Part shown: positions 1-26,858 of the stretch, one piece after another | How the letters are laid out: each line of letters opens with the position of its first letter | Position numbering within the stretch: the stretch's first letter is position 1 | Virus record (IMG/VR): IMGVR_UViG_3300028394_000274 | Span: 1 to 26,858 of that record | Reading direction: 5' to 3' (one strand) | DNA: 26,858 nucleotides | Source: a virus | Notes under the pieces: model-generated | What the model was told of the DNA's origin: nothing | The model's database searches: none | Seen by the model: only the letters and a program-made list of their open reading frames with translations | Made by a program: the position numbers and the translations under genes

Positions 1-14
1 TTGAGGTACGAAAA

Positions 15-224
15 ATGATACAAGACAAAATCCGAGATAACTTTAACTTAAACGTTGATAATTTTGATTTTGAATATGATGAAGATGAGTGGACTGACAT
101 TGATGAAATTAAAATTAAACAACGTACACCATCTTTAGATGATTTATTGGAAAAAATTAAAGATAAAGGTTTAAATTCACTAACAGAAAAAGAATTATCA
201 CAACTAAACAAATACGCAAATTAA
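15..224 (+). CDS. Small acidic hypothetical protein
   Basis: This 69-residue protein has a strongly acidic middle (Asp/Glu-rich, about residues 14-32) and a C-terminal helical stretch, SLDDLLEKIKDKGLNSLTEK, then KELSQLNKYAN. That tail resembles the short helical tails seen in many Bacteroidota proteins (LDKISKKGYDSLTKEEK type), but I assign no function. Its ATG overlaps an in-frame TGA (16-18) that would end a gene entering from the left edge, so it probably sits inside an operon. Its stop is one base before the sigma-factor ATG, so the two are likely co-transcribed and translationally coupled. It could be a small partner of the sigma factor, but only position suggests this. Confidence 0.6.
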   Translation: MIQDKIRDNFNLNVDNFDFEYDEDEWTDIDEIKIKQRTPSLDDLLEKIKDKGLNSLTEKELSQLNKYAN

Positions 225-225
225 T

Positions 226-1026
226 ATGAAAGAAAAAAGCTCAGGTATTCCAATTAATCAAGAAGAGATAAACCTGTATTTAAAGGATATCCGTAAAATT
301 AAGGTAATGACTCCCGAAAGAGAGAGAGAATTATCAAAGTTAATTACGTCCGGGACTTTATCACCAAGGGAGATTGATGAGGTAAACCAAGAACTATTGG
401 AAGGTAACTTACGTTTTGTTATTACCGTGGCAAAACAATATCAGAATCAAGGATTAGACTTTCCCGATTTAATTTCTGAAGGTAACTTAGGGTTGATGAA
501 AGCCATTCAAAATTTTGATTGGACCAAGAACCTTAGGTTTATATCTTATGCTGTATGGTGGGTTAAACAATCAATTCTACAATCATTGAATGATAACGCG
601 AGAACCATCCGACTACCTGTTAATGTGGTTCAGGATTTACACAGAGCTAAGAAGGCGATTGAATCTAATGGTGGTAAGTTGGAGGACAAGTTCCAAAACC
701 TACCTTCAATGATTGATTTAGATATGAGTATCAATGAAGATGGTGATACTCTTGTTGATATTATTAGAAATGACCAAGCGGATATGCCGGATGAGGTATT
801 CAATACTAAAGATGAACTAAAAAGACAATTACATTCATTATTGAATGTTTTGGATGATAGAGAAAAAGTTATTGTGGGTGACTATTATGGTCTTACCGGG
901 ACACCAAGGACTCTTGAAGATATTGGTGGGGATTTTGGACTTACGAAAGAGAGGGTAAGACAGATAAAACAAAAGGCTCTAAGAAAAATAAGAAATGAAA
1001 GTGATTGTTTATATGATTATCTATAA
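226..1026 (+). CDS. RpoD-like (sigma-70 family) RNA polymerase sigma factor, phage-encoded
   Basis: The product would direct RNA polymerase to promoters. Its 266 residues hold a region 1.2-like start (about 8-40), a well-kept region 2 (58-133, with NLRFV, QYQNQGLDFPDLISEGNLGL and FISYAVWWVKQSIL), a region 3.2-like acidic finger (EDGDTLVDII, 171-180) and region 4 (197-258) with the helix-turn-helix GLTKERVRQIKQKALRKIR. Region 1.1 is absent and region 3.1 is strongly shortened compared with Bacteroidota RpoD. Regions 2.3/2.4 and 4.2 are close to host RpoD, unlike T4 gp55, so it may use host-like or related promoters. It starts one base after the upstream stop. I infer it reads the ATATTTAT motif repeated in this window; the sequence does not prove it. 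Confidence 0.93.
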   Translation: MKEKSSGIPINQEEINLYLKDIRKIKVMTPERERELSKLITSGTLSPREIDEVNQELLEGNLRFVITVAKQYQNQGLDFPDLISEGNLGLMKAIQNFDWTKNLRFISYAVWWVKQSILQSLNDNARTIRLPVNVVQDLHRAKKAIESNGGKLEDKFQNLPSMIDLDMSINEDGDTLVDIIRNDQADMPDEVFNTKDELKRQLHSLLNVLDDREKVIVGDYYGLTGTPRTLEDIGGDFGLTKERVRQIKQKALRKIRNESDCLYDYL

Positions 1027-1051
1027 TAATTTGTCTTTTCCGTTCTTTTGT

Positions 1052-1060
1052 GATATTTAT
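1052..1060 (+). promoter_or_regulatory. ATATTTAT-type putative phage promoter
   Basis: GATATTTAT is followed by exactly 4 nt (ATAT) and the ATG at 1065. The same word and gap precede the genes at 16611, 18166 and (minus strand) 11056. If it is a -10 element, the mRNA would start at or next to the ATG. Confidence 0.5.
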
Positions 1061-1064
1061 ATAT

Positions 1065-1982
1065 ATGAGTAAAAGAAAAACAACCGAAGAATTTATTAAA
1101 GATTCTATTAAAATTCACGACAATAAATACGATTATTCTTTAGTTGAATATGTTAGTAACGGGAGTAAAGTTGAAATTATATGCCCTATTCACGGAATAT
1201 TTGAGATTAGACCTAACGACCATTTATCAAAAAAAGTGGGGTGTAATAAATGTAATAACGCCTCAATATCTAAAAGTAATAATGTTAAAAAAAATATAAT
1301 TGAAAGATTTAATATTATTCATAATTTTAAATATGATTATTCTTATTCGGAATATTCTCGTACAGATAGTAAGATTAAAATTATTTGTCCAACTCACGGA
1401 GAGTTTTTACAATCACCCCATCATCATCTTAATGGGGTGGGGTGTCAAAAATGTGGTAATGTGTATAAACCAACAACGGAAGAATTTATTGAACAATCTT
1501 TAAAAATTCACGGAAATAGTTACGATTATTCAAAAGTTAAATATAAAAACAACACAACTAAGGTTGAAATAATATGTTTAATTCACGGAATGTTTGAGGT
1601 CAGACCTAACGACCATTTAAATAAAAAAAGTGGATGTCCTATTTGTAAATTATCAAAGGGAGAAATATTAATTAAACAATTTTTAGAAGATAATGAAATT
1701 GAATATATTCGTGAAAAAACTTTTAATGAGTGTGTTTTTGAAAAAAAATTAAGATTTGATTTTTTTATTCCTACTCAAAATATGTGTATCGAATATGATG
1801 GTGAACAACATTATAACTCTTTAGAATGTTTTGGGGGTGATGAATTGTTTGAAATAACAAAAAAACGAGACAAAATAAAAAATGATTTTTGTGTGAATAA
1901 TAAAATTAATTTAATACGAATACCTTATTTTGAATATAATAATATTTTTACAATTTTAAGTGATACCCTCATAACTATTTAA
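1065..1982 (+). CDS. DUF723-repeat free-standing endonuclease (Vsr/PD-(D/E)XK-like nuclease domain)
   Basis: Three repeats of about 57 residues (6-63, 74-130, 138-194) share the pattern TTEEFI..S..IHgnkYDYS, K(V/I)EIICpiHG.F, and GC..C. This is the DUF723/treble-clef type DNA-binding module found in phage and giant-virus mobile endonucleases. The last 110 residues look like a restriction-endonuclease-like core, with RFDFFIP (230-236) and IEYDGEQHY (242-250). The start is ATG 1065; a GTG at 1050 in the same frame lies inside the promoter-like motif and is unlikely. The gene has its own promoter-like motif and a terminator, as expected for a self-contained mobile cassette between the sigma factor and lysis genes. 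Very A/T-rich codons support mobility. The target site is unknown. Confidence 0.8.
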   Translation: MSKRKTTEEFIKDSIKIHDNKYDYSLVEYVSNGSKVEIICPIHGIFEIRPNDHLSKKVGCNKCNNASISKSNNVKKNIIERFNIIHNFKYDYSYSEYSRTDSKIKIICPTHGEFLQSPHHHLNGVGCQKCGNVYKPTTEEFIEQSLKIHGNSYDYSKVKYKNNTTKVEIICLIHGMFEVRPNDHLNKKSGCPICKLSKGEILIKQFLEDNEIEYIREKTFNECVFEKKLRFDFFIPTQNMCIEYDGEQHYNSLECFGGDELFEITKKRDKIKNDFCVNNKINLIRIPYFEYNNIFTILSDTLITI

Positions 1983-1992
1983 AAATTTTAGA

Positions 1993-2024
1993 ACCTTCTA
2001 TTTATTATGGTAGAAGGTTTTTTA
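1993..2024 (+). terminator. Intrinsic terminator after the endonuclease gene
   Basis: An 8-bp stem (ACCTTCTA / TAGAAGGT) with a 10-nt loop is followed by six T residues, about 10 nt after the stop. A TACTTTTA box (2023-2030) directly behind it may belong to a host-type promoter for the next genes. Confidence 0.85.
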
Positions 2025-2052
2025 CTTTTATGATAAACTTAAAACAAAAATT

Positions 2053-2322
2053 ATGAAAGGAATATTAAATTTTATTGATGCTTGGGGAGTTAGAATAATG
2101 TTTTTACTTGTAGTAATTATTTTCTTCAAAACCTGCACAACTAACACAAAAGTTCAAAATGTTAATGATAGTGTTGATTCATTATCTGTTAAACTTCGTA
2201 AAGAAATAAAAATTGAAGGTCTTAAATCTGAAAAAAGAGCTATTCAAGCGTCTGATAGAAAAATCTTAGATGTTAATAGACAAACTGAGATTGACCAAGA
2301 AATTTCTAAATTAGATAAATAA
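2053..2322 (+). CDS. Small single-span membrane protein
   Basis: The 89-residue product has one hydrophobic span near the N terminus (about 13-27, IMFLLVVIIFFK), then a Lys/Glu-rich, probably helical tail (30-89). There is no signal peptidase site, so it is most likely an inner-membrane protein with the tail on one side. Its stop overlaps the next ATG by one base (TAATG), which indicates translational coupling with the four-span membrane protein. Both lie just ahead of an amidase-like endolysin gene, so a holin or antiholin role is possible; this is inferred only from location and membrane topology. Confidence 0.65.
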   Translation: MKGILNFIDAWGVRIMFLLVVIIFFKTCTTNTKVQNVNDSVDSLSVKLRKEIKIEGLKSEKRAIQASDRKILDVNRQTEIDQEISKLDK

Positions 2323-3089
2323 TGAAAAAAATATGGAGTTGGGTTGTTGAACACCCTAATAGGGCTATGTTTTTGGTTCCTATACTGTTAGTTGCCGGAA
2401 TATCAATATCCCACGTTGTTTCTTGGTATAATATTGCAAACCCGATTAGTTGGGCGATTTATTTATCCATCGCAATTGAAATTGGTGCGATGACGGCATT
2501 GGTTGCTGCCACCAATAAAATTAAAGGGGGTGTTTGGGTAATGTTCGGATTAATAACTTTCATTCAAATGATAGGTAATATCTTTTTCTGTTATAAAGAA
2601 ATTGATGAAACAGGTGAGTTATTTAAATCGTGGATGGAACTAACCGGACCGGTATGGGAAATGTTAGGTTCTAAAGCTAACGACGTTATTGCGATGAAAA
2701 GATGGTTGGCGTTTTTAGAAGGAGGATTACTTCCGGTTATCTCATTAACATCTTTACATTTCTTCACCAAATACGATGATGGTAAAACTGATAAGGAAGA
2801 GGTAAAAGAGATAATCAAAGAAGTTATTGTGGAAAAAGAAGTAATTAAAGAGGTGATTGTTGAGGTTCCCGTGATTGAAGAAGTAATTGTTGAAAAAATA
2901 GTTGAGGTTCCGGTTGAAGTAATTGTTGAAAAAATTGTTGAAAAAATAGTTGAGGTTCCTATGTATCAATCTGAATCTATTGAAGAAGAAGATTACTTTG
3001 ACGAATTAATTGAAAATGAATATGTTAGTCCGGGAATGGATACACACGAACCACCACGTCCAAATAGGTTAAATTACGTTAAACCATAA
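2322..3089 (+). CDS. Multi-span membrane protein with Val/Glu/Ile/Lys repeat tail, holin candidate
   Basis: Of 255 residues, the first 150 contain about four hydrophobic spans (15-33, 43-63, 70-91, 129-148). They are followed by a repetitive tail (about 157-212) built from units such as EVIVEKIVEVPV, then an acidic, Pro-containing end. The repeat probably forms an extended or beta-rich charged rod in the cytoplasm. No enzymatic motif is visible. The gene is coupled to the upstream small membrane protein and sits 21 nt before the amidase gene. A holin-like role is possible but not shown; a structural or host-takeover membrane protein is equally compatible. Confidence 0.7.
   Translation: MKKIWSWVVEHPNRAMFLVPILLVAGISISHVVSWYNIANPISWAIYLSIAIEIGAMTALVAATNKIKGGVWVMFGLITFIQMIGNIFFCYKEIDETGELFKSWMELTGPVWEMLGSKANDVIAMKRWLAFLEGGLLPVISLTSLHFFTKYDDGKTDKEEVKEIIKEVIVEKEVIKEVIVEVPVIEEVIVEKIVEVPVEVIVEKIVEKIVEVPMYQSESIEEEDYFDELIENEYVSPGMDTHEPPRPNRLNYVKP
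2815..2960 (+). repeat. In-gene degenerate tandem repeat (GAAGTAATTGTTGAAAAAAT units)
   Basis: Units such as GAAGTAATTGTTGAAAAAAT and GTTGAGGTTCC recur several times. The stretch from GAAGTAATTG to GAGGTTCC occurs twice, the second time with an extra inner unit. It encodes the EVIVEK/IVEVP protein repeat and looks prone to slippage-driven length change. Confidence 0.8.
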
Positions 3090-3109
3090 AGATTAACTTA
3101 TGTTGAATT

Positions 3110-3700
3110 ATGGAGATTATTAAATATGGTGAGTTCAAACCCGTTGGAAAACAAAAAAAGAAACACCAAATAATACTTACACACACATCAAGAAACATCA
3201 ACGACTATCTTCAGTCGTTGAAGTTTCGTTTTAATGGGGAGTTTAAACGAATCCCCAACTACATTATTACCCGAGATGGTAAAATCGTTCAATTATTGGG
3301 GAACACCGAACATTCGGAATACTTCAAAGACCCCAATATAAATCATAATTCAATTATTATATCTTTAGAAAATTTAGGGTGGTTACAAAAAGAACCGCTA
3401 ACTGACCATTACATTAACTGGATAGGTGATATTTATAAAGGTAAGGTGTTTGAAAAAAAGTGGAGAGATTACTTTTTTTGGCAACCATATACGGAAGAAC
3501 AAATACAAAGTACTTATTCCTTATGTGATAAATTGTTAAAAGAAATGAAGATTAAACAACAAATTGTTGAACATAATACAAAAATAACCGGAATTGAAAA
3601 ATTTATGGGGGTAGTTTCTAAAAGTAATTTTGATGCAAACTATACTGATTTAAGTCCGGCTTTTAACTTTAATGAACTATTAAAAAATATAAAAAAATGA
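3110..3700 (+). CDS. N-acetylmuramoyl-L-alanine amidase-like endolysin (Amidase_2 fold)
   Basis: The product would cleave peptidoglycan between MurNAc and L-Ala at lysis. The 196 residues fit an Amidase_2 layout: IILTHTS with the first Zn-ligand His (H25), a central YIITRDGKIVQLLGN core (51-65), SIIISLENLGW (81-91) matching the family's I.iElvn.G strand, VEHNT with the second His (H155), and TDLSPAFNF (179-187) at the place of the usual DPGPAFNW, which supplies the third ligand (D180 candidate). There is no signal peptide, so it would need a holin. It lies between membrane proteins and spanin-like genes and overlaps the next gene by four bases (ATGA). Sequence identity to classical amidases looks low, but the motif order is good. 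Confidence 0.75.
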   Translation: MEIIKYGEFKPVGKQKKKHQIILTHTSRNINDYLQSLKFRFNGEFKRIPNYIITRDGKIVQLLGNTEHSEYFKDPNINHNSIIISLENLGWLQKEPLTDHYINWIGDIYKGKVFEKKWRDYFFWQPYTEEQIQSTYSLCDKLLKEMKIKQQIVEHNTKITGIEKFMGVVSKSNFDANYTDLSPAFNFNELLKNIKK

Positions 3701-4320
3701 GTAATTCACACGATGAAATTAAAAAATTATTGGATGCTTCAAGAAGATTATTAAACAATAATAATATTAATGAAGATATCCGTAGACAATATGAGTTATT
3801 AACTGAACAAGGTGTTGATTTAACTGGTGATAATGTAACTAGTAAAATTAATATATCAAAATCAGTTGATGATACGATTGATTATGAAACTGCTGATACT
3901 GATGGTGATGGTTATGATGATGAAGAAGAATCGGGAGATGATAAAACTCAAGGTTATAGAATTTCTGGAGGTATTTTAGTATTACATGGAAAAGAACAAA
4001 CTGATTTAGAGTTAACGACTGATGAAAAGATAGCATTTCAAGAAACAATGGATGAATTTACTACAAACGTGTCTGATATAGTAGATTTTAATAAATTAAA
4101 TGTTTACTCAAATAATGTTGAGTGGTCAGGAAAACTAATTGAATATGATATTGAATTTTTCTTTTCAATTGGGGAAGAAAACGGTGTTTATATTGAAGGT
4201 GAAATGATAAAAGCTGATGATGAATTTATTACTCTTTTAACTAAATTAAAAAGTTATTATGAAAAATTTAAATCAAAATGGGCTAAAATATTAGCATCAA
4301 GAAAAAAAACTGAAAAATAA
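3697..4320 (+). CDS. Conserved hypothetical protein with Asp-rich calcium-type loop
   Basis: The product has 207 residues. The N-terminal 60 look helical (DEIKKLLDASRRLL), followed by an Asp-rich segment DTDGDGYDDEEESGDD (67-82) that resembles the DxDGDGxDD calcium loops of thrombospondin-type and EF-hand-like repeats. The C-terminal 120 residues appear to be a mixed alpha/beta domain ending in a basic helix (KLKSYYEKFKSKWAKILASR). No enzyme motif is seen. It overlaps the amidase by 4 nt and the next gene by 1 nt, so it is made with the lysis-type cluster, yet it could equally be a virion protein. Confidence 0.7.
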   Translation: MSNSHDEIKKLLDASRRLLNNNNINEDIRRQYELLTEQGVDLTGDNVTSKINISKSVDDTIDYETADTDGDGYDDEEESGDDKTQGYRISGGILVLHGKEQTDLELTTDEKIAFQETMDEFTTNVSDIVDFNKLNVYSNNVEWSGKLIEYDIEFFFSIGEENGVYIEGEMIKADDEFITLLTKLKSYYEKFKSKWAKILASRKKTEK

Positions 4321-4673
4321 TGGAAACAATTAAACAAAACATCCTTCCGTTAATTTTAATTGGTTTGGTGGTGTATAGTATTTTTAATACCAACACAATT
4401 AAAACGGATGTTCAAGGATATAAAGATAAAATAAATGGGATTCAAACAAAAGTTGATTCCGCCCAAGTGGTAAATAAAGAAATTGATGACAAAGTCACTA
4501 AAGTAAATGAAAAAATTACCGAAGTGACTAATGAAGTTCATCATATTGATAATACAATAACAATAGTAAAAAATAATACAAATGAAAAAGTTAATAATGT
4601 TAATCACATTGGTAATGTTGAGCTTGAGCTGTTATTCTCAAGAAGATACGACCAAAGTGGTGTTATCCACTAA
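4320..4673 (+). CDS. N-anchored coiled-coil membrane protein (inner-membrane spanin candidate)
   Basis: The 117-residue protein has one N-terminal span (about 8-23, ILPLILIGLVVYSIF) with no cleavage site, followed by a long polar helix rich in Lys, Asp, Val and Asn (28-100) with heptad-like spacing. This is the layout of an i-spanin such as lambda Rz: inner-membrane anchor, periplasmic coiled coil. The last 92 nt overlap the next gene in another frame, as in Rz/Rz1 pairs. It follows the endolysin gene by one gene. No sequence similarity to Rz can be claimed, since spanins are recognised by architecture. Confidence 0.65.
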   Translation: METIKQNILPLILIGLVVYSIFNTNTIKTDVQGYKDKINGIQTKVDSAQVVNKEIDDKVTKVNEKITEVTNEVHHIDNTITIVKNNTNEKVNNVNHIGNVELELLFSRRYDQSGVIH

Positions 4674-4983
4674 AATAGCAAGATTGGTCTATAAGGACTT
4701 AATAAAATACGATGGATGTAAAGAAGAGTTAAGTTTAACTCAACTTAAATTATCTAAAGTTGAGGAAAGAGAATTTCATAAAGATACTGTTATTAATTTA
4801 TTAACTGAAAAAGATAAAAATAATCAATTTATTATTGGTAAAAAAGATGAACAATTGAGTTTATCTCAAGAATTATCGTCTAAATTAGAAAAAGAATTGA
4901 AAGGGCAAAATAGAAAACTTTTTTTTTATAAAGCGTTGTCGTTCATAAGTTTGGTAACAACAACATATTTTATAGGTAAATAA
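4582..4983 (+). CDS. Signal-peptide/C-terminal-span coiled-coil protein (u-spanin-like candidate)
   Basis: The 133-residue product starts with a clear export signal (MKKLIMLITLVMLSLSC), where Cys17 is a possible lipid attachment site. SLSC is a poor lipobox because -3 is Ser, and a signal peptidase I cut near CYSQ-E is also typical of Bacteroidota. A Glu/Lys/Leu-rich helix follows (about 40-112), then a C-terminal hydrophobic span (114-131). An outer-membrane-type N terminus, periplasmic helix and inner-membrane C terminus together match a unimolecular spanin. The entire signal sequence is encoded inside the 3' end of the upstream gene in a different frame, which supports it being real. The start is the only ATG that yields a signal peptide. 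Confidence 0.7.
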   Translation: MKKLIMLITLVMLSLSCYSQEDTTKVVLSTKIARLVYKDLIKYDGCKEELSLTQLKLSKVEEREFHKDTVINLLTEKDKNNQFIIGKKDEQLSLSQELSSKLEKELKGQNRKLFFYKALSFISLVTTTYFIGK

Positions 4984-4985
4984 TT

Positions 4986-5231
4986 ATGGCATTATCGGCA
5001 ACAGAAAAAAAAGAGATTGAGGTTATGGTTCGTAAAGAAATTAAAGATTTTTTTGGAAGTACCACTATGCAACAATATGAAACTAAATTAATTGATACAA
5101 TTTCTAAAGAACTTAAACGAGGTAAACTTGAAGGTGATGTTAAGGACATTGCTTTAAAGATGTTTCGTGAATTTTACCAATTTATGTGGATGAATAGGAG
5201 TTATTGGGAACCAAGACTTAAAAACGCTTAA
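4986..5231 (+). CDS. Small helical hypothetical protein
   Basis: This protein has 81 residues, mostly predicted helix: EKKEIEVMVRKEIKDFF, then KLIDTISKELKRGK, and an aromatic C terminus (FYQFMWMNRSYWEPRLKNA). It has no membrane span or signal. It begins 2 nt after the preceding stop and ends 2 nt before the next start, so it belongs to the same operon, at the point where the lysis-like genes give way to probable virion proteins. The aromatic/basic tail suggests a packing interface in an assembly. Function not recognised. Confidence 0.65.
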   Translation: MALSATEKKEIEVMVRKEIKDFFGSTTMQQYETKLIDTISKELKRGKLEGDVKDIALKMFREFYQFMWMNRSYWEPRLKNA

Positions 5232-5233
5232 TT

Positions 5234-6154
5234 ATGATAAAACCTGATATAATTGCCTCAAAATTAAAAAGTGAGATTGATAGTCAATTAGCTAGTTCTG
5301 GCGGTGGTACGGATACAATGTTGGTTAAAAATGAATTTAAAAATTCCATTCCTAGTAATGGAGTTGCTAATGAAGAAATAATTAAAAAAAATATGATTAA
5401 AAAACCAATGAAGAAAGGTACGTCAAATAAATTAGTGTCTAAAACTAAAATTAATAAACCGGTTGGTAAATTAACAACAGGATTACCAATTATGGGTGAA
5501 GATAAAAGTGCTAAAAAACAGTTTCAACAAGATTTACAAAAAGATTTTAATTTTAATAAATTTAAAGAAAAAGATAATGAGTTTGGGGTTCCAAATGTGA
5601 CTGTATCTGACCCGTTTATTAAAAAAAATAGATACTCAAGACCTGGTAAAGATAAAGAAGAAACTAAAGAACAAGGAGCTAGTTCTGCTGGAGCTTATTC
5701 AGGACCATTATTCTCAGAAACTAAACAAGAAATGCAAGAAAAATGTTGGAAAGGGTATGAACAAGATGGTATGAAAAAGAAAGGTGATAAGGTGGTTCCT
5801 AATTGTGTTAGAGAAGGTAAAAAGAGTGATGTTAAAAAAGTTGAGGCTACTGAAGCTACAGGTTCAGGTTCTTCAGGTTCTTACGAAACTACCGCAGCTT
5901 GGGCGAAATCTCAAAGTAAAAAAGATTGGGGAGGTAGAAAAAAAACACAAATACCTGGAGGAAAGTTTGTCCAAGTTAAAAAGAAATGTCAAAAATTTCC
6001 ATATTGTAATCAAGGTGACATAAAAGCTCTAAAGATATTTGAGAATGAAAAAGTTAAGAAAGCTATTCAAAATATTAGTCAGAGACATAATATAAGTGAG
6101 AATGTGATTAAGACAATTATTGCTTATGAATATGAAAATATCTTTTCAAAGTAA
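5234..6154 (+). CDS. Low-complexity, Lys/Ser/Gly-rich probable virion-associated protein
   Basis: The 306-residue protein is largely disordered (Lys-, Asn-, Ser- and Gly-rich), with two small Cys-bearing conserved-looking islands. The first is about residues 168-192, EKCWKGYEQDGMKKKG then VPNCV. The second is about 212-262, a GSGSSGSYETTAAWAKS / KDWGGRKK / GGKFVQVKKKCQKFPYCNQG series. The C-terminal 40 residues form a helical domain (VKKAIQNISQRHNISENVIK). Such motif-in-disorder proteins are typical of internal or decoration proteins of large phages, which is my inference. It ends 40 nt before the next gene, which has its own ATATTTATA motif. Confidence 0.65.
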   Translation: MIKPDIIASKLKSEIDSQLASSGGGTDTMLVKNEFKNSIPSNGVANEEIIKKNMIKKPMKKGTSNKLVSKTKINKPVGKLTTGLPIMGEDKSAKKQFQQDLQKDFNFNKFKEKDNEFGVPNVTVSDPFIKKNRYSRPGKDKEETKEQGASSAGAYSGPLFSETKQEMQEKCWKGYEQDGMKKKGDKVVPNCVREGKKSDVKKVEATEATGSGSSGSYETTAAWAKSQSKKDWGGRKKTQIPGGKFVQVKKKCQKFPYCNQGDIKALKIFENEKVKKAIQNISQRHNISENVIKTIIAYEYENIFSK

Positions 6155-6171
6155 TAAAGTTAAAAACTAAT

Positions 6172-6180
6172 ATATTTATA
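6172..6180 (+). promoter_or_regulatory. ATATTTATA-type putative phage promoter
   Basis: ATATTTATAATAAAAAAC lies 14 nt upstream of the ATG at 6195. The same 18-base word precedes the gene at 12109. TATTTATA is the exact reverse complement of the T4 late-promoter box TATAAATA. Confidence 0.5.
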
Positions 6181-6194
6181 ATAAAAAACTAAAA

Positions 6195-7523
6195 ATGAAA
6201 AAATTAAATACAACTTATTTAGATAATTTAGTGTCTAAAATTCTAAAAGAAACGTTAGAAGAAAAAGCCGATAGTTTGGTTTCAAAAATCAAAGGTGGTA
6301 GTATCTGTGAATGTGGTGGAACAATGTATGAGGGTGAATGTAACGAATGTGGTTCTAAAGGTGGTGATATGTATGAAGAAGATGGTGAACCAAGTTTTGT
6401 TGATAAAGCCGTGGATTTTGCGGGACAAGCTGTTAATTTTGCTGCTCAGAATCCTGAATTAATTGCTGCTGTTATGGCGGAAGACATTTACGATGTTGAC
6501 AATACATTAGATGATGATTTTGATTATGTTACTAAGAATGAATCTATTGAAGAAGATGGGGAAAAAACTTGTATGGAACATATCAAAATGTTTGGTAAAG
6601 ATGATGAAGTTACTAAAAAACTTTGTGTTGGTGTAAATATTAATGAGGCTTTAAAAGGTCGTCAAAGAAAATTGGATAGAAACAAAAATAATAAGATAGA
6701 TGCTGAGGATTTCAAATTGTTAAGAAAAGGTAAAAAAACTGAAACGGATGAAGGTAATGCGTTTTCAGGGGCTTTATCTAACGCTAAAAAAAATGGTGAA
6801 GATTCTTTTGAAGTGGATGGTAAAGAATATCCAGTTAAAGAGTCGTATAGATTAACTGAAACTGAAATGATTAATTTAATTGAAAAAATAGTTAAGGAAG
6901 AGAAAGATAAAACAAATATTAAAGTTGTTGGTGGTTCTCCTAAAGGATTAGAAAAATACAAACAAATTCATGTAAAAAATGGTAAAGAAAATGATGATTA
7001 CATTAAGGATGTTACCAAAAAAATGAAAGATTACCTTAAAGATGGTTCTAAAGGTGAATATGATATGAATCCTAAAATATTTCCAAAAGGAAACGGTGAA
7101 TTAGAAAAAATGGATAAAAAAGCATACATTCCATCGGGTGCGGTTGAAGAGTATATAGATAATTTAACAGCTGCAGGTCAAGAAAATTTAGTGTATGATG
7201 AAATCCATCCAAATGAAGAGTGGGTAACCGATAATATTGAAGGTTCTTCAAGAACGGGTAATAATCCTGAGTGGGCTAACACCGGAGAATCAAACGTTAA
7301 TAAAAAACGTAATAAAATTAGAAAAGATAATATTTTAGGTAAGATTAAACAAAAAGCGTATAACAAATCTCCTCAACCAATAGTATCTGATAAATCTGGT
7401 CAGGACAAAGGTGACAAATTAATGGCTAAATTAGAATCAACTACAGATAAAAAACAAAAACAAATTAATGAGGAGTTTGATAGAATGAAATCATTAATTG
7501 GTTACAATAGAAAAACACAATAA
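6195..7523 (+). CDS. Modular probable virion/internal protein with zinc-ribbon-like and EF-hand-like motifs
   Basis: The 442-residue, mainly acidic and Lys-rich protein is a chain of short motifs. An N-terminal amphipathic segment (TTYLDNLVSKILKETLEE) comes first. A Cys cluster C38/C40/C49/C52 follows and could bind zinc. An EF-hand-like loop DRNKNNKIDAED (161-172) lies in KGRQRKL..FKLLRKGKK. A second helical tag, YRLTETEMINLIEKIVKEEK (218-237), resembles the N termini of the genes at 18166 and 16611. The C terminus is INEEFDRMKSLIGYN. No enzyme core is visible. It has its own promoter-like motif and a strong terminator. I infer a head-internal or assembly protein, perhaps proteolytically processed at the tag; the sequence does not show this directly. 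Confidence 0.7.
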   Translation: MKKLNTTYLDNLVSKILKETLEEKADSLVSKIKGGSICECGGTMYEGECNECGSKGGDMYEEDGEPSFVDKAVDFAGQAVNFAAQNPELIAAVMAEDIYDVDNTLDDDFDYVTKNESIEEDGEKTCMEHIKMFGKDDEVTKKLCVGVNINEALKGRQRKLDRNKNNKIDAEDFKLLRKGKKTETDEGNAFSGALSNAKKNGEDSFEVDGKEYPVKESYRLTETEMINLIEKIVKEEKDKTNIKVVGGSPKGLEKYKQIHVKNGKENDDYIKDVTKKMKDYLKDGSKGEYDMNPKIFPKGNGELEKMDKKAYIPSGAVEEYIDNLTAAGQENLVYDEIHPNEEWVTDNIEGSSRTGNNPEWANTGESNVNKKRNKIRKDNILGKIKQKAYNKSPQPIVSDKSGQDKGDKLMAKLESTTDKKQKQINEEFDRMKSLIGYNRKTQ

Positions 7524-7551
7524 TTTACAAACAAAAAATACACCTTATAAT

Positions 7552-7585
7552 TTCTCCATAGACAAACTCTATGGAGAATTTTTTT
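7552..7585 (+). terminator. Strong intrinsic terminator that contains the next start codon
   Basis: A perfect 11-bp stem (TTCTCCATAGA / TCTATGGAGAA) with loop CAAAC is followed by seven T residues. The 3' arm includes the ATG at 7571 of the next gene, so the same hairpin could terminate transcription and, in read-through RNA, mask that start codon. Confidence 0.85.
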
Positions 7586-8038
7586 AGCTACATATCGAAA
7601 CCTTTATTACCTGAAGAAGTAGACCTTTGGTTTAAGAGTAATAATATAATTCCGGAAAAAATGGAATTGTATTCAGATTTATCTCATTCACTTAATCAAT
7701 TGATTTTAAAGACTTATTTAGGTGAATTGGACTCAAATAACGAAATTAGGATTGATTTAACTGATGATGATAAACGAAACCATTTTGAATGGTGTTGGAA
7801 TAAAATTATTTTTAATTTTAAACAGGAGAATATAAGATTTGATGAACGAGGTCATCATTTTGATTATTTTGAATCATTTTTTGATGAGACATTTTATAAT
7901 CAAAAAGAGTATAAGGTTAAAACTTCTATAGGTTATTTTTTTACGGACTTATTCAATTACAAAAAATCCTTTACAAAATCGGATTTAGATATGGTAACTA
8001 CCATATATAAAGTTCTTGATAAACACATCCATTATTAA
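7571..8038 (+). CDS. Conserved hypothetical protein, aromatic-rich
   Basis: The 155-residue soluble protein is rich in Phe, Tyr and Asp, beginning MENFFSYISKPLLPEEVDLW and continuing with motifs LYSDLSHSLNQLI, NHFEWCWNKIIFNFKQENI and SFTKSDLDMVTTIYKVLDKH. It looks fully helical. I recognise no catalytic motif. Its ATG lies inside the 3' arm of the terminator hairpin. The first residues look integral to the fold, so I keep this start, although no alternative RBS can be judged because none of these genes has a Shine-Dalgarno sequence. Expression probably depends on read-through or on a promoter inside the preceding gene. Confidence 0.7.
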   Translation: MENFFSYISKPLLPEEVDLWFKSNNIIPEKMELYSDLSHSLNQLILKTYLGELDSNNEIRIDLTDDDKRNHFEWCWNKIIFNFKQENIRFDERGHHFDYFESFFDETFYNQKEYKVKTSIGYFFTDLFNYKKSFTKSDLDMVTTIYKVLDKHIHY

Positions 8039-8054
8039 AAAAATGTTGATAGTA

Positions 8055-8084
8055 TTTACAATAGGGTAAAAAAAATTACTTTTA
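8055..8084 (+). promoter_or_regulatory. Weak host-type promoter upstream of the H1-like gene
   Basis: TTTA (8055-8058) and TACTTTTA (8077-8084) are spaced by 18 nt. This resembles the Bacteroidota TTTG/TAnnTTTG pattern but differs at the last base of both boxes and is one base short in spacing. Confidence 0.3.
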
Positions 8085-8118
8085 TCAATATAAAAATAAA
8101 TTTATTAAAACAATTCAA

Positions 8119-8295
8119 ATGGAGACATTAGAACAAATTAAAGCTTTAGTTGAGGAATTATCAGTAGATACCACAAAATTTTTTGGTGGTAATAACAGTG
8201 CTGGAACAAGAGCTAGAAAATCTGCACAGGATTTAAAAAAATTATTGGATACTCTAAGAAAAGAGATTTTATCTGAAAGAAAAAAAGACGAGTAA
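8119..8295 (+). CDS. Histone H1-like (Hc1-type) DNA-binding protein
   Basis: This short gene encodes 58 residues: METLEQIKALVEELSVDTTK, then FFGGNNSAGTRARKSAQDLK and KLLDTLRKEILSERKKDE. The pattern of an N-terminal helix, a phenylalanine-glycine turn, N(K)aAGtRARKaxqeLkkl and a lysine-rich end is that of the Bacteroidota histone H1-like protein Hc1 family (Pfam Hc1), whose bacterial members are also about 55-60 residues. It should bind DNA non-specifically and may help condense the phage genome or compete with the host nucleoid protein. Its stop overlaps the next ATG (TAATG). It is a full-length copy, not a remnant. Confidence 0.8.
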   Translation: METLEQIKALVEELSVDTTKFFGGNNSAGTRARKSAQDLKKLLDTLRKEILSERKKDE

Positions 8296-8483
8296 TGGAT
8301 AACTTTAATACAATATTTTTATTTGTATTTATCTTTTCTGTTTTAACTGTTCTTAGAACGGTTGCTAGAATAATAAGTTCCCTATTCTCAACCCCACCAA
8401 AACCAATTGTGTGGGGTAAATGGGAACTTATAATTCTTGGATTAACAATATCGTATTGTTTAACATTTATTATTAAAAATTAA
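8295..8483 (+). CDS. Small two-span membrane protein
   Basis: The 62 residues contain two hydrophobic spans (about 6-20, TIFLFVFIFSVLTVL, and 44-60, WELIILGLTISYCLTFIIKN region) separated by a loop with RTVARIISSLFSTPPKP. Two spans and small size fit a class II holin, but the gene is 4 kb away from the endolysin and is coupled instead to the H1-like gene (1-base overlap). A host-membrane modifying role is as likely. It ends 2 nt before the next gene. Confidence 0.6.
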   Translation: MDNFNTIFLFVFIFSVLTVLRTVARIISSLFSTPPKPIVWGKWELIILGLTISYCLTFIIKN

Positions 8484-8485
8484 TT

Positions 8486-8956
8486 ATGAGTTTATATAAA
8501 GAATTTTCCGAATTATTACCTTATCTACAATCTGTTAGAAAATTAGAAAGTTATTTAAGTTTTGATGTTAGTTTTCCAACAACTTGGAAATTACCTAAAA
8601 AATTTGTTGATGAAGATAAAGTAATGGAACAAACTAGTAAAATTAATGGTGAAAGATTTTTTTCATTTGTTTCTGAAATAAGTGAAGAGTCCGTTGAAAA
8701 AATGTCACAAAACTTAAAAAGTATTATTAAATACAATCACGATAGAGAAGAGAAAGACAGATTGTTTCAAAACAAAGTTGAAGAATTAAAAACCATTTTT
8801 GAAAAACAAGATTTGAATAGTTTAAAAAATCTTAATTTTGAATTAAAGACCGGTAAAATAGAATTAGTTGATGAAGAAGAAAGCGTTGAAAGAGTTGGAA
8901 TTACTGGGGAACGAAATAGTGAGTACTCCAAAACAACTTCAAAAAGAAAAGAATAA
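8486..8956 (+). CDS. Conserved hypothetical helical protein
   Basis: The 156-residue soluble protein has an N-terminal conserved-looking block (LYKEFSELLPYLQSVRKLES then FPTTWKLPKKFV), a central RFFSFVSEISEESVEK segment, and a charged helical half (HDREEKDRLFQNKVEELKTI) probably forming a coiled coil. The last 30 residues are hydrophilic and overlap the reading frame of the next small gene, which suggests a dispensable tail. No known domain recognised; the location among small operon genes gives no clear role. Confidence 0.7.
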   Translation: MSLYKEFSELLPYLQSVRKLESYLSFDVSFPTTWKLPKKFVDEDKVMEQTSKINGERFFSFVSEISEESVEKMSQNLKSIIKYNHDREEKDRLFQNKVEELKTIFEKQDLNSLKNLNFELKTGKIELVDEEESVERVGITGERNSEYSKTTSKRKE

Positions 8957-9068
8957 AATAATTAGTGAATTAAGGGGGTTAACTAAAGAAGACATTATCC
9001 CAAAACCACCTGAACCACCTAAAAAACTAACATTATGGCAGAAACTACACAAAGTATTGATGGGGTAA
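8919..9068 (+). CDS. Small basic hypothetical protein, GTG start
   Basis: I place the start at GTG 8919, giving 49 residues (MSTPKQLQKEKNKIISELRG, then LTKEDIIPKPPEPPKKLTLW and QKLHKVLMG): a short basic helix, a Pro-rich linker and an amphipathic end. An ATG at 8871 in the same frame would add 16 residues but deepen the overlap with the previous gene from 38 to 86 nt. The 3' end overlaps the next gene by 34 nt. The nested overlaps on both sides suggest translational coupling. Function unknown. Confidence 0.5.
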   Translation: MSTPKQLQKEKNKIISELRGLTKEDIIPKPPEPPKKLTLWQKLHKVLMG

Positions 9069-9289
9069 TTGAAAAATTGGCACTTCTTGCTGATGGATTA
9101 CAAACTCTATTTCCTGATGGAACTATGGCTGTGGCAATGGAACTTAAATACGATGACTATAAAAAAGTTCAAAAAAACTTTAGAGATGTTGATAGGAATT
9201 TTACTCAGTTTAAAATTGATATTTCCGGTATTGAATTTATGTTTTTATTGAAGGATGGGTCGTTGTCTGACGTTGTAAGTAAGACTTAG
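9035..9289 (+). CDS. Small conserved hypothetical protein
   Basis: The 84-residue protein begins MAETTQSIDGVIEKLALLAD and contains LFPDGTMAVAMELKYDDYKK and a beta-like ISGIEFMFLLKDGSL end. It looks like a compact alpha/beta domain with no catalytic motif. It starts inside the previous gene and its last 53 nt overlap, tail to tail, the minus-strand gene at 9237-9881. Both frames look protein-like in the overlap. It is the last gene of a plus-strand run with no terminator hairpin visible behind it. Confidence 0.65.
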   Translation: MAETTQSIDGVIEKLALLADGLQTLFPDGTMAVAMELKYDDYKKVQKNFRDVDRNFTQFKIDISGIEFMFLLKDGSLSDVVSKT

Positions 9290-9881
9290 AAAAACCATTT
9301 TCGATTAATAAATTATAAAGATATTTTCTTTGAGCATTTGAATAATCTTTAACAAACATACAATCAAATCGTTTTTGTTCCATAAAAAAATCTGATATTG
9401 AATCAATAAATCTACTTGAATCGTAATCATTTTTTAATGTAAATAAATTAAATTTGTCATCATTTTGAACTACAATTTTATTATTTAATTTTGATATTAA
9501 TTTAAATCCGGATGGGTTTAAATATAATTTAATAAACTCATTAGAGTTTATTTTTTTGTTTAATGAAATGTCTAAAATAAATTCCTCAACGTGATAAAGA
9601 TTAATTTTTTTGATAGAAAAATCATTATCTTCTAAATCAACTTTAATGTTTCTACCTAATTCGTCTTTTAAAAACACAGGTAAGAAAGTCCCTGACACCT
9701 TTTCAAGTATTGCAATTTCATATTTTGATATGAATCCATTTTCATATTGTTTATCAAAGATAACGTTGTTACTAGTTTCCAATAAAGATTCATAAAAATT
9801 ATTTGCTCGATTTGAGGTCTTAAATTTCTTGATTATTTTCTTTTTTACTTTATTTTTGAATAGAACAATTAAATAATTCAT
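9237..9881 (-). CDS. Conserved hypothetical protein (214 aa)
   Basis: The protein starts MNYLIVLFKNKVKKKIIKKF, followed by a series of beta-strand-like segments (NVIFDKQYENGFISKYEIAI, LPVFLKDELGRNIKV, KLISKLNNKIVVQNDDKFN) and a C-terminal helix region with EQKRFDCMFVKDYSNAQRKY. There is no membrane span despite the hydrophobic start, and no known motif. It is transcribed opposite to its neighbours, starting 38 nt from the divergent DnaJ gene and ending inside the 3' end of the plus-strand gene at 9035. It looks like a full-length accessory gene rather than a structural one. Function unknown. Confidence 0.7.
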   Translation of the reverse strand: MNYLIVLFKNKVKKKIIKKFKTSNRANNFYESLLETSNNVIFDKQYENGFISKYEIAILEKVSGTFLPVFLKDELGRNIKVDLEDNDFSIKKINLYHVEEFILDISLNKKINSNEFIKLYLNPSGFKLISKLNNKIVVQNDDKFNLFTLKNDYDSSRFIDSISDFFMEQKRFDCMFVKDYSNAQRKYLYNLLIENGFSKSYLQRQTTTHPSIKT

Positions 9882-9919
9882 AATGTATAATTTAACTTTA
9901 AATATAAAATAAGTAAAGA

Positions 9920-10840
9920 ATGGAAGATTTTTATCAAATATTGGGTGTTAATGAAAACTCCTCACAAGACGAAATAAAAAAAGCTTATAGAAAGTTAGCG
10001 GTAGAACATCATCCGGATAAAGGTGGTGATGAAAATAAGTTTAAACAAATTTCACAAGCTTATGATACAATAGGTGACGAAAATAAACGAGGTCAATATG
10101 ACAACCAACGAAGAAATCCTTTTGCGGGAATGGGTGGTGGTGGAGGAGGATTTAATCCTTTTGAGGAAATGTTTAATCAAATGAATGCTCAAAGAAGGAG
10201 AACAGTACCGGATAAAGTTATTGAGGTTATTATTGGGGCATTAGAATCTTTTAATGGTTCTGACAAAACAATCAACTATAGTAGAGAATCTAAGTGTGGT
10301 GGGTGTAATGGTAATGGAGGTGAACGAATAAATTGTTCTGTATGTAATGGTGAAGGATTTATTTTACAAAGAATTGGTACTGGATTATTTGTTCAGGTTA
10401 TGAGACAAACCTGTGGTGGTTGTAATGGTAATGGTTTTACATATAAAACAACCTGTGGTACTTGTCACGGAAAAACAACAATAACCACAAATGAAACTGT
10501 TTCTGTTAAGTTACCTCACGGAGTTGATGATGGTCAATTTTTAAGATTACAAGATAAAGGAGATTATAAAGATGGAGTATACGGTAATTTAGTATTAAGG
10601 ATAAAAGTACAAGAAGAAAGTGATTTTGATAAATCCGGAGATGATTTAATTTATAATGCTTATTTTAATTTAACTAATTTATCTAAAGATACGTTGGAAA
10701 TTTCACACCCACAAGGAAATCTATCAATTAAATTACCAAAAACTTTTGATACATCAAAACCCCTTAGAGTTAAATCTAAAGGGTATTATAATAGAGGTGA
10801 TTTGTTTATTAAATTATTTGTTAAATTTGAAAGGGGTTAG
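9920..10840 (+). CDS. dnaJ: DnaJ/Hsp40 co-chaperone, shortened
   Basis: DnaJ proteins stimulate the ATPase of host DnaK and deliver clients. Of 306 residues, 3-65 form a J domain with the essential HPD (31-33), followed by a Gly/Phe region (GMGGGGGGFNPF, 70-81). The zinc domain has four CxxC pairs (126/129, 139/142, 165/168, 179/182), and the C-terminal substrate-binding part includes VKLPHGVDDGQFLRLQDKG. It is about 70 residues shorter than bacterial DnaJ (about 375), mainly through a short linker and a trimmed C terminus, so dimerisation may be altered. All catalytic elements are present. It probably assists folding of virion proteins or redirects host chaperones. It is divergent from the gene at 9237 and convergent with the minus-strand gene behind it. 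Confidence 0.95.
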   Translation: MEDFYQILGVNENSSQDEIKKAYRKLAVEHHPDKGGDENKFKQISQAYDTIGDENKRGQYDNQRRNPFAGMGGGGGGFNPFEEMFNQMNAQRRRTVPDKVIEVIIGALESFNGSDKTINYSRESKCGGCNGNGGERINCSVCNGEGFILQRIGTGLFVQVMRQTCGGCNGNGFTYKTTCGTCHGKTTITTNETVSVKLPHGVDDGQFLRLQDKGDYKDGVYGNLVLRIKVQEESDFDKSGDDLIYNAYFNLTNLSKDTLEISHPQGNLSIKLPKTFDTSKPLRVKSKGYYNRGDLFIKLFVKFERG

Positions 10841-10860
10841 TCGTTAAAATAAACGACTAA
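10837..10860. terminator. Hairpin between convergent genes, possible bidirectional terminator
   Basis: A perfect 9-bp stem (TTAGTCGTT / AACGACTAA) with a 6-nt loop covers the stop codons of dnaJ and of the opposing minus-strand gene. There is no T-run on either side, so termination is uncertain. Confidence 0.5.
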
Positions 10861-11056
10861 TTCCTTCAATTAGTTTAATAGACCCATAAATGGCTGCAAA
10901 TAGTAAATAAACACCTAATAAAGCCATACCCCACTGACCTTTAGTTAATCCTTTTTGTTTACAAGATTTGCATTCTTTTTGTGGTGTTTCAATTGATTCG
11001 ACATCAACACTATTAATGTCTCTTTCCTCAATAATTTGTCCTTTGATTGTTTCCAT
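10844..11056 (-). CDS. Small membrane protein with CxxC pair
   Basis: I place the start at ATG 11056, giving 70 residues. A longer frame to 11122 exists, but ATATTTAT followed by 4 nt sits exactly before 11056, as at other genes. The N-terminal 28 residues are acidic (METIKGQIIEERDINSVDVE), then CKSC (29-32) and a C-terminal hydrophobic span (about 41-62, QWGMALLGVYLLFAAIYGSI). Topology is probably a soluble N terminus with a tail anchor. The CxxC could bind metal or be redox active. It is convergent with dnaJ and shares a hairpin with it. Function unknown. Confidence 0.65.
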   Translation of the reverse strand: METIKGQIIEERDINSVDVESIETPQKECKSCKQKGLTKGQWGMALLGVYLLFAAIYGSIKLIEGISRLF

Positions 11057-11060
11057 AGTA

Positions 11061-11068
11061 ATAAATAT
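11061..11068 (-). promoter_or_regulatory. ATATTTAT-type putative phage promoter (minus strand)
   Basis: Read on the minus strand, AATATTTATTACTATG places the motif exactly 4 nt before the ATG at 11056. The conserved gap on the opposite strand argues against chance. Confidence 0.5.
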
Positions 11069-11110
11069 TAATTTACACCAAATATAGTGAAAAATATTTG
11101 AAATAGAAAC

Positions 11111-11141
11111 TTGCTTTTTCACTTTTTATTTCTTATCTTTA
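11111..11141 (+). promoter_or_regulatory. Host-type (Bacteroidota) promoter for the Dam-like gene
   Basis: TTG (11111-11113) and TATCTTTA (11134-11141) are 20 nt apart, close to the Bacteroidota TTTG-N19/20-TAnnTTTG pattern. The ATG follows 12 nt later after an A-rich leader. Confidence 0.55.
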
Positions 11142-11153
11142 TAAAAAAAAATT

Positions 11154-12002
11154 ATGGCATTATCATACATCGGGGGTAAATCAAAAATAGGTAAATGGAT
11201 TGTTCCATTCATACCTCAAGACATTGAAACATACATAGAACCATTTTCAGGTATGTTTTGGGTATTTTTTAATATGGACTTAACCAAATACCCCAATTTA
11301 AAAGAAGTTGTTTATAACGACTTCAATCCACTTAACTATAATTTGTTTCAGTGTCTTCAGAATCCTGAAAGATTATTAGAAGAAGTGAATAATATTCCTT
11401 GTCAGCAAAGGGGTGAGTTTCCGACACCGGATATTTATAAAGAACAATTCATCAGGTTTCAGGCTGAAATATTTGAAACCAATTTCAGCGTACAGGCTTA
11501 CGATTATGTTGTTGCTGCAAAATACGCTTATGTGTTGGCTCAGGTATTTTCGGGGTCTAAACCTGAAACAAGTTCATTTATAGACTTAAAAGGAAAGTAT
11601 AAATCAAAGTATCTTACATTCCGAGATAAGTTATCTAAACCGGATTGGGTGGAACATTTCTTAAAGATTACTAAAGTAGAGAATATGGACTTTGAAGAGG
11701 TTATTCAAAAGTATGATAGTCCATCTACCTATGTTTATGCTGACCCCCCATATTGGAAGACAGAGAACTATTATAACAATCACGACTTTGATAGTACTGA
11801 CCACGAGAGATTGGCGGATTGTTTAAAACGTATTCAAGGAAAGTTCTCATTATCTTATTATGATTTTCCCCAATTACACACTTGGTTTCCGGAAACTCAA
11901 TATGTGTGGGAGAAGAAAGAGTTTGCTAAGGCGGCTGCGGCTAAGAAAGGTAAGGCTCAAAATATGGGTGAAGAACTTCTAATTATGAATTACGTAAAAT
12001 AG
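11154..12002 (+). CDS. Dam-type (D12 class) DNA N6-adenine methyltransferase
   Basis: The product transfers a methyl group from SAM to adenine in DNA. The 282 residues follow the D12 (alpha) class order: SYIGGKSKIGKWI (4-16) and EPFSGMFWVFF (29-39, motif I/X SAM pocket), YNDFNP (54-59) and the catalytic ADPPYW (196-201, motif IV). It is the usual length for Dam/phage Dam. No restriction partner is nearby, so it likely protects phage DNA or modifies expression. The target sequence cannot be read from the protein. The gene stands alone, with its own host-type promoter, suggesting early expression, and is followed by a second host-type promoter. Confidence 0.93.
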   Translation: MALSYIGGKSKIGKWIVPFIPQDIETYIEPFSGMFWVFFNMDLTKYPNLKEVVYNDFNPLNYNLFQCLQNPERLLEEVNNIPCQQRGEFPTPDIYKEQFIRFQAEIFETNFSVQAYDYVVAAKYAYVLAQVFSGSKPETSSFIDLKGKYKSKYLTFRDKLSKPDWVEHFLKITKVENMDFEEVIQKYDSPSTYVYADPPYWKTENYYNNHDFDSTDHERLADCLKRIQGKFSLSYYDFPQLHTWFPETQYVWEKKEFAKAAAAKKGKAQNMGEELLIMNYVK

Positions 12003-12033
12003 TTTGGATACTAAAAAAAATGTATTATCTTTG
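12003..12033 (+). promoter_or_regulatory. Host-type (Bacteroidota) promoter, near-consensus
   Basis: TTTG (12003-12006), 19 nt, TATCTTTG (12026-12033) is a full match to the Bacteroidota consensus. The leader behind it can fold an 8-bp hairpin (TCGTTAAA 12036-12043 / TTTAACGA 12058-12065) and holds a 19-codon ORF (12053-12112) whose TGA overlaps the next ATG. Confidence 0.75.
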
Positions 12034-12083
12034 TCTCGTTAAAGAAAAGTAAATGGGTTTAACGAATTATTTACAAAAATCAA

Positions 12084-12092
12084 ATATTTATA
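12084..12092 (+). promoter_or_regulatory. ATATTTATA-type putative phage promoter
   Basis: ATATTTATAATAAAAAAC is identical over 18 bases to the motif at 6172 and lies 16 nt before the ATG at 12109. With the host-type promoter upstream it forms a tandem pair. Confidence 0.5.
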
Positions 12093-12108
12093 ATAAAAAA
12101 CAATTAAA

Positions 12109-13518
12109 ATGAAGATTACAAAAGTATTATCAAACTTAATTACAGAAGACGCTCGTTTTCAAGTATTGTATAAAAAATATGTTTTACCTAGTGGTGATAG
12201 AAAAAAAGGTATCTTACCTTTTGAGATTGTTAGAGATATAGTTTTTGCTGACCCAACAACAAGAGTTCCTCAAAATTATGATATCGCTGGAGCCTCTATT
12301 GCTGATATGACAGGTGATTTAATTAAAGTTGGTAAATATACTCAATGGATGTTGAATATATTTGTTAAACCATATTTAACAAGTGAAGATGGTGAACCTA
12401 TCGAGATTGGTACTGAGGTATATAAAAGAGATGCGACTGAATACAGACGACACTTTTTAGAAGATTTACCTCAATTCAAAGATTTATTAACAAAATACGA
12501 AAGATTTAAGGGTACTTTGGTTGATGCGTCTAAGAAAGATATTAATTCTATTAAATCTTTTCCGGAATTATCTCAATTACAAGTTAAAGTTGGTAATGAT
12601 ACTGTTGATTTGGGTGTGTATAGAGGTAAAAAAGTTAAAAAAGAAACGGGGGTTGAGGCTAAAACAAACTTTAACTTCCCTGGTTCTGAAATCTTAAAAG
12701 TTGGGACAGATTATACTTTAATTAGAATTTCGGATAAAGGTGATTTAGGTTCTAAAGCTGCGTCTTATTTTGGGGGTTATAATGGAGGTCTTGCTAGAGG
12801 TGAATCTAATTGGTGTACTGCGGCTGAAGGGAGTACTCATTCCAATGGATATAGACAACAAGGTCCGTTATATATCTTCATGGCTAATGATGATAAAGGT
12901 CAGGTAGGTCAAATTACAGGATTACCAACTGAAAGATATCAAATACACTTCCCAACTAATCAGTTTAAATCTCGTGACCAATATTCTCGTGAGGGTAATG
13001 TGCCGATTGTTGAGTGGTTAAATGGTAAATGGTCAGAATTTAAAGAATTATTAAAACCTGAGTTTGTAAAAGGATTTATCAAAGGAAATGTTGGTGGTGG
13101 AAATAAAGTTGAAATTAAATATCCGGATTCGGCAACAGGTAAATTTATTGCTTTATACGGGTTTGATGAATTATTTAATTCACTACCGGATACAATTACG
13201 GAATTAAATGTTGTTAATACATCTAATGAAAACATTAATATTACAATACCGGAATCTATTAGTCGTTTTAAAAAAATAAAATCGGTTTTATTTGAAAATA
13301 TTATTAGTGAATTACCGGCTTCAATCTGTGAATTAGAAAATATGTTATTTATCGCTTTACCAAATAATAAAAATTTAAAATCAATACCGGATTGTGTGAT
13401 GACTTCATTTCCAAAAATTATTTTTATTAATTTAGTTGGATGTAACCCAAATATTCGTGTTCCTGAAAAAATGAAAGACCATTTCTTTGAGAATATGATG
13501 TATTATTTTGATGAATAA
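12109..13518 (+). CDS. Leucine-rich-repeat protein with WCTA domain and N-terminal tag
   Basis: The 469-residue protein begins MKITKVLSNLITEDARF, similar to other tagged N termini here. A helical part (20-150) precedes a domain around 200-295 with SNWCTAAEG (233-241), QGPLYIFMANDD (251-262), RYQIHFPTNQFKSRD (276-290). Such WCTA...LYIF...YQIHF blocks occur in phage proteins of unknown function, by my recollection. The last 120 residues contain leucine-rich-repeat-like units (LPDTITELNVVN, IPESISRF, LPASICELENMLFIALPNNK, SIPDCVM). The block order slightly resembles PcfJ-like domains (see next large gene). I infer a protein-binding virion or injected protein, expressed from tandem early and phage-type promoters. 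Function not established. Confidence 0.7.
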   Translation: MKITKVLSNLITEDARFQVLYKKYVLPSGDRKKGILPFEIVRDIVFADPTTRVPQNYDIAGASIADMTGDLIKVGKYTQWMLNIFVKPYLTSEDGEPIEIGTEVYKRDATEYRRHFLEDLPQFKDLLTKYERFKGTLVDASKKDINSIKSFPELSQLQVKVGNDTVDLGVYRGKKVKKETGVEAKTNFNFPGSEILKVGTDYTLIRISDKGDLGSKAASYFGGYNGGLARGESNWCTAAEGSTHSNGYRQQGPLYIFMANDDKGQVGQITGLPTERYQIHFPTNQFKSRDQYSREGNVPIVEWLNGKWSEFKELLKPEFVKGFIKGNVGGGNKVEIKYPDSATGKFIALYGFDELFNSLPDTITELNVVNTSNENINITIPESISRFKKIKSVLFENIISELPASICELENMLFIALPNNKNLKSIPDCVMTSFPKIIFINLVGCNPNIRVPEKMKDHFFENMMYYFDE

Positions 13519-13535
13519 TTTAAAAAATTACTACT

Positions 13536-13826
13536 ATGAAAAATGTTGACGTTGAAATCTACATTAATCAATTTATATCTTTCTTTAATAACAACCCCAA
13601 TGACTTACTTGAGTTAATTGGGGATGTTTTAAAGGACGACTTCTACGACAGAGTAAAACAACAATCATTAGATAATATTGAGAACGGAGAGGATGTTTCC
13701 TTAACCCAAAAACAAATCATATCTATTGTTGTGGCTCTTAAAAAATCTCAAAACGATGAGGTTGATATGGATAAGATTAAGTCCATAATTTATCACACAC
13801 AATTCGCTCATTTTTCCCTTAATTAA
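13536..13826 (+). CDS. Small conserved hypothetical protein
   Basis: The 96-residue acidic, helical protein has the core EIYINQFISFFNNNPNDLLE and the central GEDVSLTQKQIISIVVALKK. It contains no Cys cluster, span or enzyme motif. It starts 17 nt after the LRR gene without a terminator or promoter motif between them, so it likely shares that transcript, and it ends one base before the host-type promoter of the next gene. I recognise the look of a common small phage protein but can give no role. Confidence 0.65.
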   Translation: MKNVDVEIYINQFISFFNNNPNDLLELIGDVLKDDFYDRVKQQSLDNIENGEDVSLTQKQIISIVVALKKSQNDEVDMDKIKSIIYHTQFAHFSLN

Positions 13827-13858
13827 TTTGTATATTTAAATTTAATGTCTTACTTTTG
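13827..13858 (+). promoter_or_regulatory. Host-type (Bacteroidota) promoter for the PcfJ-like operon
   Basis: TTTG (13827-13830), 20 nt, TACTTTTG (13851-13858) matches TTTG-N19/20-TAnnTTTG completely. The ATG follows 18 nt later. It probably drives the run through to the glutaredoxin terminator at 16566. Confidence 0.7.
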
Positions 13859-13876
13859 TGATTCAAAATAAACCTG

Positions 13877-15634
13877 ATGAAAGAAGAATTATTTAACTAT
13901 ACCGTAAAAAAGTATCAAGTGTCTGAATACTTGGATACCAATCCTATTCGTCCTCTTAAAAAAGAAGTTGATGACGAGTTTGATTGGGGAACGATTGAAA
14001 CTAGTTTAAGTTCGGGAAGACATACAAGTTATACTCCTTGGGGTGACTATACTTTTAATGCGGATTACGATACAGAAGAAAAATTTGTAGAACATTACGG
14101 AAACCCACTTGCTCAATTATATTTGAATAGAGCAATTATTTGTGTGACTAAAGAGAATGATAAAGTTTCTTTCAAGATATTTGATTATAGTAAAACAAGA
14201 CGTGTTGCAGGTAAGTGGTTTAAATTAAGAACTAAATGTCAGTTCATCACATTCAACTATAAAACAAATGCGTTATATACCGGTTCATTACAGAATTATC
14301 ATTTGAAAACAAAATGTCGTAAAAAAATTAGAAGAGTCCTTTTTAACAGTGACCCAATTAATAATATGAGACGATATTTAAGGGAGTCATTCAACTCAAT
14401 AGTTGATAAAGATAAAGTTGATATCCCAACGATAGTTAATCAGGTAATCTCAACCTTTGTTAATGCCATTCCCGGAACTGAACTATATGCTGATTTACTT
14501 CCTGAACAAAGAATTTATAAAAGATATTTGGATGCTCAAGGAATTAAAGCCCCAAATAATTGGTTTGAACTTATGAATACCTACCCCCAACCAAAGAAGA
14601 AAGATTTGGTAAAGTGTGAGTATAAGTATATTGATGCTTTAATGAAGGTTCATAACTTAAAGGGGGATAAGGTTAAGAGGGTATTACATAATGTTAAATC
14701 ATTTGAGGGTGTGAATAATTTTAACAACGCTTGTTCAATATTTGGGGATAAGTTTATTTTAAATCAACCGGATGAGTTTGTTCAATTATTATTGGAACAT
14801 AATAAACAAAGTGTATTTCATAATAATATTGGAAAAGGGTTATTAACAAAAAAAGAGTTCTCCAATTTCTTTGAAATATATAAATTATTTCAAAAAGGAT
14901 TAGTTAACAATAATGTAATTGAAGACCACTTTAGATTTTATCGTTTATTGGATGAGATGGAATCGGTTAAATGGACATCAAGAACTCACGATGAGTTTGT
15001 CCAAGAGCATTATGATTGGTCGGAGAAATATAACCATTATACAAATGGTGACTTTACTAGAATCTACAACCAAGAGTTTGTGGATAAAGTGAATGAGGTT
15101 ATCTTAACTAAAGATGGTCCATATTTTCCTGAGGTATTAACAACATCAAAACGATACAACAACGAGTCGTTCTTCCAAAACAATTGTGTTAAGACATATG
15201 TTAAACGTGTGAGTTCTGTATTGATATCACTAAGACGTGGTGAGGGAGAAACTGAAGAAAGAGCGTCAATTGAGATTGAGGTGACACCACTTGTGTGGCC
15301 GGATGAAATGTATTTTATGTTGAGAAGAGTTCAAACTTTGGGAAAACGTAATAATAGATTAGACAATAGTTGGGATGATGTTTTGAGTAAATTGGATGAT
15401 AGAATTGAATATATTGTTCGTGAGAAGTTGTTTGATACATTACAGATTGGTGGTGAATTTGGGGGGAGAAAAGTATTCTCTGATTACACTATTAAGGAAT
15501 ATTATAGTCTTACAAGTAATAAAAAAAGTGTGTATTTAGATTGGGAAAACGATTCAATTATGAAATTAAATTCGTATAATAATTATAACCTTGTTCCTGT
15601 TCATAATTGGGATGATGATAATTTTGAATTATAA
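13877..15634 (+). CDS. PcfJ-like protein
   Basis: The protein has 585 residues. The region 428-510 resembles the PcfJ-like domain: a Gly/Asn-rich lead into QNNCVKTYVKRVSS (434-447, family motif hxCVgsY..r), VLISLRR (448-454), ASIEIEVT (463-470), then a Gln-bearing strand MLRRVQTLGKRNNRL (481-495, family pattern Q..GkrN). The first 420 residues are unassigned, partly basic and rich in aromatic residues (IYKRYLDAQGIKAPNNWFEL). PcfJ was named on an enterococcal conjugative plasmid and similar proteins occur in many phages; the biochemical activity is unclear. The start follows an A-rich leader behind a full host-type promoter, which points to early expression. No truncation is visible. Confidence 0.6.
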   Translation: MKEELFNYTVKKYQVSEYLDTNPIRPLKKEVDDEFDWGTIETSLSSGRHTSYTPWGDYTFNADYDTEEKFVEHYGNPLAQLYLNRAIICVTKENDKVSFKIFDYSKTRRVAGKWFKLRTKCQFITFNYKTNALYTGSLQNYHLKTKCRKKIRRVLFNSDPINNMRRYLRESFNSIVDKDKVDIPTIVNQVISTFVNAIPGTELYADLLPEQRIYKRYLDAQGIKAPNNWFELMNTYPQPKKKDLVKCEYKYIDALMKVHNLKGDKVKRVLHNVKSFEGVNNFNNACSIFGDKFILNQPDEFVQLLLEHNKQSVFHNNIGKGLLTKKEFSNFFEIYKLFQKGLVNNNVIEDHFRFYRLLDEMESVKWTSRTHDEFVQEHYDWSEKYNHYTNGDFTRIYNQEFVDKVNEVILTKDGPYFPEVLTTSKRYNNESFFQNNCVKTYVKRVSSVLISLRRGEGETEERASIEIEVTPLVWPDEMYFMLRRVQTLGKRNNRLDNSWDDVLSKLDDRIEYIVREKLFDTLQIGGEFGGRKVFSDYTIKEYYSLTSNKKSVYLDWENDSIMKLNSYNNYNLVPVHNWDDDNFEL

Positions 15635-15635
15635 T

Positions 15636-15956
15636 ATGAAAGAAATACCACAAAATTGTATAGATACGTTTAAATCTAGGTTCTTAACACAACCAAGTAT
15701 TATTGAAGTGTATCCAAACCTGTCTAATGAAGACACGGACAAATTATTAAATAAATCACTTTTATTATGGTTTGATTATTTTGTAAATAATGAACACGAA
15801 ACATTATATAATGATAGATTATATGAATATGACGCAACCGGAATTTTAATTTTACGCAAGTCACGAACTAAGATATTTATTTTAACAAGGGTGGATAAAC
15901 AAAATGTAGTAGAGTATTTATTACTACAAATAAAACGATTAACAAAAAAAGATTAA
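15636..15956 (+). CDS. Small hypothetical protein (106 aa)
   Basis: The start is ATG 15636 (MKEIPQNCIDTFKSRFLTQP), one base after the PcfJ-like stop. A longer frame beginning at 15591 would overlap that gene and is unlikely. The protein is soluble, alpha/beta in appearance, with NEDTDKLLNKSLLLWFDYF and a strand-rich GILILRKSRTKIFILTRVDK segment. No known motif. It is followed 2 nt later by thioredoxin, so it belongs to the same operon. Its body contains a GATATTTATT word (15872-15880), probably by chance. Confidence 0.65.
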   Translation: MKEIPQNCIDTFKSRFLTQPSIIEVYPNLSNEDTDKLLNKSLLLWFDYFVNNEHETLYNDRLYEYDATGILILRKSRTKIFILTRVDKQNVVEYLLLQIKRLTKKD

Positions 15957-15958
15957 GA

Positions 15959-16282
15959 ATGGAAATTACACAAGAATTATTACAGGAAAAAATTGCAAAT
16001 GGTGAAAAATTAATTGTGGACTTCCACGCCAGCTGGTGCGGTCCCTGCAAAATGATGAAGCCAACTTTTGAGAAATTATCGGAACAATACCGAAATAATA
16101 ACTCCCCTGTTCAATTATACACTATGGATGTTGAACACAATAGAGATATTGCTGTGAAGTATGGTGTTAGAGCAGTCCCAACAATTAAAGTGTTCAACAA
16201 TGGTGATGTTGTTGATTCTAAAACAGGTGTTCAGATGGAAGGACAAATAAAAGATTTGGCATCTAACCTAATCAATGGATAA
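15959..16282 (+). CDS. trxA: Thioredoxin
   Basis: Thioredoxin is a dithiol reductant, here most likely feeding ribonucleotide reduction or keeping virion proteins reduced. The 107-residue protein has the complete fold signature: IVDFHASWCGPCKMMKP with the active site WCGPC (26-30), and the cis-proline loop RAVPTIKVF (71-79, P74). The length is typical. The codons around the active site (GCC AGC TGG TGC GGT CCC TGC) are much richer in G/C than the rest of this AT-rich window, where Cys is mostly TGT. Its end overlaps the glutaredoxin start by 8 nt, so the two redox proteins are translated together. No ribonucleotide reductase lies in the window. Confidence 0.95.
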   Translation: MEITQELLQEKIANGEKLIVDFHASWCGPCKMMKPTFEKLSEQYRNNNSPVQLYTMDVEHNRDIAVKYGVRAVPTIKVFNNGDVVDSKTGVQMEGQIKDLASNLING

Positions 16283-16562
16283 GTTACTAATTCTTTTCAC
16301 AATGGAAGGTTGTCCCCACTGTGAGACAATGAAGAAACAATTAAAGGAATCAAACATTCCATTTGAGGTTAGAGATATTAACGAACATGAAGATGAATAC
16401 GAAATGTTTGTTGAGATTACTGAGAATGAATTTGTTCCTGCGTTTATGATAGTTGAATCACCGGACACAGATGACCATAAGAGTTATCTATATGCTCCCG
16501 ACAGAGATTATGACGAGATTGAAGAAGGTGTTGCAATCATTAAAGAACATTTTGGACTATAA
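16275..16562 (+). CDS. Glutaredoxin-like protein
   Basis: The 95-residue product has LLILFTMEGCPHCETMKKQL with the dithiol CPHC active site (13-16), a second-strand block IPFEVRDINEHEDE and the cis-proline motif EFVPAFMIVES (about 51-61). This is a glutaredoxin/NrdH-like fold with a CPHC instead of the usual CPYC site. The acidic insertion SPDTDDHKSYLYAPDRDYDE before the last helix is unusual and may alter partner choice. It overlaps the thioredoxin gene by 8 nt and is followed at once by a strong terminator, closing the operon. It probably reduces a ribonucleotide reductase or an assembly protein. Confidence 0.85.
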   Translation: MDKLLILFTMEGCPHCETMKKQLKESNIPFEVRDINEHEDEYEMFVEITENEFVPAFMIVESPDTDDHKSYLYAPDRDYDEIEEGVAIIKEHFGL

Positions 16563-16565
16563 AAA

Positions 16566-16590
16566 AATCCCCAAGTTAGGGGATTTTTTA
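16566..16590 (+). terminator. Intrinsic terminator (first copy of a duplicated hairpin)
   Basis: ATCCCC / GGGGAT with loop AAGTTA is followed by a T-run. The 27 bases at 16561-16587 are repeated exactly at 16975-17001, on the other side of the gene at 16611. Confidence 0.9.
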
Positions 16591-16597
16591 TTTATGG

Positions 16598-16606
16598 GAT
16601 ATTTAT
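16598..16606 (+). promoter_or_regulatory. ATATTTAT-type putative phage promoter
   Basis: GATATTTATTGGTATG puts the motif 4 nt before the ATG at 16611. It sits directly behind a terminator, so the downstream gene must be started from here. Confidence 0.55.
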
Positions 16607-16610
16607 TGGT

Positions 16611-16976
16611 ATGAAAATAGTAATTAAAGAATCTCAGTATAAATTTTTGGTTGAGCAAAGTACGACAGGTATAACACCAACTCAAACAACATTAACTCCT
16701 GCTGAACAAAAAAAACAGGAGTATTTAAAAAAACGAGAAGAACAAAAAAAGGCTAATGCTGCTCGACTTGCACCAATTGAGGCGGCTCAGAAAAAAAGGG
16801 TTGATAATTGGATTGCGGATAACCCCGGTAAAACTGAAAAGGATTATTGGAAGATGGTTGAGAAAAGACAATCTGGTCCTGACGCTGAATTACCAGGAAT
16901 GGAAGGTCAAGGAAATAAAAAAGGTGGTAGTTGTGGTGCGGCAACAGCGTTACAAAAATCTCTAAATGGTAAATAA
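16611..16976 (+). CDS. Small tagged Lys/Glu/Gln-rich protein
   Basis: The 121-residue protein begins MKIVIKESQYKFLVEQST, a member of the N-terminal tag family in this window (compare MQLTESELHKVIKRIIEQ at 18166). The middle is a highly charged helix (AEQKKQEYLKKREEQKKANA) with a DNPGKTEKDYWKMVEKR block, and the C terminus is Gly-rich with one Cys (NKKGGSCGAATALQKSLNG). No enzyme motif. It is isolated between two identical terminators with its own phage-type promoter motif. This single-gene cassette layout and the composition suggest an internal or injected virion protein, by inference only. Confidence 0.7.
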   Translation: MKIVIKESQYKFLVEQSTTGITPTQTTLTPAEQKKQEYLKKREEQKKANAARLAPIEAAQKKRVDNWIADNPGKTEKDYWKMVEKRQSGPDAELPGMEGQGNKKGGSCGAATALQKSLNGK

Positions 16977-16980
16977 AAAA

Positions 16981-17006
16981 ATCCCCAAGTTAGGGGATTT
17001 TCTTTT
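16981..17006. terminator. Bidirectional intrinsic terminator (second copy of the hairpin)
   Basis: ATCCCCAAGTTAGGGGAT has T-rich sequence behind it on both strands. It can therefore end the plus-strand gene at 16611 and the minus-strand gene at 17007. Confidence 0.9.
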
Positions 17007-17825
17007 TTAAAATAGAATCAGGTCTTTAATCTTATCTCTTAATAGCCAAGGTTTTTTATCGAATGGTTTGGTTATGTCTTCCATAATGTCATAATTTTTT
17101 ATTGTATCGTTAAATACCAACATATCAAAATCAAACACATCCAATACCATAGAAATAATATCTTTTCGTGGGAATAGACTCATTGAGTGAATATTAATTT
17201 GATTATCGTCATCTTGTTTAACAGACGAATATTTAAAAGTTAATTTGTCGGTTAGAATAACATCAAACAATTGATTACAAATGTATTCTGAGTAGTATAA
17301 CTCTTGTCTTCCCATACTCAAACTATATCCGTGTGGAAACTCGGATGAGATGTTTAGAGGAACGTAAGTATAAAAATCTAAATGGTGTGTATTGTCTTCC
17401 GAGTAATCCAATTCATATTCTAATCTATTGGTGTAAGAAATTGAATTAAATTTAGGTTGGGATGATTCAATAATGGTGTTGATTAATTTGTAGTGGTATA
17501 TTGGTCTTGAAGAATTGTAGAAATCAAAAGTATAATTATCTTTTTTTGATAACTCTTTTCCATACATAATTAAATCAATCACATTGACATTTTCATAACC
17601 AAAATTAGTTAATAGTGATTTATAACTTTCAAGGAAAGATTCTTTTACTTTAACCATATCCAAAATCTTGTCGGAGTTAGTCATTCCATTAACCACAAAG
17701 AATTTACCACAATCTGTTACTTCAATAACAACATCATATTGTTTGTATTTATTTATTTGATTGACTATGTAGTCGGAGAATAAATTAACCAATCCTCTGT
17801 TTGAGTTTTCATTTATATATTTCAT
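17007..17825 (-). CDS. Conserved hypothetical protein (272 aa)
   Basis: The protein starts MKYINENSNRGLVNLFSDYI and contains YDVVIEVTDCGKFFVVNGMT, LTNFGYENVNVIDLIMYGKE, FPHGYSLSMGRQELYYSEYI and a terminal KPWLLRDKIKDLILF. It has no membrane span or Cys cluster. The run of VEV...FVVNG.TNSDKILD followed by FGYENV and HGYSLSMGR..YYSEYICNQL faintly recalls the order of strands in S-adenosylmethionine synthetases, but the catalytic residues of that family are not evident, so I do not assign it. It ends in the shared bidirectional terminator and has a TATTTATA motif upstream. Confidence 0.65.
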   Translation of the reverse strand: MKYINENSNRGLVNLFSDYIVNQINKYKQYDVVIEVTDCGKFFVVNGMTNSDKILDMVKVKESFLESYKSLLTNFGYENVNVIDLIMYGKELSKKDNYTFDFYNSSRPIYHYKLINTIIESSQPKFNSISYTNRLEYELDYSEDNTHHLDFYTYVPLNISSEFPHGYSLSMGRQELYYSEYICNQLFDVILTDKLTFKYSSVKQDDDNQINIHSMSLFPRKDIISMVLDVFDFDMLVFNDTIKNYDIMEDITKPFDKKPWLLRDKIKDLILF

Positions 17826-17867
17826 ATTTTTAAGTTATACGAAATGATATAGAAATTAATTTTAATT

Positions 17868-17875
17868 ATAAATAA
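17868..17875 (-). promoter_or_regulatory. TATTTATA putative phage promoter (minus strand)
   Basis: On the minus strand TATTTATAATTAAAA follows the T-run of the terminator at 17875-17898 and lies about 42 nt before the ATG at 17825. It is similar to the copies at 6172 and 12084, but farther from the start. Confidence 0.35.
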
Positions 17876-17898
17876 AAAAAGGGAACAAAAATGTTCCC
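17875..17898 (-). terminator. Intrinsic terminator (minus strand)
   Basis: GGGAACA / TGTTCCC with an AAAA loop on the plus strand reads on the minus strand as a 7-bp stem followed by a run of T. It closes the small gene at 17929-18072. Confidence 0.88.
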
Positions 17899-17928
17899 TC
17901 AAATTTTTTCACCCCAAACGCTCAGTAA

Positions 17929-18072
17929 TTACTTTTTGTAATATCTTTCAACCACTTTACGAATTGACTCTTGAATAGGTTGAGAAGTTGGTTGTCCTTG
18001 ACCTGTTTGAGTATTCGTTTGTGGTGGTGGAGGAGTTTGATTTCCTTGATTTTGTTTGCATCCACAACCCAT
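17929..18072 (-). CDS. Small MGCGC-type protein with Pro/Gln-rich linker
   Basis: This short minus-strand gene encodes 47 residues: MGCGCKQNQGNQTPPPPQTN, TQTGQGQPTSQPIQESIRKV, VERYYKK. Two Cys in a MGCGC start could bind metal or carry a thiol modification, followed by a flexible Gln/Pro/Thr linker and a C-terminal amphipathic helix (IQESIRKVVERYYKK). I have the impression of similar MGCGC proteins in other Bacteroidota phages but cannot confirm it here. It is a complete unit: phage-type promoter motif 30 nt upstream and an intrinsic terminator 31 nt behind the stop. Role unknown. Confidence 0.7.
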   Translation of the reverse strand: MGCGCKQNQGNQTPPPPQTNTQTGQGQPTSQPIQESIRKVVERYYKK

Positions 18073-18102
18073 CTTGATATATGTTTTAAAGTTTATATAT
18101 CC

Positions 18103-18111
18103 ATAAATATC
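18103..18111 (-). promoter_or_regulatory. ATATTTAT-type putative phage promoter (minus strand)
   Basis: Minus-strand GATATTTATGG lies 30 nt before the ATG at 18072. It is divergent to the plus-strand copy at 18153, about 40 nt away. Confidence 0.45.
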
Positions 18112-18152
18112 AACTTAAATGATAATAAGTAAATAAATTTTGTATCTTAGCG

Positions 18153-18161
18153 GATATTTAT
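18153..18161 (+). promoter_or_regulatory. ATATTTAT-type putative phage promoter
   Basis: GATATTTATTGTTATG has the motif exactly 4 nt before the ATG at 18166 and differs from the copy at 16598 by one base over 16. Confidence 0.55.
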
Positions 18162-18165
18162 TGTT

Positions 18166-19530
18166 ATGGGTAGAAAAATGCAACTTACTGAATCTGAATT
18201 ACACAAAGTAATTAAACGAATTATAGAACAAACTGAGGAGGATTATTATAGAATATCTCCGGAGGATTATTTGGATATGATGAAATACGCCAGTAATAAT
18301 GGTGATGTATTTAGAAGAATGAAACAATATGGTAAAAAACCATTATATATTACCGGTGATTTAGATTTAAGTGGTAAGAATGTTAAGGATATTGGACCAA
18401 TTGCTTATATTGATGGTTCTTTAGATATTCGTAATACTAAAGTTGCTGATTTAGGTAATTTAAAGAGTAAATCACATATTTGGGATTCTGGTTCTCCTCG
18501 TGAAAGAATTAGAGAAAAACAAGAATTAAACGCTAAACTTGCTGGTCAAGAATCTCTTCGTGATAGTGACGAATGGGCTTTAGAACAGGGTGATGAGACC
18601 GGAGAAAAGGCTCACGCGTTATTTGATAACTTAGTTAATAATGGTGAAATAGACCCATTATCTGAGGATGATAAAGAAAAATTAGTAATCCTACGTCAAA
18701 AACTTGAAGATTTAGAAAGAGAATATGAGGGACTTGATGATAATGATGATAGGGCGTACGAAGTTCAAGAAGCTATTGATGAAACACAAACGGAAATTGA
18801 AGAGTTAGAGGAAAATGACGCTGATGTTTATATGATGTATGCGCAGCCAAGATATCGTTATTATGGATTGCAACAATTTGAGATTTTAATTCCGGGATTC
18901 AAGGATAGAGAATACGCTGTTGGAACTTATGAAGAAATGGATGAGGCGGCATTAGAATACGCTAAAAATTATGTTGACGATGCTGGTGCTGGTGGATTTA
19001 GTGAATCATTTATTGAAGATTATTTAGATGTTGATGCTATTGTTAGTATGGCTGAAGATGATTATGATTATCAAATTAGAGATTATCCGGATAGTTACTT
19101 CAGTGATGAGGATTATCAATTGACTGATGAACAAGAAGAAAGGATAGAACAACTTGAATCTCAAATTGCTGATTTGGAAGAACAATTAAGAGAATTAGAT
19201 TCTGATGATGAAAATTATTATGATTATGAGGAGGATATACAAAATCAAATTGACGCTCTTCAAGAAGAGTTAGATAATATTGAAGTTGATACTGAACCAA
19301 CTGAAGATATGATTGAGACCAAAGTTGCTGAATTAGTTAGAGACGTAAGAAGAGACCCATTAGATTATCTTAACAATCTTGGTTATGATATTAAAGATTA
19401 TATTAATGAAGACGAACTTGCTCAAGGGTTAGTTGATTCCGATGGTTGGGGTATTATGAATAGTTATGATGGCAATTATGATAGTGAAGATGTTAATGGT
19501 GTAACCTATTATATTATGAGAACTAACTAA
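18166..19530 (+). CDS. Very acidic tagged coiled-coil protein
   Basis: The 454-residue protein opens with the clearest tag of the window (MQLTESELHKVIKRIIEQTE, residues 5-24). Residues 58-100 form a short repeat-like block (LYITGDLDLSGKNVKDIG, IDGSLDIRNTKVADLGNLKS), as in mini leucine-rich or pentapeptide-like strands. Two acidic coiled coils follow (about 165-225 and 318-375, e.g. ERIEQLESQIADLEEQLREL). The overall composition is dominated by Asp, Glu and Tyr, making a highly negative, DNA-mimic-like surface conceivable. It stands alone with a phage-type promoter motif. A head-internal protein is my inference; a scaffold is also possible. Confidence 0.7.
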   Translation: MGRKMQLTESELHKVIKRIIEQTEEDYYRISPEDYLDMMKYASNNGDVFRRMKQYGKKPLYITGDLDLSGKNVKDIGPIAYIDGSLDIRNTKVADLGNLKSKSHIWDSGSPRERIREKQELNAKLAGQESLRDSDEWALEQGDETGEKAHALFDNLVNNGEIDPLSEDDKEKLVILRQKLEDLEREYEGLDDNDDRAYEVQEAIDETQTEIEELEENDADVYMMYAQPRYRYYGLQQFEILIPGFKDREYAVGTYEEMDEAALEYAKNYVDDAGAGGFSESFIEDYLDVDAIVSMAEDDYDYQIRDYPDSYFSDEDYQLTDEQEERIEQLESQIADLEEQLRELDSDDENYYDYEEDIQNQIDALQEELDNIEVDTEPTEDMIETKVAELVRDVRRDPLDYLNNLGYDIKDYINEDELAQGLVDSDGWGIMNSYDGNYDSEDVNGVTYYIMRTN

Positions 19531-19578
19531 AACTATTCCTTTTTTCAAACTTTTCCCGTATATTTTAAATAATATAAT

Positions 19579-20340
19579 ATGGGAATGAAACAGAAAAATA
19601 AATTTATAATGGATACCGATTGGTTATTTGAAGGTATTTTAGATGCTGAGCAAAAACAATATGTGTTATTAGATTACTTCCAAAAGATGAATAAACATCT
19701 TGAGAGAATGGAGGTTTATCCAATGTTTATTGAACTTTCACTACATTTGGGTAATATACAGACCTTACTTACACAAAACAAAATTTTATATGTTGATAAA
19801 AAATTAACCTCCAATGACGATGAACTAGTGTTATCTGATTTAAAGGTTAAAGACATTCCTATTTTAGATGACGAGGAAGTTATTGAATATCAAAAAATAT
19901 TAAAAAGTAGTCAACCCCAACTACACGACTATTTCAACTTTGCAAAATCAATTTGGAGTATTGTTTTTGATTCTATTGATGTTGTTGTAAAGAAAAACAA
20001 AAACAATCTACAAAGTAAATCAGGTTTTTTTTCATATAAAACCCCTGAGAAAGTGTATGTTTGGCAATACACAACAAGAAAAGTGTATAAAACCAAAGGA
20101 CAAACAAAAACATCATTAAAATTAATTTTTAAAGGTTGTCAGGATAGTTTGACTATACCGGAAATTATCTCTACATTTTCAAAAACATACGAGAAAAACA
20201 AAGAATGTGATTATCCAATCTTTGAAGTGTTTTGTAATGATGTGTTTCCTTTAGAACAAACATTAGTCCCAATCTTTAAAAGAAAAATATTATCATATAT
20301 CAATCAAAACATTAAAATAAATAGAAAATTATTATCATAA
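19579..20340 (+). CDS. Conserved hypothetical protein (253 aa)
   Basis: The protein begins MGMKQKNKFIMDTDWLFEGI and continues with a helical region (YVLLDYFQKMNKHLERMEVY, FIELSLHLGNIQTLLTQ), an acidic linker, and a strand-rich C-terminal half with SGFFSYKTPEKVYVWQYTTR and SLKLIFKGCQDSLTIPEIIS. It is soluble and has no recognised motif. The start at 19579 could also be the second Met (19585); nothing upstream decides between them. Its stop overlaps the ATG of the next small gene by one base, beginning an operon that runs to glutamine synthetase. Function unknown. Confidence 0.7.
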   Translation: MGMKQKNKFIMDTDWLFEGILDAEQKQYVLLDYFQKMNKHLERMEVYPMFIELSLHLGNIQTLLTQNKILYVDKKLTSNDDELVLSDLKVKDIPILDDEEVIEYQKILKSSQPQLHDYFNFAKSIWSIVFDSIDVVVKKNKNNLQSKSGFFSYKTPEKVYVWQYTTRKVYKTKGQTKTSLKLIFKGCQDSLTIPEIISTFSKTYEKNKECDYPIFEVFCNDVFPLEQTLVPIFKRKILSYINQNIKINRKLLS

Positions 20341-20522
20341 TGGACAAAAAACAAATTAAAACCTTAATGGATAAGTTACGACAACCAATCCACATCAGTT
20401 ACATCTCCAAATACATTCTTAGAAAAAATATGGATGAAACCAAAAAACAATTGGATACCTTAATATCTGAAGGGTTTATTAAAGAAAGTAATTTAAGTGA
20501 AGGGTTTTATGTGGCTATCTAA
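20340..20522 (+). CDS. Small winged-helix-like protein
   Basis: The 60 residues MDKKQIKTLMDKLRQPIHIS, then YISKYILRKNMDETKKQLDT and LISEGFIKESNLSEGFYVAI read as a helix-turn-helix with a beta wing: helix 1, a second helix YISKYIL, a recognition-like helix (MDETKKQLDTLISEG) and a wing (FIKE...GFYVAI). This is the pattern of a minimal MarR/ArsR-like winged helix, inferred from spacing. It is co-transcribed with the glutamine synthetase and could be its regulator or a subunit of another complex. It overlaps the flanking genes on both sides (1 and 14 nt). Confidence 0.65.
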   Translation: MDKKQIKTLMDKLRQPIHISYISKYILRKNMDETKKQLDTLISEGFIKESNLSEGFYVAI

Positions 20523-20733
20523 AAAAACACATTATATTGGTGATGATTGTAGTCAAACAATAATTAGGATATTCAAGTATCCAATTATTTTTAATAAATC
20601 ACCATTTAGTTACTCAATCATATTTGGTTCTCCTGGTGAGGGTTTAACTGTAACGACAAATCCATTATTCTTAGTAAGAAATGGATATAAAAAAAGTATT
20701 AAATTAGGTAAATATTATATATCAAAATTATGA
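20509..20733 (+). CDS. Small hypothetical protein preceding glutamine synthetase
   Basis: From ATG 20509 it encodes 74 residues beginning MWLSKKTHYIGDDCSQTIIR; a GTG at 20497 would add four more. The body is strand-rich and aromatic (SPFSYSIIFGSPGEGLTVTT, NPLFLVRNGYKKSIKLGKYY). No known motif. It overlaps the winged-helix gene by 14 nt and the glutamine synthetase start by 4 nt (ATGA), so its translation is tied to both. The role is unknown, but the nesting argues that it is a real gene. Confidence 0.6.
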   Translation: MWLSKKTHYIGDDCSQTIIRIFKYPIIFNKSPFSYSIIFGSPGEGLTVTTNPLFLVRNGYKKSIKLGKYYISKL

Positions 20734-21842
20734 AGATTCGTTTAGAGTATATTTGGTTGGACGGTTATAAACCGGAACCAAATTTAAGAAGTAAAATTAA
20801 AATTGTTGACACATTACCAAAAGAGGTTAGTGATATCCCTGCGTGGGGATTTGATGGTAGCTCAACTATGCAAGCCGAAGGATTCTCTTCAGATTGTTAT
20901 CTTAAACCTGTTAGAATGTATAAAAAAGGTAATACTAATTTGGTTTATGTTTTATGTGAGGTGTTGAATAAAGACAATCAACCACACAAAACTAACGACA
21001 GAAGTAAATTAGGTAATGAAGACACCGATTTTTGGGTTGGGTTTGAGCAAGAATACTTTATTCGTTCAGGACACAACAAGGATATATTGGGGTTTGAAAG
21101 AAGTAGTAATGTTGAACCACAAGGTAAATACTATTGTGGTGTTGGTGGACAAATAGTAGGTAGAGAGTTAAGTGATGAGCATTTGGATTATTGTCTTGAC
21201 TTGGGTATCAATGTTGAAGGAACTAACGCTGAGGTTGCATTAGGACAATGGGAATATCAAATATTCTCCAAAGGTAAATTAGCTGCGGCTGATGACTTAT
21301 GGATGTCGCGTTACATCTTACATAAACTAGCCGAGAAAAGAGGTTATTCAATTGAACTTCATCCAAAACCAATTATATGGGGTGAGTGGAATGGTTCAGG
21401 ATTACATACAAACTTCTCAAACAAAAAGATGAGAGAAGTAGGTGGTGAGAGTTATTTTAAATCAATCTTCAATTCATTTGAGACAAGAAAAGAACTTCAC
21501 ATTGACAACTATGGTTCAGATAATCATTTAAGGTTAACTGGTAAATTTGAAACACAATCAATAGATAAATTTAGTTGGGGTGTATCAGATAGAGGTGCGT
21601 CTATTAGAGTTCCTAAATCAGTTGGTGAAACTTGGAAAGGTTACCTTGAGGATAGAAGACCATCATCAAATGCTAACCCATATAAAGTTATTGGTGTTAT
21701 CTATGACGCATTGACTTTCGCAGACCAATTAGAAACAACCATTCACGCAATGTATGGTGACGTGGATACATCAAAAATAAAAGAACAATTCTCAGGGATT
21801 ATGTCTGATGAAGAATTATTAGGTGAATATAGAGAAGAATAG
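20730..21842 (+). CDS. Glutamine synthetase, type II-like (GSII)
   Basis: The enzyme makes glutamine from glutamate, ammonia and ATP. The 370-residue protein, close to GSII length and shorter than GSI, keeps the key motifs in order: WGFDGSST (39-46), GFEQEYF (104-110, metal-binding Glu), YYCGVGG (134-140), GQWEYQI (172-178), NGSGLHTNFS (221-230, ammonium/ATP site with His), SDRGASIRVPK (286-296), EDRRPSSNANPY (307-318). The set looks catalytically intact. No adenylylation domain is present, as in GSII. It is last in a four-gene operon (19579 on) with a winged-helix-like gene. A complete GS in a phage-like context is rare; supply of glutamine for nucleotide synthesis is a plausible purpose. 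Confidence 0.93.
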   Translation: MKIRLEYIWLDGYKPEPNLRSKIKIVDTLPKEVSDIPAWGFDGSSTMQAEGFSSDCYLKPVRMYKKGNTNLVYVLCEVLNKDNQPHKTNDRSKLGNEDTDFWVGFEQEYFIRSGHNKDILGFERSSNVEPQGKYYCGVGGQIVGRELSDEHLDYCLDLGINVEGTNAEVALGQWEYQIFSKGKLAAADDLWMSRYILHKLAEKRGYSIELHPKPIIWGEWNGSGLHTNFSNKKMREVGGESYFKSIFNSFETRKELHIDNYGSDNHLRLTGKFETQSIDKFSWGVSDRGASIRVPKSVGETWKGYLEDRRPSSNANPYKVIGVIYDALTFADQLETTIHAMYGDVDTSKIKEQFSGIMSDEELLGEYREE

Positions 21843-21843
21843 T

Positions 21844-21882
21844 ATGTCAGAAAATAAAGAAATTTTCGTAGTGTGGTGTTAA
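21844..21882 (+). pseudogene. Remnant 5' end of the DUF3310 gene
   Basis: ATG TCA GAA AAT AAA GAA AT reads MSENKE and then runs into a stop after 12 codons (IFVVWC, TAA). The DUF3310 gene at 22617 also starts MSENKE, from ATG AGT GAA AAT AAA GAA AT; 17 of the first 20 bases are identical. The remnant begins one base after the glutamine synthetase stop, the usual spacing here, which suggests the original start before the HNH gene arrived. Confidence 0.6.
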
Positions 21883-21896
21883 AATCGTAATATGGT

Positions 21897-21905
21897 GATA
21901 TTTAT
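21897..21905 (+). promoter_or_regulatory. ATATTTAT-type putative phage promoter for the HNH gene
   Basis: GATATTTATTGGTA matches the copy at 16598 over 14 bases. The ATG of the HNH gene follows 14 nt later (21920). Confidence 0.5.
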
Positions 21906-21919
21906 TGGTAAAGAATATT

Positions 21920-22624
21920 ATGAAACAACTTGAACTAAAAATTGGTGATAAATTTAATTATTGGACAATCTTATCTGTTTCTGATTTTGTCAGTAAAAAA
22001 GGTGAAAAATACTATAATTGTGCTTGTGAATGTGGTACAATTAGAGATGTTAGAGGTAGTAATCTAAATAAAGGAACTTCAAAATCTTGTGGATGTTTTG
22101 TTAAAGAGACTATGTCAAAATTAAAAAGGATTGATATTGAGGGTCAACAATTTGGTAAACTAACCCCAATAAAAAGAGTCCCGTATAAAAATAGTAAACA
22201 TTTGAATCATTGGTTATGTCAATGTGATTGTGGAAATGAAGTGATTGCTCCTACTGCAGGTCTTAGAAATGGTAAACATACTTCGTGTGGTTGCGGTAGA
22301 AAAGGTAGTGAAAATCATAATTGGAAGGGTGGTACAATAAAAACTCCTCAAGGATATGTGTTAAAACATAATCCTGAACATCCAAATAGTAATCCTAATG
22401 GATATGTTAGAGAACATAGATTAGTTATGGAAGAAATGATTGGTCGTTATTTAGAACCTAATGAGGAAGTACATCACAAAAATGGTATTAGAGACGATAA
22501 TTCTCCGGATAATTTGGAATTATGGGTAAAGTCACAACCTCCGGGACAAAGAGTTGACGATATGGTTATTTTTTGTTATAATTTCTTAAAAAAATATAAA
22601 TCAAATTTATTAAAAAATGAGTGA
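21920..22624 (+). CDS. HNH homing-type endonuclease with Cys-rich DNA-binding modules
   Basis: The start is ATG 21920 (MKQLELKIGDKFNYWTILSV); a TTG at 21905 lies inside the promoter-like motif. Residues about 1-60 and 65-125 are two copies of a module with KIGDKFNYWTIL / GQQFGKLTPIKR, followed by CACECG...SCGC and CQCDCG...SCGC, a Cys pattern common in phage HNH proteins and likely DNA binding. The nuclease part has REHRLVMEEMIGRYL, EEVHHKNGIRDDNSPDNLEL, the canonical HNH His-His-Asn block. It overlaps the next gene by 8 nt and separates it from a duplicate of its own 5' end, so it looks like a recent insertion. Confidence 0.85.
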   Translation: MKQLELKIGDKFNYWTILSVSDFVSKKGEKYYNCACECGTIRDVRGSNLNKGTSKSCGCFVKETMSKLKRIDIEGQQFGKLTPIKRVPYKNSKHLNHWLCQCDCGNEVIAPTAGLRNGKHTSCGCGRKGSENHNWKGGTIKTPQGYVLKHNPEHPNSNPNGYVREHRLVMEEMIGRYLEPNEEVHHKNGIRDDNSPDNLELWVKSQPPGQRVDDMVIFCYNFLKKYKSNLLKNE

Positions 22625-22856
22625 AAATAAAGAAATGGTTAATCACCCTAGTCATTACCAATTTGGGGATGATAAAACTTATGAGGTGGTTAATGTATGC
22701 GAAGCTTGGGGTCTCGATAAAGATGCTTACATCTTCAACGTAGTTAAATATGTTGCGAGAGCGGGTAAGAAAGATACTGATAAAGAACTTCAGGATATGA
22801 AAAAAGCGTTGTGGTATTTGAATCGTAAAATTGAGAGACTTGAAAGTAACAGTTGA
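22617..22856 (+). CDS. DUF3310 protein
   Basis: The 79 residues include MVNHPSHYQFGD (7-18), YEVVNVCEAWGLDKDAYIFN and VKYVARAGKKDTDKELQDMK, KALWYLNRKIERL. These are the hallmark of DUF3310, a small phage family sometimes annotated as nucleotide kinase and structurally recalling MazG-like helical pyrophosphohydrolases. It probably acts in nucleotide metabolism; the activity is not established. The protein appears complete despite the HNH insertion in front of it, because an equivalent start (MSENKEM) is present after the insert. It overlaps the next gene by about 17 nt. Confidence 0.85.
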   Translation: MSENKEMVNHPSHYQFGDDKTYEVVNVCEAWGLDKDAYIFNVVKYVARAGKKDTDKELQDMKKALWYLNRKIERLESNS

Positions 22857-23142
22857 TATTGATGAATACGCAGAAGGTGCGGTTCTATTGGATGGGTTAG
22901 AGGGTGCTATAATTGGGATTGTAGAGGACTTTGGTTCTCCGGGAAGAAAGATGTTATATTCCAAACAAGGAATATTAAATATACTACAAGAAAGAGACCT
23001 AATGACTATGGGTGAAGCAGAAGAGTTTTACGATTATAATATATTAGGGTTACACGCAGGTGAGCAGAACGCAGTGTTCTTAGATTTAGAAATTACACCA
23101 ATAAAAAAAGAAGATGGTTGGGAATACCAATTAAAAGAGTAA
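22840..23142 (+). CDS. Small conserved phage protein, TTG start
   Basis: I place the start at TTG 22840 (MKVTVDIDEYAEGAVLLDGL, 100 residues); a TTG at 22831 is the only earlier option and no ATG precedes the conserved part. The protein contains LEGAIIGIVEDFGSPGRKML, YSKQGILNILQERDLMTMGE and EAEEFYDYNILGLHAGEQNA. The order (DG.E.AIIG..., YS...IL..L..RD.M...EA.E...YN..G...GE..) is one I associate with widespread small phage proteins of unknown function. The overlap with DUF3310 and the 1-nt gap to the methyltransferase make it part of one operon. Confidence 0.7.
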   Translation: MKVTVDIDEYAEGAVLLDGLEGAIIGIVEDFGSPGRKMLYSKQGILNILQERDLMTMGEAEEFYDYNILGLHAGEQNAVFLDLEITPIKKEDGWEYQLKE

Positions 23143-23143
23143 T

Positions 23144-24007
23144 ATGATAGAAACAGGAAAGATTATAAATGGTGATTGTATTGAGGTAATGAAAACATTT
23201 CCTGAAGGTTCAATTGATTTAATAGTAACATCACCACCATATAACGTAAACATTGCGTATGATGTTCATAAGGATGATTTACCAATGGATGAATATTACG
23301 AATGGACAAAGGATTGGTTAAGAGAAGCATTGAGAGTATTAAAAGATGATGGTAGAATTGCTGTGAATGTTCCAAATGAATTGAATGTTCAAGAAAGAGG
23401 TGGAAGGATATTATTTGTTGCTGAGTTTTGGATGATGATGAAAGAAGTTGGGTTTAAGTTTAGTGGATTAGTTGACCTTACAGAAGATAGTCCTCATAGA
23501 GTTAGACAGACAGCTTGGGGTTCTTGGATGAGTGCTTCGGCACCTTATGTTTATAATCCAAAAGAATGTATCATTTTGGCTTATAAGAAAAGTAGTAAAA
23601 AATTATCTAAAGGGGTTTCACAATGGTTAGGAACTCCAACTGAGGTTACTACTGAAGATGGTAAGGTTAAAAACAAAATGGTTTATCAAGACGAAGATAA
23701 GAAAGAGTTTATGAACTTGGTGTTTGGAAGATGGGAATATTTTGCGGATACTAGGTCATTAACTAAAGCCACATTCTCAATGGATATCCCATCAAAGGCA
23801 ATTAAAATATTATCGTATAAGAATGACATAGTTCTTGACCCTTTTATGGGAAGCGGAACATCGGCCTTCGCAGCAGAATTATTAGATAGACGATGGATTG
23901 GGATTGAGGTGTCTCCGGATTATACAGAGATTGCTCGGAAAAGAGTTCAAGTGTTAATTGATGAACGAAAACAAACAAAATTAGAATTAAATGAAGAGGT
24001 GTTATAA
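23144..24007 (+). CDS. N4-cytosine/N6-adenine DNA methyltransferase (beta class)
   Basis: The 287-residue enzyme has the catalytic motif TSPPYN (29-34) near the N terminus and the SAM-binding motif LDPFMGSGTS (231-240) near the C terminus. That is the beta-class order, opposite to the Dam-like enzyme at 11154. Additional blocks are NGDCIEVMKTFPEGSIDLIV (9-28) and RWIGIEVSPDY (250-260). SPPY allows either N4-cytosine or N6-adenine methylation. There is no restriction partner, so an orphan protective methylase is likely. The motif I region (GGAAGCGGAACATCGGCC) is unusually G/C-rich for this window. A terminator hairpin overlaps the 3' end. Confidence 0.92.
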   Translation: MIETGKIINGDCIEVMKTFPEGSIDLIVTSPPYNVNIAYDVHKDDLPMDEYYEWTKDWLREALRVLKDDGRIAVNVPNELNVQERGGRILFVAEFWMMMKEVGFKFSGLVDLTEDSPHRVRQTAWGSWMSASAPYVYNPKECIILAYKKSSKKLSKGVSQWLGTPTEVTTEDGKVKNKMVYQDEDKKEFMNLVFGRWEYFADTRSLTKATFSMDIPSKAIKILSYKNDIVLDPFMGSGTSAFAAELLDRRWIGIEVSPDYTEIARKRVQVLIDERKQTKLELNEEVL

Positions 24008-24020
24008 CCTCTTTTTTATT
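23994..24020 (+). terminator. Intrinsic terminator overlapping the methyltransferase stop
   Basis: AAGAGGT / ACCTCTT (7 bp) with loop GTTATA is followed by a T-rich tract. The stem includes the last codons and stop of the methyltransferase. Confidence 0.88.
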
Positions 24021-24026
24021 TTCAGT

Positions 24027-24035
24027 ATATTTATA
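24027..24035 (+). promoter_or_regulatory. ATATTTATA-type putative phage promoter
   Basis: GTATATTTATAACTAAAAC lies just behind the terminator and 15 nt before the ATG at 24051, closely matching the spacing at 6172 and 12084. Confidence 0.55.
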
Positions 24036-24050
24036 ACTAAAACAAACACT

Positions 24051-24404
24051 ATGACAAAAAGATTTATAATTTCAGAGGAAGAAAGAAGTGATATTCGTGC
24101 TAAATATGGTTTAGTTAATGAACAAATGAATCGACAACAAGCGGTTGATGTTCAAATGAGAACAATTAAACCTGAAATGGGGGGTAAATATTGTTTTGGT
24201 GACCCAAAACGAATCCAATCATTATATGGTTATAATGTTAAACTATATAAAGTTAAATCAGGTGATACATTGAGTGATATTGCGTCAAAATACCCGGGAG
24301 TTGCAAGTGTTGATGAAATTATATCAACAAATAAAAGTTGTAATTTGAGTAAAGGTCTTAAAGGTGGTGATGTTATTGCGATTACTATCTTACCTTCAAT
24401 GTAA
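24051..24404 (+). CDS. LysM-domain protein with N-terminal tag
   Basis: The start is ATG 24051, directly behind the promoter motif; a frame beginning at 23991 would overlap the methyltransferase and terminator. The first 27 residues (MTKRFIISEEERSDIRAKYG LVNEQMN) resemble the other tags, ending in VNEQ. Residues 66-112 are a LysM domain (YKVKSGDTLSDIASKYPGVA, then DEIISTNKSCNLSKGLKGGD), which binds the glycan of peptidoglycan. There is no signal peptide. A tagged, glycan-binding protein fits a virion component acting at the wall during entry, or a lysis helper. It is followed one base later by the tagged DHH protein. Confidence 0.8.
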   Translation: MTKRFIISEEERSDIRAKYGLVNEQMNRQQAVDVQMRTIKPEMGGKYCFGDPKRIQSLYGYNVKLYKVKSGDTLSDIASKYPGVASVDEIISTNKSCNLSKGLKGGDVIAITILPSM

Positions 24405-24405
24405 T

Positions 24406-25812
24406 ATGAAAAAACTTATAACCGAAAGTGGATTAAGAGACATTAACGCTCTTGCTAAAAGATACCCTAAAGCTGAAATATATTTTCACCAAGATTTAGA
24501 TGGTGTCACTACGGCTATTGCGATGAAACAATACCTTGAGAACAATGGTATTAAAGTAGTTGGGTCTCATATTATCCAATATGGTGATAAAGAGTTTGCT
24601 GTAAAGAAGAATGACGCCAAAGGGGATGTGATGCCTGTATTAGTAGATTTTGCTCACGGAAAACCAATGTTTGTGATTCACACAGACCACCACGATAGAC
24701 AAGCAGGTGCTGAAGATACTAAATCAACCTCATTTAGAAGTTCTCGTTCAAATGTTGAAACCATCTCTCAGGTAGTTTCTCCAAAAGAATTATTCCCATC
24801 CTCAGATATATTACTAATATCTACTGTTGATTCGGCAAACTATGCTTCTAACAACATTTCAGTTGATGAAGTAATTTCTTATTTGTTTAGATTAGATAAA
24901 GATAAGTCATTAGAAAAAAATAAAATGTTAATGGGGTTAGTTGTTAATAAACTATTATTAGCATTTAAAAACAAGCCAGGTTTCTTAGAAACTTTGGTTA
25001 TGGATTGTACTCCATCTTTATTAAACATACTTCATACCATTAAAAAAATAATGGTTGAGAAAGGTTACGCTAAACCGGAACAACTTGAAGTGAATAAAGA
25101 TGAGTATGTTAAATCAATGCAAGACAATCCTAATGTTAAAGTATTGGGTAACATCATAGTTCAATACGGTGGTGGGTCAATGTTTAAACCAGGTTCATAC
25201 GATAGATATACACCATTTAAAAATAATCCGGAGGCTGACTTTATAGTTATTGCTTGGCCGTTAGGGTTAGTACAAGCATCTTGTAATCCATTCAAAAGTG
25301 AGCGTCAACTAAAAGGTGTAAATTTAGGTGAGATTGCTCAAGAAGTATTATCAAAATGGGAAGGTCAATTAAAACAAAGAGAGATATCTCTTTCAACAAT
25401 CAAGTGGATTTCAGAATCATCAAAAGATTTTAATTCGGAATCAACAGGATTTACATTCAAAGATTTTGTTGCTTTATATGGTAAGGAATTTAAAAATATG
25501 GAAAATGGTAAGGAGAAGTTAATCCACATTGGTGAGATGATGGAAATGCCTTTTTCTGAGTTACCTGAAGAACATAGAAAAATGTTAGATGATATTAATG
25601 TAAATGCTTGGGACTTTATTCAAGCAAATAGTGGGGGACACAAATGTATTACAAATATATCAGGGTTAAACTTTATGGGTAGAAGTACCAGACCACCTCA
25701 AAATAGTGGTGGATATAATAGAGAATCGGAAGATATTCCTTATATTAAGTTTACCAAAATGATTCAGAATGAGTTTGTGAAATTATTACAGGAGAAGATA
25801 AATCAATCGTAG
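24406..25812 (+). CDS. DHH-family phosphoesterase with N-terminal tag
   Basis: The start is ATG 24406 (MKKLITESGLRDINALAKRY), one base after the LysM gene; the longer frame from 24364 overlaps it. The 468 residues contain the DHH signature set: IYFHQDLDGVTTA (25-37, motif I), HTDHHDRQ (92-99, motif III with DHH 94-96), a later Asp (STVDSANYAS, D142), and a C-terminal GGH (SGGHKCITNISGL, 409-421) typical of DHHA1-type substrate binding. The family includes NrnA/RecJ-like nanoRNases, RecJ nucleases and cyclic-dinucleotide phosphodiesterases. It could degrade short RNA, DNA ends or a signalling/antiphage cyclic nucleotide; the sequence does not choose. The tag resembles those of other proteins here. 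Confidence 0.82.
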   Translation: MKKLITESGLRDINALAKRYPKAEIYFHQDLDGVTTAIAMKQYLENNGIKVVGSHIIQYGDKEFAVKKNDAKGDVMPVLVDFAHGKPMFVIHTDHHDRQAGAEDTKSTSFRSSRSNVETISQVVSPKELFPSSDILLISTVDSANYASNNISVDEVISYLFRLDKDKSLEKNKMLMGLVVNKLLLAFKNKPGFLETLVMDCTPSLLNILHTIKKIMVEKGYAKPEQLEVNKDEYVKSMQDNPNVKVLGNIIVQYGGGSMFKPGSYDRYTPFKNNPEADFIVIAWPLGLVQASCNPFKSERQLKGVNLGEIAQEVLSKWEGQLKQREISLSTIKWISESSKDFNSESTGFTFKDFVALYGKEFKNMENGKEKLIHIGEMMEMPFSELPEEHRKMLDDINVNAWDFIQANSGGHKCITNISGLNFMGRSTRPPQNSGGYNRESEDIPYIKFTKMIQNEFVKLLQEKINQS

Positions 25813-26150
25813 TGAATAACTTTATCACCGGATTTAATACCTAATTTTTTACAGGTTCCACCTTGAAGTTCAAGTATCATATCACTTTCACCACAATAGT
25901 TTCTACAATCTTTGGTTTTACAAGGGGGACAGTTGTGGTGAATTTTTGTTATAACATCATCTTCAATCATAATGATATCCAATGAGATGATGCAATTCTT
26001 CATCCAAAAGCAGTGTTGACCTTCGGACATAATAAATAACATACCATTAAAGGTATCGTCAAATCTTTTGTTCATCATACCTTGACTAGTGTCTTTGGAT
26101 GAGATAACAGTTTTGACTTTGAATTTATTTTTGTTTATAGTTAATTCCAT
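25803..26150 (-). CDS. DUF192 protein with Cys cluster
   Basis: The start is ATG 26150 (MELTINKNKFKVKTVISSKD); the longer frame to 26168 begins inside the promoter-like motif. The 115-residue protein fits DUF192: SQGMMNKRF (22-30), NGMLFIMSEGQHCFWMKN (35-52), CIISLDIIMIED, a variable region, and DMILELQGGTCKKLGIKSGD. In place of the usual loop it has four Cys (C74, C77, C82, C86; NCPPCKTKDCRNYC), a possible metal site. Bacterial DUF192 proteins are often exported, but no signal peptide is present here. Its 3' end overlaps the DHH gene by 10 nt, tail to tail. Function unknown. Confidence 0.82.
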   Translation of the reverse strand: MELTINKNKFKVKTVISSKDTSQGMMNKRFDDTFNGMLFIMSEGQHCFWMKNCIISLDIIMIEDDVITKIHHNCPPCKTKDCRNYCGESDMILELQGGTCKKLGIKSGDKVIHYD

Positions 26151-26155
26151 ATACT

Positions 26156-26164
26156 TATAAATAC
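26156..26164. promoter_or_regulatory. TATTTATA motif in a 29-nt divergent intergenic region
   Basis: On the minus strand GTATTTATAAGTATATG puts the motif 6 nt before the DUF192 ATG. On the plus strand it reads TATAAATA, the T4 late-promoter box, 16-17 nt before the Nudix ATG. It could serve one or both genes. Confidence 0.45.
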
Positions 26165-26179
26165 ACAAAAAAATATAAA

Positions 26180-26602
26180 ATGAAACAAGTAAAACGATAT
26201 TCCGGTGTAATTGTCAAATGTGGTGATGAGGTATTACTATGTAAAAGAAACGCTACGGGTAGTTTGCCGGGACAATGGAGTATTCCTGGTGGTCATTTAG
26301 AAAAAGATGAGCATCCAATGGATGGTATTCAAAGAGAATTTAAAGAAGAAACTGACTATACATTAGACAATGATTTAAAATTAGTTGGATTTGTTAAAAG
26401 ATATAATCGCGATGGTTCCGAGATTAAAGGGTTAATGTATGTATTTTTAATGGAGACAGACGAGAAGATAAATCCTGACTTAGAAAATGCTTTTGATGGC
26501 GATGAACACTCTCAGTGTGGATACTTTGACCTTGAAAATCTACCATTTGAAGATGAAAACGACCAATTATGTAAATTAATTACAAGAATCTTAAAAAAAT
26601 AA
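26180..26602 (+). CDS. Nudix hydrolase
   Basis: Nudix enzymes hydrolyse nucleoside diphosphates linked to another group, such as modified dNTPs, NADH, sugar nucleotides or capped RNA. The 140-residue protein has a good Nudix box, GHLEKDEHPMDGIQREFKEE (38-57), matching GX5EX7REUXEE, with the last Gly replaced by Asp (D59). The front part is VSG-like (RYSGVIVKCGDEVLLCKRNA), similar to MutT/ADP-ribose types. The substrate cannot be told. Divergent from the DUF192 gene, it shares a 29-nt intergenic region with it. The downstream region has no terminator before the next motif. Confidence 0.9.
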   Translation: MKQVKRYSGVIVKCGDEVLLCKRNATGSLPGQWSIPGGHLEKDEHPMDGIQREFKEETDYTLDNDLKLVGFVKRYNRDGSEIKGLMYVFLMETDEKINPDLENAFDGDEHSQCGYFDLENLPFEDENDQLCKLITRILKK

Positions 26603-26623
26603 TGACTTTTCTAATTTTACAAT

Positions 26624-26632
26624 ATATTTATA
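26624..26632 (+). promoter_or_regulatory. ATATTTATA-type putative phage promoter with no protein gene behind it
   Basis: AATATATTTATAATC is followed not by an ATG but by about 75 nt without an ORF that ends in an intrinsic terminator. Confidence 0.45.
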
Positions 26633-26639
26633 ATCTCAT

Positions 26640-26713
26640 AAGCCAACAGCCCCTTTCTTTATAGCTGGTATTATAAAAACCTCAACAGAGTAAATTTTGT
26701 TGGGGTTTTTTTT
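26640..26713 (+). ncRNA. Candidate small RNA (about 75 nt)
   Basis: Between an ATATTTATA motif and a strong terminator lies a stretch without a start codon. It can form CAGC (26647-26650) / GCTG (26664-26667) and ends in the terminator stem. CCAACA (26643-26648) is also complementary to TGTTGG (26699-26704) in the terminator's 3' arm, so two mutually exclusive folds are possible. No known RNA family is recognised, and no tRNA cloverleaf fits. Confidence 0.35.
26678..26713 (+). terminator. Intrinsic terminator ending the candidate small RNA
   Basis: AACCTCAAC / GTTGGGGTT (9 bp with one T-G pair), 12-nt loop and eight T residues. The T-run merges into the TTTG box of the following promoter. 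Confidence 0.88.
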
Positions 26714-26741
26714 GTTTATATCAAAAAAAGTATTATCTTTG
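26711..26741 (+). promoter_or_regulatory. Host-type (Bacteroidota) promoter, near-consensus
   Basis: TTTG (26711-26714), 19 nt, TATCTTTG (26734-26741). Same boxes and identical 19-nt spacing as at 12003, and TATTATCTTTGTC is shared between the two. Confidence 0.78.
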
Positions 26742-26760
26742 TCCTATCAAACTGAAACAT

Positions 26761-26858
26761 ATGAAAACAAATACTTACTCCGTTAGAATTGAGAACGAAA
26801 AGTTCGGAAAACTATTACACGAAACATTTGTGGATGCAATCCAATTCAAGTTATTTTT
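26761..26858 (+). CDS. Partial CDS cut by the right edge
   Basis: From ATG 26761 the frame stays open to the end of the window: MKTNTYSVRIENEKFGKLLH, then ETFVDAIQFKLF. It lies 19 nt behind a near-consensus host-type promoter with an A-rich leader, a setting that favours a real early gene. Thirty-two residues are too few to assign a family. Its codon use resembles the neighbouring genes. Confidence 0.6.
   Translation, partial: MKTNTYSVRIENEKFGKLLHETFVDAIQFKLF

Follow-up and report, generated by a model that had tools for sequence, protein, structure and literature searches.

The window analysed here (the whole stretch of 26,858 nucleotides, a virus contig of 26.9 kb) belongs to a phage whose host is probably a Flavobacterium-like bacterium. 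Its lysis region holds two overlapping genes, hereafter A and B, which lie behind a probable endolysin gene. The features of this region are the following:

2053..2322, + strand: small N-anchored coil protein that accompanies the amidase, with a weak match to a Rz-like spanin profile (phrog_739, E 0.004)
2322..3089, + strand: multi-span membrane protein 5' of the amidase, possibly a holin judging by the ORF list and the neighbourhood
3110..3700, + strand: Amidase_2 protein, probable endolysin (PF01510, E 2e-10)
3697..4320, + strand: conserved 207-aa protein between the amidase and A (ORF list, neighbourhood comparison)
4320..4673, + strand: gene A, 117 aa, kept in all related loci (ORF list, alignments, AlphaFold2 model)
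4341..4391, + strand: predicted membrane anchor of A, residues 8-24 (hydropathy)
4582..4983, + strand: gene B, 133 aa (ORF list, alignments, AlphaFold2 model, 103 distinct homologues)
4582..4673, + strand: dual-coding overlap of A and B, 92 nt, +1 frame (codon-position diversity)
4582..4638, + strand: predicted signal peptide of B, residues 1-19, all within A (invariant S19/Q20; Q-rule)
4620..4649, + strand: conserved C-terminal motif of A, E-L-E-x-[FL]-F-x-x-R-Y, within the overlap (alignments)
4630..4632, + strand: Cys17 codon of B, at -3 of the predicted signal peptidase I site (102 distinct homologues)
4924..4974, + strand: C-terminal hydrophobic segment of B, residues 115-131, a predicted membrane segment with a positive N-flank (hydropathy)

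The stop codon of the 207-aa protein gene overlaps the start of A (TAATG), and the Amidase_2 gene is kept two genes 5' of A-B in many relatives. The possible holin returned no family from Pfam or PHROGs profile searches; its C-terminal part is a run of EVIVEK/EVPVE-like repeats (2754-3065). The small protein at 2053-2322 was considered as a paralogue of A, whose profile matches it (E 1e-12), but it belongs to a family of its own, and the match is therefore taken as anchor-plus-coil similarity. Other genes of the window encode a sigma-70-type factor with regions 1.2, 2, and 4 (226-1026), which lies directly 5' of the lysis region in the window's relatives, a complete DnaJ-type co-chaperone with J, zinc, and C-terminal domains (9920-10840), and a glutamine synthetase with both Pfam domains (20730-21842), unusual for a phage.

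Protein A was initially annotated as an N-terminal anchor followed by a periplasmic-type coiled coil, a description supported by hydropathy and by the AlphaFold2 model (pLDDT 77.7), in which the hydrophobic anchor leads into a long helical region (helices 2-25, 31-94, and 99-115). By prediction, A thus holds the single N-terminal transmembrane domain, the type II orientation (N-in), and the periplasmic coiled coil that characterize i-spanins, and it is predicted to be an i-spanin-like inner-membrane protein. It has no periplasmic cysteine and no match among the curated lysis profiles. Pfam and PHROGs profile searches with A and B returned weak coiled-coil or chance matches only (for B against PHROGs, phrog_1275 at E 0.23), a Foldseek search with both models gave no useful match, and no relative was found in the bacterial genomes searched with one B.

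Both open reading frames were found as first described, at 4320-4673 and 4582-4983. The first 92 nt of B are shared with A, whose stop codon they include; B is read in the +1 frame and has its codons 1-19 wholly within A, so that its signal peptide is indeed encoded out of frame inside the first gene. Conservation in relatives, proposed earlier as a check, bears this arrangement out: A and B are both present, adjacent, and overlapping in the +1 frame in 199 of 199 related loci, with overlaps of 74-140 nt, and never occur singly among the homologues. These loci, which comprise 103 distinct B sequences, derive from viral-contig searches with A and with B plus the window and the cultured Flavobacterium phage immuto, some contigs having been fetched repeatedly and many coming from related samples.

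The overlap also bears the mark of selection on both frames. Among 49 distinct sequences with a 92-nt overlap (pairs 80–97% identical), the mean pairwise difference per site at third codon positions of A falls from 0.217 outside the overlap to 0.038 inside, and that of B from 0.278 to 0.107. This low third-position difference shows that both frames are selected and that the signal-coding start of B is real. A scan by topology only, which looked for an N-anchored coil protein overlapped by a protein with a signal and a C-terminal tail, recovered 11 pairs in 2.56 Mb of whole contigs and none in the reversed sequence. The opposite view, that the overlap reflects a fortuitous open frame or a mis-called start and that B truly begins downstream, could draw on immuto, where gp84 is deposited with a start (46085) 42 nt into the B frame. 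Nevertheless, the upstream start and signal are kept in all 103 distinct B sequences and are under strong B-frame constraint, which already contradicts this view and makes it hardly credible. The deposited start is rather 42 nt too late and cuts off the signal peptide, the conserved start being at 46043 (immuto B, MW353176.1 46043-46444; L056:8001-8402). Wrong gene starts are an annotation error reported for overlapped spanins (PMC6139136).

The export signal of B was first read as carrying a cysteine (SLSC) suggestive of a lipoprotein. The signal itself stands, but the cysteine is not conserved. In 102 distinct B sequences the signal could be aligned, and none of them deviates from Ser at -1 or Gln at +1 (S19 and Q20), whereas position -3, that of the supposed lipobox cysteine, is occupied by Ser (79), Cys (10), Thr (6), Gly (4), or Val (3); in immuto B it is Ser. 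In Bacteroidetes, signal peptidase I substrates follow the so-called Q-rule (PMC5837995), and B shows the corresponding sequence, its Gln at +1 being preceded by small residues at -1 and -3. The signal is therefore predicted to hold a signal peptidase I site of this type, cut after Ser19 to expose Gln20.

These observations weigh directly on the proposal that B is a lipoprotein with a C-terminal span, that is, a unimolecular spanin (u-spanin) overlapped with an i-spanin-like gene. The cysteine in the signal region of the window's B and of about 10% of the distinct homologues, the C-terminal hydrophobic segment, and the occurrence of true u-spanins in Bacteroidota phages all speak for it. Yet o- and u-spanins are defined by their lipobox (Kongari et al. 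2018, PMC6139136), and SLSC departs from the consensus [LVI][ASTVI][GAS]C at lipobox positions -3 and -2, two of the three positions, while in 92 of the 102 distinct homologues Ser, Thr, Gly, or Val replaces the cysteine next to an invariant S|Q. Moreover, one or two cysteines are found in the mature part of 73 of 100 distinct B sequences, contrary to u-spanins, where 0 of 58 have a periplasmic cysteine (PMC6139136). Most B proteins hold a DGC motif at the hinge between two helices, and a single periplasmic cysteine, such as the one following this DG, is typical of two-component spanins and not of u-spanins (PMC6139136). A u-spanin identity for B is thus very improbable. Judged from its sequence, B is not a lipoprotein, and therefore the combination of an Rz/Rz1 overlap with a u-spanin layout, which the initial annotation had put forward as a new arrangement, is absent here: the cysteine sits at -3 of a signal peptidase I site and is missing from about 90% of the distinct homologues. 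Neither does B qualify as an o-spanin, an outer-membrane lipoprotein encoded within or near the i-spanin gene, as it has no lipobox.

The long helix and C-terminal span formerly assigned to B held up in part. In the AlphaFold2 model (pLDDT 83.2; as for A, built from alignments of 80–85 sequences), the N-terminal signal is followed by a short helix (30-42) and a helix spanning residues 44-132 that includes the C-terminal hydrophobic segment. In all members, the hydrophobicity of the mature protein peaks in this segment; it is strong in the marine clade and marginal elsewhere, with a median 17-mer sum of 3.3 on the biological scale compared to -1.1 for the anchor of A. The median charge of its flanks is +3 on the N-side and +1 on the C-side, opposite to the bias that the positive-inside rule prescribes for an N-out/C-in inner-membrane span. 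The tail of B is predicted to be a membrane segment, of either the inner or the outer membrane.

The genetic neighborhoods of A-B fall into three arrangements. In the lineage of the window, the order is amidase, 207-aa protein, A, and B. In the second, a GH19 endolysin (PF00182) and a Phage_holin_4_1 holin (PF05105) precede A and B, the start of A overlapping the end of the holin gene; immuto (gp79-gp84) shows this order with two extra genes in between. In the third, A and B are followed by the large terminase gene and lie far away from the cassette of GH19 and holin genes. A search started from the holin, in which A and B were not used, found A-B behind the holin in 62 of 70 loci with enough flank, nearly always ending ~340 nt behind it; only three holin loci held neither A-B nor the replacement gene described below, two of them with A-B elsewhere on the contig. 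A search started from the amidase found A-B in 47 of 77 loci, and 16 amidase contigs, from a set of incomplete contigs, held neither by profile. Seven apparent A-only matches in the output of these searches correspond to the 2053-type protein. A-B thus shows the linkage to holin and endolysin genes typical of two-component spanins, with the exception of the terminase-linked lineage, and this context upholds the earlier description of a probable lysis-related coiled-coil pair in a Bacteroidota phage. Judged by gene context, a lysis role of A-B is well supported.

In relatives without A-B, its slot is often filled by a single gene encoding a protein of ~210 residues (S210), found behind the holin in 5 of 8 and behind the amidase in 14 of 30 such loci (examples by alignment: L313:3419-4054, L374:4209-4835, and L409:4216-4824). 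Like the A-B pair, whose place behind the holin or amidase it takes, S210 presents an N-terminal inner-membrane anchor with a periplasmic domain. Contrary to A-B, it is one gene instead of two, has no sequence similarity to A or B, and ends in a C-terminal Gly-rich beta-like region; an invariant cysteine lies at the membrane border. S210 could possibly be a single-chain bridge from the inner to the outer membrane. A distant relative (E 1.8e-5), gp087 (phrog_25644), is encoded by the crAss-like Cellulophaga phage phi14:2 directly behind the GH19 endolysin gene of that phage. No locus holds both S210 and B; S210 was absent from the 22 A-B contigs searched, where two positive controls were detected, and B was absent from the 18 S210 contigs searched.

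That two genes are exchanged for a single unrelated gene of a membrane-anchored protein, and this in two different lysis settings, gives the strongest indirect indication of a cooperation between A and B in a lysis step. The absence of either gene from close relatives whose lysis clusters are intact had been named as grounds for rejecting the pair. A and B are indeed absent from some relatives, albeit jointly, and many of these carry S210 in the slot; this joint absence, with another membrane-anchored protein in place, supports A-B as one unit. S210 also provides a ready comparison set for determining which features are needed.

The topology-only scan revealed as well a new, diverged pair on contig G046, where A' and B' (118 and 164 aa) overlap by 80 nt in the +1 frame just 3' of an M23 peptidase gene (PF01551). 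The signal of B' follows the Q-rule (VYAQ|D). The A profile aligns collinearly with A' over the coil and as far as the C-terminus (hhalign, E 4.9e-5), and B' matches the B profile in the signal only. Among the five contigs with neither A-B nor S210 that were scanned whole or nearly so, such a pair was present only in G046.

If B carries no lipid, a lipoprotein partner might be encoded elsewhere. An embedded or nearby o-spanin was ruled out since, by simple lipobox rules rather than SignalP, no strict-lipobox ORF exists in the window, nor near A-B in immuto. A conserved lipoprotein across whole A-B contigs was likewise rejected, its occurrence being patchy and unlinked. Tiny lipoproteins of 53–75 residues with Asp/Ser/Thr/Val-rich repeats, unlinked to the lysis genes, were observed in several of the phages studied (L199:19887-20114; L221:10756; L244:9569; L279:6488; L460:12736). 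One could consequently imagine a three-component spanin, in which A-B forms an i-spanin-like sub-complex and an unlinked small phage lipoprotein serves as the outer-membrane partner; immuto holds one clear lipoprotein, gp30 (75 aa, lipobox LVSC), ~26 kb from A-B, and similar 53–75-residue lipoproteins occur in several A-B phages. This is decidedly unlikely, as the immuto lipoprotein is matched in only 6 of 22 A-B contigs, a 178-kb A-B contig has no lipobox ORF under the criteria applied, and lipoproteins of this type do not follow A-B, one being present in an S210 contig.

Other Bacteroidota phages do hold lipobox-bearing spanins. U-spanins have been annotated in the flavophages Ingeline and Nekkels (PMC8776804), and a 2025 survey, in which o- and u-spanins without a lipobox were filtered out, found unimolecular spanins as the only kind in Bacteroidetes phages (PMC12596118). 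Nekkels1_70 combines a lipobox (MMGC) with a C-terminal span, a true u-spanin layout, and gp49 of Flavobacterium phage 11b (L470:28129-28593), whose gene immediately follows a GH19 gene, has LFSC plus a C-terminal span and is a candidate unannotated u-spanin by sequence. B was considered as a relative of the Nekkels protein and discarded, as it shows no profile similarity to Nekkels1_70. In the Bacteroides phages B124-14 and B40-8, Croceibacter phage P2559S, Flavobacterium phage 11b, and Nekkels_2, a topology scan detected no pair resembling A-B. In P2559S (L469:27300-28065), gp29, an N-anchored coil protein, lies right behind the endolysin and is followed by gp30, which has an outer-membrane-like tail. 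B124-14 and P2559S are listed among the spanin-less phages (Kongari et al. 2018, PMC6139136).

Based on features read from the sequence (the frames, the overlap and its dual coding, the co-conservation, the lack of a lipobox, the lysis linkage, and the replacement in the slot), A-B is probably the outer-membrane-disruption pair, equivalent to a spanin, of a T4-like Bacteroidota phage lineage. The more specific proposal, which is tentative, is that of a lipid-free two-component spanin with both partners helical, exchangeable in relatives for a single N-anchored, beta-tailed protein, where B, exported through signal peptidase I and the Q-rule and held by its tail, would allow the outer membrane to be broken without a lipoprotein. 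In the general reading of A-B as a spanin equivalent, A would be anchored in the inner membrane by its N-terminus, with its predicted coiled coil extending into the periplasm as in i-spanins. B would be exported by Sec and cut by signal peptidase I before Gln20, which, given the Q-rule site, would probably be cyclised to pyroglutamate, and would form a periplasmic coiled coil ending in the C-terminal hydrophobic segment, presumably inserted in one of the membranes. A and B presumably associate through their helices in the periplasm. After degradation of the wall by the endolysin, the pair would act upon the outer membrane, perhaps through oligomerisation and by pulling on the membranes or fusing them.

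Several observations run against a spanin function. Neither the A nor the B family includes a protein annotated as a spanin, and both A and B lack a recognisable outer-membrane anchor, so that the defining bridge of spanins is missing. In addition, the B tail is weakly hydrophobic in most members and its charge bias goes against the positive-inside rule, a third lineage holds A-B beside the large terminase gene, and 16 amidase contigs, from the set of incomplete contigs, hold neither A-B nor S210 by profile. A-B could instead be a lysis-timing or antiholin-like regulator, or serve another envelope function such as superinfection exclusion, and simply travel with the lysis genes. Two apparently membrane-bound proteins devoid of an outer-membrane anchor would suit such a role, as would the overlap of A with the end of the holin gene in one lineage and the ability of the pair to relocate to the terminase gene. 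However, the linkage to three unrelated wall hydrolases fits a core lysis step better, and so does the replacement by S210, with its distant relative behind the phi14:2 endolysin, when compared to a holin-specific regulation, which makes the regulatory or envelope function rather unlikely.

Were A-B to act as a spanin equivalent, the outer membrane could be opened without a phage lipoprotein. A lysis-linked pair lacking a lipobox would be invisible to spanin surveys that require one (PMC6139136, PMC12596118), and pairs of the A-B type could account for part of the "spanin-less" phages. B is also a concrete candidate for the unconventional i-spanin named by Kongari et al. 2018, who considered a type I inner-membrane protein as theoretically possible in this role (PMC6139136). 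No description of the A-B pair was found in the literature searched.

Among known systems, the unimolecular spanins (T1 gp11, Nekkels1_70, and, by layout, phage 11b gp49) share with B the export signal, the periplasmic domain, and the hydrophobic C-terminal segment. Unlike them, B has no lipobox, usually holds a cysteine in its mature part, and is always accompanied by the partner gene A; furthermore, the T1 gp11 family is mostly beta, whereas B is alpha-helical. The overlapped two-component spanins of the P2 and lambda Rz/Rz1 class are also represented by an overlapping gene pair behind the holin or endolysin gene, where the first protein is an N-anchored coiled-coil inner-membrane protein, the second gene begins within the first in another frame and runs past its end, and most second proteins hold a periplasmic cysteine. 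The difference lies in B, which, in place of a lipobox and lipid, has a signal for signal peptidase I and a hydrophobic segment at its C-terminus. Due to the lack of a lipid anchor, A-B belongs to neither the o-spanins nor the u-spanins, but in its way of working it most probably resembles a two-component spanin.
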